Shown in pieces: positions 1-64,000 of a DNA stretch of 64,000 nucleotides. The notes under the pieces were generated by a model. That model saw nothing but the letters and a program-made list of their open reading frames with translations, made no database searches and was not told the origin of the DNA. A program made the position numbers and the translations under genes. The stretch is from Methylosinus sp. LW4 (lineage in GTDB: Bacteria > Pseudomonadota > Alphaproteobacteria > Rhizobiales > Beijerinckiaceae), in assembly GCF_000379125.1 (NCBI RefSeq), contig NZ_KB900626.1, forward strand, positions 3,234,667 to 3,298,666, in the 5' to 3' direction. Positions within the stretch are counted from its first letter, which is position 1. Each line of letters begins with the position of its first letter.

Positions 1-180
1 CGAGGGCCGCGCGACGCGACAAGATTCTCGCGCCGCCACCCTTTTGCCAAGAGCTGAGCTCCTTGTCAGGCGGAATATCGGTCTGGCCCGCTCCGGGATT
101 GCGCAGCCGTCGCCGCCCGCTGGCGCAGGCGCAGGCCGCCGCCCGTCTCGAATCCCGAAAGTGACAGGCAGGGAACACGC

Positions 181-1317
181 ATGATCATGGCCTATGTGTG
201 CGCCGCCTTTTGCGCGACGCTGCTCTCGCTCAACCTCGCCAGCATCGCCATCGCCGCCTTTCGCTGCAAAGCCCGCCCCCGCACTCTGCCCGTCCCGGCC
301 CATGCGCCGCCGGTGAGCATCGTTCGGCCGCTGCGCGGGCTGGAGACTTTCAGCGAGGAGACGATCGGCTCCACCTTCGCGCTCGACTATCCGAGCTATG
401 AGGCGCTGTTCTGCGTGCAATGCGCCAATGATCCGGTGATTCCGCTGGTCGAGCGGCTCATCGCCGCGCATCCGCATATTTCCGCCCGGCTGCTCGTCGG
501 CGACGATTATGTGAGCGTCAATCCCAAGCTCAACAATTGCGTGAAGGGCTGGGACGCCGCGCGCCATTCCTGGGTCGTGCTCGCCGACTCCAACGCTCTG
601 CTGCCGCCGGACTATGTTCAGACCATGCTCGCCGCCTTCCGCGACGATACGGCGCTCTCCATCTCCATGCCGATCGGCTCTCGCCCCAAGGGCTTTTGGG
701 CGGAGGTGGAATGCGCCTTCCTCAACACCTTCCAGGCGCGCTGGCAATATGGCGCGGAGGCGGTCGGCATCGGCTTCGCGCAGGGCAAGAATATGATGTG
801 GCGCCGCGAGGTGCTGGAACGCGCCGGCGGCATTCGCGCTCTCGGCGCCGAGATCGCCGAGGACGCCGCCTCCACCAAGATCATCCGCGCGCAAAAGATG
901 AAGGTGCGGCTCGTCGACATGCCCTTCGAGCAGCCGCTCGGCCATCGCACGGCGCATGAGGTCTACTCCCGCCATGTGCGCTGGGCGCGTCTGCGCCGCG
1001 TCACCTTCCCCGCCTATTTCGCGCCGGAATTCATGAATGGCAGCTTCATGCCCGTGGTGACGGGCGCTTACGCCGCGCATCTGCTCGACGCCAATGTGGC
1101 GCTGACCGCGGGCGCGATCCTCGCCGGCCTCTACGGCGCGGAATGCCTCCTCGCCCGCGTCGCCGGCTGGCGGCTCTCCCGGCTGACCCCGCTGGCGCTG
1201 CTGACGCGCGACATTCTGCTGCCGGTGATGTTCGTGGACGCCTGCCTCTTCGACGATTTCGTCTGGCACGGCAACGCCATGACCGTCCGCGAGCAGGAAG
1301 AGCAGACGACCGGCTGA
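181..1317 (+). CDS. Ceramide glucosyltransferase-like GT21 glycosyltransferase (HpnI-like)
   Basis: This 378-residue membrane-associated family 2/21 glycosyltransferase probably moves a sugar from a UDP-sugar onto a lipid (ceramide or a hopanoid-type lipid) at the inner membrane. There is an N-terminal hydrophobic anchor at about residues 5-27. The GT21 signature is complete: Asp84 (CANDP, D1), Asp136 (ADSNALLP, D2), Glu227-Asp228 (D3) and the RxxRW motif RHVRW at 264-268. A C-terminal hydrophobic region follows at about 285-355. Length matches bacterial ceramide glucosyltransferases. The ATG at 181 is used; a second Met lies two codons later. The gene ends in a clear hairpin terminator. HpnI of hopanoid clusters has the same fold, and with no hopanoid genes visible the lipid substrate is open. 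Confidence 0.85.
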   Translation: MIMAYVCAAFCATLLSLNLASIAIAAFRCKARPRTLPVPAHAPPVSIVRPLRGLETFSEETIGSTFALDYPSYEALFCVQCANDPVIPLVERLIAAHPHISARLLVGDDYVSVNPKLNNCVKGWDAARHSWVVLADSNALLPPDYVQTMLAAFRDDTALSISMPIGSRPKGFWAEVECAFLNTFQARWQYGAEAVGIGFAQGKNMMWRREVLERAGGIRALGAEIAEDAASTKIIRAQKMKVRLVDMPFEQPLGHRTAHEVYSRHVRWARLRRVTFPAYFAPEFMNGSFMPVVTGAYAAHLLDANVALTAGAILAGLYGAECLLARVAGWRLSRLTPLALLTRDILLPVMFVDACLFDDFVWHGNAMTVREQEEQTTG

Positions 1318-1363
1318 ACGAATTCTCCCGAGGTCCCCCTCGAAACGACCTGCGAAAACGAAA

Positions 1364-1388
1364 GGGGCGCCTCGCGGCGCCCCTTTTT
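1364..1388. terminator. Bidirectional hairpin terminator between GT21 and hsp20
   Basis: A perfect 8-bp stem, GGGGCGCC/GGCGCCCC at 1364-1371 and 1376-1383 with loop TCGC, is followed on the plus strand by TTTTT (1384-1388). On the minus strand the same stem is followed by CTTTCGTTTTC. It sits between two convergent genes, so it probably ends both transcripts. Confidence 0.85.
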
Positions 1389-1828
1389 CATTTGGCCGGC
1401 TCCTCCGGCGTCGCTATGTCGATCTTGCGGATGACGCGCTCCGGCTCCGGCCGCACCAGATCGATCGACAAGAGCCCGTTGACGAGATCGGCGCCCAGCA
1501 CCTGCATCCCCTCGGCCAGCAGAAAGGCGCGCTGGAACTGTCGCGCGGCGATGCCGCGATGCAGGAATTGCCGCTCGCGATCGTCCACCTGCTTGCCGCG
1601 AATGACGAGCTGGCTCTCCTCGAGCGAAATCTCCAGCTGATCGCGCGTGAAGCCGGCGACCGCCAGGGTCAGCCGCAGCCGATCGGGACAAGAATCGGCA
1701 CCCGGCAGCCTCTCGATATTATAGGGCGGATAACCATCGGAGCCCGAGCGTGTGACGCGATCCAGCGCGCGTTCAATCTCGTCGAACCCCAGGAGGAAGG
1801 GGGAATTCAGCGTCGGCAGTCGTGCCAT
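1388..1828 (-). CDS. Small heat-shock protein, Hsp20 family
   Basis: This is an ATP-independent holdase chaperone of 146 residues. The alpha-crystallin domain spans about residues 35-135, with the beta-strand pattern RLRLTLAVAGFTRDQLEISL and the family's G-x-L-x-I/V motif near its end (GLLSIDL). The N-terminal arm FLLGFDEIERALDRV is typical of alphaproteobacterial Hsp20 proteins such as IbpA or HspD. The start at 1828 (MARLPTLNSPF) is chosen because homologues begin this way. The open frame continues upstream to 2212 but carries low-complexity shadow sequence. Its 3' end touches the shared terminator with GT21. Confidence 0.88.
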   Translation of the reverse strand: MARLPTLNSPFLLGFDEIERALDRVTRSGSDGYPPYNIERLPGADSCPDRLRLTLAVAGFTRDQLEISLEESQLVIRGKQVDDRERQFLHRGIAARQFQRAFLLAEGMQVLGADLVNGLLSIDLVRPEPERVIRKIDIATPEEPAK

Positions 1829-1979
1829 TACGAAGCCCTCGCGGCGCTTCTCGTGCGAAAAATCTGCGAGGCCCGGCGGCGGCGCCTCGAGGCCGTATAT
1901 GGAGCCGAAGCTCGACACGATCAAGCGGGGCGGCGGGGGTGAAGGAAACGAACGCCGAAGACGCTCGGCCCCCTCGAGA

Positions 1980-2450
1980 TTATTCGGGGTCGGGATAGCC
2001 GGCCAGAAGCTCGCCGCGCGGCAACGCTTCACGCATCGCCGATCGGAGTTCGTCGAAAGCCGCGGCGACCTTATCGAGCGCGGCGCCGTCGCCCTTCTGC
2101 GCCTCGCGGAAAACCGCAGCGCCCTCGATCTGCGACAGTATCTCGGCAATGCCCTGCCGATAGCTGTCGATCGGCTCCTTCGCAAAAGGCGACATGTTGA
2201 GCTTTGTCGCAATTTTTGCGTCTGCGGGGAGATAGACGACGTTCGTATCCGAGTCGAAATCGAATTTCTTCTTGCCGATCAGCAATCTCAAAACGGGATG
2301 CTCGCCGAACTCCCTCGGAATGATGCGCTGCGCCTCGAACGTGACCATGCCGAGTCTGGTGGAAATTTGCTTCGGCGGCCACTCCGCGGCGAGCCCGACG
2401 GTGGCGTCGGATGCGAATAGAGCTAAAACGAGACCGATCAATTTTCGCAT
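1980..2450 (-). CDS. Hypothetical exported protein
   Basis: I do not recognise the family. The 156-residue product starts with a signal peptide ([19 protein letters not shown], cleavage near the LAA at 20-22), so it is predicted periplasmic. The mature part is soluble, contains a lysine-rich beta segment ([19 protein letters not shown]) and ends in a helical region rich in Glu/Ala. The ATG at 2450 is used because the signal peptide begins there; the frame extends to 2627 without a plausible N-terminus. It stands alone between hsp20 and the divergent rpmF. Confidence 0.6.
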
Positions 2451-2673
2451 CCGCAATCCTTTTCGATTAAAAATCGTCCCTCGCTCGGCAAGACCGCCGA
2501 GGCGCCGCGTCGGGTCGACGAGCAGAAATTTTTCCAACGTCGTGGAAGTTGTCAACCCGATTCGGTCGCCCTTCAGAGTCCGGTCCAGGCTAGCCATGCG
2601 CGCGGATTTGTTGTATGCGGCCCGCACGAGTTTTCACCCCGCCCCGGATGCGGGGAGTTGGAGATCGAGACAA

Positions 2674-2862
2674 ATGGCCGTTCCGAAGCGAAAAACCTCC
2701 CCGATGAAGCGCGGGTTCCGCCGCTCCGCCGACGCGATCAAGGCGCCGACCTATGTCGAGGACAAGGATTCGGGCGAGCTGCGCCGTCCGCATCACATCG
2801 ACCTCAAGACCGGCATTTATCGCGGCCGGCAGGTGCTGAAGGTCAAGGCTCAGGAAGCCTGA
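2674..2862 (+). CDS. rpmF: 50S ribosomal protein L32
   Basis: This 62-residue large-subunit protein begins [20 protein letters not shown], the classical L32 N-terminus ([12 protein letters not shown] in relatives). It ends with the alphaproteobacterial form [16 protein letters not shown]. It lacks the zinc-binding cysteines of other lineages, which is normal in this group. The ATG at 2674 follows a purine-rich stretch (GGAGATCGAGACAA). The frame is open far upstream, but only this start gives L32. A repeat of family R1 lies just downstream before the convergent SDR gene. Confidence 0.95.
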
Positions 2863-2945
2863 TCCATTCAGCCGCGCGAATTTGCGAGCCTGACGCGCGA
2901 AAGCGCCGTCGGGCTCGCGGCGTTTCAACGCGACACCTTGCCCGA

Positions 2946-3005
2946 AGCGAGCCTGAAGGCTCGCGGTCCGAGCGCGCCCCTGGACCGCGAGCCTTCAGGC
3001 TCGCT
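2946..3005. repeat. Palindromic intergenic repeat R1, copy 1
   Basis: A perfect 24-nt inverted repeat has arms at 2946-2969 and 2982-3005 and a 12-nt loop. Each arm is itself a hairpin (GCGAGCC-TGAA-GGCTCGC), so the element can fold as one long stem or as two small ones. The same element recurs at 27011-27074. Both copies lie between convergent gene ends. Confidence 0.9.
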
Positions 3006-3029
3006 CTCTTCCGATGAAGCAGACCGTAT

Positions 3030-3824
3030 TCACCGCGCCTGCTGCGCCTTGGCCAGCAGCGGCAGCAGAATCGCGCGCGGCGCCACGCGTCCCGCCGCGA
3101 CGAAGAATTTGTTCACCAGCCCCGGCACGACCACGCGCCGGCCGGAGAACAGCGCCTCATAGCCCTGCCGCGCGACCTCCTCGGCCGGCAATAGCGCGGG
3201 CTTCACCGCTTTCATCTCGCCCTTGTAGTCGAAGCCGGCGCGCTCCTGAAAGCCGGTCTGCACCGGACCGGGGCAGAGCGCGGTGACGCGCACGCCATGC
3301 GGCTTCAGCTCTTCCGCCAAGGCCTCGCTGAAGGAGCGGACATAGGCCTTGCTGGCGTAATAGACGGCGAAGCCCGGCCCCGGCATGAAGGAGGCCACGG
3401 AGGCGACATTCAAAATGCCGCCGCGCGTCTCTATGACCGAGGGCAGAAAACGCAGGGTCAGCGCCGTCAGCGCGCGAATATTGAGATCGACGATCGCCAA
3501 TTGCTCGGCGGCGTCCAGCTCGGCGACCCGGCCGACGAGGCCGAAGCCGGCGTTGTTGACCAGAATCTCGGGCTTGCGCCCGGCTGCGCTCAAAGTTTCG
3601 GCCAAGCTCTCGCAGGCGCCGCTCTCGCAGAGGTCGAGATCGACGACCAGCGGCCGCTCCGGCGCGCCGGCGGCCTCGATCTCGCCGGCCAGCGCCTCCA
3701 GACGCTCGCGGCGGCGGGCGACCAGAGTGACATGACGCCCCTTGCGGGCGAAGAGCTTGGCCAGCTCGAGGCCGATGCCGTCCGAGGCTCCGGTGACGAT
3801 GGTGGTGGTCGCGGCGTCGCTCAT
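3030..3824 (-). CDS. Short-chain dehydrogenase/reductase (SDR family)
   Basis: This 264-residue classical SDR has the Rossmann motif TGASDGIG at 11-18, NNAG at 90-93, catalytic Ser142 (NVASVAS) and Tyr155-Lys159 (YYASK). The Arg residues after beta-strand 2 (VARRRERLE) favour NADP(H). The post-catalytic CPGPVQTGF motif and a longer C-terminus (LPAEEVARQGYEAL) resemble the YqjQ/DltE subgroup. The substrate cannot be read from sequence. The start at 3824 lies only 3 nt after the stop of the upstream TerB-like gene, so the two are probably one translationally coupled unit. Confidence 0.85.
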   Translation of the reverse strand: MSDAATTTIVTGASDGIGLELAKLFARKGRHVTLVARRRERLEALAGEIEAAGAPERPLVVDLDLCESGACESLAETLSAAGRKPEILVNNAGFGLVGRVAELDAAEQLAIVDLNIRALTALTLRFLPSVIETRGGILNVASVASFMPGPGFAVYYASKAYVRSFSEALAEELKPHGVRVTALCPGPVQTGFQERAGFDYKGEMKAVKPALLPAEEVARQGYEALFSGRRVVVPGLVNKFFVAAGRVAPRAILLPLLAKAQQAR

Positions 3825-3827
3825 CTC

Positions 3828-4325
3828 TCAGCCTCCCCAGGGGCCGGGCGTAACCGGCTTGTCCGCGTCCTTCGCCGCAATGTCTTTCGCTTCTTGGCGA
3901 AGCGCGACGCGATCGCGCGTCGAGACGCCGAGCAGCTCGGCGACGCGCCAAATCACATTTTCCTCGAACTCATGGACCTCGCCATCGGCATAGGCCATCT
4001 CCCACAACATGCCGATGACGACGCGGCGGCCGTCCTCGTCGAGCTTGCGCTTCAGCACCTGGGTGAAACGATAGAGATCGACAGCTTCGCGCTCGCTCTC
4101 CGCCGCGGCCTCGATCAGCGCGCGGGCGGCGGCGTGGTCGAGGCCGAAACGCGTCTCGACGATCTTTTGCAGCAGCGCCCGCTCGCCGGCGTCGAACTCC
4201 CCATCTATGGAAGCGAGATGCACCAGAAGCGCGACCGCGGCGAGCCGATAATCGGACGCCTCCAGCGGCCGCGGCCGCGCCGGCGCGGCGACCTCATCGA
4301 GAAAAGCGCGGAGAGCTTCGAGCAT
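3828..4325 (-). CDS. TerB-like tellurite-resistance/co-chaperone domain protein
   Basis: This 165-residue all-helical protein shows the TerB-family pattern: an acidic DGEFDAGERALLQKIVETRF segment, then MAYADGEVHEFEENVIWRVAELLGV, that is two AxxDGxxxxxE metal-binding-like repeats about 75 residues apart. Such stand-alone TerB proteins are common in alphaproteobacteria and are annotated tellurite resistance TerB, although a role in tellurite resistance is rarely shown. It is first in a two-gene unit with the SDR 3 nt downstream. The Pro/Gly-rich C-terminus (KPVTPGPWGG) looks disordered. Confidence 0.75.
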   Translation of the reverse strand: MLEALRAFLDEVAAPARPRPLEASDYRLAAVALLVHLASIDGEFDAGERALLQKIVETRFGLDHAAARALIEAAAESEREAVDLYRFTQVLKRKLDEDGRRVVIGMLWEMAYADGEVHEFEENVIWRVAELLGVSTRDRVALRQEAKDIAAKDADKPVTPGPWGG

Positions 4326-4661
4326 GGTCGCGGCCTTGGAAGGTTCGTGATCCTCTCATCCTATATGGCGGCCGGCGCGGGAAGCATAGCCCGCGGCCGC
4401 GCCCGCCAAATCGCCTCGACGCCGCGAACGGCGCAATTGCCGATTGACAGAGCTTTGAATTCTCTTTACCTACGTTCTTGCTGCAATGCAGCGTGACTCG
4501 TTCCGGCCGCGTGGATCGCTTCCCACAGGGGATCGGAGCCGTAGAGCGGGTCCTCATCACGATGACGGCCCGATACGCGGGGCAGGTCTCCTATCCATCG
4601 CTGCATGGCCTCGCGCGGGAGACGTTCTCGCGCGCATGCGGCCTATTTCGAAAGTTACGCA
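4326..4661. other. Long intergenic region/5' leader before the DEAD-box helicase
   Basis: These 336 nt separate the divergent TerB-like gene and the helicase. I see one promoter-like pair (TTGACA at 4444) and a small CTGCAATGCAG palindrome near 4480, leaving a leader of roughly 180 nt before the GTG start. No coding sequence is convincing. Confidence 0.5.
4444..4472 (+). promoter_or_regulatory. Candidate sigma-70 promoter for the DEAD-box helicase
   Basis: A perfect TTGACA (-35, 4444-4449) is followed after 17 nt by TACCTA (4467-4472), a weak -10. The -35 and spacing are good, but the -10 matches only two of six consensus bases. Confidence 0.35.
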
Positions 4662-5996
4662 GTGACCAATTTCGCCGATCTCGGCTTCGCCGAGGTCATT
4701 CTGCGCGCGCTCGCGCAGGAAGATTATGTGACGCCCACGCCGATCCAGGCTCAGGCGATCCCCGCGCTTCTCCAAGGCCGCGACCTGCTCGGCATCGCGC
4801 AGACCGGCACCGGCAAGACCGCCGCCTTCGCTCTGCCGATCCTGCAACGGCTGCTCGAGGACCGCCGCCGCCCCGCCCCCAACACCACGCGCGTTCTGGT
4901 GCTGGCCCCGACGCGCGAGCTGGCCGCGCAGATCGCCGACAGCTTCCGCGCCTATGCGCAATTCGCCCGCGTCAGCATCGGCGTCATCGTCGGCGGCGTG
5001 GCCCATGGCCCGCAGATCCGCATGCTCGCCGGCGGGCTCGACGTTCTCGTCGCGACGCCCGGCCGTCTGCTCGACCATGTCTCCTCGAACCATCTGCGGC
5101 TCGAGTCGACGCGGACGATCGTGCTGGACGAGGCCGATCATATGCTCGACCTCGGCTTCATCGTCCCCATTCGCAAGATCGTCTCGCGGCTGCCCAAGGA
5201 CCGGCAGAATCTCTTCTTCTCGGCCACCATGCCGAAGGAGATCGCCTCGCTCGCCGACGACATGCTGCGCGACCCCATCACCGTGAAGGTGACGCCGGCG
5301 GCGACGACGGCCGAGCGTGTGGACCAGCGGGTAATTCTGGTGGACGGCGCGGCCAAGCGCGACGTTCTGCTGGAGCTTTTCGCCGATCGGAACTTCTCGC
5401 GCGCCATCGTCTTCACGCGCACCAAGCGCGGGGCCGATCGCGTGGCGCAGCATCTCGACGCGAATGGCGTCGGCGCCTCGGCGATCCATGGCAATAAGAG
5501 CCAGAATCAGCGCCAGCGCGCGCTGGAGGATTTCCGCTCCGGCCGCACCCGCGCGTTGGTGGCCACCGATATCGCCGCCCGCGGCATCGATATCGACGGG
5601 GTCTCCCATGTCGTGAATTTCGAGCTGCCGGAGACGCCCGAGGCCTATGTCCATCGCATCGGCCGCACCGCGCGCGCCGGCGCGACGGGCGCCGCCGTCT
5701 CGCTCTGCGACAATAGCGAGCGCTCGCTGCTCAAGCAGATCGAGCGTGTGACGCGCCAGACGCTGCCGATCACCGACCGCCGCAGCGCGCCGGGCTCCGC
5801 GGCCGCCGATAGCGACGCCCCGCGCCGTCCGCACGAGCATCGCCGCACGCATCAGGAGCCGGGCCGCGCCGCGCGCCATCCGGGCAAGCCCGCCGAGCAT
5901 GGGCGTCCGCCGCAACAGCAGCAGCGCCGCCGCGCCAAGCCGGCCGCCGCCCGCCGGCCGGACCATTCCGCGCCGCGCTCGCGCGCTTCAGAGTAA
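4662..5996 (+). CDS. ATP-dependent DEAD-box RNA helicase, RhlE-like
   Basis: This cytoplasmic RNA helicase probably acts in RNA decay, ribosome assembly or cold adaptation. From the GTG start at 4662 it has 444 residues beginning (V)TNFADLGFAEVILRAL, the usual start of alphaproteobacterial RhlE homologues. An in-frame upstream start at 4605 adds an unlikely Arg-rich leader. Motifs in order: Q motif (TPTPIQAQAIP), Walker A AQTGTGKT (46-53), PTREL, TPGRL, DEAD, SAT, then ARGID and HRIGRTARAG. The last 80 residues form a basic His/Arg/Gln/Pro-rich disordered tail (PPQQQQRRRAK), typical of RhlE RNA-binding tails. A long untranslated leader precedes it. Confidence 0.88.
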   Translation: MTNFADLGFAEVILRALAQEDYVTPTPIQAQAIPALLQGRDLLGIAQTGTGKTAAFALPILQRLLEDRRRPAPNTTRVLVLAPTRELAAQIADSFRAYAQFARVSIGVIVGGVAHGPQIRMLAGGLDVLVATPGRLLDHVSSNHLRLESTRTIVLDEADHMLDLGFIVPIRKIVSRLPKDRQNLFFSATMPKEIASLADDMLRDPITVKVTPAATTAERVDQRVILVDGAAKRDVLLELFADRNFSRAIVFTRTKRGADRVAQHLDANGVGASAIHGNKSQNQRQRALEDFRSGRTRALVATDIAARGIDIDGVSHVVNFELPETPEAYVHRIGRTARAGATGAAVSLCDNSERSLLKQIERVTRQTLPITDRRSAPGSAAADSDAPRRPHEHRRTHQEPGRAARHPGKPAEHGRPPQQQQRRRAKPAAARRPDHSAPRSRASE

Positions 5997-6027
5997 GCTC
6001 ATTCGGAGCGGGAGCGGGACCGAGCAG

Positions 6028-6147
6028 GCCCCCTCCCTCACCCTCCCCCCTTCGCAGGAGAGGGGGACGGCAAACGTTTCGCGAAGCCTCGATGACCGCC
6101 GAATCTGCTCCCTCTCCCGCAAAGCGGGGGAGGGCTGGGGAGGGGGC
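6028..6147. repeat. Dispersed intergenic repeat R2, copy 1 (MITE-like)
   Basis: About 120 bp are bounded by imperfect 22-nt inverted ends (GCCCCCTCCCTCACCCTCCC on the left, the complement of GGGAGGGCTGGGGAGGGGGC on the right). Internally there is a TTTCGCGAA core and a CTCCCTCTCCCGC/GCGGGGGAGGG hairpin. The second copy, 124 bp, is at 16462-16585 with the same ends and core. No coding capacity is present. This copy lies between the helicase and glpD. Confidence 0.85.
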
Positions 6148-6212
6148 GCTGGCGAATCTTTCAGCTCTCGGCTCTACTCTCCTCGCGAGAAAAATCGCAA
6201 GGGGAGCCGGCA

Positions 6213-7703
6213 ATGGTCTTCGATCTCCTTATCGTCGGCGGCGGCGTCAATGGCTGCGCCATAGCGCGCGACGCCGCCGGGCGCGGGCTGAGCGTCCTTC
6301 TGCTCGAGCAAAAGGACCTCGCCGCGGCGACCTCCTCCGCCTCCACCAAGCTGGTCCATGGCGGGCTGCGCTATCTCGAGCAATATGAGTTCCGCCTCGT
6401 TCACGAGGCCCTGGCCGAGCGCGAGCTGCTGCTCGCCGCCGCGCCGCATATCATCCACCCGCTGCAATTCATCCTGCCGCATGAGAGCGCGATCCGCCCC
6501 GCCTGGCTCGTGCGCCTGGGGCTGCTGCTCTACGATCATCTGGCGCGGCGAAAGCGCATCCCCGGCTCCTCGACGGTCGCCCTCGCCGGCGCGAGATTCG
6601 GCGCGCCGCTGACCGCCGATCATCGCCTCGGCTTCTCCTATTATGATTGCCGCGTCGATGATTCGCGCCTCGTCGCGCTGGAAGCGCTGGACGCTTTCGA
6701 GCGCGGCGCGCAAATTCGCGTCGGCGCGCGGCTCGTCGGCGCGCGGCGGGACGGCGCGCAATGGATCGCCAGCGTCGCCGGCGCCGATGGGCGGCTCGAG
6801 GAGGTCCGCGCCCGCGCGCTCGTCAACGCCTCCGGGCCTTTCGTCTCAGAGACGCTGGAGCATCGTCTCGGCCTCAGCTCGCGCAAGCATGTGCGGCTGG
6901 TGAAAGGCTCGCATATCGTCACGCGCAAGCTCTATGACGGCGCGCAAGCCTATATGCTGCAGCGGCCGGACAAGCGCATCATTTTCGCCATTCCCTTCGA
7001 GGAGGATTTCACCCTCGTCGGCACCACCGACATTCCCTTTCCCGCAGCGCCGGGGCCGGTCGCGATCAGCGAGGAGGAGACGGATTATCTCATCGCGGCG
7101 GTGAATCATTTCTTCGAGAAGAAGATCGCGCGCAGCGATGTCGTCTGGAGCTATTCGGGCCTGCGTCCGCTCTATGACGATGGCGCGCTCGAGGCCTCCG
7201 TCGTCACGCGCGATTACGCTTTCGATCTCGACGCGCGGGCGGAAGAGGCGCCGGCCCTGTCGATTTTCGGCGGCAAGATCACCACGGCGCGCCGCCTCGC
7301 CGAACATGCGCTGGAGACGCTCGCGCCCTTCTTTCCGCAAATGCGCGCGGCCTGGACGGCGAGCGCCGTGCTGCCCGGCGGCGACATAGGCGCGGCCGGC
7401 TTCGACGCCTTTGTCGCGGAGCTGGAGCGCGCCAAGCCGTTTCTACGGCCCCGCCTCGCGCGCCGGCTCGCCGGCGCCTATGGGACGCGGGCTTTGCGCT
7501 TTCTGGAGCCGGCGAAATCCCTCGCCGAGCTCGGCGCGGATTTGGGCTGCGGCCTCACCGAGGCCGAGCTCGATTATCTACGCGCGCAGGAATGGGCGCG
7601 CACGGCCGAGGATGTGCTGTGGCGGCGCTCCAAGCTCGGCCTGCGCTTCGATTCCGCGCAGACGGAGAGGCTGACGCGCGCGCTCGATCGCTTCGCTCCG
7701 TGA
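6213..7703 (+). CDS. glpD: Glycerol-3-phosphate dehydrogenase (FAD-dependent, aerobic)
   Basis: This membrane-associated flavoenzyme oxidises sn-glycerol-3-phosphate to dihydroxyacetone phosphate and passes electrons to quinone. The 496 residues match GlpD. Visible motifs: FAD dinucleotide-binding GGGVNG at 9-14, the GlpD signature TKLVHGGLRYLEQYEF at about 45-60, VKGSHIV, and the C-terminal FGGKITTARRLAE. The C-terminal cap domain (DVLWRRSKLGLRF) is complete. The start at 6213 follows AAGGGGAGCC. glpK, the next step back in the pathway, lies 840 bp downstream on the same strand but is separated by an opposite-strand methyltransferase gene. Confidence 0.95.
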   Translation: MVFDLLIVGGGVNGCAIARDAAGRGLSVLLLEQKDLAAATSSASTKLVHGGLRYLEQYEFRLVHEALAERELLLAAAPHIIHPLQFILPHESAIRPAWLVRLGLLLYDHLARRKRIPGSSTVALAGARFGAPLTADHRLGFSYYDCRVDDSRLVALEALDAFERGAQIRVGARLVGARRDGAQWIASVAGADGRLEEVRARALVNASGPFVSETLEHRLGLSSRKHVRLVKGSHIVTRKLYDGAQAYMLQRPDKRIIFAIPFEEDFTLVGTTDIPFPAAPGPVAISEEETDYLIAAVNHFFEKKIARSDVVWSYSGLRPLYDDGALEASVVTRDYAFDLDARAEEAPALSIFGGKITTARRLAEHALETLAPFFPQMRAAWTASAVLPGGDIGAAGFDAFVAELERAKPFLRPRLARRLAGAYGTRALRFLEPAKSLAELGADLGCGLTEAELDYLRAQEWARTAEDVLWRRSKLGLRFDSAQTERLTRALDRFAP

Positions 7704-7716
7704 CGCCGCCTTCCTT

Positions 7717-7734
7717 CTCCCCGCTCGCGGGGAG
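7717..7734. terminator. GC-rich hairpin after glpD
   Basis: A perfect 8-bp stem, CTCCCCGC/GCGGGGAG at 7717-7724 and 7727-7734, has a 2-nt loop and sits between the convergent ends of glpD and the methyltransferase. No T-run follows, so termination is possible but unproven. It resembles the hairpin inside repeat R2. Confidence 0.4.
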
Positions 7735-7756
7735 AGGGGGAATTCGACGCGCGCGC

Positions 7757-8458
7757 TCACCCCGCGCGGGGCGTGAAGCTCGCCACCTTGTGCCAGCGAA
7801 AGGCCGCGATCGGCGCCGCCTCGAGGCCCGCCGCGCGCGCCTGCGCCTGCAGGATGGAGAAGCTCTCCGGCATATCGTTCTCGACGAGATGGGCGCAGGT
7901 CGTCTCGCGCTCCTCGAGCGTCAGCTCGCTCCAGTCGCGGCGCAGCCATTCCACATAATGAGCGTGATAGAGCGGCAGCGTCTCGTCCTCCTCGCGCATC
8001 ACATCGGTCATCAGCAGCAGCCCGCGCGCCGAAAGCCGCGCCGCCGCGCGGCGGAAGAATTCGGCCTTCTGCTCGGTGGAAAGATGATGCACGGCGAAGC
8101 TCGTATGAATGACGTCGAAGCGCTCCTCGCCGGCGCCGACGGCAGCGAGCAGATCCTCGCGGCGCAGCTCCGCCGGGCAGGCGAGAATTTTCAGATTCTC
8201 GGCGGCGAGGCCGAGCGCGGTCTCGGAGAGATCGACGCCGACATAGCGATTGGGACGGAGCCGCGCGAGCCGCGGCGCGAAGACAGAGGCGTCGCCGCAG
8301 CCGAGGTCGAGAATGGAAAAGCCCTCGTCGCCGAAGGCCGCGCGCAGCGTCTCCTCGACACGCTCGCCGATCTCGCGATGGAACATGTAATTCGTGTCGA
8401 CGATCTTGCGATAGGTGCGCCAGGCGGCGAAGAATGCGTCGGTCGGCTGGTTCGTCAT
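7757..8458 (-). CDS. Class I SAM-dependent methyltransferase
   Basis: This 233-residue protein has a Rossmann methyltransferase core: motif I ILDLGCGDASVF (about 48-59), the acidic loop VGVDLSE, and motif IV FDVIHTSFAVHHL, the pattern of methyltransferases acting on small molecules or lipids. The target cannot be told. The ATG at 8458 (MTNQPTDAFFAAW) is chosen; the frame runs on to 8599 into sequence with no homologous look and into the glpK leader. It lies antisense to and between glpD and glpK, and starts divergently from glpK, so the two promoters share an 88-bp gap. Confidence 0.82.
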   Translation of the reverse strand: MTNQPTDAFFAAWRTYRKIVDTNYMFHREIGERVEETLRAAFGDEGFSILDLGCGDASVFAPRLARLRPNRYVGVDLSETALGLAAENLKILACPAELRREDLLAAVGAGEERFDVIHTSFAVHHLSTEQKAEFFRRAAARLSARGLLLMTDVMREEDETLPLYHAHYVEWLRRDWSELTLEERETTCAHLVENDMPESFSILQAQARAAGLEAAPIAAFRWHKVASFTPRAG

Positions 8459-8505
8459 TTCGGACCCGTTCCTCGAGTTTTCGCTCTCATAACATTTAGC
8501 GCATC

Positions 8506-8524
8506 TCGTGTCTCGGCGACACGA
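8506..8524. promoter_or_regulatory. Palindrome upstream of glpK
   Basis: The inverted repeat TCGTGTC-tcggc-GACACGA lies 22 bp before the glpK start, in the divergent methyltransferase/glpK promoter gap. It could be an operator or an mRNA hairpin. The 12-mer GGCGACACGAAA in its right half recurs upstream of chvI at 12313. Confidence 0.35.
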
Positions 8525-8546
8525 AAGGACAGAAGCGGAGACGGTC

Positions 8547-10028
8547 ATGACCAGATATGTCGGCGCGATCGACCAGGGCACGACGAGCTCGCGCTTCATC
8601 CTCTTCGATCATGAGGGCGAGATCGTCGCGCTCGACCAGCGCGAGCATGCGCAAATCTATCCGCGCCCCGGCTGGGTGGAGCATGACGCGGTCGAAATCT
8701 GGCGCAACACGCAGAGCGTCGTCGCCGGGGCCTTGAACAAGGCGGGGCTGACGGCGGCCGATCTCGCCTGCGTCGGCCTCACCAATCAGCGCGAGACGAC
8801 TCTGCTGTGGGACCGCCGCACGGGCGCGCCGCTGCACAACGCCATCGTGTGGATGGACACGCGCACCGATGCGCTGGTCGCGCGCTTTTCCGCGCAGGGC
8901 GGCAAGGATCGCTTGCGCGCGAGGACCGGCCTGCCGCTCTCCACCTATTTCTCCAGCCTCAAGCTCATCTGGCTCCTCGAGAACATTCCCGGCGCGCGCG
9001 AGAAGGCGGCCGCCGGCAAAGCGCTGTTCGGCACGATGGACTCATGGATCGCCTGGAATCTGACCGGGCGCCATTTCACCGACGCCACCAACGCCGCGCG
9101 CACGCAGCTGATGAATCTCGAGACGCTGCAATGGGACGATGAGCTGCTCGCGCTCTTCGACATTCCGCGCGCCTGCCTGCCGCAGATTCTCTCCTCGAGC
9201 GAAATCTATGGCGCCTGCCGCGCGCCACTCGCAGGCGCCCTGCTTTCCGGCGCGCTCGGCGATCAGCATGCGGCGCTGATCGGGCAGGCCTGCTTTGCGC
9301 CGGGCGACGCGAAAAACACCTATGGCACAGGATGTTTTCTGCTGATGAACATAGGCGAGACACCGCGGCTCTCCACCAAAGGACTGCTCACCACGCTCGC
9401 CTATAGACTCGGCGAAGAGAAGCCGGCTTACGCGCTCGAGGGCTCTGTCGCCATCGCCGGCGCGCTGGTGCAATGGCTGCGCGACAATCTCGGAATTATC
9501 GAGAAGAGCGCGGATATAGAAGCGCTGGCGGCGAGCGTTCCCGACAATGGCGACGTCTATTTCACGCCCGCATTCTCCGGCCTCTATGCGCCCTATTGGC
9601 GCGAGAGCGCGCGCGGGATCATCGCCGGCCTCACGCGCTTCTCGACGAAAGCGCATATCGCGCGCGCCGCGCTGGAAGCCGTCGCCTTTCAGACGCGCGA
9701 CGTCGTCGCGGCGATGGCGGAGGATTCCGGCGTCGCGCTGGAGGAGCTGCGCGTCGACGGCGGCATGGCGGTGAATGCGCTGCTGATGCAGTTTCAAGCC
9801 GATATTCTCGGCGCTCCGGTCGTGCGGCCGCGCTGCATAGAGACGACGGCGCTCGGCGCCGCCTATACCGCAGGACTGGCGGTCGGCTTTTGGAAAGACA
9901 AGCGCGAGATCGCCACGCATTGGCGCGCCGAGAAAAGATGGAGCCCGATGATGTCGACGGAAGAGCGCGAGCGCCGCATCGCCAAATGGGCAAAGGCGGT
10001 GACGCGCTCGTTCGATTGGACGGACTGA
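8547..10028 (+). CDS. glpK: Glycerol kinase
   Basis: This FGGY-family kinase phosphorylates glycerol to sn-glycerol-3-phosphate, feeding GlpD. The 493 residues match GlpK. Motifs: the N-terminal phosphate loop [10 protein letters not shown] (7-16), [17 protein letters not shown], the ATP-site loop [10 protein letters not shown] and the second FGGY signature [18 protein letters not shown]. The start ATG at 8547 follows GCGGAGACGG. The frame is open to 8508, but that extension is not like the family. No glycerol facilitator is nearby. Confidence 0.95.
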
Positions 10029-10042
10029 CGCGCAAGGCTTCG

Positions 10043-11746
10043 TCAGAATTTGGCGAGCACGGGAATGATCGGCGCGGCGCCCTCGAACGGATAATAGCGA
10101 AAGCTGGTGAACACCATGCTGTCGCGCGCTTGCGGCGCGCCGCCGACGCCGAAATAGCCGTCCTTCACCGTGTAGGAATATTGCACGCCGCCGCGCACCT
10201 TGCCGAATTGGCCTTCGTATAAAGTGTGCCAGAAGCCGCCGGTGACTTGCCGAATGTCTTTGATGATTCCGGCGCAGGCCAGCGCTCCGCCCAATGGAAC
10301 ATTGGCCGCCGTGCCGCCGGAGAGGAAGGCCGTCGTGGTCAGCGCTTCATTTTCTATGTTGCATCCCAGATTGTTGAAATAGGGATTGGCGAAGCCGCCG
10401 AAAATGACATTTCCCGGAACGGCGACATATTGCGGATTGCGCCGCGTGAACTCGCCGCCGGCATAGGCGTATATGTCGAGATCGGGCCGCGGGTGCAGCA
10501 CGCCGCCGATGAGAATCATGCGCTCGTTGATCGGCAGCGGGCCGCCGTCGACGGCCGACCATGTCGCGTCCGCGAGCTGCCCGGCGCCATAGCGGCCGAT
10601 TCCATGGCCGATGGCGCCGGAGACTTGGAAATCGAGAAGGCCGGGGAGAACCGGCGCGAATAGGCCGGCTCCGAAGCCGCCGCCCCAGGCGTTGCGATTG
10701 CCCCAATAGGCGCGCGTGGTGAAATTGCGCGCCAGGCCGAAGCCCTCCATATGCACGGTCCGATCGCCGAGATCGGCGTCCCATGCGGCTTTGCCGATGA
10801 GATCGGGCGCGCGATTGAGCGAATAGCTGTTCACAATGTTGAAGAGGCCGCCGCCCGCCGCTTGTCCGAACAATATCGGATTTTGCAGCGGCAGAGCGGT
10901 CGTGCCGAAGAAGCCCGGCGGCAGCGCGCCATAGCCGGTAAAAGTGGTGGCGGCGCCCTCGGCGGCGAAGGCGAGCCAGAATTCCTTGTTGAAATCCACG
11001 GTGAGGCGCATGCCGGGCTGCCGCGCCCAGACATAGCCGGGAACATATTGCGCATCGATGGTGAGCGGCTGAATCGTCGTGTCCGGCTTTATGCCGACCT
11101 TGTTCAACGTCACCAGCGACCACGCCTGCCCGGCCATGAAATGCGCGCCGAACGAATCCCAATCGATATTCGTGTACATCTGCCGCAGGCGCAGATTGTA
11201 GGAATTGCTCTCATTGGAATTGGCGGTTTGCGCCGCGCCGAGAAAATCGGTTTCGACATAGCCGGTGATCTTGGTGAAAGGATCGATGTCGCCCTTCACC
11301 AGCATGGACAGACGGCTCTGTCGCGCGCTGAAGCGGAACTCGCTCGAATGTCCGGTCGCGAAGAAATTATAGGGAATATTCTGAAACGGCGTGTTGACGT
11401 CGGCGCCGACCCAGCGGCTACGCCAGACGCTTTCGAGCGCGATGAAGCCGCCGGGCGTGATCGTGATTCCCCGAAAGCGAAAATTGTCCGGCCCCTTCTT
11501 TTCCGCCTCCTCCTTTTTTTCCTTCTCTTTCTGCTTCTCCTCCTTCTCCTTTTTCTTATCGGCCTGCGCGGTCTTTTGGGACTTGTCCAATCGCGCCTCG
11601 AGCTTGTGCAAGCGCTCCGTGAGCGCGCGAACCTCCGCGCGCAATTCCTCTTCATTCGCGCTCGACGATGTCGTCGAGACGAGGAGAAGCGTGATCGCGA
11701 AAGAGCCGCGCAGCAGCTCCGCACGATGAGAATGAAAAGGATTCAT
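10043..11746 (-). CDS. Coiled-coil outer-membrane porin, DcaP-like
   Basis: This is a predicted outer-membrane beta-barrel of 567 residues. It has a signal peptide (about 1-30, ending SSSANEE), then a coiled coil (ELRAEVRALTERLHKLEARLD) and a long Lys/Glu run (KKKEKEEKQKEKEKKEE) before the barrel. The barrel starts at about ITITPGGFIALESVWRSR and ends with an aromatic C-terminal strand closing in Phe (IPVLAKF), as outer-membrane porins do. An N-terminal coiled coil that trimerises in the periplasm is known from DcaP-type porins, so this is the best family guess. The start at 11746 is chosen for the signal peptide. It converges on glpK with a 14-bp gap. Confidence 0.75.
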   Translation of the reverse strand: MNPFHSHRAELLRGSFAITLLLVSTTSSSANEEELRAEVRALTERLHKLEARLDKSQKTAQADKKKEKEEKQKEKEKKEEAEKKGPDNFRFRGITITPGGFIALESVWRSRWVGADVNTPFQNIPYNFFATGHSSEFRFSARQSRLSMLVKGDIDPFTKITGYVETDFLGAAQTANSNESNSYNLRLRQMYTNIDWDSFGAHFMAGQAWSLVTLNKVGIKPDTTIQPLTIDAQYVPGYVWARQPGMRLTVDFNKEFWLAFAAEGAATTFTGYGALPPGFFGTTALPLQNPILFGQAAGGGLFNIVNSYSLNRAPDLIGKAAWDADLGDRTVHMEGFGLARNFTTRAYWGNRNAWGGGFGAGLFAPVLPGLLDFQVSGAIGHGIGRYGAGQLADATWSAVDGGPLPINERMILIGGVLHPRPDLDIYAYAGGEFTRRNPQYVAVPGNVIFGGFANPYFNNLGCNIENEALTTTAFLSGGTAANVPLGGALACAGIIKDIRQVTGGFWHTLYEGQFGKVRGGVQYSYTVKDGYFGVGGAPQARDSMVFTSFRYYPFEGAAPIIPVLAKF

Positions 11747-12535
11747 TGCGCCGGTCCCCTGGACGGCGCCGCGCCGATGAGAAAGGCGCGCCCGCGCGCG
11801 TCGCCGAGCGAGCGCGCGAGGGGCGGCCGAAACGCTGTGCGGCGCGACGCGATCACTGTCGAAAACGAAGAGGTGATGAAATCGCACGCGACGCGCGACA
11901 CGAATGCGCGCGGCCATGCCGGCGCGGCGCCGATTCGCTCGGCGTCGGGACGCTACGCGCAGGCTATGACGAATCGACGACCGAGGGAATGCGCGCCTCG
12001 CGCTGCTCTCCGACGATCCCATGCGCTGAAGGTGACGCGAGCTCTAGCCGCGCAGCGCGAATCGAAAAGATCGCCGAATCACGGCGCCGTCGATGCGCGA
12101 GCGTCGCTTTTGGCGCGGGTCGCGCGCATGCGGGAGCGCGAGCGCCGCGCGATGCGCCGGCACGGCTGCGGACGCGCCGGCAACATCTTGCTTTTTATCG
12201 AAATTTTCGACGCTTTGCGGATGCCTTGCGAGCGAAGGCTTCGCCGCCTGTTTCCGCGGCGATTCGCCCCTGTGACGGCAATAGGTGATTTGTGTCGCGA
12301 TTATGTATATAAGGCGACACGAAACCGATTGTCGGCCCTGTTTCGGCCGACGTCATGCGAATGGCCGAGGCCAGCCACATTTCGGCCGCCAACGCCTTGG
12401 AACGTGGCGCCCGAACGGCGATGTTCCAAAGCGGCGAGGCGAGCCGCCGAGACGACGAGTCGCGCGGGCGCAAAAATCGAGGCCCCCGAAGCGAACATCG
12501 AGCCCGATATCGGACGTAAACAGTAAAGGTTGAAG
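11747..12535. other. Long non-coding gap between porin and chvI
   Basis: These 789 bp contain the divergent porin and chvI promoters. Open frames here are Arg-rich and look like noise. The last 250 bp are less GC-rich and contain an inverted repeat around TATATAAG (12292-12320). I see no small gene I would defend. Confidence 0.5.
12292..12320. promoter_or_regulatory. Inverted repeat around a TATA-like core upstream of chvI
   Basis: GTGTCGC (12292-12298) and GCGACAC (12314-12320) flank the 15-nt AT-rich spacer gattatgtatataag, about 215 bp before chvI. The layout fits an operator over a -10 region. The right half shares GGCGACACGAAA with the glpK palindrome. Confidence 0.35.
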
Positions 12536-13237
12536 ATGCCGACAATCGCTCTCGTCGACGACGACCGCAATATTCTCACTTCCGTCTCGATCGCGCTGGA
12601 AGGCGAGGGCTACCGCGTTCAAACCTACACCGACGGCGCCGCCGCGCTCGACGGGCTGCGCGCCAATCCGCCGGACCTCGCCATTTTCGACATAAAGATG
12701 CCGCGCATGGACGGGATGGAGCTGCTGCGCCGTCTGCGGCAGAAATCCGACCTTCCGGTGATCTTCCTCACCTCCAAGGACGAGGAGATCGACGAATTGT
12801 TCGGCCTCAAAATGGGCGCCGACGATTTCATTCACAAGCCGTTCTCGCAGCGCCTGCTGGTGGAGCGCGTGAAGGCCATTCTGCGCCGCGCAAATCCCAA
12901 GGAAGCCGCCGCGCAGAAGGAATCGGAAGCCAAGGTGCTGGAGCGCGGCGCGCTGGTCATGGACCCGGAGCGCCATACCTGCACCTGGCGGGGCGATCCC
13001 GTCGTGCTCACGGTGACGGAATTTCTCATCCTGCAGGCGCTGGCGCAGCGCCCCGGCGTGGTGAAGAGCCGCAATGCGTTGATGGACGCCGCCTATGACG
13101 ATCAGGTCTATGTCGACGATCGCACCATAGACAGCCACATCAAGCGGCTGCGCAAGAAGTTCAAGGTCGTCGACAATGAGTTCGAGATGATCGAGACGCT
13201 CTATGGCGTCGGCTATCGCTTCAAGGAAGCCCCATAA
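12536..13237 (+). CDS. chvI: Response regulator ChvI (OmpR/PhoB family)
   Basis: This is a DNA-binding response regulator of the envelope/acid-sensing ChvG-ChvI (ExoS-ChvI, BatS-BatR) system of Hyphomicrobiales. From the ATG at 12536 it has 233 residues: receiver domain with acidic pocket Asp8-Asp10, phospho-acceptor Asp52 ([12 protein letters not shown]) and Lys in IHKPFS, then a winged-helix domain with [16 protein letters not shown] and the C-terminal YGVGYRF. The start gives [26 protein letters not shown], nearly invariant in the family; an AAGG lies just upstream. It sits 6 nt before chvG, so it is cotranscribed. Confidence 0.95.
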
Positions 13238-13243
13238 CGGCTC

Positions 13244-15076
13244 ATGACAGTCACGACCGACAATGAACATGGCGTCGCCGAGACGCAGGCGCGGCAAAAA
13301 CGAATCGGCCGCGCCGCGTCGGTTCGCTTCGCGCGGCTCACGCGCGCGATTCAGTCGCGCCTGTCGTCCTCCCTCACACGCCGCATCGTCGTGCTCAATC
13401 TTGGCGGCCTCGTGGCGCTGCTCGGCGGCTTTCTCTATCTCAACCAATTTCGCGAAGGCCTGATCGACGCGCGCGTGCAGAGCCTGCAGACGCAGGGCGA
13501 GATCATCGCCGCGGCGATCGCCGCCTCCGCGACGGTGGATACGGACGCCATCACCATCGATCCCGAGAAGCTGCTGCGGCTCGCGCCGGGCGAGAGCTAC
13601 AGCCTCGCCGAGGGCAGCCAGCCGTCGATGGAGTTTTCGCTCAATCCCGAGCGCATCGGCCCGCTGCTGCGCCGTCTCGTCTCGCCGACGCGCACGCGCG
13701 CGCGCATCTATGATCGCGACGGCTATCTCCTGCTCGACTCGCGCTCCGTCACCGGACGCTCCAATATTCTGCGCTTCGAGCTCGGGCCGCCGGGCGGCGC
13801 GAGCGAATCGGCCAGCTATCTCGAGCAAGGCGTGAATGCGCTGCGCCGCTGGACGCGCCGGCCGGAGCTGCCGCTCTATGAGGATATCGGCGCCGGCAAT
13901 GGCAAAGCCTATCCCGAAGTGGCCGCCGCGCTCACCGGCGGCGCGCTCTCCGTGGTGCGGGCCAACGCCAAGGGCGAGACCATTATTTCCGTCGCCGTGC
14001 CGGTGCAGCGCTTCCGCTCCGTGCGTGGCGCGTTGCTTCTCTCCACGCTCGGCGGCGACATCGACGCCATTCTGGCGCAAGAGCGCTGGGGCATCATCCG
14101 CATCTTCCTGGTCTCGGCCGGCGTGATGCTGCTGCTGTCGCTGCTCTTCGCCGGCACCATAGCCGAGCCTATGCGCCGCCTCGCCGAGGCGGCCGAGCGC
14201 GTGCGCCGCGGCGTCAAATCGCGGCAGGAGATTCCCGATTTCTCGCAGCGTCAGGACGAGATCGGCCATCTCTCCGGCGCGCTGCGCGACATGACGCGCG
14301 CGCTCTACAATCGCATAGAGGCGATCGAGCATTTCGCCGCCGATGTCGCGCATGAGCTGAAGAATCCGCTCACCTCTCTGCGCAGCGCGGTGGAGACTCT
14401 GCCCATCGTCAAGGACGAGAATGCGCGCTCGCGTCTGCTGACCATCATCAAGCACGACGTCGGCAGGCTCGACCGTCTCATCAGCGATATTTCCGACGCC
14501 TCGCGTCTCGACGCAGAGCTGGCCCGCGCCGACATGGACATTGTCGATGTCGCCGGCGTGCTGAAGACCGTCGTCGGCATGGCGCATGACCTCGATCGCG
14601 GCGACGGCGTCACTGTCACGCTCGACATTCAGCCCGCCGATCCGCGGCGGCGCTGGCGCATCCTCGGCCATGATTCGCGCCTCGCGCAAGTGTTCGACAA
14701 TCTCATCGGCAACGCCCGCTCCTTCTCGGCGGAGGGCGGCGATGTGCGCGTCTATCTGCGGCCGGAGCAGGCGATGGGGCCGGGCGGCCAGCCGATCGAC
14801 GGCTATGAGATCATCGTCGACGACGACGGGCCGGGCATTCCCGCCCACGCCTTCGAGCGCATTTTCGAGCGCTTCTACACGGATCGGCCGGAGCAGGGCT
14901 TCGGCCAGAATTCCGGGCTCGGCCTCTCCATCTCGCGCCAGATCGTCGAGGCGCACAATGGCCGCATCCGCGCGATGAACCGCACGCGGGCGGAGCCGGA
15001 GGGCACCGACGAGATCGCGCCGGAGGATGTGGTGCTGGGCGCGCGCTTCGTGCTCTGGCTGCCGGCGGCGAAATGA
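13244..15076 (+). CDS. chvG: Sensor histidine kinase ChvG
   Basis: This inner-membrane sensor kinase partners ChvI. Its 610 residues contain a basic N-terminal cytoplasmic stretch, TM1 at about 47-66, a periplasmic sensor domain at about 68-283, TM2 at about 284-304, HAMP, and the kinase core with H-box FAADVAHELKNPLTSLR (phospho-His370), N-box FDNLIGNA and G-boxes DDDGPGIP and GLGLSIS. In relatives the periplasmic repressor ExoR binds this sensor, but exoR is not in the window. The stop overlaps the hprK start (ATGA), so kinase and regulatory PTS genes form one operon. Confidence 0.95.
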   Translation: MTVTTDNEHGVAETQARQKRIGRAASVRFARLTRAIQSRLSSSLTRRIVVLNLGGLVALLGGFLYLNQFREGLIDARVQSLQTQGEIIAAAIAASATVDTDAITIDPEKLLRLAPGESYSLAEGSQPSMEFSLNPERIGPLLRRLVSPTRTRARIYDRDGYLLLDSRSVTGRSNILRFELGPPGGASESASYLEQGVNALRRWTRRPELPLYEDIGAGNGKAYPEVAAALTGGALSVVRANAKGETIISVAVPVQRFRSVRGALLLSTLGGDIDAILAQERWGIIRIFLVSAGVMLLLSLLFAGTIAEPMRRLAEAAERVRRGVKSRQEIPDFSQRQDEIGHLSGALRDMTRALYNRIEAIEHFAADVAHELKNPLTSLRSAVETLPIVKDENARSRLLTIIKHDVGRLDRLISDISDASRLDAELARADMDIVDVAGVLKTVVGMAHDLDRGDGVTVTLDIQPADPRRRWRILGHDSRLAQVFDNLIGNARSFSAEGGDVRVYLRPEQAMGPGGQPIDGYEIIVDDDGPGIPAHAFERIFERFYTDRPEQGFGQNSGLGLSISRQIVEAHNGRIRAMNRTRAEPEGTDEIAPEDVVLGARFVLWLPAAK

Positions 15077-15561
15077 CCGGCGCGCCTCGCCAGACCGAGC
15101 CGGCCGAGGAGCAGATCATGATTCACGCCAACGCCCTGCTCATCGGGCCGGCCGGCGCGCTGCTGCGCGGGCCGTCCGGCGCCGGCAAGAGCGGGCTCAG
15201 CCTCGAGCTGATCCATCTCGCACAGGGGCGCGGGCTTTTCGCGCGGCTCATCGGCGATGATCGGGTCGCGCTCGTCCGCCGTCATGGCCGCCTGCTGGCG
15301 CGCCCGCATCCGACCATAGCCGGAGCGATAGAGGAGCGCGGCCGAGGCGTTCTGCCGGTCGAATTCGAGCCTGCGGGGGTGCTCCGCTGTCTCATCGATC
15401 TATGTGGAGAAAGAGACGAGCCGCCGCCCCGCTACCCGCCGGAGGAGGGCGCGGAGGCCGATCTGTGCGGCGTGAGGCTGCCGCGGCTCGCCGCGGACGC
15501 CCGCGAGGCCGGGGCGACGCGGAAGATTTTCTCGTTTATTCATCAGTTTGTAGCATTTTAA
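15073..15561 (+). CDS. hprK: HPr kinase/phosphorylase, short alphaproteobacterial form
   Basis: This bifunctional enzyme phosphorylates and dephosphorylates the regulatory serine of HPr. Only the C-terminal catalytic domain is present (162 residues against about 310 in Firmicutes), which is normal for alphaproteobacteria. The Walker A loop GPSGAGKS is at 33-40, followed by GDDRVAL and the HPr-K signature region IAGAIEERGRGVLPVEF. The ATG at 15073 overlaps the chvG stop; a second Met (MIHANALLIG, 15118) is an alternative start. EIIA-Man and HPr genes follow after 184 bp. Confidence 0.92.
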   Translation: MTGAPRQTEPAEEQIMIHANALLIGPAGALLRGPSGAGKSGLSLELIHLAQGRGLFARLIGDDRVALVRRHGRLLARPHPTIAGAIEERGRGVLPVEFEPAGVLRCLIDLCGERDEPPPRYPPEEGAEADLCGVRLPRLAADAREAGATRKIFSFIHQFVAF

Positions 15562-15745
15562 CGAGGACCGGAGGTTTTCGCTTGCCAATTTCGCCGCAAC
15601 GCACAAAATGGCGCCCGAAACGCTGCGAACGTCGGGGCGACATTCGCGTTAGTAAATTGGTGAGCCGCAATGCGGTCTGCTTCGGTTCTCCGGTTTCGAC
15701 GATCTCGTTCTCCTGCGAGACGGTCTTCATGAGCGGTAGCTGCGA

Positions 15746-16147
15746 ATGATCGGAATGGTCCTGGTGACCCATGGCCACCTCGCCACGGAGTTTCGCGCGG
15801 CCCTCGAGCATGTCGTCGGCCCGCAGAAGCAGTTCGTGTCGATCTCGATCGGCCCCGAGGACGATATGGAGCGTCGGCGCCGGGACATTATCGACGCCAT
15901 CGCCGAGGCGGACAGCGGCGACGGCGTGGTCGTGCTGACCGACATGTTCGGCGGCACCCCCTCCAATCTGGCGATTTCCGTGATGAATGGCGGCAAGGTC
16001 GAGGTGCTGGCCGGCATCAACCTGCCCATGCTCATCAAGCTGGCCTCGGTGCGCGAATCGGCTCCGCTCGAGCAGGCGGTGTTGCAAGCCCAGGACGCCG
16101 GGCGCAAATATGTCTATATCGCCAGCCGAGTCCTCAACGCCAAATGA
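15746..16147 (+). CDS. PTS EIIA-Man domain protein (regulatory PTS)
   Basis: This 133-residue stand-alone EIIA of the mannose family carries the phospho-acceptor His9 in LVTHGHLA and the conserved LTDMFGGTPSNLA loop. With no EIIB/EIIC transporter genes it probably belongs to the regulatory PTS that relays phosphate from HPr without sugar transport (the EIIA-Man/ManX of rhizobia). Its last 4 nt overlap the HPr gene start (ATGA), giving coupled translation. Confidence 0.93.
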   Translation: MIGMVLVTHGHLATEFRAALEHVVGPQKQFVSISIGPEDDMERRRRDIIDAIAEADSGDGVVVLTDMFGGTPSNLAISVMNGGKVEVLAGINLPMLIKLASVRESAPLEQAVLQAQDAGRKYVYIASRVLNAK

Positions 16148-16452
16148 CCGACCAATCCGTTTCCGCCGCCGCCGATGGCGGCCGCATCGTCCGCGATCTC
16201 ACCATCGTCAACCGCAAGGGCCTGCACGCGCGGGCGACGGCCAAATTCGTCCAATGCTGCGAGGCCTATGAGGCCGAGATCACCGTCTCCAAATGCGGGG
16301 ACACGGTCGGCGGCAGCTCCATCATGGGCATATTGACGCTGGGCGCGGCGCAAGGCTCCACCATCACCGTGACCGCCGCCGGCCCGCAGGCCTCGCAGGC
16401 GATAGAGGCGCTGGCGGCGCTGGTCGGCAACCGCTTCGGCGAGGACGAGTAG
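16144..16452 (+). CDS. ptsH: Phosphocarrier protein HPr
   Basis: This 102-residue phosphocarrier takes phosphate from EI (PtsP, not in this window) and passes it to EIIA-Man or PtsN. The active His28 lies in NRKGLHARATAKF and the regulatory serine, target of HprK, in GSSIMGILTLGAA (Ser59). A roughly 15-residue N-terminal extension (MTDQSVSAAADGGRI) precedes the domain. It is the last gene of the chvI-chvG-hprK-EIIA-HPr run, and repeat R2 follows 10 bp after the stop. Confidence 0.94.
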   Translation: MTDQSVSAAADGGRIVRDLTIVNRKGLHARATAKFVQCCEAYEAEITVSKCGDTVGGSSIMGILTLGAAQGSTITVTAAGPQASQAIEALAALVGNRFGEDE

Positions 16453-16461
16453 GGCGCGCAG

Positions 16462-16585
16462 GCCCCCTCCCTCACCCTCCCCCGCTCGCGCGGGAGAGGG
16501 AAGTCGGCCGTCGTTTCGCGAAATTTCGATGAAGGGGCGAATCTGCTCCCTCTCCCGCAAAGCGGGGGAGGGCTGGGGAGGGGGC
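16462..16585. repeat. Dispersed intergenic repeat R2, copy 2 (MITE-like)
   Basis: This is the second copy of the element at 6028-6147, 124 bp with the same ends (GCCCCCTCCCTCACC and GGCTGGGGAGGGGGC), the same GTTTCGCGAA core and the same CTCCCTCTCCCGCAAAGCGG hairpin. It fills the gap between the convergent ptsH and the ACP-ligase-PlsC gene, whose stop lies 6 bp away. It may act as the transcription end for both. Confidence 0.85.
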
Positions 16586-16590
16586 CTCCG

Positions 16591-19440
16591 CTACGCATCC
16601 CCCCGCTTCGGCTTGGACAATTCGCTCAAATCCGGCTCCCCGCAGCGCGCGAGAATGGCGGCGCGGACATGGTCGCGCAACCGCAGCGCGCAGAGAAAAT
16701 CGCTCCCGCCCGCCCGTATCGGCGGCAGAATGGCGAGCGACAGCGCCGAGCGGCGTGGGAACCATTGCTCGCCCCGCAACATGCCGCGGGTTCCGCGCAA
16801 AACGCCGGGATAAACCGGCAGCTCCGCCTCCGCGGCGATCTTGAACGCGCCGAGATAGAAGCCGCAGAGCCCGGCGCGGCGCGTGAAGGTCCCCTCCGGG
16901 AAGAAGACGAGATTGCGTCCCTCCCGCGCCGCAGACGCGAGCTTCTCCGCATCGGCCACGCTCGCCGCAATGTCGAAGCGCTCGACGAAAAGCGCCCCGA
17001 GCCGGCGCAGGAACGGCCCGGCGAACATCTGCCCGGCCAGCTCCTTCTTGGCGACGAAGGCCGGCTCGCCCGGCAGGCGCGCGGCGAGCAGCATGACGTC
17101 GACATAGCTCGAATGGTTGAAAGCGAGCACCGCGCCGCCTGTCGGCAGACGCTCGAGCCCCTCCGTCGTGACCTTCGCGCCAATGGCGCCGAGCATTGTC
17201 CCGGCGATCTTGCGCACGGCGGGCCAGCGCGAGCGGCGGGGCAGGATCATCACCGCCCACCAGGCGGCGAAATAGCCGGCGCAGACGATGAGCCACCACC
17301 AGAAGGCATAGGCGAGCTCGCCCGCTCGTTGCGCCGCCCCACGCAGCGCAGGCCATAGGCCGAGCAGCGCCAGCCGGCCGATCTGCAGCCAGACCGGGCC
17401 GCGCGGCTCGCCGAGCCGGCCCTCCTCGAACAGCGCCTTGGCGGCGCTGCGGCGAATCTTGCCGCTCGAGGTCTTGGGCGTGGAGCGCGGCGGTAGGAAG
17501 CGGACCTCGTCCGCCGGCGCGCCGCAGACGGCGGCGACCGCCGCCTGAACCTTGGTCTCCAGCGCGCCCAGCGCCTCCGGCACGGTCTCATAGGTCTCGG
17601 CGACGACGATCAGCCGTTCTGTGCCGGTCTCCATATCGGCCGCGCCGAAAGCGGCGACGCAGCCCTTGCGAATGCCGGGCAGCGCGGCGACGGCCTCCTC
17701 TATCTCCTGCGGATAGAGATGCCGCCCGGCGCGAATCACAATGTCCTTGACCCGCCCGGTCACAAAGATCTCGCCGCCGGCCATATAGGCGCGATCGCCG
17801 CTGTCGAGCCAGCCGCCCCGAATCAGCGATTTGGTCTTCTCCTCATTGCAGAAATAGCCCGTCGTGGCCGAGGGGCCGCGAAACTCCAGCCGCCCCTCGC
17901 GGCGCTCGGAAAGCTCGCGGCCGGCGGCGTCGACGATGCGAATCTCATGGCCCGGCAGCGGAGCCCCGCAGCCGACGATCTCCAGCGCGCCGGCGCCCTC
18001 CCCCGCTAGCTCGGCGCGGCCGTCGGTCGCCAGCGCCTCGCGAGAGATGCGGTCGATGAGCGGCGCGCGGCCGGGCGGCGGAAAGGCGAGGCCGACCGCA
18101 TTTTCCGCGAGCCCATAGACCGGCGCCATGGCCTCCGCCCGAAAGCCGTATTTGGCGAATTTTTCGGCGAATCGCCGGATCGTGCGCGGGGAGATGGGCT
18201 CGGCGCCATTGGCGACCATGCGCAGCGAGGAGAGATCGAGCCCCTCGATCTGCGCCGGATCGATCTTGTCGAGGCAGAGCTCGAAGGCGAAATTGGGCGC
18301 GGCGCTCAGCGTGCCGCGATGGCGGTCGATCGCCTCCAGCCAGCTCGCCGGCCGCGAGAGGAAGGTCAGCGGCGACATGACATAGAGCGGCGCGCCGAAA
18401 TGCAGGCAGCCGAGCCAGGCGCCGATCAATCCCATATCGTGATAGAGCGGCAGCCAGCTCACGAAAGTGTCCGCCGAGCTGGCGCCGATGGCGAGGCCCA
18501 TGGCGCGCACATTGGCGAGAAGATTGGCGTGGCTCAGCACGACGCCTTTGGGATCGCCCGTGCTGCCGGACGTATATTGCAGCATGGCGGTCGCGCCCGC
18601 CTCGCGCGTCGGCGGCAGCGGCGCGCCATTGGCGCCGCTGGTGAGATCGGCGACGCAGACGATCGCCTCGAGGCTCTCCACGCGCCCGCGGGCGAGGCCG
18701 GCGAGGCGCAGACCCTCCGGCGTGGTGACGAGCAGCCGCACCCCCGCATTGCGCAAAATGCCGATCTGCCGGGTGAGATGCTCCTCGATCTGCGCCATGC
18801 GCATCGGCGGATAGATCGGCACGGGAATGGCGCCGGCGTAGAGCGCGCCGAAAAAGCCGACGAAGAAATCGATTCCCGTCGGCAGCATCAGCGCGATGCG
18901 GTCGCCCGGCGCGACGTCGCGAGCGATGAGCCCCTCGGCCGCGCGCCGCGCCTCATCGGCGAGCCGCCAATAGGTGAGCGCGCCGCCGGGCGTCGCGGCG
19001 TCGCGCAGAAAGGTGAGATGCCGCCGCTCGGGATTTTGCGCGGCGTGCCAGTCCAGCGCCTCGGTCAGCGTCCTCGCCTCGAAGGCGGCGCGGATATGCG
19101 GCAGCGCCTCGGCGGGCGAAGGCTCGGCGAAGGCGGGCGGCTCGGCGCCGGGGGCTTTCTCCAGCGCCGTCAGCAGATCGCCGACCGTATCGGCGCGGCC
19201 CAGCTCCTCGAGCGGCAGAGGGGCGTGGAAGGCGCGCTCCAGGCGCATGTTCAATTCGGCGCGCGCCAGGCTGTCGACGCCGAGATCCTGCTCGAGCCGG
19301 CTGGACAGCGAAATCTCCGTCGGCGCGCCGCGCCGCGGATGCATCTCGCGGGCGAGCGAGTCGACGACGGCGAAAACCTCCCGTCGCGCCGCCTCCTGCG
19401 TGGCGCGCCGACGTCCCGGATAGTTGGAGACCGCATGCAT
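16591..19440 (-). CDS. ACP - fatty acyl-AMP ligase - PlsC acyltransferase fusion
   Basis: This 949-residue three-domain protein probably activates a fatty acid as acyl-AMP, loads it on its own carrier domain and transfers it to a lysophospholipid or related acceptor. Domain 1 (about 15-95) is an acyl carrier protein with phosphopantetheine Ser57 (LGVDSLARAEL). Domain 2 (about 115-660) is an AMP-forming ligase with YTSGSTGDPKGVVLSH and the FAAL-like features LPLYHDMGLIG and YGLAENAVGLAF. Hydrophobic segments follow at about 700-735 (AYAFWWWLIVCAGYFAAWWA). Domain 3 is a PlsC acyltransferase with NHSSYVDVMLL (NHx4D) and FFPEGTF. The ATG at 19440 has AGGGAGGGG upstream at good spacing; an earlier ATG at 19521 has none. 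Confidence 0.85.
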   Translation of the reverse strand: MHAVSNYPGRRRATQEAARREVFAVVDSLAREMHPRRGAPTEISLSSRLEQDLGVDSLARAELNMRLERAFHAPLPLEELGRADTVGDLLTALEKAPGAEPPAFAEPSPAEALPHIRAAFEARTLTEALDWHAAQNPERRHLTFLRDAATPGGALTYWRLADEARRAAEGLIARDVAPGDRIALMLPTGIDFFVGFFGALYAGAIPVPIYPPMRMAQIEEHLTRQIGILRNAGVRLLVTTPEGLRLAGLARGRVESLEAIVCVADLTSGANGAPLPPTREAGATAMLQYTSGSTGDPKGVVLSHANLLANVRAMGLAIGASSADTFVSWLPLYHDMGLIGAWLGCLHFGAPLYVMSPLTFLSRPASWLEAIDRHRGTLSAAPNFAFELCLDKIDPAQIEGLDLSSLRMVANGAEPISPRTIRRFAEKFAKYGFRAEAMAPVYGLAENAVGLAFPPPGRAPLIDRISREALATDGRAELAGEGAGALEIVGCGAPLPGHEIRIVDAAGRELSERREGRLEFRGPSATTGYFCNEEKTKSLIRGGWLDSGDRAYMAGGEIFVTGRVKDIVIRAGRHLYPQEIEEAVAALPGIRKGCVAAFGAADMETGTERLIVVAETYETVPEALGALETKVQAAVAAVCGAPADEVRFLPPRSTPKTSSGKIRRSAAKALFEEGRLGEPRGPVWLQIGRLALLGLWPALRGAAQRAGELAYAFWWWLIVCAGYFAAWWAVMILPRRSRWPAVRKIAGTMLGAIGAKVTTEGLERLPTGGAVLAFNHSSYVDVMLLAARLPGEPAFVAKKELAGQMFAGPFLRRLGALFVERFDIAASVADAEKLASAAREGRNLVFFPEGTFTRRAGLCGFYLGAFKIAAEAELPVYPGVLRGTRGMLRGEQWFPRRSALSLAILPPIRAGGSDFLCALRLRDHVRAAILARCGEPDLSELSKPKRGDA

Positions 19441-19622
19441 GAGGAGCCCCTCCCTCGCTGACGAGGCAGATAGAGCGAGGTCGGCGGCATTCGACTCTTT
19501 TCTGTAACCCGCCATCGACATGGGCCGCCGATAATCGCTGCGGTCGCGCTGACGTCAGCCTCGCGCAAGGCGGACGCCGGAAACTGGATGCGCGTCCGAC
19601 GCGCCATGGATGGTCACGAATC

Positions 19623-20501
19623 ATGGTCTCGCCGATTTCCGCCGTCACCTCGAGAGCGCCCAGCGTGCGCGCGCTGTCGCGCGTCTCGCAGGTCACGGCG
19701 AGAGCCGAGCCGGTGGAGGAGACGAGCGTCGAGACCGCGACGACGGCCGCCAAGCCGCCACCTCCGCCCGGTCCGGGCCTGCGCGACGCGCTGCCCGCCG
19801 GCTATCGCAATTTCGCCATGCCGCTCGGAGCCGAATCCGACGAGCCGCTCTCCGGCGAGAATGCGCCCTTGCGGTCGGCCTATGGGCCGAGCGCGGCGGC
19901 GCTCTCCGGCCTGCCGCGCCTCATCGGCGAGCGCATCCCGCTGCGCATCGTCATTCGCGAGGCGCAGACCGCCCTTCGCGCGGCGGCGGAAGCGCGCGGC
20001 GAGACAGTGCGGGAATTTCTCGACGCCGCCGAGACCGTTCCGCGCGCGCGCCTTCCCTCCCGCAATCCCGCCGAGGCCGCGCCGACGATTCGCGCCGCGC
20101 TTCTGGTCCGCGACGGCGAGCGCGACACGGCCACCATCGATCTCTATGTGACCAAGACCGGGCCGGGCGCCTTCGAGGCAGCCGCCTATGACCGCGATTT
20201 CGCCTCGCCCTCCGGCGGCTTTCCCTATGCCGCGCCGCCGCTCTTCATCGATCGCATCAATTTCGATCCCGCCTATCAGGCGGTGGTCGCGGCCGTCGCC
20301 AGCCCGCCGCGCCGGCGCAGCGCCGCGAGCGGCCGCGGGGCGTCGCCGGTCGGCTCCTTCGTCGTCACCTCTGTGATCGGCGTCGCGACCTTCGTCGCCG
20401 TCATGCTGACGCTCGCCGCCGGCCAGCCCGTGTTCGCCGCCACGATCGCGCTGCTCGGCGCCATGGGCTTCGTCTACGCGCTGCGCGCGCGCTCGGCCTG
20501 A
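19623..20501 (+). CDS. Hypothetical protein with two C-terminal membrane segments
   Basis: I do not recognise the family. The 292 residues start with a Ser/Thr/Pro-rich low-complexity stretch containing PPPPPGPG (about 45-53). A soluble middle follows (about 75-235, with IRIVIREAQTALR and FIDRINFDPAYQAVV), then two transmembrane helices at about 243-263 and 267-286 closing with ALRARSA. It is transcribed away from the ACP-ligase-PlsC gene 182 bp upstream, so the two may share regulation. Codon use is like its neighbours. The start at 19623 (MVSPISAV) is the only reasonable one. Confidence 0.6.
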   Translation: MVSPISAVTSRAPSVRALSRVSQVTARAEPVEETSVETATTAAKPPPPPGPGLRDALPAGYRNFAMPLGAESDEPLSGENAPLRSAYGPSAAALSGLPRLIGERIPLRIVIREAQTALRAAAEARGETVREFLDAAETVPRARLPSRNPAEAAPTIRAALLVRDGERDTATIDLYVTKTGPGAFEAAAYDRDFASPSGGFPYAAPPLFIDRINFDPAYQAVVAAVASPPRRRSAASGRGASPVGSFVVTSVIGVATFVAVMLTLAAGQPVFAATIALLGAMGFVYALRARSA

Positions 20502-20616
20502 AGCGTCGCAGAAACTCTCTCCCCGGAAATTCTCTCCCCCAGAAATTCTTGCGCTCCGGCGCGTCCCCCGCTAACCCTGCGGCCAGCCTCCGAAGCCCAA
20601 ACAGGGAAGCCGCCGC

Positions 20617-20853
20617 ATGAAAGCCCGCGTCATCGTCACCTTGAAGAACGGCGTGCTCGATCCGCAGGGCAAAGCCATCGAAGGCGCGCTGGCCTCGCTC
20701 GGCGTAGAGGGCGTCGGCGGCGTGCGGCAGGGCAAGGTGTTCGACATAGAGCTCGAGGGCTCCGACCGCGCCCTCGCCGAGGCGCGGCTGCGGACCGCCT
20801 GCGAGAAGCTGCTCGCCAACACCGTCATCGAGAATTTCCAGATCGAGATCTGA
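20617..20853 (+). CDS. purS: Phosphoribosylformylglycinamidine synthase, PurS subunit
   Basis: This 78-residue small subunit of the three-part FGAM synthase bridges PurQ and PurL and channels ammonia in step four of purine synthesis. The pattern MKARVIVTLKNGVLDPQGKA, then GVGGVRQGKVFDIEL and a Cys-containing helix, is standard PurS. It is cotranscribed with purQ 4 nt downstream. purL, often the next gene, is not here. Confidence 0.95.
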   Translation: MKARVIVTLKNGVLDPQGKAIEGALASLGVEGVGGVRQGKVFDIELEGSDRALAEARLRTACEKLLANTVIENFQIEI

Positions 20854-20857
20854 CCCC

Positions 20858-21544
20858 ATGAAAGCCGCCGTCCTCGTCTTTCCCGGCTCCAATCGCGAAG
20901 GCGATATGGCGCGCGCGCTTCGCCAAGCCACCGGCCACGAGCCGGCGATGGTCTGGCATTCGCAGACCGAGCTGCCCGCGGGCACCGATCTCGTCGTGCT
21001 GCCGGGCGGCTTCTCCTATGGCGATTATCTGCGCTGCGGCGCCATCGCCGGCCGCGCCGCCATTATGGACGCGGTGCGCGCCCATGCCGCGCGCGGCGGG
21101 CTGACGCTCGGCGTCTGCAACGGCTTTCAGATTTTGTGCGAGGGCGGGCTGCTGCCGGGCGTGCTGATGCGCAACGCCAATCTGCGCTTCGTCTGCCGCA
21201 TGCAGCATTTGCGCGTCGAGCGCGCCGACACGGCCTTCACCGGCCATTATCGGCAGGGCCAGACGATCGAGGTCGCCATCGCCCATGGCGAGGGCAATTA
21301 CGAGGCCGATGACGAGACGATCGCCCGGCTCGAGGGCGAGGGGCTCATCGCCTTCCGCTATTGCGACTCGCTCGGCCGCGTCGGCGGCGAGGCCAATCCC
21401 AATGGCTCGCGCAACGACATCGCCGGAATCTTCTCCGAGCGCCGCAATGTGCTCGGCCTGATGCCGCATCCCGAAAATCTCATCGATCCGCTGGTCGGCG
21501 GAATCGACGGCCGCGGCTTGTTCGAGAGCCTCGCGGCAGCGTGA
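20858..21544 (+). CDS. purQ: Phosphoribosylformylglycinamidine synthase, PurQ subunit
   Basis: This 228-residue class I glutamine amidotransferase supplies ammonia to PurL. The nucleophile Cys87 lies in LGVCNGFQIL, the oxyanion region is LPGGFSYGDYLRCG, and the His/Glu pair is in LMPHPEN near the C-terminus. Length is normal. It follows purS by 4 nt. After its stop comes a large inverted repeat (R3) and the convergent CorA/ZntB-like gene. Confidence 0.96.
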   Translation: MKAAVLVFPGSNREGDMARALRQATGHEPAMVWHSQTELPAGTDLVVLPGGFSYGDYLRCGAIAGRAAIMDAVRAHAARGGLTLGVCNGFQILCEGGLLPGVLMRNANLRFVCRMQHLRVERADTAFTGHYRQGQTIEVAIAHGEGNYEADDETIARLEGEGLIAFRYCDSLGRVGGEANPNGSRNDIAGIFSERRNVLGLMPHPENLIDPLVGGIDGRGLFESLAAA

Positions 21545-21616
21545 GGGGAACGGCGCGGGCGGCCTTCGCCGCCGGCCCTCTCCCTCGAATGCGCACATCC
21601 TCCGCGTCCCCGAGAC

Positions 21617-21791
21617 GTCCTGGCCGGGCTTGTCCCGGCCATCCACGCCAGCGCGCCGAGGCGTCTCGGAATTGGCGCGACGCCGAAGCTCCGGCGGCGC
21701 CCGCCATGGAACGAAATCCGTCGATAGCGGGCGCTTTCCTTCGGATGCTCAGCTGCTTGGCGTGGATGGGCGGGACAAGCCCGGCCAGGAC
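21617..21791. repeat. Long inverted repeat R3 between purQ and the CorA-like gene
   Basis: Two 33-nt arms (21617-21649 and 21759-21791) are inverted copies with one mismatch, 109 nt apart. The arm contains CCTGGCCGGGCTTGTCCCGG and continues into CCATCCACGCC. Read in frame the arms give WMAGTSPART and WMGGTSPART. From general knowledge, peptides of this kind are frequent spurious translations of a repeat in Hyphomicrobiales genomes. No gene fits here. Confidence 0.85.
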
Positions 21792-21833
21792 GGTCGCCGT
21801 GCCGCCGCGCGCGGCGAGCCGGCCCGCGTTCCG

Positions 21834-22844
21834 CTAGCCCTCGCGGCGCTTGATCCACGTCAGCGCGAGAAAGGCCGCCGCGGCCGAGGCGACGCAGATC
21901 GCCGTCGCATAGAGCGTGCCCTGCTCATTGTCGGCGAAGAACAGATTCTTCGTGTTCATGCCGAAGAGGCCCGTGACCAAGGTCGGGGGCATCAGCAAAG
22001 TGCCGAGAATGGTCAGCACATAGAGCTGGCGATTGGTCTCCGCCGTGAGATTGGAGACGATCTCGTCCTGCAGCAGCCGCGCGCGCTCCTCCACCGCCTG
22101 CAGCTCCTGCTGCAGCGAATCGAAACGCTGCGTCAGCCGGCGCAGCGCCTCATGGGTCGGCGGCGTGACGCGCGGCGAGAAGGCCGTGCGGGAAAAAACG
22201 CGCTGGCCGTCGGCGAGTTCGCGGCGCAGGCGGATCGTCTGGCGGCGCAGCGCGCCGAGATCGCGCCGATCGTCATGGGCCTCGTCGTCGAGCACGCGAT
22301 CTTCGATCTTGTTGAATTTGGCGAGAAGCTTCTCGAGCCCGATGTCCATGGCGACGAGGCTGCGCGTCACCAGCGCCTCGAAGAGATCGAGCGGCGTTTG
22401 CAGCCGCTGGCCCTCCAGCGCCGCTTGCCGAATGGCGGCCGTCGATTCGACCGCGTAGCGGCGGGCGGTGACGATGCAGCGCTCGGTGACGACGACGCGC
22501 AGCGGCCGCAGCACGTCCTCCTCCCGCTCGAGATCGCGGCCGTAATCGGCGAGCACGCCCCATAGCGCCTGCTCGTCGGCGTCGAGCCGCTGATGGCTGT
22601 CCTGATCGATGAGCAGCGCGCGGGCCTCCGCCGGCATTTGCCGGCGGCCGGCGACCCAGTCGCGATAGCGAAGATCGGCGACATTGAGATGGACCCAGAA
22701 ATAGCCGTCGGCGGCCGCATCGAGCTGCGCGGAATCATGGTCGGCGACGAGCGTCGCCGCGCCCTCCGCATCGAAGCGCATGACCCAGAGAAAGGGCGAA
22801 TCGCCCGCGATCGCGCCGGCCGGCGGCATCGTCTTCATTTTCAT
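21834..22844 (-). CDS. CorA/ZntB-family divalent cation transporter
   Basis: This inner-membrane pentameric channel-type transporter (Mg/Co or Zn) has 336 residues from the ATG at 22844. The long N-terminal cytoplasmic domain ends in the stalk helix (RRLTQRFDSLQQELQAVEERARLLQDE). TM1 carries the selectivity motif GMN (295-297, LVTGLFGMNTKN), and TM2 follows near the C-terminus (YATAICVASAAAAFLALTW). An in-frame GTG at 22934 would add 30 Pro/Arg-rich residues; the ATG with GGGGAC upstream is preferred. The loop after GMN (TKNLFFADNEQG) is nearer to ZntB than to classical CorA, so the ion is uncertain. Confidence 0.85.
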   Translation of the reverse strand: MKMKTMPPAGAIAGDSPFLWVMRFDAEGAATLVADHDSAQLDAAADGYFWVHLNVADLRYRDWVAGRRQMPAEARALLIDQDSHQRLDADEQALWGVLADYGRDLEREEDVLRPLRVVVTERCIVTARRYAVESTAAIRQAALEGQRLQTPLDLFEALVTRSLVAMDIGLEKLLAKFNKIEDRVLDDEAHDDRRDLGALRRQTIRLRRELADGQRVFSRTAFSPRVTPPTHEALRRLTQRFDSLQQELQAVEERARLLQDEIVSNLTAETNRQLYVLTILGTLLMPPTLVTGLFGMNTKNLFFADNEQGTLYATAICVASAAAAFLALTWIKRREG

Positions 22845-22949
22845 GCGTCCCCGCGGGCGCGCGCCATCGGCGGCCCGCCTCGGGTCCTCGCCATTAGAGG
22901 AAGGATGCGACGTTTCGTCGACAGAGGGCGGCACGGATGACCTTCAGCC

Positions 22950-24167
22950 TCAGGCGTCGGCTTTTTGCGGCGCGCGCTCCAGCTCCTCGAGCGGCTGCGG
23001 GAGGCGCCGACGCCGCCGCTCCTCCGCCGCCTCGAAGGCTTTGCGCAGCCCGCGCCGAGCGGAATTGGTGTGCGCCTCGGTGACGCGCGAGAAGAGAAAG
23101 CCGAAGACGACCGCCGCCGTCATCACCGCCGCCATCACCAGCCAATGGACGGGCGTCGCCAGCTCGCGCGCCCATAGCGCGCCGAAATGCCGATCGGCCA
23201 GGGCGCGCGCCAAAATCAGCACGGGCATATGGACGCTGTACAGCGAGAAGGAGAAATCCGCGAGCCGCCGATGCAGCTGCGGCTGGAACAGCGCCCAGCC
23301 CTGCTGCGGCCCGAAGCGCAGCGTCGCCACGAGATTGAGGAAGAGAACGGCGCCGAGAAGATCGGCGGCGTCGGCGAGATAGGGATACGCCTCGAGATTG
23401 GGGCCGCGCACCAATAGGCGAATGGGGATGACGGCCGCGACATAGAGCGCGAGCGCGATCCAGCGCGACTGGACCAGCGGGCGCCGCGCCAGCGTCGCCA
23501 GCGCGCCGAGGCCCCAGAGCAGATAGCCGAAACGAAACCAGCCGCCGGACGGGATCGACATGACCACCAGAATGGCGAGGCCGAGCGCGAAGCCGATGGC
23601 GCGCGTCCGCAGCGAATAGGCGCGGGCGAAGGGCAGCAGCAGCAGCGGGAAGGAGATGTAATACCAGAACTCGCAGGCCAGCGACCAGAGCGGCCCATTG
23701 GTGCCGAAGAAATCGCAATAGATCGCCGCGAGATTGGCCAGCGAGCCGAGGAAGAGATCGGCGCGATAATGGTCCTTGAACACCGGCCAGTCATAGACGC
23801 CGCTGTCGCCGAGCCAGCCGCGGCCGATCCCATCCACCGCGGCGGTGACGAGCAGCGCCGGCGCGAGGACGATATAGATGCGCGCGAAGCGATGGATGAG
23901 ATAATCGCGCAGGAAGGGCTTGTCCTTGCGCAATTGCGCCAGCACCGCGCCGCCGACGAGATAGCCCGAGATGGCGAAGAAGCCGACGACGGCCTGATGT
24001 CCGAGCTCGAAGCTGACGAAGAACCACCAAGCGTAGACGCTCGCCGCATGGGGCGCGCTCATTATGTCGGCGAGATTGACGAACATATTGGTGGAGTGGA
24101 CGGCGAGCACGAGCAGCGCGCCCACCCAACGACATGCCTCGATGAATTGCGACAAAAGGACCGGCAT
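22950..24167 (-). CDS. Acyltransferase-3 family membrane protein (paralogue A)
   Basis: This 405-residue multi-pass inner-membrane O-acyltransferase (OafA/NodX/YrhL type) usually acetylates or acylates a surface polysaccharide, lipid or osmoregulated glucan. About ten membrane helices are visible. The conserved catalytic-type His24 is in VLAVHST, and the motifs FFAISGYLVGG, RFARIYIVLAP and EFWYYISFPLLLLPFARAYS are typical. A basic cytoplasmic tail (EERRRRRLPQP) ends it. It lies 63 bp downstream of a close paralogue with the same layout, a tandem duplication. Confidence 0.88.
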   Translation of the reverse strand: MPVLLSQFIEACRWVGALLVLAVHSTNMFVNLADIMSAPHAASVYAWWFFVSFELGHQAVVGFFAISGYLVGGAVLAQLRKDKPFLRDYLIHRFARIYIVLAPALLVTAAVDGIGRGWLGDSGVYDWPVFKDHYRADLFLGSLANLAAIYCDFFGTNGPLWSLACEFWYYISFPLLLLPFARAYSLRTRAIGFALGLAILVVMSIPSGGWFRFGYLLWGLGALATLARRPLVQSRWIALALYVAAVIPIRLLVRGPNLEAYPYLADAADLLGAVLFLNLVATLRFGPQQGWALFQPQLHRRLADFSFSLYSVHMPVLILARALADRHFGALWARELATPVHWLVMAAVMTAAVVFGFLFSRVTEAHTNSARRGLRKAFEAAEERRRRRLPQPLEELERAPQKADA

Positions 24168-24230
24168 GTGTCTCCGAAGGCTTTGGCGCGAGCGGATCGC
24201 CCCAAATGAAAAAAGCAGGACAGGGCCGAG

Positions 24231-25424
24231 TTATAGCCCCTCGGCTCGACCTTGGCCAACCCAGCAGGCGCGCTCGCCGAGCCGCGCGCGCCGGTCCAGC
24301 GCGGCGACGGCCGCGTGCAGAAGCCGCCGCACCGTCGGCGTATGCGCCTCGGTCAGACGCGAGAAGCCGAAGGCCGTCGCGACGGCGACGAGGAGCAGCG
24401 CCGCGGTGACGAGCCAATGCGTCGGCGTCGGCAGAAGCTTGTGCCAGTCCGCGCCGAAAATATGGCCGGCTCCCGCCCAGAAGAAGAAAACGATCGGCAT
24501 ATGCGTGGCGTAGAGCGAGAAGGAGAAATCCGCGAGCCGGCGATGCAGCGCCGAATCTCGCAGCGTAAAGCCGCTTTCCGAAAAGCGCAGCGTCGTCAGC
24601 AGATTGGCGAGCGTCGCCGCGGTGAGCGCGTCGGCGATGTCGTGCAGAGCCGGATTCGCCTCGAAGAGCGGCCCGCGCGCGGCGAGGCGGCCGACGACGA
24701 GCGCCGCGAGACAGATCCCCAGCGACAGATATTTGCCAGAGAGCAGCGGACGCGGCGCGCGGGCCGCCAGCGCGCCCATGGCCCATAGCGCGAAGCCGAA
24801 GGGCGCGCGCGAGGAGGGAATCGAGAGAAGGAGCAGCAGCAGCGCGCCGAGGGCGCAGCCGACAAGACGCGCGGGCTCCGAATAGGCGCGCGCCCAGGGA
24901 AGCAGCAGCAGAGGGAACAAAATATAGTACCAGAACTCGCAGGCCAGCGACCACAGCGGCCCGTCGGTGCCGGCCTGACCGGCCCAGATGTTCTGCTGCA
25001 TGGCCAGCGTCGAGAGAATGCGCGAGGGCTCATAGGCGCCCTCGAGGCCGGGAAGCTCATAGACGCCCGCGCCGGCGAAGAACTCGCGGCCGAGCGCGTC
25101 GAGAGCGAAGGTCAGCGCCAGCGCCGGGACCAGCACCAGATAGATGCGGGCGAAGCGATCGATGAAATAGGCGCGCAGGAAGGGCGTGCGCCGCTCCATG
25201 GCCGCGAAGACGCGGCCGCCGACGAGAAAGCCCGACAGAACAAAGAAGACCGTCACCGCCTGATGCGAGAAGGCGGTGACGAACCACCAGAGATAGACCA
25301 GCGGCCCATGCGGCGCGACCATCATGTCGCTCAGCGAGATGAGCACATTGGCGTGAGCGAGCAGAACGGCGAGAGCGGCGAGCCAACGGGCGGCGTGAAC
25401 GAAATCCGACAAAAAGACAGGCAT
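24231..25424 (-). CDS. Acyltransferase-3 family membrane protein (paralogue B)
   Basis: This 397-residue multi-pass O-acyltransferase is paralogous to the next gene downstream. Matching landmarks are MPVFLSDFVHAARWL with His24 (LLAHAN), FFVLSGFLVGG, RFARIYLVLVP and EFWYYILFPLLLLPWARAYS. The ATG at 25424 is chosen because it aligns exactly with the paralogue's start; the frame continues to 25487 without similarity. The pair probably forms one transcript (63-bp gap). Differences in loops, such as the TNGPLW/TDGPLW region, could mean different acceptors. Confidence 0.88.
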   Translation of the reverse strand: MPVFLSDFVHAARWLAALAVLLAHANVLISLSDMMVAPHGPLVYLWWFVTAFSHQAVTVFFVLSGFLVGGRVFAAMERRTPFLRAYFIDRFARIYLVLVPALALTFALDALGREFFAGAGVYELPGLEGAYEPSRILSTLAMQQNIWAGQAGTDGPLWSLACEFWYYILFPLLLLPWARAYSEPARLVGCALGALLLLLLSIPSSRAPFGFALWAMGALAARAPRPLLSGKYLSLGICLAALVVGRLAARGPLFEANPALHDIADALTAATLANLLTTLRFSESGFTLRDSALHRRLADFSFSLYATHMPIVFFFWAGAGHIFGADWHKLLPTPTHWLVTAALLLVAVATAFGFSRLTEAHTPTVRRLLHAAVAALDRRARLGERACWVGQGRAEGL

Positions 25425-25620
25425 GAAAACAGCGCTCTGTACGAAAAGGGCGTCGTCGAGGCTAGGGAAAGCGGCGCGCCGCGTCACCTTGCGGAAAGAC
25501 CGCAGAGCGTGGCCGATGGGATAAGGCGACGCTCGCGGCGCGCCGGCAAAAGCTCGCCTCTGCGGGCCGGCTCCTGTATAGCTGGGCCGCGCGGGGGAGC
25601 GGCGAGCAGGAGCCAGGCCA

Positions 25621-27000
25621 GTGGAGAATTGGACGCCCGGAAGCTGGAGAGCGAGACCGATCGAGCAGACGCCGATCTATCAGGATCAGGCGGCGCTCGC
25701 CGATGTCGAGCGGCAGCTCGCCGGATTTCCGCCCCTCGTCTTCGCCGGCGAGGCGCGCAGCCTCAAGCGCTCGCTCGCCGAGGTCGCGGGCGGCCGCGCC
25801 TTTCTGCTGCAGGGCGGCGATTGCGCCGAGAGCTTCAGCGAGCATTCGGCCGACAATATCCGCGATTTCTTCCGCGTCTTCCTGCAAATGGCGGTGGTGC
25901 TGACCTATGCGGCGGCCTCGCCTGTGGTGAAGGTCGGCCGCATCGCCGGCCAATTCGCCAAGCCGCGCTCCGCCCCCACCGAGAAGCAGGGCGCGCTGGA
26001 GCTGCCGAGCTATCGCGGCGACATCATCAACGACATCGAATTCACCGCCGCCGCCCGCACGCCCGATCCGCAGCGCCAGCTGATGGCCTATCGGCAATCG
26101 GCGGCGACGCTCAACCTCATCCGCGCCTTCGCGACGGGCGGCTACGCCAATCTCGTCAATGCGCATCGCTGGATGCTGGGCTTCGTGCGCAACAGCCCGC
26201 TGTCGGACCGCTATTCGCAGCTCGCCGACCATATCAGCGAGACCTTGGGCTTCATGCGCGCCATCGGCCTCGATCCCGAGCATCATCCAGAGCTGCGCCA
26301 GACGGATTTCTACACCTCTCACGAGGCGCTGCTGCTCGGCTATGAGCAGGCGCTGACCCGCGTCGATTCGCTCGAGGGCGGCTATTTCGCCACCTCGGGC
26401 CATTTTCTCTGGATCGGCGACCGCACGCGCCAGGAGGACGGCGCCCATATCGAATATCTGCGCGGCGTGCAGAACCCCATCGGCCTCAAATGCGGGCCGA
26501 GCCTGAAGCCGGACGCGCTGCTGCGCCTCATCGACAGACTCGATCCGCAGAACGAGCCGGGGCGGCTGACGCTCATCTGCCGCTTCGGCTCCGACAAGGC
26601 CGCCGAGGCGCTGCCGCCGATCCTGCGCGCCGTCGCCCGCGAGGGGCGCAATGTCGTGTGGTGCTGCGACCCGATGCATGGCAACACGATCAGCGCCGGC
26701 GGCCGCAAGACCCGGCCTTTCGATCGCGTAATGGCGGAAATCCGCAATTTCTTCGAGGTTCACCGCGCCGAAGGCACCTATGCCGGCGGCATTCACCTCG
26801 AGATGACGGGACAGAATGTCACCGAATGCATGGGCGGCGCGCGCGATATTTCCGAGCAGGAGCTGGGCGTGCGCTACGACACCACCTGCGATCCGCGCCT
26901 CAACGCCGAGCAGGCGATAGAGGTGGCCTTCCTCGTCGCGGAATTGCTGAAGGCCGAGCGTCTCGCGCGCGACGCGCAGGAGCAGGACGCGGCGGAATAG
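25621..27000 (+). CDS. 3-deoxy-7-phosphoheptulonate synthase, class II
   Basis: This enzyme commits phosphoenolpyruvate and erythrose-4-phosphate to the shikimate pathway for aromatic amino acids. The 459 residues are of the plant/actinobacterial class II (AroA-II) type: [11 protein letters not shown] near residue 62, the metal/PEP site motifs [39 protein letters not shown] and [15 protein letters not shown]. The start is a GTG at 25621, with AGGAGCC 8 nt upstream and the family start ENWTPGSWR. It converges on FTR1; repeat R1 copy 2 lies between. Confidence 0.95.
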
Positions 27001-27010
27001 AGACAAATCG

Positions 27011-27074
27011 GAAGCGAGCCTGAAGGCTCGCGGTCCAAAGCACTCCCTGGACCGCGAGCCTTCAGGCTCGCTTC
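27011..27074. repeat. Palindromic intergenic repeat R1, copy 2
   Basis: A perfect 26-nt inverted repeat (27011-27036 and 27049-27074) has a 12-nt loop. It is identical to copy 1 at 2946-3005 in both arms and differs only in the loop and outermost bases. It again contains GCGAGCC-TGAA-GGCTCGC within each arm and again sits between convergent genes, 10 bp after the DAHP synthase stop. Confidence 0.92.
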
Positions 27075-27102
27075 ATGCCCCGTGCGGCAAAAACCGGGAT
27101 AA

Positions 27103-27936
27103 TCACTCCGCCGCGGCGTGGACATTGGTGGCGGCGGGCCGCGGAGAGGCGAGCCGCGTGGCGATGATAATGCCCGCCAGCGTCGCCACATAGGCGACGA
27201 GCTGCAACGCCGTCGGCTGGTCGACATAGCCGATCAGCGTATGCAGCACACGGCCGAAGAGGCTGGAATCCGGCAGCACGCCGGATGTGTCCCACACGGT
27301 CTGCGACAGGGCGGTGATGATCCAGGCCTGTTGCAGAAAGCCGGCGCATTGCGCCGCGAGGCCCGCCGCCAGCAGAGTGATCATCGCCGTCGTCACGGCG
27401 AACAAATGCCGCGCCGGAATGGTGACGAGGCCGAAATAGGTGAGCGCGCTGACGCCCGCGCCGAGCACGAGGCCCGCCACGCCGCCGGCGAAAAGATCGG
27501 ACGCCGTCTCGCCCGAGGCGAGAATTCCGTAGAGGAACAGCGCCACCTCCGAACCCTCGCGCAGCACGGCCACCGCGACGACCACCGCGAGAGCGAGAAA
27601 GGATTTCTCGCCCGAGACCGCGGCGCGGCCGGCCGCCGCCAGCTCGCTCGCCAGCTCGCGGCCGTGGCGCGCCATCCAAATATTATGCGTGGCGAGCATC
27701 ACCACCGCCACCGCGAGGACGCCGGCGTTGAACAGCTCCTGCCCACGGCCGGCGACGGCCTGCGACAGCGCATCGGCGAACAGCGCGACGACGCCGGCGC
27801 CGAGCGCGCCCGCCGCCACGCCGCCGAAGACATAGGCTCGCGAGCCGCGCGCGCCGCGTGTGACGGCGAGCACGATGCCGATGACGAGACCCGCCTCTAT
27901 GACCTCGCGAAAGACGATGATGAGTGCGCCCAGCAT
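27103..27936 (-). CDS. FTR1-family high-affinity iron permease
   Basis: This 277-residue inner-membrane iron transporter (EfeU/FtrC-like) has about seven helices. Both iron-coordinating RExxE-type motifs are intact: REVIEA at 10-15 and REGSE at 126-130. It follows a periplasmic cupredoxin gene by 10 bp, the usual two-gene minimum of an Efe/Ftr-type uptake system in which the periplasmic protein handles ferrous iron or its oxidation. No EfeB peroxidase or EfeO is present. Confidence 0.92.
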   Translation of the reverse strand: MLGALIIVFREVIEAGLVIGIVLAVTRGARGSRAYVFGGVAAGALGAGVVALFADALSQAVAGRGQELFNAGVLAVAVVMLATHNIWMARHGRELASELAAAGRAAVSGEKSFLALAVVVAVAVLREGSEVALFLYGILASGETASDLFAGGVAGLVLGAGVSALTYFGLVTIPARHLFAVTTAMITLLAAGLAAQCAGFLQQAWIITALSQTVWDTSGVLPDSSLFGRVLHTLIGYVDQPTALQLVAYVATLAGIIIATRLASPRPAATNVHAAAE

Positions 27937-27946
27937 GGTGTGATCC

Positions 27947-28282
27947 TTACTCGACGACGAGCTCGCCCTTGGCCGTATCCTCGTGATATTCGCCGACGAA
28001 ATGATAGCGGCCGGGCTTCAGCGGGCGCACGCGCACGGTGATCTCGGCCTTGCCGGCCACGACCTTCTCGATCTTGAGCGCCTTGCTCTCGAATTCCTCG
28101 GGCGTCGAGTCGAGATTCTTCACGACGATGGTGATCGGCTTGTCGGCGGGCGCATGCAGCTCGGCAGTCGAGAAGCGATGATCCTTGATGGAGATTTCGA
28201 GAGAGGTCTCGTCGGCCGCGACGGCGGCGCCGACGCCCGCCGCGAGAGCGGCGGCGACGAGAAGAATACGGGAGGATTTCAT
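27947..28282 (-). CDS. Periplasmic cupredoxin-domain protein (iron-uptake partner)
   Basis: This 111-residue exported protein has a signal peptide cleaved near AVA-AD (22/23). The mature part has a cupredoxin-like beta fold: SLEISIKDHRFSTAELHAPADKPITIVVKNLD and GRYHFVGEYHEDTAKGELVVE. The mature protein has no cysteine or methionine, so a classical type 1 copper site (Cys/Met ligands) is absent. Remaining His/Glu/Tyr residues could bind metal as in FetP/P19-like or EfeO cupredoxin domains. It precedes FTR1 by 10 bp. Confidence 0.82.
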   Translation of the reverse strand: MKSSRILLVAAALAAGVGAAVAADETSLEISIKDHRFSTAELHAPADKPITIVVKNLDSTPEEFESKALKIEKVVAGKAEITVRVRPLKPGRYHFVGEYHEDTAKGELVVE

Positions 28283-28510
28283 TTCACGCCTTTCGATGAA
28301 TCGTTTCGACGCCTTCGCCCACGCCCCGCGTGAAGCGAAGCAAGAACCGGCCCACCGCCATGCGCGCGGCGGGCGTCACGACGCCCGCTCATGAATGCGC
28401 TACAGCTTGAATATGAAGGTAGTTAAAGGCTCCGCTCGCCACAACGGCGCGAGTTGAGATTGCTTCCAATGTGACCGGCTGGCGATACGATTCGGACGAA
28501 ATGTCGCGAC

Positions 28511-28852
28511 TCAGCCGGGATAGCCGTGACGCGCCTTGCTCGCATGCACCAGAGCGACGGCCTGAGCGTCGCGACCCGCCGCGCAGGCCGAGGCGGCGGC
28601 GGCGATCTCGTTCTGGATCGTCGCATAGACGCCCTGAGTCACGTGACCCATGGCGAGATCATTGTCCATGATCGCGCGATAGCGGCGGATGGCGCCGGAG
28701 CAGCCGGATCCGTCGGGAAGCTCGAAGCCAGCGGGCGTCGTGTTGCGAGTCGCGACCGCCGGCGCCTGCGCGACCGCGACGGGCTGCGCGGAATTGCAGG
28801 CGGCGAGGCACAGCGCCGCGATGATCGGGACGAAGAGCTTTGCGGATGTCAT
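28511..28852 (-). CDS. Small hypothetical lipoprotein
   Basis: This 113-residue exported protein has a clear lipobox (LCLAAC, Cys19) and is probably anchored in a membrane from the periplasm. The mature part contains GSGCSGAIRRYRAIMDNDLAMGHV, then an Ala-rich helix with a second Cys and ends in HASKARHGYPG. The CxxxIxxYxxxxxxD pattern occurs in small alphaproteobacterial lipoproteins of unknown role. The start at 28852 is fixed by the signal sequence; the open frame upstream to 29059 is noise. About 230 bp to the cupredoxin gene contain no gene I can see. Confidence 0.7.
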   Translation of the reverse strand: MTSAKLFVPIIAALCLAACNSAQPVAVAQAPAVATRNTTPAGFELPDGSGCSGAIRRYRAIMDNDLAMGHVTQGVYATIQNEIAAAASACAAGRDAQAVALVHASKARHGYPG

Positions 28853-29048
28853 GGCGAAACCGAAATCCCTCGCATTATCGGACTGACTGCAGATGATTGA
28901 CTGTCGGCGACGCGCCGAGCAAGTCGAAATTTCCCACCCTCTCACCGCGCGGGCGAATTTTGTGAGAGCAAGTCGCTGTGAAGCTCGAAATGGCTCGGAC
29001 ACGCTCTCCCGAGCCGATCCGATCGCAGCGGCGGCGGCTCCGTTGGAG

Positions 29049-29504
29049 TCAATTCGCAATAGAGCGACATCGAGGACTCGGACCGCACCGTGTCATGGTG
29101 CACTCTATTTCAATCTCCGAAGCGGACGATCCATATAGAAAGCCGACGTCGAGAATTTCTCTTCCAAACCCCACCCATCGGCGTTCGATAAACCATCCGC
29201 CGCGATGGTCTTTCGAGCGATCATACGAAATATTCAATCCTCTGGCATATTCCTCTGAATTGAGCGCGCCCGGGTGTTTTTTCATAAATGCTTGAATAAG
29301 ATAATCGTCCTTCACATGGCGAATTGCGCTCTCGTCGCTGGCCACTTCTTCTTTTCCCGAAGCGCACCCCCAGCGATATTCGACGGCGGTATCCAGCAAA
29401 TCTTTGGCAAAACCGACGCAAGAGGCGAAGATCAAAACCGCGGATATCCCTAAGAAAATACAAAACAATACACGCATCGAGGGGACGAATGCGCGATAGG
29501 ACAT
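29049..29504 (-). CDS. Orphan hypothetical protein with N-terminal membrane segment
   Basis: I do not recognise the family. The 151 residues begin with a hydrophobic segment (FCIFLGISAVLIFASCVGFA, about 13-33) that is either an anchor or an uncleaved signal, possibly with a lipobox-like ASC. The rest is soluble with DYLIQAFMKKHPGALNSEEYARGL and a Cys-rich end (CTMTRCGPSPRCRS). Base composition is clearly less GC-rich than its neighbours, which suggests transfer or weak selection. Its start lies 7 bp after the gmk stop, so it could be read through from gmk. Confidence 0.5.
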   Translation of the reverse strand: MSYRAFVPSMRVLFCIFLGISAVLIFASCVGFAKDLLDTAVEYRWGCASGKEEVASDESAIRHVKDDYLIQAFMKKHPGALNSEEYARGLNISYDRSKDHRGGWFIERRWVGFGREILDVGFLYGSSASEIEIECTMTRCGPSPRCRSIAN

Positions 29505-29511
29505 GCGCTCG

Positions 29512-30150
29512 TCACTCGCTCAACAGCCGCGCGACGAAAGCCTCTATGCCCGGCAGGCGACGCGGCCGGCGCTGGCGCTCGGCGCGCAATATTGCGAGAA
29601 GATCGTCGAAAGTGCGCTGCAGATCGTCGTTGACCAGCACATAATCATACTGCTTCCAACGCTGAATCTCATTGCGCGCATTCTCGAGACGGCGCTCGAT
29701 CGTCTCGCGCGAATCTTCCGCGCGGCGCTCGAGACGCGCGCGCAACTCCTTCATCGACGGCGGCAGAATGAAGACGGTGACAGTGTCCGCGGCCATCTTG
29801 TCGCGCACCTGCTGCGTGCCCTGATAATCGATATCGAAGAGCGCATCGCGGCCTTCGCGCAAAATTTCTTCCACCGGCGCGCGGGGCGTGCCGTAATAAT
29901 TTCCGTGCACCTCCGCCCATTCCAGCAATTCGCCGCTGTCGCGCATCGACTCGAAGCGGCTCTTGGAAATGAAGGAATAATGGATGCCGTCGACCTCGCT
30001 GGAACGACGCGGGCGCGTCGTCACCGAGATCGAGAGGGTGAGGTCGAGCTCGCGGTTCTGCAGCAGCATGCGCGTCAGCGTCGTCTTCCCCGCGCCGGAG
30101 GGCGAAGAGAGAATGAGGACGATTCCGCGGCGGTCTGGCGTTGTGGGCAT
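29512..30150 (-). CDS. gmk: Guanylate kinase
   Basis: This 212-residue enzyme converts GMP to GDP with ATP. The P-loop SSPSGAGKTT is at 15-24. The GMP-binding pattern is SVTTRPRRSSEVDGIHYSFI, and the lid and downstream region FDIDYQGTQQV are complete. It is the last conserved member of the mltG-yicC-gmk run, separated from yicC by a palindromic repeat (R4 copy 1). Confidence 0.96.
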   Translation of the reverse strand: MPTTPDRRGIVLILSSPSGAGKTTLTRMLLQNRELDLTLSISVTTRPRRSSEVDGIHYSFISKSRFESMRDSGELLEWAEVHGNYYGTPRAPVEEILREGRDALFDIDYQGTQQVRDKMAADTVTVFILPPSMKELRARLERRAEDSRETIERRLENARNEIQRWKQYDYVLVNDDLQRTFDDLLAILRAERQRRPRRLPGIEAFVARLLSE

Positions 30151-30161
30151 CTCAGGTCCAA

Positions 30162-30218
30162 CGAATAGCGAGTGGCGAAGGAGCGCGTCTTTCGCGCTAC
30201 TCCCTATTCGCTATTTTC
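30162..30218. repeat. Palindromic repeat R4, copy 1 (gmk/yicC gap)
   Basis: CGAATAGCGAGTGGCGAA on the left is answered by the imperfect inverted CTACTCCCTATTCGCTATTT on the right. It shares the arm sequence CGAATAGCGAGTRGCGA with copy 2 at 31126-31175. It fills nearly the whole gap between two genes of one operon. Confidence 0.75.
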
Positions 30219-30221
30219 TCC

Positions 30222-31109
30222 TCACTCAATGTTCTGCACCTGCTCGCGCCATTGCTCCACCTCGATCTTGAGCTCGAGGCCGAGCGCGGTGAGCGCGCCA
30301 TCATTGGATTTGGCGCAGAGCGTGTTGGTCTCACGCGATAATTCCTGGGCGAGAAAATCGAGGCGGCGGCCGATCGGGCCGCCCTTTCCGATCAGCTCGC
30401 CGGCGCTCACGACATGAGCCTTCAGCCGGTCCAGCTCCTCGCGAATGTCGGCCTTGACCGCGAGCAGCACCGCCTCCTGATGCAGGCGCTGCGCATCGAA
30501 GGAATGGCCCGTCTCCAGCAGAGCGGCGATCTGGCCGGCGAGCCGCGCGCGCACTGCCTCGGCCGAGCGGCCGGGCAGCGCCTCCGCCTGCGCGGTCAAT
30601 TCGCCGATGCGCGCCAGACGCGCCGTCAGCACATCGCCAATGGCCGCGCCTTCGGACGCGCGCGAGGCGGTCAGCGCCTCCAGCGCTTGCGTCAATGTCG
30701 CCAGCACCTTCGCGTCGAGCGCATTGCGCTGCTCCTCATCGTCCTCCAGCTCTATGACCTCGACAATGCCGCGCACGGCGAGCAGGCCATCGAGCGAGGC
30801 CGGCCGCAAGGACGCGTGCAGCGGCACATCGTCCAGCGCCTTCAGCAGACGCTCCAGCGCGGGGCGATTGATGCGCGTCTCGACAACGGCGTCGTCGCGG
30901 CGCGCGGTGAGATTGGCGAAGCAGGAGCCGCGCGCGATGCGGCCGGAGATAAGCGCGCGCGCCTTCACCTCCACCGCATCGAAATTGGGCGGAACGCGCA
31001 GCCGCAGATCCAGCCCTTTGGAATTGACGGTCTTGATTTCCCAAGCGTAGCGCCACGGTCCGAGACTGTCGTGAGCGCGGGCGAAGCCGGTCATGCTGGC
31101 GAGAGACAT
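30222..31109 (-). CDS. yicC: YicC/YloC-family endoribonuclease
   Basis: This 295-residue protein of the YicC family is reported to be an RNA endonuclease involved in small-RNA decay. It starts with the conserved MSLASMTGFARAHDSLGPWRYAWEIKTVNSKGLDLRLR and ends with the DUF1732-type motif LDFLAQELSRETNTLCAKSNDGAL. Length is normal. It stands between mltG and gmk, the usual alphaproteobacterial order, with R4 repeats on both sides. Confidence 0.93.
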   Translation of the reverse strand: MSLASMTGFARAHDSLGPWRYAWEIKTVNSKGLDLRLRVPPNFDAVEVKARALISGRIARGSCFANLTARRDDAVVETRINRPALERLLKALDDVPLHASLRPASLDGLLAVRGIVEVIELEDDEEQRNALDAKVLATLTQALEALTASRASEGAAIGDVLTARLARIGELTAQAEALPGRSAEAVRARLAGQIAALLETGHSFDAQRLHQEAVLLAVKADIREELDRLKAHVVSAGELIGKGGPIGRRLDFLAQELSRETNTLCAKSNDGALTALGLELKIEVEQWREQVQNIE

Positions 31110-31125
31110 TGCGATCCTTGGTCGG

Positions 31126-31175
31126 GGCGAATAGCGAGTAGCGAGCGGCAGTCTATTCGCTACTCGCTATTCGCC
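31126..31175. repeat. Palindromic repeat R4, copy 2 (yicC/mltG gap)
   Basis: A perfect 19-nt inverted repeat, GGCGAATAGCGAGTAGCGA at 31126-31144 and its complement at 31157-31175, has a 12-nt loop. It lies in the 80-bp gap between mltG and yicC. The same family occurs in the next gap of the operon (30162-30218). Confidence 0.9.
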
Positions 31176-31189
31176 ATCTCGCTGCTTCG

Positions 31190-33031
31190 TCACCGAAACT
31201 TGGCCACATCCGGCACGGTCTTGGCGGAGTTCAAATCCCAGCCGCGATCCCGCAGCGGATCGAGCGCCGTGCCTTCCGAAGCGTCGAAGGCGCGCGCGCG
31301 GGCGGCGCGCGGCGCCTGGCCGGCGTCGGCCGAAGCGGAGAGCGGCAAGGGGCGGTCCACGGGCCGCTCCTCGACCGCCAAGCCGAGACGCGCGGCGCGG
31401 GCGCGCTGCTCGGCGCGCAGAGTGGCGGAAACCGGATAGCTCGCCGACGAATCGAGACCGTCGTCCTCGGCCAGCTCGTCGGCGCCAGCCTGCGAATCAT
31501 CCGCCGCGGCGGCGATCATCGTGACGGCGGCGCGCGCCTCGGGCTGGGCGCGCTGGGCGAATTGCGTGGTGAAGAACGGCGGCGCGACGAGGGCCACGGC
31601 GGCGCGCTCGGCCGTGAGCCGCAGGCTCTCCTCATTGTCGCCGGCATATTCGAACGGGATGGACGGCAGAGCGGCGCCGATTCGCTTCAGCGCGCCATGG
31701 CGCGGATCGGCCGCCGTCACCGGCTCCATCTGCGCATCGGCCAGCGCCACGAGCCGGCCGAAAGCTGCGTCGCCACGCTTTTCCCGCGGGGCGGGCTGCG
31801 TCGGCCCGACGACGGCGCCGGGCTCGAGACGATCGACGCCCTGAGCGCGGTCCTTCTCGATCTGGCGCCAGCGCTGGACATTGCGCGAATGCTGCTCGAG
31901 CGTCTCCGCGAAGACATGGCCGCCGGTTCCGTCGGCGACGAAATAGAGCTCCTGCGTGCGCGAGGGATTGGCGACCGCCTCCAGCGCCGCGCGGCCCGGA
32001 TTGGCGATCGGCCCCGGCGGCAGGCCGTCGATCGCGTAAGTGTTATAGGGCGTCCACTTCTCGACCTCGGACTTCAAAATCCCGCGGCCGAGCGTCGCGC
32101 GTCCGCCGACGAGGCCATAGACGATGGTGGGGTCGGACTGCAGCCGCATGCCCTTGCGCAGGCGGTTGACGAAGACGGCGGCGACGCGCGGCCGCTCATC
32201 GGCCTTGCCGGTCTCCTTCTCGACGATGGAGGCGAGCGTCACCAGCTCATAGGGCGTCTTGACGGGAAGGTCGGGATTGCGGCGCGCCCAGATCTGATCG
32301 AGCAGCTTGCGCTGATCCTCCTGCATCTTCTGCAGCAGCTTGGCGCGCGGGTAGCCGCGCGCGACCTTATAGGTCTCCGGCAGCAGCGCGCCCTCCTTGG
32401 GCAGCTCCGTCATGTCTCCGGCGAGCACGTCGCTCTCGCGCAGGCGCGAGACGATCTGATCGGTCGTCAGCCCTTCGGGAATGGTGACGCCATGCAGAAT
32501 TTGCCGGCCGTTGATGAGCTCGTCCATCACCTCGCGCAGGCTGGCGTTCTGCTTGAAGGCGTATTCGCCGGGCTTCAGCTTGCCGCGCACGCCCTCGATC
32601 AGGAGAGCGATGTTCATCAGCATGGGATTGTCGATGACGCCGTCGCGATCGAGCTGCGCCAGAATCTCGGGAACGTCGCTGTGCGGGGCGATATAGACGA
32701 TCTTCTCGGCCGCGAGCGGGCCGGGCTCGCGCAGCTTGTGCAGCACGGCGATGAGGCCGAAGACGCCGGCGACGGCCACGACCAGCAGCAGGGAGAGCAG
32801 GCTGCTGAGCGCGGAGAGCGTTCCCTCCCGCTTGCGGCGCGGCGGGGGCGGCGGCGGAGCGTCCGCGCCGCCGGAGCCGCGCAGGCTGGCGCGGCGGCGG
32901 AAGAATGAGGAGGATTGGCTCTGAGACGGCGCGCCTGCGGGCTCCGGCCCCGCGGCCTCGGCGCCCTGCCCTAGGGCCTCGGACGGGCCAGCCTTCGGCG
33001 TCTCGGACGAATCATTGGGAGCATCGCTCAT
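31190..33031 (-). CDS. mltG: Endolytic murein transglycosylase MltG, with long C-terminal tail
   Basis: This inner-membrane enzyme cleaves nascent peptidoglycan glycan strands and sets their length. The 613 residues comprise a disordered cytoplasmic N-terminus with PPPPPP, one TM at about 73-97, a LysM-like part, and the YceG catalytic domain with Glu271 in LASIVEKETG and the motif VFVNRLRKGMRLQSDPTIVYGL. The enzyme proper ends at about residue 395. A further roughly 215 Ala/Arg/Asp-rich residues without recognisable domain follow, unusual because MltG is normally 330-420 residues. The gene lies downstream of fabF after 216 bp. Confidence 0.93.
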   Translation of the reverse strand: MSDAPNDSSETPKAGPSEALGQGAEAAGPEPAGAPSQSQSSSFFRRRASLRGSGGADAPPPPPPRRKREGTLSALSSLLSLLLVVAVAGVFGLIAVLHKLREPGPLAAEKIVYIAPHSDVPEILAQLDRDGVIDNPMLMNIALLIEGVRGKLKPGEYAFKQNASLREVMDELINGRQILHGVTIPEGLTTDQIVSRLRESDVLAGDMTELPKEGALLPETYKVARGYPRAKLLQKMQEDQRKLLDQIWARRNPDLPVKTPYELVTLASIVEKETGKADERPRVAAVFVNRLRKGMRLQSDPTIVYGLVGGRATLGRGILKSEVEKWTPYNTYAIDGLPPGPIANPGRAALEAVANPSRTQELYFVADGTGGHVFAETLEQHSRNVQRWRQIEKDRAQGVDRLEPGAVVGPTQPAPREKRGDAAFGRLVALADAQMEPVTAADPRHGALKRIGAALPSIPFEYAGDNEESLRLTAERAAVALVAPPFFTTQFAQRAQPEARAAVTMIAAAADDSQAGADELAEDDGLDSSASYPVSATLRAEQRARAARLGLAVEERPVDRPLPLSASADAGQAPRAARARAFDASEGTALDPLRDRGWDLNSAKTVPDVAKFR

Positions 33032-33247
33032 CGGGAAACTCCGTCTCTTTGGTTTCGGGCCGTGTCGTGATTCGGATCACACCGACCAGAAAAACGCGAC
33101 GGACCGAACAAAACGCCTCCGCGGCGGCGCGCCGAGGAGGATTGCGACGACTTTGCGGCGCTCGCGCGTCCGTTACCCTATCGTTCTTTGTGGCGAAATC
33201 AGGAACGCCCTTCGTCCACGGCCGCGAGCGAAAGCGCGGCGGCGCCG

Positions 33248-34510
33248 CTACTGCGGGCGCCGGAAGACGAGGGACGCGTTGGTGCCGCCGAAACCGAAGG
33301 AATTGGACAGGACGATATCGATCTTACGCTCCCGCGCCTTGTGCGGCACGAGGTCTATTTCGGTCGCGACCGAGGGATTGTCCAGATTGCGCGTGGGCGG
33401 CGCGACGCCATGGGTGAGCGCCAATATGGAATAGATCGCCTCCACGGCTCCAGCCGCGCCGAGCAGATGCCCGATCGCCGATTTGGTCGAGGACATGGAG
33501 AGGCTCGGCGCCTCATTGCCGATGAGGCGATGCACCGCCTGCAGCTCGATCTCGTCGCCGAGCGGCGTCGAGGTGCCGTGGGAATTCACATAATCCACAT
33601 CCGAGACGCGCAGGCCGGCGCGCTTCAGCGCGATCTCCATGCAGCGATAGGCGCCGTCTCCGTCCGGCGCGGGCGCCGTGATGTGATAGGCGTCGCCGGA
33701 CATGCCATAGCCGATCAGCTCGGCGTAGATTCGCGCGCCGCGCGCCACCGCATGCTCATAGGATTCGAGCACCACGCAGCCGGCGCCCTCGCCCATCACG
33801 AAGCCGTCGCGATCGCGATCATAGGGCCGCGAGCCCGCCTCGGGACGATCGTTGAAGCCGGTCGACAGCGCCTTGCAGGCCGCGAAGCCCGCGACGCCGA
33901 TGCGATTGACCGGCGATTCGGCGCCGCCCGCCACCATCACCTCCGCCTCGCCGAGCGCGATCAGCCGGCCCGCGTCGCCGATGGCGTGCGCGCCGGTGGA
34001 GCAGGCGGTGACGACGGCGTGATTCGGCCCTTTGAGGCCGTGCATGATCGACACATAGCCGGAGGCCAGATTGATGATGCGGCCGGAGATGAAGAAAGGC
34101 GACACGCGTCGCGGGCCTTTCTCCTTCAGCGTGATGGAGGTCTCATAAATGCCGCCGAGGCCGCCGATGCCGGAGCCGATCAGCACGCCGGTCGTGTTCT
34201 GCTTTTCCGCCGTGTCGGCCTTCCAGCCGGCGTCGGCCAGCGCCTGAGTGGCCGCGGCGACTCCATAGATGATGAAGTCGTCGACCTTGCGCTGCTCTTT
34301 CGGCTCGAACCAGGCGTCGGGATCGAAGGTTCCGTTGGAACCGTCTCCGCGCGGCACGAAACCTGCTATCTGACATGGGAGATCCGACGCCTCGAAGGTG
34401 TCGATGCGGCGAAAGCCGTGCTCTCCGGCGATGAGCCGCCGCCAATTGACGTCCACGCCACAGCCCAACGGCGAAACGATGCCGAGTCCGGTGACCACCA
34501 CCCTGCGCAT
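33248..34510 (-). CDS. fabF: Beta-ketoacyl-ACP synthase II
   Basis: This condensing enzyme elongates acyl-ACP with malonyl-ACP in fatty-acid synthesis. The 420 residues start MRRVVVTGLGIVSPLG, the canonical FabF start; an in-frame Met 11 codons upstream is less likely. The catalytic Cys170 is in VVTACSTGAHA, with His residues in NSHGTSTPLGD and SAIGHLLGAAG. It follows acpP by 91 bp, in which a hairpin lies (34561-34583). Confidence 0.96.
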   Translation of the reverse strand: MRRVVVTGLGIVSPLGCGVDVNWRRLIAGEHGFRRIDTFEASDLPCQIAGFVPRGDGSNGTFDPDAWFEPKEQRKVDDFIIYGVAAATQALADAGWKADTAEKQNTTGVLIGSGIGGLGGIYETSITLKEKGPRRVSPFFISGRIINLASGYVSIMHGLKGPNHAVVTACSTGAHAIGDAGRLIALGEAEVMVAGGAESPVNRIGVAGFAACKALSTGFNDRPEAGSRPYDRDRDGFVMGEGAGCVVLESYEHAVARGARIYAELIGYGMSGDAYHITAPAPDGDGAYRCMEIALKRAGLRVSDVDYVNSHGTSTPLGDEIELQAVHRLIGNEAPSLSMSSTKSAIGHLLGAAGAVEAIYSILALTHGVAPPTRNLDNPSVATEIDLVPHKARERKIDIVLSNSFGFGGTNASLVFRRPQ

Positions 34511-34560
34511 GGAATCTCTCGAGAGCTGTGCCTTGCAGTTCATTGACGAAAACGCGGAAC

Positions 34561-34583
34561 CGCGGATCGTTCCACGATCCGCG
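34561..34583 (-). terminator. Hairpin between acpP and fabF
   Basis: A perfect 10-bp stem, CGCGGATCGT/ACGATCCGCG, has a 3-nt loop. On the minus strand a TTTT follows only about 10 nt later (GTTCCGCGTTTTC). It may act as a partial terminator or mRNA end giving acpP more transcript than fabF. Confidence 0.45.
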
Positions 34584-34601
34584 TCGCGTCGGCCATTGGC
34601 C

Positions 34602-34841
34602 TCAAGCCGCTTTGGCTTTTTCCAGATAGGAGATGGCGTCGCCGACCGTGTTGATCTTCTCGGCCTCTTCGTCCGGGATCTCGACGCCGAACTCCTCCTC
34701 GAATGCCATGACCAGCTCGACGGTGTCGAGAGAATCGGCCCCGAGATCGTCGACGAAAGACGCCTCCGGCTTCACCTCTTCTTCTTTGACGCCGAGATGT
34801 TCGACAACGATACTCTTAACGCGCGGGGCGATATCGCTCAT
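34602..34841 (-). CDS. acpP: Acyl carrier protein
   Basis: This 79-residue acidic carrier has the phosphopantetheine attachment Ser37 in [21 protein letters not shown]. It carries the growing fatty-acyl chain. Sequence and length are typical of alphaproteobacterial AcpP. It is the most expressed gene of the cluster in relatives; here it has its own upstream gap (266 bp to fabG) and a downstream hairpin. Confidence 0.97.
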
Positions 34842-35107
34842 CTTCTCTGATCCTCGTTCGATCGATCTGCTGACACCGACTTGGCGGATCCAGAGTTCGG
34901 CTCGGACCTCGCTCGATCGTTTCAGGGGTAAACTACGTCACATTTCTGCGGTTTCGCTCGCGCGACCCGCGGAAACGTCGCCATCGGGAGGCGGGCTTTT
35001 TCGCCGGCCCGAATTGCTCTTTGCGGCGTCGCCCCCGGCCAGCGACGCGTCTGGTAGCATAATTAATTCGCCGTGGCGAGAGGCGCCCCGCGGCAAATCC
35101 TGAGCTT

Positions 35108-35845
35108 TCAGATCATCGCCATGCCGCCGTTCACATGCAGTGTCTGGCCGGTGACATAGGCCGATTCGTCGCTCGAGAGATAGACGACGGCGGCGGCGAC
35201 ATCCGCGCCCGTGCCCAGCCGTCCGGCCGGCACGGCGCGCAGAATCGTCTGTTTCTGCGTCTCGTTCAGCGCGTCGGTCATCGGGCTCTCGATAAAGCCG
35301 GGCGCCACGCAATTGACGGTTATGCCGCGCGAGGCGACCTCGGCCGCCAGCGATTTGGTCATGCCGATCATGCCGGCCTTGGCGGCGGCGTAATTGCCCT
35401 GGCCGGCGTTGCCGGTGACGCCGACGACCGAGGTGATGCCGATGATGCGGCCGAAGCGCTTGCGCATCATGCCGCGCAGCGCCGCCCGCGACAGGCGGAA
35501 GGCCGAGGTGAGATTGACGTTCAGCACCGCGTCCCAATCCTCGTCCTTGAGGCGCATGAACAGCATGTCGCGGGTGATGCCGGCGTTGTTGACCAGAATG
35601 TCGAGCCCGCCCATGGCCTTTTCCGCCGCCGGGACCAGCGCCTCGGCCTGCGCCTTGTCGGAGAGATCGCAAGGGAGGATGTGGACGCGCTCGCCGAGCT
35701 CGGAAGCGAGCGTCGCGAGCGCCTCCTCGCGCGTGCCGGAGAGCGCCACCACGGCGCCGCTCTTATGCAGAGCGCGCGCGATGTCCCGGCCGATGCCGCC
35801 GCTCGCGCCGGTGACCAGCGCCGTCTTGCCGCTCAGATCGAACAT
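35108..35845 (-). CDS. fabG: 3-oxoacyl-ACP reductase
   Basis: This NADPH-dependent SDR reduces beta-ketoacyl-ACP in fatty-acid synthesis. Its 245 residues have TGASGGIG (12-19), NNAG (86-89), Asn111, Ser139, Tyr152 and Lys156 (NYAAAKAG), and the C-terminal GQTLHVNGGMAMI. The normal partner fabD is not adjacent: an opposite-strand outer-membrane protein gene and about 1.2 kb intervene. Confidence 0.96.
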   Translation of the reverse strand: MFDLSGKTALVTGASGGIGRDIARALHKSGAVVALSGTREEALATLASELGERVHILPCDLSDKAQAEALVPAAEKAMGGLDILVNNAGITRDMLFMRLKDEDWDAVLNVNLTSAFRLSRAALRGMMRKRFGRIIGITSVVGVTGNAGQGNYAAAKAGMIGMTKSLAAEVASRGITVNCVAPGFIESPMTDALNETQKQTILRAVPAGRLGTGADVAAAVVYLSSDESAYVTGQTLHVNGGMAMI

Positions 35846-36214
35846 GTCTCTCCCCCTCGCCGCCGCTGTGCTCGCGCGGCTTCGCGAACCTTACGCGCCT
35901 CTATAGGGCGCCGCGCGCACGGCGCGCAATGTCGCTGCTCGGCTGCCGTCTTTGTCGCATTAGGTAGTTTTGCGGAGCGCATGTCTGCCGATGCTATAGT
36001 ATAAAAACAGTGTATCTCAAATTACCTAGGGGTGCCTTTTTATCACACCGACAAACGAAATGCTGTTTCGGGCCGCCTATAGCCTTTTTCGGCGTTTACA
36101 GTGTCAGGAATTTACGAAATCTTCGCCCGCAGCGGTTCGAATGCTTGCGTTGGTGGGGTCGAACGGCGTGTTTGGCGTACTGCGCCGCTTTATAGAGAAT
36201 TGAGGAGCTATCTA
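35846..36214. other. AT-richer intergenic region between fabG and the Asn-rich Omp
   Basis: These 369 bp carry the divergent promoters of fabG and the omp gene. Composition drops in GC from about 35935. TATAGTATAAAAA at 35995-36007 looks like a -10 element, though no good -35 sits at 17 nt. A strong ribosome-binding site (GAGGAG) precedes the omp start. No gene is supported here. Confidence 0.5.
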
Positions 36215-37012
36215 ATGAAAACCAAGATTTCCCTTCTCGCGGTCTTTTCGGCTCTGCTCGCCGGATCGGCCAGCGCCGCTGATCTCCCCTCTCGCAAGGA
36301 AGTGGCCGTCGCCTTCGTCCCGCCGCCGGCCTTCTCCTGGACCGGCCCCTATGTTGGTTTGAACCTCGGCGGCGGCTGGCTCGATCGCGGCAACAACAAC
36401 AATAATTGGGGCTGGAACAACAACAGCAACAACACCAGCGGCGGCGTTGTCGGCGGCGGCCAGATCGGCTGGAACTATCAGATTTCGCCGCTCTTCGTCG
36501 TCGGTCTCGAGACCGACATTCAGGGCACCAGCATCGGCAGCGGCAACAACAACAATAATTGGTGGGGCGGCTGGGGCGTCACCGATCGCACCCAGGTTCC
36601 GTGGTTCGGCACGGTGCGCGGCCGTCTCGGCCTGGCGCTGCTGGATTCCCGCCTGCTGATCTACGGCACGGGCGGCTTCGCCTATGGCGAGGTGAAGCAT
36701 CCGTTCGGCGGCTTCTGGTGGGGCAACAACAATAACAATGACGTGCGCGGCGGCTGGACGGCCGGCGGCGGCGTCGAATGGGCCTTCCTGCCCAATTGGT
36801 CCGCCAAGATCGAATATCTCTACACCGAGCTCAACGACAACAATAACAACAATAATTGGGGCTTGCTGGGTCCGGTCCTGTTCCCGCAGTTCCCCGTCGC
36901 GATCTGGGGCGCCAACAATTGGAACCGCCATACGCGCATCAACACTGTGCGCGCCGGCATCAACTATCACTTCAATCTCTTCACCCCCGCTCCCGTGGTG
37001 GCGAGATACTGA
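36215..37012 (+). CDS. Omp25/31-family (RopB-like) outer-membrane beta-barrel with poly-Asn loops
   Basis: This 265-residue 8-stranded barrel protein has a signal peptide cleaved after GSASA (about 22). Family landmarks are FSWTGPYVGLNLGGGW, VVGGGQIGWNYQ, a GTVRGRLGLALLDSRLLIYGTGGFAYGEV segment, WSAKIEYLYTEL and the C-terminal strand TRINTVRAGINYHF, with a short extension to Tyr. Four predicted surface loops carry Asn runs, mostly AAC/AAT codons: NNNNNWGWNNNSNN, GNNNNNWWGG, GNNNNND and NDNNNNNNWG. GAGGAG precedes the ATG at 36215, and a strong terminator follows. It interrupts the fabD-fabG pair on the opposite strand. Confidence 0.88.
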   Translation: MKTKISLLAVFSALLAGSASAADLPSRKEVAVAFVPPPAFSWTGPYVGLNLGGGWLDRGNNNNNWGWNNNSNNTSGGVVGGGQIGWNYQISPLFVVGLETDIQGTSIGSGNNNNNWWGGWGVTDRTQVPWFGTVRGRLGLALLDSRLLIYGTGGFAYGEVKHPFGGFWWGNNNNNDVRGGWTAGGGVEWAFLPNWSAKIEYLYTELNDNNNNNNWGLLGPVLFPQFPVAIWGANNWNRHTRINTVRAGINYHFNLFTPAPVVARY

Positions 37013-37040
37013 AGCGTCTCCTCTCCTCCCAGGGACGAAG

Positions 37041-37068
37041 AGCCCGGCCCTCGCGGCCGGGCTTTTTT
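37041..37068 (+). terminator. Rho-independent terminator of the Asn-rich omp gene
   Basis: A 9-bp stem, AGCCCGGCC/GGCCGGGCT, with 5-nt loop is followed by TTTTTT, 29 bp after the omp stop. The fabD stop, on the opposite strand, is 5 bp beyond. Confidence 0.9.
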
Positions 37069-37072
37069 GTCG

Positions 37073-38020
37073 TCAAACGAAGGCGCGATAGGCGTCCAGA
37101 TCTTCCGGCGCGCCGACATTGATTCCCTTGGCTTCGGACGCGATTCGCTTCAGCAGGCCGGTCAGCACCTTGCCGGCGCCGCATTCGACGAATTTATCGA
37201 CGCCCGCGCCGGCCATATGGGCGACGCATTCGCGCCAGCGCACTGTGCCGGTCACCTGCTCCACCAGCAGCCGGCGGATATCCTCCGGCGATGCGATCGG
37301 GCTCGCCGTCACATTGGCGACGACGGGGACCTTGGGCGCGAGAATCGTGGTCGTCGCCAGCGCCTCGCGCATGGCGTCGGCGGCGCCCTGCATCAGCGCG
37401 CAATGGAAGGGGGCGGAGACGGGCAGCGGCACGGCGCGCTTCACGCCCCGCTCCTTGGCGATGAGAATCGCCTTCTCGACCGCGGCCTTGGCGCCGGAAA
37501 CGACGATCTGGCCGCCGCCATTGTCATTGGCGACCTGACAGACGGCGCCTTCGGCCTCGGCGGCCGCCTCGGCGATCGCGCGCGCGGCGTCCAGCTCCAC
37601 GCCGATGAGCGCGGCCATCGCGCCCGCCCCGACCGGAACCGCGGCCTGCATGGCCTGACCGCGCAGCCGCAGCAGCCGGGCGGTGTCCGCTATGGAGAGC
37701 GCCCCGGCGGCGGCCAGCGCCGAATATTCGCCCAGCGAATGGCCGGCGACGAATTTGGCGTCGCGGGAGAGGTCGAGCCCGGCCTCGGCCTCCAGCACGC
37801 GAATGGCGGCGAGGGAAACCGCCATCAGCGCCGGCTGGGCGTTGGCGGTGAGCGTCAGCTCGGCTTCCGGGCCTTCGAACATGATCTTGGAGAGCGGCGC
37901 GCCGAGCGCGGCGTCCACTTCCTCATAGACGGCGCGCGCCTGCGGAAAGGCCTCGCCGAGCGCCTTGCCCATGCCGACCGCCTGCGACCCCTGCCCCGGA
38001 AACACGAATGCCTTCGCCAT
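37073..38020 (-). CDS. fabD: Malonyl-CoA:ACP transacylase
   Basis: This enzyme moves malonyl from CoA to ACP. From the ATG at 38020 it has 315 residues starting MAKAFVFPGQGSQAVGMG. The catalytic Ser95 is in VAGHSLGEYSALAAAG and the His in VSAPFHCALM. The frame extends 156 bp upstream without family similarity. It is detached from fabG by the inserted omp gene, so it must have its own promoter or an upstream one. Confidence 0.95.
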   Translation of the reverse strand: MAKAFVFPGQGSQAVGMGKALGEAFPQARAVYEEVDAALGAPLSKIMFEGPEAELTLTANAQPALMAVSLAAIRVLEAEAGLDLSRDAKFVAGHSLGEYSALAAAGALSIADTARLLRLRGQAMQAAVPVGAGAMAALIGVELDAARAIAEAAAEAEGAVCQVANDNGGGQIVVSGAKAAVEKAILIAKERGVKRAVPLPVSAPFHCALMQGAADAMREALATTTILAPKVPVVANVTASPIASPEDIRRLLVEQVTGTVRWRECVAHMAGAGVDKFVECGAGKVLTGLLKRIASEAKGINVGAPEDLDAYRAFV

Positions 38021-38112
38021 GCGCTGCTCGCCTCTCTCGCTTGCACTTTGGAGAGGCGCCGAGTGGCGCAGGCGGAAGAGCCTGTCAAGTCGAGCGGTGA
38101 GAATCCCAAAGA

Positions 38113-38307
38113 TCAGTGCAGGAAAAGCTTCGGCGCCACGGCGGAAAGGAGGGCGATGACAAAGCCGAGCATCCACTCGATGACGGCCGCGTCCTTCTCG
38201 AGCTTGGAAAATCGGCTCTTGTAGAGCGCCAGGGCTTCGGCGGCGCGACGCGCCTTCTCCTCCGGCGCTCCGGCCGAGACGAAGGCGTCATAGACCTTGG
38301 AAATCAT
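38113..38307 (-). CDS. Short membrane-anchored protein, DUF1640-like
   Basis: This 64-residue protein has an N-terminal helix MISKVYDAFVSAGAPEEKARRAAEAL, a short charged linker (YKSRFSKLEKDAAVIEW) and one C-terminal transmembrane helix (MLGFVIALLSAVAPKLFL). The AFxSAGxPEEKAxxxAEAL pattern resembles the start of DUF1640/coiled-coil membrane proteins often found near mobile genes, here in a shortened form. It lies 92 bp upstream of fabD on the same strand. Function is unknown. Confidence 0.6.
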   Translation of the reverse strand: MISKVYDAFVSAGAPEEKARRAAEALALYKSRFSKLEKDAAVIEWMLGFVIALLSAVAPKLFLH

Positions 38308-38404
38308 GAGCTCACGTCGAATACGGGCGGCGCTTCATAAAACATAGCGCCGATTAGGCCGGCGCGCGAGCGGCGAGCTTCGCCGCCGCGCGCGCCCTCT
38401 CCCG

Positions 38405-40339
38405 TCACCCCGCCGGCCGGTTCTTGATGAGATCATCCACCACGCTCGGATCGGCGAGCGTCGAGGTGTCCCCCAGCGCGCCGAATTCATTCTCGGCGAT
38501 CTTGCGCAAGATGCGCCGCATGATCTTGCCGGAGCGCGTCTTCGGCAGGCCGGGCGCGAATTGAATCACATCCGGCGAGGCGATGGCGGAAATCTCCTTG
38601 CGCACGAAATCGACCAGCTCCTTGCGCAGACGCTCCGAGGGCTCGACGCCGCCCATCAGCGTCACATAGGCGTAGATGCCCTGTCCCTTGATGGCGTGCG
38701 GGAAGCCGACGACCGCGGCCTCGGCGACCTTCTCATGCGCGACGAGCGCGCTCTCGATTTCCGCCGTGCCGAGGCGATGGCCGGAGACATTGATGACGTC
38801 GTCGACGCGGCCGGTGATCCAATAATAGCCATCGGCGTCGCGGCGGCAGCCGTCGCCGGTGAAATATTTGCCCGGATAGGCGGTGAAGTAAGTCTGCACG
38901 AAGCGCTCGTGATCGCCGAACACGGTGCGCGCCTGTCCGGGCCAGCTATCGGCGATGACGAGATTGCCCTCGCAGGCGCCCTCCAGCACATTGCCATTGG
39001 CGTCGACGATCTCCGGCTGCACGCCGAAGAAAGGCTTGCTCGCCGAGCCCGGCTTCAGCGCCGTCGCGCCCGGCAGCGGCGCAATGAGAATGCCGCCCGT
39101 CTCCGTCTGCCACCATGTGTCGACGATGGGGCAGCGGCCCTCGCCGACGACGCGGTGATACCATTCCCAGGCTTCTGGATTGATCGGCTCGCCGACCGAG
39201 CCGAGCAGGCGCACCGACTTGCGGCTGGTCTTCTTCACCGGCTCCTCGCCGGCGCCCATCAGCGCGCGGATCGCCGTCGGCGCGGTGTAGAAGATGTCGA
39301 CCTTGTGCTTGTCGATCACTTCCCAGAAGCGCGAGACGGTCGGATAATTCGGCACGCCTTCGAACATCAGCGTCGTCGCGCCATTGGCGAGCGGGCCATA
39401 GACGATATAGCTGTGACCCGTCACCCAGCCGACATCCGCCGTGCACCAATAGACGTCGCCCTCGCGATAATCGAAGACGAGCTCATGCGTCAGCGCGGCA
39501 TGGACGAGATAGCCGCCGGTCGTGTGCAGCACGCCCTTGGGCTTTCCGGTCGAGCCGGACGTGTAGAGAATGAACAGCGGGTCCTCGGCGCCCACCTCGG
39601 CGTAAGGGCAATCCTCGGGAACCTTCTTCGCCTCGTCCTCGTAACGGAAATCGCGGCCGGGCTTCATATCCACCTTGGCGCCGGTGCGCGTGACGACGAT
39701 CACGGTCTTGGCGGAGACCTTCTCCAGCGCGGCGTCGACATTGTCCTTCAGCGGCGATTTGCGGCCGCCGCGCACGCCCTCGTCCGCCGTGATGACGACA
39801 TCGGATTGCGCATCCTCTATGCGCCCGGCGAGCGCATCCGGCGAGAAGCCGCCGAACACCACCGAATGCACGGCGCCGATGCGCGCGCAGGCGAGCATGG
39901 CGTAAGCGGCCTCCGGTATCATCGGCAGATAGATCGTCACGCGATCGCCTTTGCGCACGCCATGCGCCTTCAGCACATTGGCGAAGCGGCACACCTGCTC
40001 GTGCAATTCGCGATAGGTGATGTGACGCGAGAGCGAAGGATCGTCGCCCTCCCAAATGATCGCCACCTGATCGGCGCGATGCGGGAGATGGCGATCGATG
40101 CAGTTCATCGCGACATTGGTGGAGCCGTCGCCGAACCATTCGATCGCGACATTATGCGTGTCGAAGCTCACCTCCTTCACGCGCGTGAAAGGGGCGATCC
40201 ATTCTATGCGCTGCGCCTGCTCGCCCCAAAAGCCGTCGGGGTCGGCGACAGAGCGCCGGTAGAGCTCCGCATATTTATCGGCGTCGATGCGGGCCTCGTT
40301 CCGCCATGCTTCCGGCACAGCATAGATCTTGTCGGTCAT
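38405..40339 (-). CDS. acs: Acetyl-CoA synthetase
   Basis: This AMP-forming ligase makes acetyl-CoA from acetate. Its 644 residues begin [30 protein letters not shown]. Motifs: [80 protein letters not shown] and the C-terminal [16 protein letters not shown] with the lysine regulated by acetylation in relatives. Full length, no defects. It starts divergently from an unknown membrane protein. Confidence 0.97.
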
Positions 40340-40657
40340 TTCGAGCGTTCCCTCGGATGATCGCGGCGCGTTGGAGCGCGCCGTCGGCTTGTCGTGAATA
40401 TGACCTTATTTCGCGCCTGAGGCTATGGCGTCGAGTCCTCGAGGAGCGCCCCGCTTTTCGGCGCCGTCCTGCCGCGCGGCGCGCTGCGACGAGTCGCCGC
40501 GCCGCCGCGACATCAGGTCGCAGATCGCTCCGAAGTGCTACGTATTACAGGAGCAATGCGCGTGCTGCGAGCTGAATTTCACGGCGGCGCCGGACTGGCC
40601 GGCGCCGGATTTGCGGCTCTTTTAGACGGCGCCACCCCAACGCCTCGAGGAGCCCAG
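40340..40657. other. Intergenic region upstream of acs
   Basis: These 318 bp hold the divergent promoters of acs and a membrane protein. I found no convincing promoter pair, repeat or small gene. CGAGGAGCC just before 40658 is the ribosome-binding site of the next gene. Confidence 0.4.
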
Positions 40658-41155
40658 ATGAGGAAGACCCCATTGCTCGACGACATTCGCGAACTATGCC
40701 TTCGCCGCTGCGACACGATTTTCTATTCCCTCGTCGCGATCATCGCCCTCGCCCGCGCGATCGTGGATTTCCAGGAGGGCGCGTTCAGCGCGGAACTCTA
40801 CGCCGCGCTCGTCAATTACATCGGCTATCGCGAATTGCTGCGCCTCTTCCTGTGGGCGACCGAGAATCCGCGCTACGCCATCGCCTCGCTCTATGGCGCC
40901 GTCATCGCCTCGGCACTGCCGGTCATGTTCTCGCATCCAAGCGCCTTCTTCTTCGAATGCACGGTCTATCTGCTGCTGCGCATCGCCGCCGACATGCTGT
41001 TCGGCCTCAATGAGAAGGCCGTCATCAAGCTCTATCGCGACGTGCTGTTCGACTATTACAATCGCAAGCCGCCGCAGAAGCGCGGCCGCAAGCCGCGCAA
41101 GTCTCTGCTCGAGCGTCTCGGCCTCGAGGAAGGCTTCGCGCCGGGCGCCGCCTGA
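40658..41155 (+). CDS. Hypothetical multi-pass membrane protein
   Basis: I do not recognise the family. The 165 residues show about three hydrophobic stretches (FYSLVAIIALARAIVDF near 22-38, SLYGAVIASALPVMF near 76-90, and FFFECTVYLLLRIAADMLF near 95-113). They end in a very basic cytoplasmic tail (NRKPPQKRGRKPRKSLLERLG). The ATG at 40658 is preceded by GAGGAG, which fixes the start. It converges on the MFS gene with a 13-bp gap. Confidence 0.65.
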   Translation: MRKTPLLDDIRELCLRRCDTIFYSLVAIIALARAIVDFQEGAFSAELYAALVNYIGYRELLRLFLWATENPRYAIASLYGAVIASALPVMFSHPSAFFFECTVYLLLRIAADMLFGLNEKAVIKLYRDVLFDYYNRKPPQKRGRKPRKSLLERLGLEEGFAPGAA

Positions 41156-41168
41156 GCTTTCGGCGCCG

Positions 41169-42356
41169 CTAACGCTTCGGTCCCGTCTCCGGCATGGCGA
41201 CGAGGACCAGCGCGAGGCCCGCCAGCGCGACCGCGGCCAGCGTCAGAAAGCTCGCCGCATAGCCGTCGGATGTGACGATGAAGCCTGCGACGGACAGGCT
41301 CGTCGCGCCGCCCACGCCCTGCACGAATCCGAGCCCGCCGCGCGCGAGGCTGTAATGCCCCGTGCCGCGCATGATATCCGCCAGCACCAGCGGCAGCAGC
41401 GCGTCGAAGAGGCCGCCGCCGACGCCGTCCAGCAATTGCGCGGCGAGCAGATGCAGCGGCGTCTGCGCGAAGACGCAGGCGAGATCGCGCGCGAAGAGCG
41501 CGACGAAGGCGAGGACGATGAGCGGCTTGCGCCCGATGAGATCGGCGCGCTCGACAATGAGCGCCATGCCGATGGTCGAGAGCTGCGCCAGAATGATCGC
41601 GGCGGAGGTCACGCCGCTCTCGAGGCCGGGATTTTCCGAGGCGAGCTTCTGCGCGATCAACGACAATGTCGGCGCATTGGCGAAATTGAACAGCGCCGCC
41701 GCCGCCGCATAGACGAGCAGCGTGCGGTAGTGCAGCAAATCGCGCAGCCGGCCGGGCTGCGGCGGATGCGCGAGATCGACATCCTCGAGACCGCGCGCGC
41801 GATCGTGATCGATCGCCGCGGCGGGAATGGAAAAGGCCGCCCGCGCCGCGAGCACAGCGAAGATCGGCGCCAGATAGAAAGGCGCCGTCTGCGACGCCAG
41901 CACGCCGACGAGGCCAATGATTCCAGCGATGAAAATATTTCCCGCGCGATCGAAGGCGGCGTTGCGGCCGAGCCGCTCGGCGAGACGCTCGCGGCCATAG
42001 AGGCCGAGCGTGAGCGCCGCCACTGTCGGCGCGAAGACGGCGCCGAGCGTCGCCATGACGATATCGGCCGCGACGACCACCGGAATGTGCGGCGCATGAA
42101 TGATGGCGAGGCCGCAGGCGCAGAGTACGAAGCTCGCGACCACGAGAAGCTCGCGCTTGGCGTGCGTGCGATCGATGAAGGCGCCGACCGCCGGATGCGC
42201 CGCTATGCCGACGAGCCCGCTGACCGTGAGCACGGCGCCGATCTCGGCCTGGCTCCAATGCGCCTGCGTGAAGAGGAAAACCCCGACGAAAGGCCCGAGC
42301 CCGCCGCGCACATCGGCGAGAAAGAAATTGAGCCGATCGAGAGCGTCGAAGCGCAT
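41169..42356 (-). CDS. Major facilitator superfamily transporter
   Basis: This 395-residue inner-membrane secondary transporter has about twelve helices. The MFS loop 2-3 signature is recognisable as VGAFIDRTHAKRELL, and the second half has ERADLIGRKPLIVLAF. GVGGGLFDALLPLVLADIM and FVQGVGGATSLSVAGFI are typical of drug or small-molecule exporters. The substrate is unknown. It starts divergently from the methyltransferase gene, 131 bp apart. Confidence 0.85.
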   Translation of the reverse strand: MRFDALDRLNFFLADVRGGLGPFVGVFLFTQAHWSQAEIGAVLTVSGLVGIAAHPAVGAFIDRTHAKRELLVVASFVLCACGLAIIHAPHIPVVVAADIVMATLGAVFAPTVAALTLGLYGRERLAERLGRNAAFDRAGNIFIAGIIGLVGVLASQTAPFYLAPIFAVLAARAAFSIPAAAIDHDRARGLEDVDLAHPPQPGRLRDLLHYRTLLVYAAAAALFNFANAPTLSLIAQKLASENPGLESGVTSAAIILAQLSTIGMALIVERADLIGRKPLIVLAFVALFARDLACVFAQTPLHLLAAQLLDGVGGGLFDALLPLVLADIMRGTGHYSLARGGLGFVQGVGGATSLSVAGFIVTSDGYAASFLTLAAVALAGLALVLVAMPETGPKR

Positions 42357-42487
42357 GGCGGCGATGGTCTCCCGGGCCGCCCCCGCGAGCGTCCCGCAAG
42401 GGCCAAACGCCGGACCCGGGATAATCGACGTTTCCGAGCCGGCGCTTTTGGGCTAGGAGCGGATGATTCTCGGCGGAGGGGCGGCGT

Positions 42488-43624
42488 ATGGGGCAGTTCT
42501 TTCGGGACAGGCTGCGGCGGCTGCGGGATCGGCTGGTGTCGAGCCCGCGCTTTCAGCGTCTCGCCGCCGCGCATCCGCTGACTCGCGCCGCGGCGCGCAA
42601 GCGCGCGCGCTCCATGCTCGATCTCTGCGCCGGCTTCGTCTACTCGCAGGTGCTGCTCGCCTGCGTGCGGCTGAAGCTGCTCGAGCTGCTGCTGGAGCAG
42701 CCGCGCGCTGTGGAGCAGGTCGCCGAAAAGCTCGATCTCTCGCAAGACGCCGCCGCGCGGCTGCTGGACGCCGCGGCCTCGCTCGGCCTCGTCGAGCGGC
42801 GCAGCAAGGGGCGCTTCGGCCTCGGCGAGCTGGGCGCGGCGCTCATCGGCAACAAGGCGGCGCTCTCGCTCGTCGCGCATCAGCCCATGCTCTACGCCGA
42901 TCTCGCCGATCCGGTCGGCCTGCTGCGCGGCGACGAATCGGCCGAGCCGCGGCTCGCCGATTATTGGCCCTATTCGGCGGCGGAAAATCCCGCCGCCCTC
43001 TCCGCCGAGGAGGTCGCGCCCTATAGCGCGCTGATGGCCGCTTCGCAGCCGCTGGTGGCGCAGGAGCTGCTCGACGTCTATCCCATCCGCCGGCACAAGA
43101 AGCTTCTCGACGTCGGCGGCGGCGAGGGCGCCTTTCTCATCGCCGCGGCGGCGAGGGCGCCGCGCCTGCAGCTGATGCTCTTCGATCTGCCGGCGGTGGT
43201 GGAGCGCGCCCGCGCCCGGCTCGAGGAAGCGGGGCTGGCCAAGCGCGCGAGCTTCTTCTCGGGAAACTTCCTCACCGATCCGCTGCCCAAGGGCGCGGAT
43301 GTGATAACATTGATTCGCATCGTCCATGATCACGACGACGCTTCCGCGCTGGAACTGCTGCGCAATGTGCGCCGCGCGCTGCCGCGCGACGGGACGCTGC
43401 TGATCATAGAGGCGATGTCCGGCGTCGAGGGCGCGGAGCCGCTCGACGCCTATTACGGATTCTACACGCTGGCCATGGGCCGCGGCGAGCCGCGCACCCT
43501 CGCCGAGCTGCAGAAGCTCGCCAAAAAGGCGGGCTTTGGCCGCTTCCGCCTGCTGAGCAATCCCATGCCGATCGTCGCCAGCATTCTGCTGGCGAAGCCG
43601 GACCCCGATTATCACGGCCCCTGA
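42488..43624 (+). CDS. O-methyltransferase, CrtF/acetylserotonin-methyltransferase-like
   Basis: This 378-residue SAM-dependent O-methyltransferase has an N-terminal winged-helix dimerisation domain (about 45-115) and a catalytic domain with motif I KKLLDVGGGEGAFL (205-217), then LMLFDLPAVVERA and LIRIVHDHDD, where the His is the catalytic-base position. The block YWPYSAAENPAALSAEEVAPYSALMAASQ resembles bacterial carotenoid methyltransferases of the CrtF type, so a hydroxylated carotenoid is a possible substrate. No crt gene is in the window, so this stays an inference. Confidence 0.75.
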   Translation: MGQFFRDRLRRLRDRLVSSPRFQRLAAAHPLTRAAARKRARSMLDLCAGFVYSQVLLACVRLKLLELLLEQPRAVEQVAEKLDLSQDAAARLLDAAASLGLVERRSKGRFGLGELGAALIGNKAALSLVAHQPMLYADLADPVGLLRGDESAEPRLADYWPYSAAENPAALSAEEVAPYSALMAASQPLVAQELLDVYPIRRHKKLLDVGGGEGAFLIAAAARAPRLQLMLFDLPAVVERARARLEEAGLAKRASFFSGNFLTDPLPKGADVITLIRIVHDHDDASALELLRNVRRALPRDGTLLIIEAMSGVEGAEPLDAYYGFYTLAMGRGEPRTLAELQKLAKKAGFGRFRLLSNPMPIVASILLAKPDPDYHGP

Positions 43625-43686
43625 GCGGCCCCCGACTTGCCGGGGCGGAACCCTGCAGCCATGTCGCCGTTAGGGGAGAATCTCCC

Positions 43687-44436
43687 ATGGAGGAGAAAGG
43701 CCGGGCGATGACGATCGAACCTCTGCTTCTCACCACGGCGCGCGTAGGCACGTTCCAAGGCGACGCCCCGCTGACCAACGCCAGCGGCTTCTTCTTCGAG
43801 CGCGACGACCGGCTTTTCCTGGTGACGAGCCGGCATGTGCTGAGCGATGCGGCGACCGGGCATTGCCCCGACCGAATCGAAATCGAGCTGCATATCGACG
43901 CTGAGAACATGACCCAATCGACAGGCTTCTCGATGCTGCTCTACGAAGACGGCAAGAGCGTCTGGCGCCAGGGCGTCGACGCCGGCGGCGAGATCGATGT
44001 GGCGGCCATAGAGATCGAGCGCCAGGCTCTGCCGGAGCCGACCGTCTATCGGGCCTTCACCCCGGCGCATCTCTGCGGCGAGTTCGACACGGTGGAGGTC
44101 GGCTCCTCGCTGCTGATTCTCGGCTTTCCCTTAGGCTTTCACGACACGCTGCATCATATGCCGGTGGCGCGGCAGGGCGTCGTCGCCTCCTCCTTCGGCC
44201 TGCGCTTTCAGGGCCAGGGCTATTTTCTCACCGACGCGCGCACGCACAGAGGCGCGAGCGGCGCGCCCGTGGTGGCCCGCGTGCCGGCGCTGGAGGCGGG
44301 CCAGGGCGATCTGCCCTGGACGCTGCTCGGCGTCCATTCGGCCCGGCTCGACGTCGGCCGAGACCACCAGCAGGATGAGGCGCTGGGGCTCAACTGCGCC
44401 TGGTACGCGGATATTCTGCTGGCGCTCACCGAGTAA
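43687..44436 (+). CDS. Trypsin-like serine protease domain protein
   Basis: This 249-residue protein has a chymotrypsin-fold triad: His50 (LVTSRHVLSD), Asp104 (GGEIDVAAIEI) and Ser191 (THRGASGAPVV), with the oxyanion Gly189. No signal peptide is visible, so it may work in the cytoplasm, as similar stand-alone trypsin-like proteins in bacteria do. AGGGGAG lies before the ATG at 43687; a second ATG at 43708 (MTIEPLLL) is possible. Its 3' end overlaps the convergent scaffold gene by 11 bp. Natural substrates are unknown. Confidence 0.7.
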   Translation: MEEKGRAMTIEPLLLTTARVGTFQGDAPLTNASGFFFERDDRLFLVTSRHVLSDAATGHCPDRIEIELHIDAENMTQSTGFSMLLYEDGKSVWRQGVDAGGEIDVAAIEIERQALPEPTVYRAFTPAHLCGEFDTVEVGSSLLILGFPLGFHDTLHHMPVARQGVVASSFGLRFQGQGYFLTDARTHRGASGAPVVARVPALEAGQGDLPWTLLGVHSARLDVGRDHQQDEALGLNCAWYADILLALTE

Positions 44437-44863
44437 GGAGGACGCGCGCCTCGGCCAGCGCGTCGAAGGGTAGCAGAATAGAGCCGCGCCGGGTCGGGAA
44501 GGCGCGCGCGGCTGCGAATATCTCGAGCTCCCGCCACCCCTCTGGAACGCCGGCCTCTTCGCCGTCCAGAAGCTGCGCCAGCGCTTCGCCGGCCACGAGG
44601 ACATCGGTGAGCGTTTCGCCGATCGCCCCCGCGGCCACGATCGCCGTCGCGGCCATGCCGAGCGTGCAGGCGCGCGCGCGATGGCCGAGAGCGACGATGC
44701 GGCCGTTCTCGCAACGCAGATCGAGCGTCAGCCGGCTGCCGCAGATCGGGCTCGTCCGCGTGACGGAGACGTCGGCGTCGGCGAGGCGGACATCGTCGCG
44801 CGCTCGCCGCGCCCAGTCGCGCACGCGCCGCTCATAGAGCGTGGCGAGCGCCGTGTCGGTCAT
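44426..44863 (-). CDS. IscU/NifU-like iron-sulfur scaffold protein lacking the third cysteine
   Basis: This 145-residue IscU-fold protein has Cys41 in SPICGSRLTLDL and Cys66 in ACTLGMAATAI at the places of the first two cluster ligands. At the place of the third ligand it has Ser128 (TRRGSILLPF), whereas related scaffolds have Cys. It may therefore bind a cluster differently or act as a sulfur or persulfide carrier. It is the last gene of the SQR-DUF1641-scaffold unit, its start overlapping the DUF1641 stop by 4 nt (ATGA). Confidence 0.75.
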   Translation of the reverse strand: MTDTALATLYERRVRDWARRARDDVRLADADVSVTRTSPICGSRLTLDLRCENGRIVALGHRARACTLGMAATAIVAAGAIGETLTDVLVAGEALAQLLDGEEAGVPEGWRELEIFAAARAFPTRRGSILLPFDALAEARVLLTR

Positions 44864-45264
44864 GCCGGCTCGTCGCGCGTCTGGCGCCCGAGCACGGCGA
44901 GGAACAGCAGCGCGAAATGCAGCCCGCGCCGCACATCCTCGTCGCCCGCCGAACGCAGCAGGCCGAGCAGAGAAGGCGTCGGCTTGCGCGACGCCTCATT
45001 GGCGGCGAAGCGCGCGGCGTTGCCGAGCGTCCAGGCGGCGCCGATCGACTCCTCATAGGCTTTCATCAGCTTTTGAATCATGGCGTCATCAGCCATGTCC
45101 ACAGCGTCGGAAGCGAGAGAGAGAAGATCGACGATATTGTGAAAGCGCCGGCCCTGAAGCAGCGGCGAGGCTTTTTCGAGAAGATCGGCGATTCCCTTTC
45201 GCGTCGCCTCGTCGAGCGGTCGCGAGGCGCTTTCATGATGCATGTCGAGTTCGGTCGTGCTCAT
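44860..45264 (-). CDS. DUF1641 protein of the sulfide oxidoreductase operon
   Basis: This 134-residue helical protein has the DUF1641 pattern LLQGRRFHNIVDLLSLASDAVDMADDAMIQKLMKAYEE and PSLLGLLRSAGDEDVRRGLHFALLFLAVLG. DUF1641 genes are regular neighbours of sulfide:quinone oxidoreductase-like flavoproteins and are thought to help their membrane association or assembly. It lies 18 bp after the SQR gene and overlaps the scaffold gene start. Confidence 0.85.
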   Translation of the reverse strand: MSTTELDMHHESASRPLDEATRKGIADLLEKASPLLQGRRFHNIVDLLSLASDAVDMADDAMIQKLMKAYEESIGAAWTLGNAARFAANEASRKPTPSLLGLLRSAGDEDVRRGLHFALLFLAVLGRQTRDEPA

Positions 45265-45282
45265 CGCTCATCCCTCGCTTTT

Positions 45283-46473
45283 TCAGATCACGCCGCGCGC
45301 GACAGACCAATAGATTCCGCGGTTGAAAGCCTTGCGGAGAAGCCCGCCCAGCTTTGTGGGCGGCGTCGGATGAACGTCCTCGTCATAATCGTACCAGAGC
45401 GGCATTCCGAGCTCGAGACCCATTTGCGCCACCGCCTGAACCTTGCCGTCATAGGCGTCGACCGTGCGGCCGATGCGGATGTCGCCGGCGATATTGTTGG
45501 CGATGACCGGGCATTGGTTGTGACAGGAGCCGCCGGCCTTGCTGATCGGCAGATCGACCGTGTCGCCCATCACATAGGCGTTGGCGAAACCCTCGATCTG
45601 CAGCGTGCGGCGGTCGGTCGGCAACCATCCTTCATTGTTCTGCGCGTGCGAGACGCCGCTTTCGATCACCGCATCGACCGCGCGAATCGGCGGCGTGCAC
45701 ATCAGCAGGTCGAAATTCTCCTCATGGCCTTCCTCGGAGCGCGCGACCTTGCGATCGGGATCGACCGAATCCAGCGTGAAGCCGCGCTGGAATTTGATTC
45801 CCTTGCTCTCGAAGACGGAGGGCAGAACCTCGCAGACCTCCTGCTGGAGGAAGAGGCAATTACGCAAAAGCTGCGAGACGGTCGGATAGGTGTAGACGAT
45901 CTCGACCTGATCGCGCACGCCTTTGCGGCGCAGATATTCGTCGAGCATCAGCGTCGTCTCGATAGGCGCTATGCCGCATTGATGCGGAACATTGGGCGTC
46001 TTCGGAAAATTGACGGTGATGAAGATGCGGCCCTTTTCGAAGCCGCGGAGCTTGTCGGCGAGGCGGCGCGCCGGCTCATATTGATAGAAATAATCGCCCG
46101 CCTCTTTCAGGCCCGCTATGCGCTCGGGCGCAGGCAGGCATCCGGTGGAGACGACGATATAGTCATAGCCGATTTTGCGGCCGCTCTTCGTCGTCACGCT
46201 GGAGCCGGCGAAATCGAATCGCTCCACCTTGTCGACGATGAATTCGATCTCCGGCCGCAGCAGGGAGCTCTGCTTGCGGCGCAGCTCGCCCTCGAAGAAC
46301 ATGTCGAAGGCCACATACATGAAAGCCGGCTTGTAATAATGCCAGGGCGAATCGGAGAGCATGGTCACTTGGACCGAGCCTTCCGAGATCTCGGGGTAGA
46401 GCTTCGCGACGATGCTGTTGGCGGTCATCGTTCCGCCTATGCCGGCGCCGACGACGAGTATGCGCTTGGCCAC
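45283..46473 (-). CDS. Sulfide:quinone oxidoreductase-like flavoprotein
   Basis: This 396-residue FAD enzyme of the SQR/flavocytochrome-c-sulfide-dehydrogenase family probably oxidises sulfide and passes electrons to quinone at the inner membrane. The FAD motif VVGAGIGGTMTA is at the start. Three cysteines at 112 (STGCLP), 166 (PHQCGIAP) and 317 (GGSCHNQCP) are placed like the redox-active set. YVMGDTVDLP is the second FAD site. The GTG at 46473 is preferred: GAGGGAGGA lies 5 nt upstream. A palindromic site shared with the TetR promoter lies 117 bp upstream. Confidence 0.85.
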   Translation of the reverse strand: MAKRILVVGAGIGGTMTANSIVAKLYPEISEGSVQVTMLSDSPWHYYKPAFMYVAFDMFFEGELRRKQSSLLRPEIEFIVDKVERFDFAGSSVTTKSGRKIGYDYIVVSTGCLPAPERIAGLKEAGDYFYQYEPARRLADKLRGFEKGRIFITVNFPKTPNVPHQCGIAPIETTLMLDEYLRRKGVRDQVEIVYTYPTVSQLLRNCLFLQQEVCEVLPSVFESKGIKFQRGFTLDSVDPDRKVARSEEGHEENFDLLMCTPPIRAVDAVIESGVSHAQNNEGWLPTDRRTLQIEGFANAYVMGDTVDLPISKAGGSCHNQCPVIANNIAGDIRIGRTVDAYDGKVQAVAQMGLELGMPLWYDYDEDVHPTPPTKLGGLLRKAFNRGIYWSVARGVI

Positions 46474-46589
46474 TGCTTCCTCCCTCTTTTTCCGCAGGGC
46501 TTTTGCGCCCGCGGTTTTTTCGACGCGCTCGGGGCGCGGCGGATCCTCCGGGGCGATCGTTCGCCTCGGATTCGACCTCTGTTTAAAAT

Positions 46590-46605
46590 GACCGGTCGTC
46601 TCAAA
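46590..46605. promoter_or_regulatory. Candidate TetR operator upstream of the SQR operon
   Basis: GACCGGTCGTCTCAAA differs in one base from the site at 47226-47241 upstream of the TetR gene. The core ATGACCGGTCGT is a near-palindrome. It lies in the 145-bp gap between the TetR stop and the SQR start. Confidence 0.7.
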
Positions 46606-46618
46606 TCCGGGCAAAAAA

Positions 46619-47212
46619 TCAGGCGCGGAAATAGCCGTTCAGCAGCATGTCGCGGAACTGGGTCAGCGGACGGACGGAGCGCTCGATCTTCATGCGCAGA
46701 AGCGAGCCCTGCCACGCGTCCACCAGAAAATCGGCCATTTCCTTGGCGTCGAGATCACGGCGGAAACAGCCCTCCGCCTGGCCGCGCGCAACTCCCTCCC
46801 GCAGCTTGTCGCGATAGCGGCGCACCGCCTCGCGCAGCGATGTCTGGCACAGATCACTGGTGTCGCCGATCTCGCCGATCAGATTGCCGAGCAGGCAGCC
46901 GCCTTTGAACTCCCGGCGCTCCGTATCGGCGATCAGCTCGTCGAAATAGGCGCGGAGCGCCGCATCTGCGCCGATGTCCGTGCGCGCGAGATGCGCGTCC
47001 AGCTGGGCGATGAAGGGGTCGATATAATGCTTCACCACCTCGGCGCTGAACGCTTCCTTGCTGGGGAAGTAATTGTAGAAGGAGCCCTTGGGCACGCCGA
47101 CGCTCTGCACCAGCTCGTGCAGGCCAGTGCCGTGATAGCCCTGCTCCATCAGCAAAGCGACGCCCTGGTCCAGGAGCTTGCGCCGAATATCGTTCACGTC
47201 CCGTCTGCTCAT
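46619..47212 (-). CDS. TetR-family transcriptional regulator
   Basis: This 197-residue repressor has an N-terminal helix-turn-helix at about 15-55 (MEQGYHGTGLHELVQSVGVPKGSFYNYFPSKEAF). Its ligand domain contains GGCLLGNLIGEIG and the C-terminal pattern of the AcuR/NemR-like branch (TetR_C_16-type). Cysteines in the ligand domain (KGGCLLGN, SDLCQTS, EGCFRRD) could sense reactive sulfur or electrophiles, as in that branch. Identical sites before its own start and before the SQR gene suggest it represses itself and the SQR operon. Confidence 0.88.
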   Translation of the reverse strand: MSRRDVNDIRRKLLDQGVALLMEQGYHGTGLHELVQSVGVPKGSFYNYFPSKEAFSAEVVKHYIDPFIAQLDAHLARTDIGADAALRAYFDELIADTERREFKGGCLLGNLIGEIGDTSDLCQTSLREAVRRYRDKLREGVARGQAEGCFRRDLDAKEMADFLVDAWQGSLLRMKIERSVRPLTQFRDMLLNGYFRA

Positions 47213-47225
47213 GGCGCTCTTATAC

Positions 47226-47241
47226 GACCGATCGTCTCAAA
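47226..47241. promoter_or_regulatory. Candidate TetR autoregulatory operator
   Basis: GACCGATCGTCTCAAA lies 14 bp upstream of the TetR start and matches the site at 46590-46605 in 15 of 16 bases. Core ACGACCGATCGT has complementary ends (ACGA/TCGT). Confidence 0.7.
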
Positions 47242-47270
47242 CGGCAAGCGGCCACGGCGTCGACATATCG

Positions 47271-47657
47271 CTAGATCGGTCTTTCGGGATAGAACGAGTC
47301 TATAAATATGAGCGCGTCTTTCTCTGAGCTCGTCAGCTTCGCATCCTCATCGCTTTGGGCCAATCGAAACTTCCGGTCTATTCCCAGCATCTCATTGTGA
47401 ATGGCGACGGGAAGCGGCGCCACGGAATCGACGGCGCAGGCCACGGCTTCGGCCCCCAGGCGGCCTAAGCCGGTGTTTCGGTCGATTCGGACGGTCTTTT
47501 GCGTCGTCACGACCCGCGCCTCGACTTGAATTTTCGTGAGACGCGTCACCAGGCAAATCAGGCTCGCGCCATTCGGCGTCGTGGCGTGGATGATATCCCC
47601 GACGACGAGCCGATGAAGCAATGTTCTGCGCGCGGCCGACATTTGGATTCCGATCAA
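47271..47657 (-). CDS. Hypothetical protein
   Basis: I do not recognise the family. The 128 residues contain a beta-rich part (LVVGDIIHATTPNGASLICLVTRLTKIQVEARVVTTQKTVRIDRNTGLG), looking like a small SH3/PilZ-type or DUF barrel, then PLPVAIHNEMLGIDRKFRL and an acidic C-terminus. There is no signal peptide. It sits alone between the TetR gene and the divergent leuD, on the TetR strand. Met6 is an alternative start. It may be real, but codon use gives only modest support. Confidence 0.45.
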   Translation of the reverse strand: MIGIQMSAARRTLLHRLVVGDIIHATTPNGASLICLVTRLTKIQVEARVVTTQKTVRIDRNTGLGRLGAEAVACAVDSVAPLPVAIHNEMLGIDRKFRLAQSDEDAKLTSSEKDALIFIDSFYPERPI

Positions 47658-47827
47658 AAAGCGACCGAGACGCGGCTCGTCGCTCCGGCCTTCGATTGTA
47701 GGCAGAGTATTTTCACGTCACAATCTCGGCGGCCGCCACAGGATCGCCTGCTTTGCGCCTTTGGCGACGATTTGCTAAAGGGCGCCGGAGAGCGCCCCGC
47801 GCGCCCGAGGCTCCAGGACAGTCCGAA

Positions 47828-48433
47828 ATGGAAAAATTCGTCACCCTCACCGGCGTCGCCGCGCCGCTGCCGATCATGAACATCGACACGGACATGATCA
47901 TTCCGAAGCAATATCTGAAGACGATTGCCCGCACCGGCCTCGGCAAGGGTCTCTTCTCGGAGCTGCGCTATAAGGACGACGGCTCGGACAATCCCGATTT
48001 CGTGCTCAACAAGCCGGCCTATCGCGACGTCAAGATTCTGGTGGCGGGCGATAATTTCGGCTGCGGCTCGTCGCGCGAGCACGCCCCCTGGGCGCTGCTG
48101 GACTATGGCGTGAAGGCGGTGATCTCCACCAGCTTCGCGGATATCTTCTACAACAACTGCTTCAAGAACGGCATTCTGCCGATCAAGGTCACGCAGGCCC
48201 AGCTCGAGAAGCTGATGGACGACGCGGCGCGCGGCGCCAACGCCACGCTGACGATCGACCTGCCGGCGCAGGAGATTCGCGGCCCGGACGGCGGCGTCGT
48301 CAAATTCGACATCGATCCGTTCCGTAAGCACTGCCTGCTCGAGGGGCTGGACGATATCGGCCTCACGCTGCAAAAGGCCGGCGCGATCGACGCTTTCGAG
48401 GCCAAGACGGCCGCGGCTCGGCCCTGGGCCTGA
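47828..48433 (+). CDS. leuD: 3-isopropylmalate dehydratase, small subunit
   Basis: This small subunit of the leucine-pathway isomerase works with LeuC (not in window). The 201 residues start [30 protein letters not shown] and contain the swivel-domain signature [17 protein letters not shown]. The ATG at 47828 is chosen; an upstream in-frame stretch from 47753 is Arg-rich and unlike the family. Confidence 0.95.
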
Positions 48434-48549
48434 TCGCGGTTTACCGGATTGCAAAAAAGTAACGAGGGTTTTTGGTCGAGAAAGCTTAGGATCGTCGCGA
48501 GCGGCGCGCGATCTTCGCGGTCCGTCTCTCTCGTGCAGGGCGCTGAGGC

Positions 48550-49500
48550 TTGAGCTTTCGATCCTACCCATCCGCGAGCGACGCCCGACCCGGCCTATTG
48601 AGCCGGATCGGGGAACGGCTGCGCCTGCGCCGTCCCGCCCGAGCGGAAGCTTCGGCGCGTTTTTCGGCCGAAATCGACGCCCGGATCGAAGAGGGCGCCG
48701 ATAATTTAGGCGCCGAGGAGACGCCCGAGATCGGCGCCGATCCCGCGTCCTATTCCGAGGCCGAGATCGCCACGCATAAGGGCGTGCTGTCGATCCAGCA
48801 TCTCGCCAAAGCCTATAAGACCCGCCGCGTCGTCGAGGATGTGAGCCTGCATGTGGCGCGCGGCGAGGCGGTGGGCCTGCTCGGCCCCAATGGCGCCGGC
48901 AAGACCACTGTTTTCTATATGATAACCGGGCTGGTGAAGCCCGATCGCGGCGTCATCGCGCTCGACGGCTATGACGTCACCGGCCTGCCCATGTATCGAC
49001 GGGCGCGGCTCGGCATCGGCTATCTGCCGCAAGAGGCGTCGATTTTCCGCGGGCTCACGGTCGAGGACAATATCCGCGCCGTGCTGGAGATCACCCAGCC
49101 CGACAAACGCCTGCGCGAGCAGGAGCTGGACGCGCTGCTGGAGGAGTTCAAGCTCGAGCGCCTGCGCCGCACGCCGGCGGTGGCGCTCTCGGGCGGCGAG
49201 CGGCGGCGCTGCGAGATCGCCCGCGCCCTCGCCGGCCGCCCCGCCTTCATGCTGCTGGACGAGCCTTTCGCGGGCATCGACCCCATAGCCGTCGGCGGCA
49301 TTCAGGACCTCGTGCGGCATTTGAAGGCGCGCGGCATCGGCGTGCTGATAACGGACCACAGCGTCCGCGAGACGCTCGGCCTCACCGACCGCGCCTACAT
49401 CATCTACAACGGCCATGTTTTGACGGAAGGAACGCCCGACGAGATCGTCGCGCACCCCGATGTGCGGCGCATCTATCTCGGCGAAGATTTCCGCATGTGA
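48550..49500 (+). CDS. lptB: LPS export ABC transporter ATP-binding protein, N-terminally extended
   Basis: This ATPase of the LptB2FGC complex drives LPS from the inner to the outer membrane. The ABC domain has Walker A GPNGAGKTT (112-120), the LptB-specific YLPQEASIFRGLTVEDNIRAVLE, signature LSGGERRRCEIARAL and Walker B MLLDEPFAGIDP, ending RRIYLGEDFRM as in LptB. An extra roughly 75 residues of Arg/Glu-rich sequence precede the usual start (VLSIQHLAKAY). The start used is a TTG at 48550; a GTG at 48784 would remove the extension. It precedes rpoN in the usual order, but lptA and lptC are not upstream. Confidence 0.93.
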   Translation: MSFRSYPSASDARPGLLSRIGERLRLRRPARAEASARFSAEIDARIEEGADNLGAEETPEIGADPASYSEAEIATHKGVLSIQHLAKAYKTRRVVEDVSLHVARGEAVGLLGPNGAGKTTVFYMITGLVKPDRGVIALDGYDVTGLPMYRRARLGIGYLPQEASIFRGLTVEDNIRAVLEITQPDKRLREQELDALLEEFKLERLRRTPAVALSGGERRRCEIARALAGRPAFMLLDEPFAGIDPIAVGGIQDLVRHLKARGIGVLITDHSVRETLGLTDRAYIIYNGHVLTEGTPDEIVAHPDVRRIYLGEDFRM

Positions 49501-49695
49501 TTTGTGATTTTTGGAACGAAATTCCGACCGGAAGCGTCGCGGCGATTAACTGCTAGGCGGAATTTCCGGTGGGCGCCGAATAAATGGTCCTGCGCCCCAT
49601 CCCTCCCCGTGCTATAAGCAAGAAACAGGCCGAGAACAGCCGTTGTGGCGGCCCAATGCCGTACGTAATGGCGGAAAGTTTCGAGTAGGCGGAAA

Positions 49696-51270
49696 ATGGC
49701 TATTTCCACCAAGCTTATGATGCGTCAGGGCCAGGCCCTGGTGATGACGCCCCAGCTGCTGCAAGCGATCAAGCTGCTGCAATTCTCCAATCTCGAACTT
49801 TCCGCTTTCCTCCATGAGGAGCTCGAACGAAATCCGCTGCTCGAGGCGGTGGAGTCCGACGACTTCCCCGACGCCCCGCAGGAGCGCGGCGGCGACAACG
49901 ATGGCGGTGAGGCCAGCTTCGACGGGGTCGGCGAGCCGCGCGAAGGCGATTGGGCGCAGGAGAGCCTCGCGGTGGACGCCGGCCAGCTGGCGGCCGAGCT
50001 CGGCACGGAGATCGGAAACGCGTTCGAGCTCGAGGGCCAGCGTCCCGGCGCCGACACCTCGGGCTCGCTCGAGGGCGCAGGCCTCTCGGCCAATTCCTGG
50101 ACCGGCGCCAGCGGCGTCGGCGGCGATGGCGAGACGCCCAATCTCGAGGCCTATGTCGCCGCGGACGCCAATCTGCACGATCATCTCGCCGAGCAGCTCG
50201 CCCTCGCCTCCGCCGACCCGCGCGACCGGCTGATCGGCCACGCCATCATCGACGCGATCGACGAGACCGGCTATCTGCGCGAGGACATAAACGAGATCGC
50301 CCTTCGGCTGGACGCCGACCCCGCGCGCGCCGCCGCCGTGCTGGCGACGATCCAGAGCTTCGACCCCTCGGGAATCGGCGCGCGCGACCTGCAAGAGTGT
50401 CTCGCCATTCAGCTGCGCGAGCGCGACCGCTTCGATCCGGCGATGCAGATTTTCATCGCCAATCTGCCGCTGCTGGCCAAGCGCGACTTCCCGGCCCTGG
50501 CGCGGCTCTGCGGCGTGGACGAGGAAGATGTGACGGATATGGCGGCGGAGGTTCGCCGTCTCGATCCCAAGCCCGGCCGCGCCTTCGGCGGCGCGCCGAT
50601 CCAGCCGCTGGTCGCCGATGTGATCGTGCGGCCGGCGAGCGACGGCGGCTGGATGGTGGAGCTGAACTCCGACGCGCTGCCGCGCGTGCTGGTCAACCAC
50701 TCCTACGCCGCGAAGGTGAGCGCCGGCGCCAAGCGCGACGGCGACAAGACCTTCATCTCGAGCTGTCTGCAGAACGCCAATTGGCTGACCAAGAGCCTCG
50801 AGCAGCGCTCCCGCACCATTTTGAAGGTCGCCTCGGAGATCGTGCGGCTGCAGGACGCGTTTTTGGCCAAGGGCGTCGAGCATTTGCGGCCACTCAATCT
50901 GCGCACCATCGCCGACGCCATCGGCATGCACGAATCGACCGTCTCCCGCGTCACCTCCAACAAATATATGATGACGCCACGCGGCATATTCGAGCTCAAA
51001 TATTTCTTCTCCGCCTCCATCGCCACCACCAGCGGCGGCGAAGCCCATTCGGCCGAGGCGGTGCGCTACAAGATCAAGCAGATGATCGACAAGGAGAGCC
51101 CTTTCGACGTGCTCTCCGACGACGCCATCGTCGCGCGGCTCAAGGAGGTGGACATAGACATCGCCCGCCGCACCGTCGCCAAATATCGCGACAGCCTGCG
51201 CATTCCCTCTTCCGTCGATCGACGCCGCGCCAAGCAGGCGATGGCGCGGGAGAATGCGCCGGCGCTGTGA
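49696..51270 (+). CDS. rpoN: RNA polymerase sigma-54 factor
   Basis: This alternative sigma factor works with enhancer-binding activators. The 524 residues comprise region I (MAISTKLMMRQGQALVMTPQLLQAIKLLQFSNLEL), an acidic Gly-rich region II of about 100 residues, the core-binding region, the helix-turn-helix (LRTIADAIGMHESTVSRVTSNKYM) and the C-terminal RpoN box ARRTVAKYR at 490-498. It lies 195 bp after lptB; hpf follows after 387 bp and then ptsN. Confidence 0.97.
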   Translation: MAISTKLMMRQGQALVMTPQLLQAIKLLQFSNLELSAFLHEELERNPLLEAVESDDFPDAPQERGGDNDGGEASFDGVGEPREGDWAQESLAVDAGQLAAELGTEIGNAFELEGQRPGADTSGSLEGAGLSANSWTGASGVGGDGETPNLEAYVAADANLHDHLAEQLALASADPRDRLIGHAIIDAIDETGYLREDINEIALRLDADPARAAAVLATIQSFDPSGIGARDLQECLAIQLRERDRFDPAMQIFIANLPLLAKRDFPALARLCGVDEEDVTDMAAEVRRLDPKPGRAFGGAPIQPLVADVIVRPASDGGWMVELNSDALPRVLVNHSYAAKVSAGAKRDGDKTFISSCLQNANWLTKSLEQRSRTILKVASEIVRLQDAFLAKGVEHLRPLNLRTIADAIGMHESTVSRVTSNKYMMTPRGIFELKYFFSASIATTSGGEAHSAEAVRYKIKQMIDKESPFDVLSDDAIVARLKEVDIDIARRTVAKYRDSLRIPSSVDRRRAKQAMARENAPAL

Positions 51271-51657
51271 GCGTCCCCGGCCCCGCTGGAACACCCTGCC
51301 GCGAATGACGGCGCCCTTTCTGTTCGAAGACGCGATTCATCGGCTCCGTAGCAGCGCCTAGGCGCCCGGGCGCCACGGGAATGAGCAAAACGCTCGCCCA
51401 TTGACTTCCCGAGCCGAGGCACTTAGAGCCTGTCGCCGAAGCGGGCAGGGCGCAAATGCGAGCTCGGCCCGTCTTCCGCCACGTTCGAACGGCAAGAATG
51501 ACGCTCGAACGCTGGGCCGGGACATTCGCCGGCGTCGCGGCGAGGACCGTGGGGGGACGGTCGAAACCGACGCTCACGAGACCATCGCGAGATTTTTTTC
51601 GAGGGAAGGCGGCTCCGCGCCCGGCGCGAGCCCTCCAATGGACGAGGCGAATCCGAT
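51271..51657. other. Intergenic region between rpoN and hpf
   Basis: These 387 bp must hold the hpf promoter. I find no clear hairpin, repeat or small gene. A GGAAC at 51288 has no CGTT at the right distance, so it is not a sigma-EcfG site. Confidence 0.4.
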
Positions 51658-52218
51658 ATGTCGCTGCGCGTGTCCGGCAAAAACATCAACATCGGCGAGG
51701 CTTTGCGGATTCATGTCGGCGACCGGCTGAAGGCCGCCGCCGGCAAATATTTCGACGGCGAGCTGAGCGGCCATGTGACGATCTCGCCGGAAGGCTCCGG
51801 CTTTCGCGCCGATTGCAGCCTGCATCTCAATGGAATCGACGTTCAGGCCGACGGCCGCGCGCAGGAGCCCTACGCCTCCTTCGATCAGGCCGCCGATCGC
51901 ATCGAAAAGCGCCTGCGCCGCTACAAGAGCCGGCTGAAGGATCATCACGCCCTGCGCGAGGACGGCGAGGTGGCGCAGAGCTATGTGCTCGAGGCGCCCG
52001 ATCAGGAGCAGGACGCGCCCAAAGAATTCGCGCCGACGATCGTCGCCGAGGCGACGTCGCGGCTGCGTCGGCTGACGGTCTCGGCCGCGGTTTTGGACCT
52101 CGATCTGACCGGCGCGCCGGTGGTCGTTTTTCGCAACGCCGACACCGGTCGGCTCAATGTTGTCTACCGACGCGGCGACGACCATATCGGTTGGATCGAT
52201 GCGCCGGGCGGCGAATAG
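51658..52218 (+). CDS. hpf: Ribosome hibernation promoting factor, long form
   Basis: This 186-residue protein dimerises 70S ribosomes in starved cells. The N-terminal HPF/YfiA domain (MSLRVSGKNINIGEALRIHVGDRLKAAAGKYF to about residue 105) is followed by a linker and the C-terminal dimerisation domain (AAVLDLDLTGAPVVVFRNADTGRLNVVYRRGDDHIGWID), which defines the long form. It sits between rpoN and ptsN as in most alphaproteobacteria. Confidence 0.95.
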   Translation: MSLRVSGKNINIGEALRIHVGDRLKAAAGKYFDGELSGHVTISPEGSGFRADCSLHLNGIDVQADGRAQEPYASFDQAADRIEKRLRRYKSRLKDHHALREDGEVAQSYVLEAPDQEQDAPKEFAPTIVAEATSRLRRLTVSAAVLDLDLTGAPVVVFRNADTGRLNVVYRRGDDHIGWIDAPGGE

Positions 52219-52444
52219 GCGGCATATATCTTGCCTTTTGATTGGATGAAGCTGTGAGGGCGGCCATGCTTATTGCTCACCAATGGAATTCGCCCTGCGA
52301 CCCGAATGAGAGCGGCCGTCGCCGCCGCGGGTCGGGTCGCAATGGCGCGACGCGGCGCATCCTATGATCAACAGCGATTTCGCGCGCGACACGCGCGACG
52401 GCGGAGCTCGGCCCCAACAGGGCCTCGAATGGGATAGACGCCAC

Positions 52445-52909
52445 ATGCGGCTCGCGGATTTGCTCTCCACAGAAGCGGTCATTCCCGCGCTCAAGGCGAA
52501 CAGCAAGAAGCAGGCGCTTCAGGAGCTGAGCGAGAAGGCGGCCGAGATTTCCGGCCTGCCCGCCCGCGAGATCTTCGACGCGCTGCTGCAGCGCGAGCGC
52601 CTCGGCTCCACCGGCATCGGCGACGGCGTCGCCATTCCGCATGGCAAGCTGGCGCGCATCAAGACGATCTTCGGGATTTTCGCGCGGCTGGAGCGGCCGA
52701 TCGACTTCGAGGCGCTCGACGGCGCGCCGGTCGATCTGATCTTTCTTTTGGTGACGCCGGAGGCTTCCGGCGCCGATCACCTCAAGGCGCTGGCCTGCGC
52801 GGCGCGCGTGCTGCGCGACCCTTCGATCGTGGCGACGATTCGCGCGACGCGGGACCCTTCGGCCCTCTATTCCATCATCGCGCAAACCTCCACGCCCCAC
52901 GCCGCCTGA
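52445..52909 (+). CDS. ptsN: PTS EIIA-Ntr regulatory protein
   Basis: This 154-residue output protein of the nitrogen/regulatory PTS has the phospho-acceptor His66 in GDGVAIPHGKL. The ATG at 52445 (MRLADLLSTEAVIPALKANSKKQAL) is the family start. It can accept phosphate from HPr, encoded 36 kb away in the same window, and in relatives controls potassium uptake, ABC transporters and phosphate sensing. Confidence 0.95.
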   Translation: MRLADLLSTEAVIPALKANSKKQALQELSEKAAEISGLPAREIFDALLQRERLGSTGIGDGVAIPHGKLARIKTIFGIFARLERPIDFEALDGAPVDLIFLLVTPEASGADHLKALACAARVLRDPSIVATIRATRDPSALYSIIAQTSTPHAA

Positions 52910-52951
52910 GGCCTTCGCGCCGCTGACGTCAGCCGGCCGCGATACGGCGAA

Positions 52952-52978
52952 GAAAAAGGCCGCGGATTACTCCGCGGC
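52952..52978 (-). terminator. Rho-independent terminator of the KGG gene
   Basis: On the minus strand the stem GCCGCGG/CCGCGGC with 6-nt loop is followed by CTTTTTCTT. The gene's stop codon lies in the loop. Read on the plus strand the hairpin is followed by no T-run, so it would end ptsN only weakly. Confidence 0.75.
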
Positions 52979-53245
52979 TGTTCTCGGCTTGCTGTGGGAG
53001 GCGTGGCCGCCCTTGCGTCCCGCCTCGGACGCGAGCTGGTGATCGCGGGAGAAGCTCCGCTTCGTCGGATCGACGCTCTGCCCGCCCTTGCGCCCGGCCT
53101 TGGCCGCCAGCTCGGGGTTCTGCGAGAAGCTGCGCTTTTCATCGGGAACGTTCTGGCCGCCCTTGCGCGCGATCGCCCGCTGCTTCTCGGGGTCCATCGA
53201 AGCAAAGCCACGGTTCGACTTTTTCGGTTCCTGGATCGCCGTCAT
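52967..53245 (-). CDS. KGG-motif stress protein (GsiB/YciG-like)
   Basis: This small hydrophilic protein of 92 residues is built from three KGG repeats: KQRAIARKGGQNV, LAAKAGRKGGQSV and LASEAGRKGGHAS, each following an SFSxNPE/SFSRDHQ-like spacer. Such proteins are induced by general stress and starvation. The start at 53245 (MTAIQEPKKSNRGFASMDPEKQ) has AGAGAAGG upstream. A sigma-EcfG-type promoter with one mismatch lies 32 bp upstream, and the general stress regulators are the next genes. Confidence 0.9.
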   Translation of the reverse strand: MTAIQEPKKSNRGFASMDPEKQRAIARKGGQNVPDEKRSFSQNPELAAKAGRKGGQSVDPTKRSFSRDHQLASEAGRKGGHASHSKPRTAAE

Positions 53246-53276
53246 ATCTTTTACCTTCTCTTGTCCCCCGGGAGTC

Positions 53277-53301
53277 AACGCCCGAGTCAAGACAAGGTTG
53301 C
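53277..53301 (-). promoter_or_regulatory. Candidate sigma-EcfG promoter of the KGG gene
   Basis: On the minus strand GCAAC-N16-CGTT matches the sigma-EcfG consensus GGAAC-N16/17-CGTT in eight of nine bases. The -10 lies 32 bp before the KGG start codon. Confidence 0.6.
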
Positions 53302-53398
53302 GCTCTATTCGCTTCCGATAGAAGTTTTTTTTGCCGCAATTCGGCCTGTGGTCTATACGTACGAGAATCAGCTATTACCTACGCTATGGCCTAATTGC

Positions 53399-54214
53399 TC
53401 ACTTGTGCTTATCATTGTATTTGAGATGGGACCGTCGGTCGAAAAACAAAGCTTGACTGATGATCGCTTTCAAGCTGTCGACGCTGAAAGGCTTGGCGAT
53501 GAGAAACGCCGGCTCCGGCGGCTCTCCGGTGAGAAAGCGCTCTGGATAGGCGGTGACGAAGATCACCGGGGTCGACAGCGCGCCCAGTATTTCATTGACC
53601 GCCTCGAGGCCGGAGCTGCCGTCCGCAAGCTGAATATCGGCCAGAATGAGGCCGGGTGGAGTCTTGGATATGGCCTCGACCGCCTCCTTATGGGTGCGCG
53701 CCACGGCGACGACCCGATGACCGAGCTCCTCGACCAGCCCGCGCAGATCGAGCGCGATCAGCGGCTCATCCTCTATGATGAGCACATCGGTCGCCAATTG
53801 GCCGGCGATCTCGGCGCTCGCCGTGTCGATGAGCGCCGCCGCCCGCGCCTCGGAGACCGCGAGCGCGCGCGCGATCTCGCCCAGCGAAAAACCCTCGAGC
53901 GCGCTCAGCAGAAAAGCGATGCGAGGCTGCAGCGATATGGCGTCGAGATTGCGCCGCGCGCCCGTCTCATCGTCGCTCGCGGCGCCGGAATGGTCGGTGT
54001 GGGCGTTGATCGGGCTCGACGTCCAGATTTCCAGAAACAGGCGATAGAGGGAGATTTTCAGATCCTCGTCGGCGACGAGGCGGGTGGGATCCGCCACCGC
54101 GGTCTCGAGCGTCGCCAGCACATAGGCGTCGCCCCCTTCGCGGCTGCCCGAGAGAGCGCGGGCGAAACGCCGCAAATAGGGCACATGCCTTAGAATAGCC
54201 TGAGAAATGGACAT
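53399..54214 (-). CDS. phyR: General stress anti-anti-sigma response regulator PhyR
   Basis: When phosphorylated it binds NepR and frees sigma-EcfG. The 271 residues comprise an N-terminal sigma-factor-like domain (about 1-135: ILRHVPYLRRFARALSGSREGGDAYV, LLSALEGFSLGEIARALAVS) and a C-terminal receiver with Glu148-Asp149 and phospho-Asp193 (LILADIQLADGSSG), plus VTAYPE and Lys in IAKPFS. The ATG at 54214 has GAGGGAC at suitable spacing; an ATG directly before it and an upstream one at 54253 are alternatives. It diverges from nepR-ecfG, the classical locus layout. Confidence 0.95.
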   Translation of the reverse strand: MSISQAILRHVPYLRRFARALSGSREGGDAYVLATLETAVADPTRLVADEDLKISLYRLFLEIWTSSPINAHTDHSGAASDDETGARRNLDAISLQPRIAFLLSALEGFSLGEIARALAVSEARAAALIDTASAEIAGQLATDVLIIEDEPLIALDLRGLVEELGHRVVAVARTHKEAVEAISKTPPGLILADIQLADGSSGLEAVNEILGALSTPVIFVTAYPERFLTGEPPEPAFLIAKPFSVDSLKAIISQALFFDRRSHLKYNDKHK

Positions 54215-54291
54215 CATGTCCCTCGTTTCGCGTTGCGAAAGTCGCGCCATCATGGCGCGCCGTGCTGCGTCAAATCGCCGCCGTATATATG

Positions 54292-54316
54292 GGAACTATT
54301 TGGTAAAATTAGCGTT
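54292..54316 (+). promoter_or_regulatory. Sigma-EcfG promoter of nepR-ecfG
   Basis: GGAAC (54292-54296), 16 nt, then CGTT (54313-54316) is a perfect match to the consensus of the alphaproteobacterial general stress sigma factor. It lies 82 bp before the nepR start and implies autoregulation. Confidence 0.9.
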
Positions 54317-54398
54317 GTGCGTGGGTCGGCGCAAAGCAGTATAGCGCGGCCGCGTCCGCTCGCCAGAGTCGGGCCTCACGGGAATTCTCGAGGAGCAG

Positions 54399-54716
54399 AT
54401 GGTAAAAAGCAGCCGGAAGTCCACTGCCGCAGCCTTGAGCACGAGCGAAAGCGCCAATGAAAGCATTCTGGAAGACGGCGCCCTGGTCGCGGCGCCCGAA
54501 GGGCTCGTTGTGCTGAATTCACGACGTCCCGCGCGGAGCGCGCGCGCCAAGGCGGCGGAGACCAGCGACCTCGGCGAGCAGATCGGCGAGCAGCTGCGCG
54601 GACTCTATGACGACGTTCTCAGCCAGCCGGTCCCGGATCGTTTCTTAGAGCTCTTGAACCGTCTCGAGAGCGACCCGATATCCCCGGAGCGGTCGAAGAC
54701 GCCCGGGGAGGGATAG
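54399..54716 (+). CDS. nepR: Anti-sigma factor NepR
   Basis: This 105-residue anti-sigma factor sequesters sigma-EcfG until PhyR-P takes it away. The conserved core is LGEQIGEQLRGLYDDVLSQPVPDRFLELLNRLE (about 58-90). The long Ser/Ala-rich N-terminus is typical and variable. Its stop overlaps the ecfG GTG start by 1 nt. A perfect sigma-EcfG promoter precedes it. Confidence 0.93.
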   Translation: MVKSSRKSTAAALSTSESANESILEDGALVAAPEGLVVLNSRRPARSARAKAAETSDLGEQIGEQLRGLYDDVLSQPVPDRFLELLNRLESDPISPERSKTPGEG

Positions 54717-55294
54717 TGTCGACATCCGAAGCGGCGAAAGCCCAAGGAAAGGGGACCAAAGCCGACCTCGTCGCGGCGATTCCCAATCTGCGCGCATTCG
54801 CGGTTTCGCTCTGCGGCAACGCCGATCGCGCCGACGATCTCGTCCAGGAGACGCTGGTCAAGGCCTGGAGCAGCCTCGCCTCCTTCACCGAAGGCACCAA
54901 TCTCACGGCCTGGCTGTTCACCATTCTCCGCAACATCCACTATAGCGACTATCGCAAGCGGCGCCGCGAGGCGCCGGACCCGGACGGCGCCATAGCGGCG
55001 CGGCTGGTGTCGCTGCCCGCGCAGAACGCGCATATGGATTTTCTCGATTTTCGCAGCGCGCTGCAGAAGCTGCCGCTCGACCAGCGCGAGGCGCTGATCC
55101 TCGTCGCCGCCTCCGGCCTCTCCTATGAGGAAGCCGCCGCCATCTGCAATTGCGCGCCCGGCACGATGAAGAGCCGCGTCAATCGCGCGCGCAATCGCCT
55201 CGCCGAGGTGCTCGCGCTGCGCTCCACCAGCGATATCGGCGATTCCTATTACATCGGCGAGCAATCGATTCTGCCGCGCACGGGCAATGATTGA
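54716..55294 (+). CDS. ecfG: General stress sigma factor EcfG
   Basis: This 192-residue ECF15-type sigma factor drives the general stress response. Region 2 is at about 20-85 ([27 protein letters not shown]), and region 4 at about 112-172 ([44 protein letters not shown]). The start is a GTG at 54716 overlapping the nepR stop, so translation is coupled. No EcfG-associated histidine kinase is adjacent. Confidence 0.95.
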
Positions 55295-55356
55295 TAGACG
55301 GGCCGAAATGCCCCATAGGGAAGCTCGAGCCCGATCATTTTCCGCGAGCGAGACCG

Positions 55357-56763
55357 ATGACCGACAAGACGACCGAATTCCGAACCGAGCGCGATTCCTT
55401 TGGCGACATAGAGGTTCCGGCCTCCGCCTATTGGGGCGCGCAGACGGAGCGGTCGCGGCAGAATTTCCCCATCGGCGTCGGCCGCATGCCGATCGAGATC
55501 GTCCATGCGCTGGCGCGGGTCAAGCTCGCGGCCGCCGAGGCCAATCTCGAGAAGGGCCTGCTGAAGAGCGAGGTCGCCGCCGCAATTTCCGCCGCCGCCC
55601 GCGAGGTGATCGAGGGCAAGCTCGACGCGCATTTCCCGCTCGTCGTCTGGCAGACCGGCTCCGGCACGCAATCCAACATGAACGTCAACGAGGTGATCGC
55701 CAATCGCGCCAATGAGGCGCTGGGCGCCGGCCGCGGAGCCAAGGCGCCGGTCCACCCCAATGACCATGTCAATCTCGGCCAATCCTCCAACGACAGCTTC
55801 CCGACCGCCATTCATGTCGCCGCGGCCATCGCCATATCGCAGCGCCTGCTGCCGGCGGTGGAGCGGCTGCACGCCGCGCTCGCCGCCAAGTCCAAGGCCT
55901 TCGAGCATATCGTCAAGATCGGCCGCACCCATTTGCAGGACGCCACCCCGGTCACGCTGGGCCAGGAGTTTTCCGGCTATGCGGCGCAGGCCGAGTTCGG
56001 CGCCAAGCGCATCCGCCAGGGGCTCGAGGATTTGTTCCTGCTCGCCCAGGGCGGCACCGCCGTCGGCACCGGCGTGAACACTTACAAAGGCTTCGCCGAG
56101 GCGGTCGCGGCCAAGATCGCGGCGCAGACCGGCCTTCCCTTCCAGACCGCGCCGAATAAATTCGAGGCGCTCGCCGCCCATGACGCAGCCGTCTTCGCCC
56201 ATGGCGCGCTGAACGCGCTCGCCGCCGGCCTCTATAAGATCGGCTGCGACATTCGCCTGCTCGGCTGCGGCCCACGCGCCGGCCTCGCCGAGCTGAAGCT
56301 GCCGGAGAACGAGCCGGGCTCGTCGATCATGCCGGGCAAGGTCAATCCGACCCAGGTCGAAGCGCTGACCATGGTCTGCACGCGCGTCTTCGGCAATAAC
56401 GCCACCGTCACCTTCGCCGCCTCGCAGGGCCATCTCGAGCTGAATGTGCTGAAGCCGGTGATCGCCGCGGCGCTGCTCGAATCGACGATATTGCTCGCCG
56501 ACGGCATCGACAGCTTCATCACCCGCTGCATCGACGGGATCGAGCCGGACGAGGCGAATATCAAGAATTTCCTGGAGCGCTCGCTGATGCTGGTGACGGC
56601 GCTGGCGCCCAAGATCGGCTATGACGCCGCCTCCAAGATCGCCCGCGCCGCGCATCACAATGGCACGACGCTGCGCGAGGAGGCGCTGAAGTCCGGCAAG
56701 GTGACGGACGCCGAATTCGACGCGCTGGTGCGGCCGGAGAATATGCTCGCGCCGAATGATTGA
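55357..56763 (+). CDS. fumC: Fumarate hydratase, class II
   Basis: This oxygen-stable TCA-cycle enzyme interconverts fumarate and malate. Its 468 residues start [21 protein letters not shown], with [56 protein letters not shown] and the fumarase signature [13 protein letters not shown]. The ATG at 55357 is chosen over an open extension to 55291. It ends before repeat R5. Confidence 0.97.
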
Positions 56764-56826
56764 GGGCGGTCGAAACCCGATCATCGCGCATTCGGGCGCT
56801 ATAGGTTGAAGGGCAATCAGCCTCGC

Positions 56827-56945
56827 CCTCATGCTGAGGAGGCGGCGTAGCCGCCGTCTCGAAGCACGAGGGCGAGCTCCAGACGGCGCGCTGACGGTTT
56901 CCTCGTCCTTCGAGACGCCCGCTACGCGGGCTCCTCAGGACGAGG
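56827..56945. repeat. Inverted repeat R5 between fumC and the acetyltransferase operon
   Basis: Two 45-nt arms (56827-56871 and 56901-56945) are inverted copies with about 38 matching positions, 29 nt apart. Each arm has its own small hairpin (GGCGGC-gta-GCCGCC on the left, GCCCGC-tac-GCGGGC on the right), the same nested plan as R1. The outer motif CTGAGGAG...CTCGAAG resembles a common repeat of Hyphomicrobiales genomes. It separates two convergent units. Confidence 0.8.
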
Positions 56946-56983
56946 AAACCTTCGACTCACCGGACCGCGACCGAATCGATCGA

Positions 56984-57889
56984 TCACTTCACCACGCAGG
57001 CGCGCGCGATTCTCTCGAGACGGGCGCGGCCGTCGTCGGTCGCGGCGTCGGGCAGCGCATCCTCTCGCGCTGCCTCGCGCGCCGCGCAATCGCAAGCCGT
57101 CTCGCATTTTTGAGCATTGGCGCCAGACGCCACGCATTGCGCGCGGCAGGCTTCCTCGAAACGCGCATTCTGCATCGGCGCGAGCAGCATGGCGACGGCG
57201 GTGAAGCCGGCGAAGAACAAAGGCTGATGCAGGAGATAGAGCGCGAGGCTATGCCGCCCGAGCAAGGCGACGGCCCGCGTCGCCGCATTGCCTTGCGCGC
57301 CGGCGGCAGTCGCCGGGCGTAGACGCGCCAGCTTCCCCGCGCCGACGCCGAAGAGCAGCGCCCCCGCCCAGGGCGCGAGCGGACGATAATCATTGGTCAT
57401 CGGCTCGAAGGTCGAAAGCCCCGTCCACCAGAACCACGGCGCATCGAAGAAAGACGCCCGCGCGACGAAGGATGCGATGACCAAGGCGAAGCCCGCGGCG
57501 AAAGCTGCCGGCCAGGGCAGCCGCAGGAAAGGCGGAGCGAGCAGGCTCGCCGCCGCTATGCAATGCAGAATGCCGAAAAAGACGAAGCTCGACGGGAAGG
57601 CGATATAGGTCCCGGCGCTCACCAGCAGCGCGGCGCCGATGAGCAGCGCGAGCCGTCGCCAATAGGCGCGCGCGCGAAACGCCGTCCCCTGCGCGAGCGT
57701 CAGCGACAAGCCGGCGATGAACAGAAAGCTCGACGCGATCGCATGGCCGAACGCCTTATAGGCGTCCGAATAGGGGATGTCGGGATCGATATGGCCGAAA
57801 TGGCCGAGGTCCCAGCCGAAGTGAAAGGCGAACATCGCCAGCACGGCGAGGCCGCGCGCGACATCCAGCCAAAGAAGCCGCGCGGTCAT
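56984..57889 (-). CDS. HGSNAT-like (DUF1624) transmembrane acetyltransferase
   Basis: This 301-residue inner-membrane protein of the heparan-alpha-glucosaminide N-acetyltransferase/DUF1624 family would move acetyl from cytoplasmic acetyl-CoA to a sugar on the outer face. It has the start RLLWLDVARGLAVLAMFAFHFGWDL with the conserved Asp/Arg and His, about eight helices and the late motif LGRHSLALYLLHQPLFF. A Cys-rich, acidic hydrophilic tail follows (FEEACRAQCVASGANAQKCETACDCAAREAA) with six cysteines, unusual for the family. It is last of five genes; its start overlaps the upstream gene's stop by 4 nt. Confidence 0.85.
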   Translation of the reverse strand: MTARLLWLDVARGLAVLAMFAFHFGWDLGHFGHIDPDIPYSDAYKAFGHAIASSFLFIAGLSLTLAQGTAFRARAYWRRLALLIGAALLVSAGTYIAFPSSFVFFGILHCIAAASLLAPPFLRLPWPAAFAAGFALVIASFVARASFFDAPWFWWTGLSTFEPMTNDYRPLAPWAGALLFGVGAGKLARLRPATAAGAQGNAATRAVALLGRHSLALYLLHQPLFFAGFTAVAMLLAPMQNARFEEACRAQCVASGANAQKCETACDCAAREAAREDALPDAATDDGRARLERIARACVVK

Positions 57890-58872
57890 TTGACCGCCGT
57901 CGCCGCGGTCGATTGGAACTTGCCGAACACCATATCCGGCGCCGAGAGATTGTGCCGCGACGGCATGTGCCGGCCGAGCCAGATTTCCGTCGCCGGCGCG
58001 CCGGGAAAGCCGATGACCGGCGCCTCCTGCCAGCCTATGCCGCGCTTGGCGCGCCAGGCGACCAGCGCCGCGTCGCTCATCGATTGCGTGGTGTACATGG
58101 ACCGCAGCGAGGCGAAGGGCAGGCCGTCCGGCATTGCGTCGCTATAGGAGACATCGAGCACGATGCGATCCTGATCGATGGAGCCGAGACGAATCTTCGC
58201 CTCGCCGCCGCGGCGGAAGCGCAGGGTGAAGCTGCGCGCCTCGGGATCGAAGACGATCTCCTTCAGCGCGACGATGGGGCGCTCCTGCACCTCCACCGGG
58301 CCGATGAGGAAGGAGGAGCCATAGGCCGTCCAGCGCATGTCCTCGAACGGCAGCGGGCGCGCGCGCCAATAACCGTCCGGCGGATAGAAGACCAGAATTT
58401 CCTCCGCGCGCTCGCGATAGGTCATCCACAGCTGCACGAGATGAAAGCCCTTCTCCACCCGATCGCCGACGCGCACCGGCACGTCATTGGGCCGCCAGAA
58501 GGAGGGGAAAGTGTAGCCGACCAGCCAGAATTCCGGCGTCTCCCAAAAGGTGAGGCGGCGCGCGTCGGCGGCGAATTTGGAGTCATGCGAGAGATCGCAG
58601 CTCGTCCAATCCGGCGCCCAGCGGTCCGAGCCGATCATGCCGATATAGGAGGGATGAACCGCCTGCACGCGCATGCGCCGCACCTGCGGCGAGACGAAAT
58701 CCAGCTCGATATTGTCCTTCTCGGCGCAGAGCTCGGGCGTGGATCGGTTCTCGATCCGCACTTGCAGATCCTCCTCCGCCTCCAGCGCCTGCTGCGCGAA
58801 GGACGGCCGGGCGAAGGGCAGGCTGGAGGCGGCGAGGAGGAGCCGGCGGCGATCGATCAGCGATGCGGACAT
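57886..58872 (-). CDS. Exported protein of unknown function, Tat-type signal
   Basis: I do not recognise the family with certainty. The 328 residues begin with MSASLIDRRRLLLAASSLPF and a cleavage site near SFAQQA, a twin-arginine-like signal, so the folded protein would act in the periplasm. The mature part is beta-rich with many aromatic residues (TFWETPEFWLVGYTFPSFWRPNDVPV, FYPPDGYWRARPLPFEDMRW), as in carbohydrate-binding or glycoside-processing proteins. It overlaps the DUF1624 gene by 4 nt and follows the GT-C gene by 48 bp, so it should serve the same glycan-related pathway. Confidence 0.6.
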   Translation of the reverse strand: MSASLIDRRRLLLAASSLPFARPSFAQQALEAEEDLQVRIENRSTPELCAEKDNIELDFVSPQVRRMRVQAVHPSYIGMIGSDRWAPDWTSCDLSHDSKFAADARRLTFWETPEFWLVGYTFPSFWRPNDVPVRVGDRVEKGFHLVQLWMTYRERAEEILVFYPPDGYWRARPLPFEDMRWTAYGSSFLIGPVEVQERPIVALKEIVFDPEARSFTLRFRRGGEAKIRLGSIDQDRIVLDVSYSDAMPDGLPFASLRSMYTTQSMSDAALVAWRAKRGIGWQEAPVIGFPGAPATEIWLGRHMPSRHNLSAPDMVFGKFQSTAATAVK

Positions 58873-58920
58873 GGGCGGTATCGGATTCCTGTTACGGCGG
58901 ACGCGGCGATGCGCCGGATA

Positions 58921-60723
58921 TTATTGCGCAGGACGCAGGGCGAAAACATGGAAAGGCGAGCGCTCGAGTGGGATTTTCTCGAGAAAGGAGGGGCTCTCGC
59001 CACGCGCGAGGGCGGCCGCCAGCCCATGGGGCGCGCGCTCGATGAGGGCGTTGCCGGTCTCGCCGCCGTCGCACCAGAGCAGCAGCTCGGCGCCAGCGGC
59101 GCGCAGCAGGCGCTCGGCCGCGGCAGGGTCGGCCAGAAAAGCGTCGACCGCGAGGCGATTGCCGCGATTGTCGCGATGATAGGGCGCGGCGAAGACCTGA
59201 TGCGGCGTGAAGGCGAGAATATGCGCTCCCATATCGACGGGCGCGACGATGCGCGCCGGCGGCAGCGCCGCGAGGCCGGAGAAGGCCGCGGCCTCGAGGC
59301 AGGCGCGACGGGTCTCGCGCGGGGCGGCCTCGCCGTCCGATTGCAGCGCCACAGCGAGGCCCATGGGCGAGACGAAGAGGCAGAGCAGGCCGATCGAGAG
59401 CCAGCGCAGCAGCGGCATGACGTGCGCGAGGCGCGCCGATAGCGCGGCCGCCGCGCCGGCGAGCGCGATCATGGCCAGCGGCGTGACCGAGGAGAAGACG
59501 CGAATCTGCCAGAGCGCCGCGGCGAAGCCGATGAGAATCGCCGCCGCCAGCATGGCCCAGCGCCCGCGCGCGAGACCATGCTCCCGCCAGGCGAGGACAA
59601 TGGCGGCGAGGAGGCCGAGCAGCACCGGCGCGGCGGTGGAGACCATCAGGGCCGGATCGGAAATAAAAGCCTTCAGCGGCTTGGCCTCGGTGACATGGGA
59701 AAGCCAGAGATCGCGCAGCAGCGGATCGAGCCCGACCAGCGGATCGCCGAGACATTGCGGCGCGCTGGCGATGAAAGCCCCGAGCGCGGCCCCGCCGACG
59801 AGGCCGAGCGCGATGGCGCGGCGCGCAAACGTCTCGAGGCGCGGCGCGGCGGCGGCCAGCGCCGCGAAGCCGAGCGCGCCGACGATGATAGCGCGAATAT
59901 GGACGGCCGAATAGGCGTCGCAGGCCGAAAGGCCGTAGCGCGAAGGCGCGACAGTCGCCGCGTAAGCGAGCGGCGCGAAGACGAGCAGGCCGAGAGCGAA
60001 TGAGAGAAGGCGGCGCGACGCCGCCGCGCCTTCGATGAGGAAGAGGATCGCCGGCGCCGCCAACAGCACAATGAAGAAGGGAAGATTCTCGAGGCTGATT
60101 GCGAGCGACAGAGCGAGCGGCGCGGCGGCGGCCGCGAGCGCCAGAGGACGTTTCGCGTCGAGGCCGAGCGCGATGAGGCCGAATGTCGCCATCAGCAGCA
60201 CGATCTGCGGCGCATGATGATCGATGCGGCCCGGCGTGAATTGCATGAACATCGGCGCCGAGAGAAACACCAGCCAGACGGCGAGCATGCGCGCCGGGCG
60301 ATCCGCCATGACGCGCGCCACAAAGGCCGCGAGCGCGAAGAGCAGGGCGAGGCAGAGAAACGGAAAGGCGAGCCGCGTCGCGCGCTCCGCCATCTCCGGC
60401 GCGAGCAGCAGCCCGAACAGCAGATCGAGCGCGGCGAGCGGCGTATCGACGATGCGCGACCAATGCATGAAGAGCCCGTCCGGCGGATCGAGCCTTCGAG
60501 CCGTCATATCGAACCAGGATTGGCCGGCGAGGAGATCGCGCAGCTGCACGGCGCGCATGGCGTCGTCGGAATCGTAGAATTCGCCGGCGCTCCACACGGC
60601 GCGCGCGCGAGGGAGCGTCAATAGCGCAGCGCCGGCGAGCGCCGGGATAATGGCGGCGAGAAGCGGAATTTCACGACGCGTCCGCACATGGACGCGCGCC
60701 GTCTCGCCGGCGAGCGCGCTCAC
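58921..60723 (-). CDS. GT-C-type membrane glycosyltransferase (predicted)
   Basis: This 600-residue polytopic protein has about twelve membrane helices and a C-terminal periplasmic domain of about 130 residues. The first periplasmic loop has the acidic cluster GEFYDSDDAMRAVQ (Asp51, 53, 54) and later FTPGRIDHHAPQ, the layout of GT-C enzymes that use polyprenyl-phosphate sugars (STT3/ArnT-like). The start is a GTG at 60723 overlapping the GtrA stop (GTGA). A longer frame to 60993 is antisense noise. Sugar and acceptor are unknown. Confidence 0.75.
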   Translation of the reverse strand: MSALAGETARVHVRTRREIPLLAAIIPALAGAALLTLPRARAVWSAGEFYDSDDAMRAVQLRDLLAGQSWFDMTARRLDPPDGLFMHWSRIVDTPLAALDLLFGLLLAPEMAERATRLAFPFLCLALLFALAAFVARVMADRPARMLAVWLVFLSAPMFMQFTPGRIDHHAPQIVLLMATFGLIALGLDAKRPLALAAAAAPLALSLAISLENLPFFIVLLAAPAILFLIEGAAASRRLLSFALGLLVFAPLAYAATVAPSRYGLSACDAYSAVHIRAIIVGALGFAALAAAAPRLETFARRAIALGLVGGAALGAFIASAPQCLGDPLVGLDPLLRDLWLSHVTEAKPLKAFISDPALMVSTAAPVLLGLLAAIVLAWREHGLARGRWAMLAAAILIGFAAALWQIRVFSSVTPLAMIALAGAAAALSARLAHVMPLLRWLSIGLLCLFVSPMGLAVALQSDGEAAPRETRRACLEAAAFSGLAALPPARIVAPVDMGAHILAFTPHQVFAAPYHRDNRGNRLAVDAFLADPAAAERLLRAAGAELLLWCDGGETGNALIERAPHGLAAALARGESPSFLEKIPLERSPFHVFALRPAQ

Positions 60724-61151
60724 GCAGACGCCTTGGCGGCCGGCGCCGAGAAGAGAAGCGCGCGGCGCGCGGTGAAATTGAACAGGAAGACGACGCCGGC
60801 GGTCGGAATTTTCGCAAAGGCGGGATCGAAGCCGAGACGGCCGACGAGGAGCAGCATCAGCGCCTCGGTGACGAGCAAGCCGGCGAGGCCGATGGCGCAG
60901 AAAAGCGTGAATTCCGACGCCGGCCGCACGCTGCGCCGATCGCGGAACACCAGACTTATGCTGAGCGCATAGACGAGCGCGAGCCCGCCGCAAAAGCCGA
61001 TCGCCGCCGCGACGAGATAGGGCACGCCGAGTGTCTTATGACAGAGCAGCAGCAGCCCATAGTCGAGCGCCAGCGCCGCGCCGCTCGCCAGCCCATAAGC
61101 GATGAGATCGCGCAGCACGCGCGTGGCGGCGAAGACGCGATGCGTCGACAC
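60720..61151 (-). CDS. GtrA-like polyprenyl-phosphate-sugar flippase
   Basis: This 143-residue protein has four transmembrane helices of the GtrA family (DLIAYGLASGAALALDYGLLLLC, YLVAAAIGFCGGLALVYALS, FTLFCAIGLAGLLVTEALMLLL, IPTAGVVFLFNFTARRALLF), thought to flip lipid-linked sugars for a GT-C transferase. The start is a GTG at 61151, 1 nt after the stop of the flavoprotein gene; its stop overlaps the GT-C start. Confidence 0.88.
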   Translation of the reverse strand: MSTHRVFAATRVLRDLIAYGLASGAALALDYGLLLLCHKTLGVPYLVAAAIGFCGGLALVYALSISLVFRDRRSVRPASEFTLFCAIGLAGLLVTEALMLLLVGRLGFDPAFAKIPTAGVVFLFNFTARRALLFSAPAAKASA

Positions 61152-61152
61152 G

Positions 61153-62643
61153 TCAAGCGACCCGCTTCGGCACGAGACGCTCGCTCGCCAGCGCCTGCTG
61201 AGCGCCGGAGACGCCGGCTTCCGTATATTCGGCGTCCTCGTTCACGCCCCAGACGTCATAGACGGCGCGGCCGGCGATGATGTTGAGCGCGGTCAACATA
61301 CCGGTCATCATCGCATGATCCTGGTTGTTGTATTTGTGCATGCCGTTGCGGCCGACGAGATGCAGGCCCGGATAGCGCGCCGCCAGCTCGAGACGAATCG
61401 CCTGCACATTGGCGGCGTAGGAATCGTCATAGACCGGATAGGCCTTGGCCTGACGCACGACGCAGGCGTCGCGCACATCCTCCGCCTTCATGAGGCCGAT
61501 CTTCGCGATCTCGTCCTTGGCGAGCGCGACGAGATCGGCGTCCGCCGCGTTCCACAATCCATCGCCCTCGAAGCAGAAATATTCGAGGCCGAGACAAGTG
61601 GAGACGCCATCGGCGATCATCTCCGGCGACCAGGATTTGAAATTCTGCACGCGGCCGACCTTCACCGACGGATCATGAATATAGATCCAATTGTCTGGGA
61701 ACTCCTCCTGCGGCCGTCCGATCAGCACGACTGTGAGAAAATCGCGATAGGCGAGCGCGCGCGCGTTGAAGAGGCTGAGCGGCGTCGGCGTCAGCGCATT
61801 CATCACCTCGCGCAGCGGCGCGGAGGAGAGCACATTGCGCGCGCGATGCGTCTCGACGACGCCTTGCGCATCGCGCGTCGTGACGGTCCAAATTCCGCTC
61901 GCTTCATCGAAAGCGAGCTGCTCGACCTTGCAGCCCATTCGCAGACCGCCGCCGAGCTTCTGCATCTTGCGCGCGGCGGCTTCCCACATCATGCCGGGGC
62001 CGCGACGCGGATAGCGGAAGGATTCGATCAGCGTCTTCGCCGCGTTGCCGGATTTGCGGAGCTTCAAGGAGCGGCGCAATCCGTCGATGATCGCCGCGCC
62101 GAGGCTGAGGCCCTTGATGCGCTGCGCCGCCCAATCGGCGGAGATGTCGTCGCAGCTCATGCCCCATACTTTTTCGGTATAGGTCTTGAAGAAAATGCCG
62201 AACAGCCGTTCGCCGAACTGATTGCGCACCCATTGATGAAAGGAGCGCGGCTCCTTCACCGGAAAGGCCTTGGCGAAGGCGAAGGACGCCATGCACAGCG
62301 CGCTCTCGAAGAGCCCGAGATTCTTCAGCGCCTCGAAAGCCTTCAGCGGATAGGCGTAGAATTTCTCGCGATAGAAGATGCGCGACAGACGCGGCCGCTC
62401 GATGAAATCATGCGGGAGAATCTCGTCCCACAGATCGACGATCTCTTTCGATTTCGAGAAGAAGCGGTGACCGCCTATGTCGAAGAGAAAGCCCTTGTAG
62501 CTCGCGGTGCGGCTGATGCCGCCGACATAGGATCGGTCCTGCTCGAGGACGAGAACCTCGCGGCCGTTCTTCGCTAGAACAAAAGCGGCGGTGAGGCCCG
62601 CAGGCCCTGCGCCGATCACTATCGATTCGATGATCTCGCCCAT
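61153..62643 (-). CDS. FAD-dependent amine-oxidase/UGM-like flavoprotein
   Basis: This 496-residue flavoprotein has the FAD site VIGAGPAGLTAAFVLAKNGREVLVLEQ, then GGISRTASYKGFLFDIGGHRFFSKSKEIVDLWDEIL. That start is shared by protoporphyrinogen-oxidase-like and UDP-galactopyranose-mutase-like enzymes that stand next to GtrA and glycosyltransferases. The middle has FFKTYTEKVWGMSCDDISADWAAQRIKGLSL and the C-terminal FAD part LHLVGRNGMHKYNNQDHAMMTG. It probably modifies a nucleotide or lipid-linked sugar. It is first in a five-gene unit. The ATG at 62643 is the family-like start. Confidence 0.82.
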   Translation of the reverse strand: MGEIIESIVIGAGPAGLTAAFVLAKNGREVLVLEQDRSYVGGISRTASYKGFLFDIGGHRFFSKSKEIVDLWDEILPHDFIERPRLSRIFYREKFYAYPLKAFEALKNLGLFESALCMASFAFAKAFPVKEPRSFHQWVRNQFGERLFGIFFKTYTEKVWGMSCDDISADWAAQRIKGLSLGAAIIDGLRRSLKLRKSGNAAKTLIESFRYPRRGPGMMWEAAARKMQKLGGGLRMGCKVEQLAFDEASGIWTVTTRDAQGVVETHRARNVLSSAPLREVMNALTPTPLSLFNARALAYRDFLTVVLIGRPQEEFPDNWIYIHDPSVKVGRVQNFKSWSPEMIADGVSTCLGLEYFCFEGDGLWNAADADLVALAKDEIAKIGLMKAEDVRDACVVRQAKAYPVYDDSYAANVQAIRLELAARYPGLHLVGRNGMHKYNNQDHAMMTGMLTALNIIAGRAVYDVWGVNEDAEYTEAGVSGAQQALASERLVPKRVA

Positions 62644-62733
62644 GACCGCCCTGAGACAAGCGTGGCGTGCGCCGGCCGCCCGCGTCACGCGGCCAGGCTC
62701 ACGGCACGTAGGGGCAGTATGGATGCGCTTTGG

Positions 62734-63909
62734 TTAACGCGCTGTTACGCTCAGGATGCCCGCATCGCCGCGTCGTTGCGCGCCGGCGAAGATCACGCGA
62801 TTGCGCCCCTCCGCCTTGGCGCGATAGAGCGCATCGTCGGCGACGCGGGTCATGGCGGCGAGATCCGGCGTCGCATCCTCGAGAACGGTGACGCCGACGC
62901 TGACGGTCGCCGCGCCGTCCGCGAGATGCGCGGCGTCATGGATGAAAGCCGAGCGAATGCGTTCGGCGATCGCCAATGCGCTCGTCCGATCGGCCGGAGA
63001 GAGGATGGCGACGAATTCCTCGCCGCCGATGCGCGCCAGCATGTCGCTCGATCGCGTGTTTCGCGTCGCCGTCGCGCCGAATACGGCCAGCACGCGGTCG
63101 CCCTCGGCATGGCCGAAGCGGTCGTTGATATATTTGAAATTGTCGAGATCGAAGACGAGCACCGCCGTCGACGGCGCCGGGGCCGACCGCTTCGCGCGCT
63201 CGACCGCCCGTTCGAAAGCTCGCCGATTGGGAAGGCCCGTCAACGGATCGACCATCGCCGCGACTTCTCTTCGCTTCGCGAGGCGCTCTTTGGAGAGCGT
63301 CGCCAATAGAAAGCCGAGAACGGCGATAAAGCCGGAGAGCTCGAGGAAGCGGTATTTCAGATAGGGGCTGGTGAGGAAGCTCGTTTCATTGACCGTGAGA
63401 AAGGGCGCGGCGATCGCGAGCGCAATTTCGAACCCCGCCTGCAGCGCGATGATCCAGGCCGTCACGCGAGACACGAAGAGGCGCTGGCCGCCGATTCGGT
63501 TGTAGCGGAACAATTGGACGGCGGCGGCGACTTCATAGATCGCCGAGATCGCGGAGACTTCTGAAATTCGAAAGTGAATATCGGCGCGCCACAGGCCGGC
63601 GGCCCAAATCACGCCGCCGAGCAGGGCCAGCAGCGGCCGAACCGGCTCGCCGACAAAAACGAGAATGCCCGTCCACAGCAGACCGCATGCCCATAAAGTG
63701 AGCGCGTTTCCGAAAATGATCGAGAGCCACTCGACCTCATTGCGGAAAGCGTAGCAGAGCGCCGAGGCGCCCGCCGTCGCGAAGACCGCGGCCCACCACC
63801 ATAATTCTTCGGCTTCTTCGTCGCTGCGCCAGATCGCATAGAGGAAGACGCCGAGCAGCGACAGCATGAAGGCGCCGAATAAATATAGGGTCGGCGCCAA
63901 TGCAATCAT
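62734..63909 (-). CDS. Membrane-bound diguanylate cyclase
   Basis: This 391-residue enzyme makes cyclic di-GMP. An N-terminal region of about seven hydrophobic segments (1-205, including WAAVFATAGASALCYAF and FIAVLGFLLATL) is a membrane sensor of unknown ligand. The GGDEF domain starts at DPLTGLPNRRAFERAV (221) and has the active motif GGEEF at 295-299. An inhibitory RxxD site (RSSD, 286-289) lies five residues before it, so product feedback is expected. It is a single gene, 90 bp upstream of the glycan operon on the same strand. Confidence 0.92.
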   Translation of the reverse strand: MIALAPTLYLFGAFMLSLLGVFLYAIWRSDEEAEELWWWAAVFATAGASALCYAFRNEVEWLSIIFGNALTLWACGLLWTGILVFVGEPVRPLLALLGGVIWAAGLWRADIHFRISEVSAISAIYEVAAAVQLFRYNRIGGQRLFVSRVTAWIIALQAGFEIALAIAAPFLTVNETSFLTSPYLKYRFLELSGFIAVLGFLLATLSKERLAKRREVAAMVDPLTGLPNRRAFERAVERAKRSAPAPSTAVLVFDLDNFKYINDRFGHAEGDRVLAVFGATATRNTRSSDMLARIGGEEFVAILSPADRTSALAIAERIRSAFIHDAAHLADGAATVSVGVTVLEDATPDLAAMTRVADDALYRAKAEGRNRVIFAGAQRRGDAGILSVTAR

Positions 63910-64000
63910 CGCGGTTCACGATCCTATGAGTTGCAAATTGCTCGAATGCCGAGAGTTTCCGCTCCTGGAGCGTAAGCGTAGCATCGAATATGCCATGGTC

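Follow-up and report, generated by a model that had tools for sequence, protein, structure and literature searches.

The closest described counterparts of the locus reported here are the three-component periplasmic glycosylation systems (GtrA/GtrB/Gtr GT-C), in which a small flippase is paired with a GT-C-type enzyme and a GT2/polyprenyl-phosphate-sugar synthase, and sugar is added outside the membrane; PMC11127046 describes such a system for a pentofuranose, built on a MATE flippase and a GT136 enzyme. Three further points of comparison are UDP-galactopyranose mutase (Glf/UGM), the STT3/AglB oligosaccharyltransferases with their WWDYG sequon-binding motif, and the OPG locus opgG/opgD-opgH-opgC, whose OpgH is an osmoregulated periplasmic glucan synthase. 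OpgH homologues without OpgG exist in Caulobacter, according to PMC11389396.

A five-gene operon was analysed on the minus strand of a 64,000-nucleotide stretch of the Methylosinus sp. LW4 genome (hereafter, the window). All five frames were confirmed to be open, and were assigned to FLAV, a UGM-superfamily FAD-type enzyme (61153..62643, ATG start, 496 aa); GtrA, a small membrane protein and putative polyprenyl-phosphate-sugar flippase (60720..61151, GTG start, 143 aa); GTC, a putative GT-C-type membrane glycosyltransferase and distant STT3 relative (58921..60723, GTG start, 600 aa); EXP, an exported protein with a twin-arginine-type signal in the window copy (57886..58872, 328 aa); and HGSNAT, an HGSNAT_cat/TmAT membrane acyltransferase with a six-cysteine C-terminal tail (56984..57889, 301 aa). 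Re-measured spacings between consecutive genes in this order were +1, −4, +48 and −4 nt (negative values denoting overlaps), in agreement with the tight single-strand packing described in an earlier sequence-only reading of this DNA. The genes are conserved rather than chance frames, given the match of FLAV to NF005545 and the finding that 3311 of 7999 scored candidates are homologous to EXP at E ≤ 1e-3 (the best 120 of the 3311 were listed). An imperfect 45-nt inverted repeat (56827..56945, strand.) lies between the operon end and a convergent gene on the plus strand (55357..56763) that we take to be fumC, beyond which follow genes presumed to encode EcfG and PhyR; homologues of these were located by tblastn and phmmer. 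No Rfam match was obtained in the window. Rather than one pathway, the five genes look like two modules, FLAV-GtrA-GTC (module A) and EXP-HGSNAT (module B), which meet at a rearrangement point.

FLAV scored 903.7 bits against NF005545 (PRK07208.1-1; cut-off 451), a family annotated there merely as ‘hypothetical protein’, and its closest solved chains were UDP-galactopyranose mutases (E = 4.5e-21). Nine of 11 checked UGM active-site residues were kept, in 22 of 22 homologues (H63, F158, W167, R182, Y317, R327, R447, Y453 and N457 in Aspergillus fumigatus UGM numbering), but FLAV fell under the cut-offs of both UGM models (PF03275, 15.9 of 26.3 bits; TIGR00031, 51.2 of 303.75 bits), and the other two residues deviated (N163 to T, Y334 to W). 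Three further positions were read by eye in the alignment, of which Y104 was kept, while Q107 was replaced by K and N207 by T. For all of these positions the numbering and the roles (a flavin- and diphosphate-contacting set) are those that we presume to hold for the A. fumigatus enzyme. Given the substitutions at some of them, the substrate of FLAV may be other than UDP-galactose. In the literature searched, nothing was found on PRK07208, and among the papers listed there was nothing relevant on GtrA proteins, flavin amine oxidoreductases or UGM in alphaproteobacteria.

GtrA matched PF04138 (E = 2.5e-19; 70 bits, cut-off 26.1) and was fused to GTC in 19 of the best 120 of 376 GTC homologues, as well as in two of the named-genome loci. 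For GTC itself, no Pfam family was matched at cut-off and a PDB search with this protein alone returned no matches. It has many hydrophobic segments and weak but family-wide STT3 matches, with every curated cut-off unreached: TIGR04154, the most frequent library match, was seen in 15 of 28 family members (best E = 3.2e-6, far under cut-off; the window copy scored E = 0.47 and 8.7 of 450 bits), and PF02516 in two of 28 (best E = 6.5e-4, also under cut-off). A GTC profile aligned weakly (E = 0.045 and 1.4) with STT3/AglB structures at their WWDYG site; unlike these enzymes, GTC lacks the motif and keeps just D-x-G of it (aligned site x-x-D-x-G). In other genera a second large membrane protein, GTCX, follows FLAV-GtrA; taken as the negative control in the STT3 comparison, it had no NCBIfam match in four of four cases, and TIGR04154 was matched by one of two GTC rows alongside. 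Taken together, the profile matches argue for GTC being a distant relative of STT3.

Co-occurrence was assessed for four of the proteins in 149 genomes of the bacterial family, representing 43 genera; GtrA was kept out of the counts because nearly every genome has one (at least 137 of 149). FLAV and GTC were present together in 45 genomes (Fisher p = 4e-18), within 10 kb of each other in 22, and together in 14 of 43 genera (p = 9e-6), the by-genus figures here and below being a genus-majority count, the one correction for phylogeny. GTC genes in genomes that lack FLAV often adjoin a GT2 gene (PF00535): of 10 genomes in which GTC and this GT2 are linked, seven have no FLAV, and FLAV and the GT2 were anti-associated among 61 GTC genomes (p = 0.005). 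Eight of 30 loci did not enter alignment A2 (the locus in the window, a near-duplicate, and six for which an in-frame stop was flagged), and one gene is represented twice in it (L110 and L124). The earlier suggestion of a unit for sugar processing, flipping and transfer is upheld for FLAV, GtrA and GTC by co-occurrence, fusions and conserved residues, and is not supported for all five genes as one pathway.

We regard FLAV-GtrA-GTC as likely to be a three-component system for periplasmic glycosylation that includes a mutase-type step. As in the described systems, a small flippase is paired with a large membrane transferase, here putatively of the GT-C type, and sugar would be added outside the membrane. 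Unlike them, the operon has no GT2/polyprenyl-phosphate-sugar synthase (a Pfam scan of the five genes gave no GT2 match) and carries a UGM-type flavoenzyme instead; its GT-C is STT3-like, and GtrA-GT-C fusions exist. A GtrA-GT2 pair is present elsewhere in the window's genome. From gene content, co-occurrence, fusions and conservation of residues and motifs, we infer every reaction, substrate and acceptor proposed in this work. In the cytoplasm, FLAV would isomerise an activated sugar, the simplest case being a pyranose-to-furanose change on a nucleotide or polyprenyl phosphate; GtrA would flip the lipid-phosphate sugar through the inner membrane, and the STT3-like GTC would attach it to an envelope acceptor. 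Module A would then connect a UGM-type enzyme, in a testable way, with lipid-linked sugar transfer in the periplasm.

It is rather doubtful that the product of FLAV instead feeds a GT-C that decorates lipid A or the LPS core in an Rgt-like manner, with no furanose involved. Rgt galacturonosyltransferases act on lipid A or the LPS core in Rhizobiales; some GTC homologues among the best 120 of 376 are named ‘Glycosyltransferase RgtA/B/C/D-like’ in UniRef, and a GT2 gene (PF00535) adjoins GTC in 10 of 149 genomes. Against this, a UGM-type enzyme has, to our knowledge, no part in the Rgt route.

EXP had been called an orphan in the sequence-only reading; it proved not to be context-free, and in many relatives the gene order is opgH followed by EXP. 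With a short-OpgH set defined as matches of at least 554 bits (the next listed value being 458), EXP and short OpgH were both present in 65 of 149 family genomes (p = 3e-17), within 5 kb in 45; counted by genus, they coincided in 21 of 43 (p = 1e-6). None of the nine genomes without an OpgH match at E ≤ 1e-60, which represent four genera, had EXP (p = 3.5e-4), and the 20 of 85 EXP genomes without short OpgH all have another OpgH. In genus g27, each of the five genomes has short OpgH adjoining EXP and no MdoG among the matches listed. Short OpgH occurred without EXP in six of 71 genomes; four of these six, from genus g59, likewise show no MdoG among the matches listed, and EXP is thus dispensable for at least some OpgH of the short type. 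MdoG is also found in at least 79 of the 85 EXP genomes, and EXP is therefore not a simple MdoG replacement. In view of the genetic tie to opgH, EXP is probably a partner of a periplasmic glucan system, acting alongside an OpgH-type synthase. Within this group of bacteria, the EXP family would be a concrete candidate for the periplasmic partner of an OpgH that lacks OpgG, tied as it is to OpgH across genera. The papers listed for opgH of Methylobacterium, Beijerinckiaceae or Bradyrhizobium contained nothing on EXP.

An adjacency of EXP and OpgH that reflects lineage history alone, with no joint action, seems somewhat improbable. EXP is almost confined to its bacterial family (three matches outside it among 289 genomes sampled across the class), the block around opgH-EXP is conserved too, and the four g59 genomes would fit such a history; however, co-presence outlasts unlinking, with EXP and OpgH lying apart in 20 of the 65 genomes that have both, and it holds by genus as well.

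The layout of module B in relatives resembles that of the OPG locus in that EXP and a membrane acyltransferase follow opgH, in the positions of OpgG/OpgD and OpgC. It differs in that EXP is not an MdoG/GH186 protein and in that the acyltransferase is of the HGSNAT_cat type, a different branch of the TmAT superfamily. Homology of EXP to OpgG/OpgD (MdoG, GH186) was rejected at an hhalign probability of 0.2% against four MdoG rows, and MdoG was not matched in Pfam scans of EXP. No Pfam or NCBIfam family was assigned to EXP; weak NUDIX-like, SDH_C and YpM matches, each in one or two members and under cut-off, were discarded, and a PDB profile search gave no matches and hence no solved relative. 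The description of EXP as Tat-exported holds for the window copy and its close relatives. A twin-arginine-type motif (RR-x-[FL]-[LIVM] within the first 30 residues) was found in 12 of 41 EXP family rows, namely the window, its ten closest database rows (68–85% identical) and L029, and in none of the eight other, more distant full-length database rows; most of the remaining locus rows are trimmed to the match, so that the signal region falls outside them. A Tat signal as a trait of the whole family was rejected on these counts.

The acyltransferase assignment of HGSNAT was borne out: PF07786 was matched at E = 1.2e-69 (234.7 bits, cut-off 22), and a first-helix DxxR-x10-H motif (D9, R12, H23), named as a TmAT acyltransferase motif in PMC12423673, was kept in 39 of 39 homologues. 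A PDB search with HGSNAT alone gave no matches. Its six-cysteine tail, previously considered unusual, is real, each cysteine being conserved in 37 of 39 homologues and the other two rows being gapped there, but it is common to unlinked copies as well: by eye, eight of 10 of these have all six cysteines and two have four. A tail special to the five-gene operon was rejected accordingly. HGSNAT lies within 10 kb of EXP in 33 of 149 family genomes and is present without EXP in 41; five named EXP loci (L047, L048, L051, L055 and L058) lack an adjoining HGSNAT though the contig continues. HGSNAT would use acyl-CoA as the donor for acylating a glycan in the periplasm.

Upstream of EXP, the closest recognised gene at 55 named-genome loci belonged to the FLAV-GtrA cassette in 10 cases (nine of which carry this GTC), was an L,D-transpeptidase (YkuD) gene in 21, opgH in 19 and another gene in five. 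The transpeptidase gene lies beside one for the murein endopeptidase MepA (one representative each of YkuD and MepA was assigned by Pfam and the rest by homology), which would suit an EXP-HGSNAT pair that targets peptidoglycan instead of glucans. This is unlikely: the YkuD-type rows all fall in a single Methylosinus-Methylocystis clade of the EXP tree, the OpgH link is stronger across the family, and every genome in which EXP was found has an OpgH.

A single pathway through all five genes, as first proposed, in which a sugar is altered, flipped, transferred and then acetylated by HGSNAT with EXP helping, is favoured by the tight packing with overlaps, by a gene order kept in Methylosinus and some Methylocystis, and by a cassette that needs three changes, all in one 31-row clade, on a 53-row EXP tree (short rows L052, L054 and L056 dropped, L054 carrying the cassette; short-contig rows scored by what the contig shows), but it is improbable and was rejected at both genome and genus level, with GTC presence independent of EXP (p = 0.74; by genus, p = 1.0) and of HGSNAT (p = 0.29), FLAV unassociated with EXP (p = 1.0 by genome and by genus), and modules A and B each having other, commoner partners. 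Co-occurrence in other genomes, which the earlier reading had proposed as a check, holds for FLAV with GTC but not for the four searched families, all linked in just eight of 149 genomes; the scattering of genes in relatives that it had named as contrary evidence was found between modules A and B, and module B also occurs without module A.

We put at about even chances that the operon arose by a secondary joining of two envelope-glycan modules, the mutase-flippase-transferase set of module A and the EXP-HGSNAT pair of module B with its OpgH-type partner. More tentatively, EXP might found a new periplasmic glucan-processing or -docking family working with short OpgH (in one genus without OpgG/OpgD), and FLAV might make a furanose for an STT3-descended GTC, replacing the usual GT2 donor step, with Methylosinus uniting both in one operon. 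For the secondary join, we infer the direction of rearrangement from the split locus, just as any action of EXP on glucan is proposed from its gene context. EXP-HGSNAT would be the older pair; in Methylosinus the opgH-EXP junction would have broken, opgH staying with its old neighbours elsewhere and module A taking its place. The short opgH of the window's genome lies with an ADH-PTPS-GT4-methyltransferase block and without EXP, and the same block flanks opgH-EXP in relatives. The right flank of EXP-HGSNAT in the window (fumC-EcfG-PhyR) is as in other Beijerinckiaceae.

Reading the frames of the window bore out the five minus-strand genes of the sequence-only reading, with their strand and spacing: a flavoenzyme of the UDP-galactopyranose mutase (UGM) superfamily (FLAV, 62643–61153), GtrA (61151–60720), a GT-C-type transferase (GTC, 60723–58921; best start GTG at 60723, giving 600 aa), an exported 328-aa protein (EXP, 58872–57886) and an HGSNAT_cat acyltransferase (HGSNAT, 57889–56984). 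The Methylosinus genome holding them is 4.8 Mb in size. Judging by sequence, we take the gene upstream of the operon to be GGDEF-type and those on the opposite flank to be fumC, EcfG and PhyR. An imperfect 45-nt inverted repeat resembling a dispersed repeat element was seen at 56827–56945, with one more weak match to its core in the window (12769, 3 mismatches).

Each protein was searched in the same 149 Beijerinckiaceae genomes (presence at E ≤ 1e-30), of which 61 contained GTC, 85 EXP, 121 HGSNAT and 51 FLAV. GTC and FLAV were found together in 45/149 genomes (Fisher 4e-18; ≤ 10 kb apart in 22), and EXP and HGSNAT in 80 (p = 4e-6; linked in 33). GTC was independent of both EXP (36 genomes with both, p = 0.74) and HGSNAT (47 genomes with both, p = 0.29), and the same picture emerged with 43 genera counted once each (p = 9e-6 for GTC–FLAV, p = 1.0 for GTC–EXP). 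The proposal that all five genes form one pathway was thus not supported, given this independence of GTC and EXP and the finding of GTC, FLAV, EXP and HGSNAT at one place in 8/149 genomes. We give an even chance to the operon being two modules, with predicted roles as a cassette for periplasmic glycosylation that includes a mutase-type step (FLAV–GtrA–GTC) and as an osmoregulated periplasmic glucan (OPG)-associated EXP with an acyltransferase. Among the matches listed, GtrA was fused at the GTC N-terminus in 19 of 120 GTC homologues; two loci from named genomes (L009 and L018), clustering together on the EXP tree, have a GTC frame of fused length and no separate GtrA.

EXP, initially regarded as an orphan, has OpgH as a candidate partner by co-occurrence. 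OpgH (NF003963, E ≤ 1e-60) was present in 140/149 genomes; by score, 71 genomes carried a short form (≥ 554 bits), set apart from a canonical form at ≤ 458 bits. EXP and short OpgH occurred together in 65 genomes (p = 3e-17; by genus, p = 1.1e-6), ≤ 5 kb apart in 45; 20 genomes had EXP without short OpgH, and six the reverse. None of the nine genomes without an OpgH match, representing four genera and some incomplete, had EXP (p = 3.5e-4). In 55 named-genome loci, the first gene recognised on going upstream from EXP belonged to the cassette in 10, was YkuD in 21, GT2 in 19 and another gene in five. This GT2 adjoined or overlapped EXP in 15/19 loci (~ 0.7–0.8 kb separates them in L035, L040, L044 and L051), and the only representative scanned (L053) was OpgH (NF003963, 904 bits over 884).

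MdoG was found in 131/149 genomes, among them 79 of the 85 EXP genomes, from which it follows that EXP usually adds to MdoG and does not replace it. In all five sampled genomes of genus g27, short OpgH adjoins EXP with no MdoG match, and genome G128 has short OpgH and EXP with MdoG absent; the contrary case is four genomes of genus g59 carrying short-type OpgH (618–646 bits) and neither MdoG nor EXP. That EXP is an OPG-associated exported protein, the acyltransferase standing in place of OpgC, is a prediction we hold to be as probable as its opposite. OpgC is described as a member of the TmAT superfamily (PMC12423673), the superfamily of the acyltransferase. A relationship of EXP to OpgG and OpgD, reported as GH186 beta-1,2-glucanases in E. 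coli (PMC10514313), was rejected, as profile comparison detected no similarity. In Caulobacter, opgH is described as the sole opg homologue (PMC11389396); in the Caulobacter control genomes searched, OpgH matched and MdoG did not. In Beijerinckiaceae, EXP is a candidate for what works with such OpgH proteins.

HGSNAT (PF07786) keeps D9-x2-R12-x10-H23 in 39/39 homologues, corresponding to the D-x2-R-x10-H motif named in PMC12423673. EXP gave no match in family-model scans and no relative among solved structures in a PDB profile search; C49 and C92 are invariant across 41 aligned rows. Its description as Tat-exported fits the window protein, which has a twin-arginine-type motif, but not the whole family. 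Among the N-termini of the EXP alignment, the motif was seen in 12 rows (those nearest the window protein, and L029) and in 0/8 more distant full-length rows, for which reason we suggest that the export route may have switched. EXP is nearly confined to Beijerinckiaceae, with presence in 1/24 genomes from other families of the same order and three matches outside the family in 289 genomes drawn across the class. The EXP of M. sporium DSM 17706 (L004) is 98% identical to that of the window; second copies in some genomes (L082, L084, L085, L086) are ~ 43–46% identical, with no opgH found within the stretches fetched.

In the cassette, GtrA belongs to PF04138, and FLAV matches NF005545 (PRK07208.1-1, 'hypothetical protein'; 903.7 bits) and scores under the cut-off of UGM models. 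The solved chains nearest to FLAV were UDP-galactopyranose mutases (E = 4.5e-21), presumably the A. fumigatus enzyme. Alignment with A. fumigatus UGM, in the residue numbering of that enzyme, showed 9/11 active-site residues kept in FLAV and in 22/22 homologues, the departures being N163 to T and Y334 to W; of three further residues compared by eye, Y104 is kept, Q107 is replaced by K and N207 by T. Because of this pattern, the catalytic core looks UGM-like but the substrate may differ from that of UGM.

GTC reached no Pfam family at cut-off. Of 28 GTC family rows (two being the same gene), 15 matched the archaeal STT3 model TIGR04154 (best E = 3.2e-6) and two matched PF02516 (best E = 6.5e-4), and no family other than TIGR04154 was matched by more than two rows. 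The family profile gave three PDB matches, the first (3vgp, a named oligosaccharyl transferase, E = 0.045) and third (3vu0, deposited as an uncharacterised protein, which we take to be AglB, E = 1.4) being STT3/AglB C-terminal domains aligned to the same stretch of the profile. The WWDYG site of 3vgp falls within the printed alignment, where the GTC family has x-x-D-x-G. Four control proteins of GTCX, a second large membrane-protein family following FLAV–GtrA in other genera (L133:8233–10257, L123:8453–10507, L130:7255–9285 and L122:9179–11332), matched no STT3 model (0/4). GTCX had an NCBIfam match in 0/4 and a Pfam match in neither of two scanned, and GTC lies convergent beside it in L122, L123 and L130.

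GTC without FLAV often adjoins a GT2 (PF00535); GTC–GT2 linkage was found in 10 genomes, seven without FLAV, and by eye, among the matches listed, several of these GT2 copies adjoin a GtrA. Within the 61 GTC genomes, 10 had both FLAV and GT2 (E ≤ 1e-40), 35 FLAV only, 10 GT2 only and six neither (p = 0.005, genomes counted singly and kinship ignored). Since the two avoid each other, the pattern fits a lipid-linked donor that would be supplied by GT2 or else via the flavoenzyme. At one locus FLAV–GtrA is kept and a 519-aa frame stands where GTC would be (L012:6305–7861; a PAP2 match under threshold, E = 0.03, and nothing else), as expected if the last transferase gets swapped. Elsewhere in the window genome, a GtrA–GT2 pair followed by a 508-aa frame (L160:5833–8771) resembles the classical three-component system.

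The window genome also carries a short opgH elsewhere, with an ADH-PTPS-GT4-methyltransferase block that flanks opgH–EXP in relatives; EXP is missing there, and the window EXP–HGSNAT retains the fumC-EcfG-PhyR flank found in several Beijerinckiaceae. A conserved block divergent from short opgH (L053:1078–7869, L169:3393–10129) comprises cytochrome b561, methyltransferase, GT4, PTPS-like and zinc dehydrogenase genes, with RibD_C found in the L053 block and not in that of L169. We know of no pathway equal to it; its gene content suggests one for a pterin glycoside or something akin to that. The simplest history would be a break between opgH and EXP, its direction being inferred, which would have been filled in Methylosinus by FLAV–GtrA–GTC and in Methylocystis by YkuD, alone or together with the cassette. 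On the EXP tree (53 rows), the cassette needs three changes, all inside one clade.
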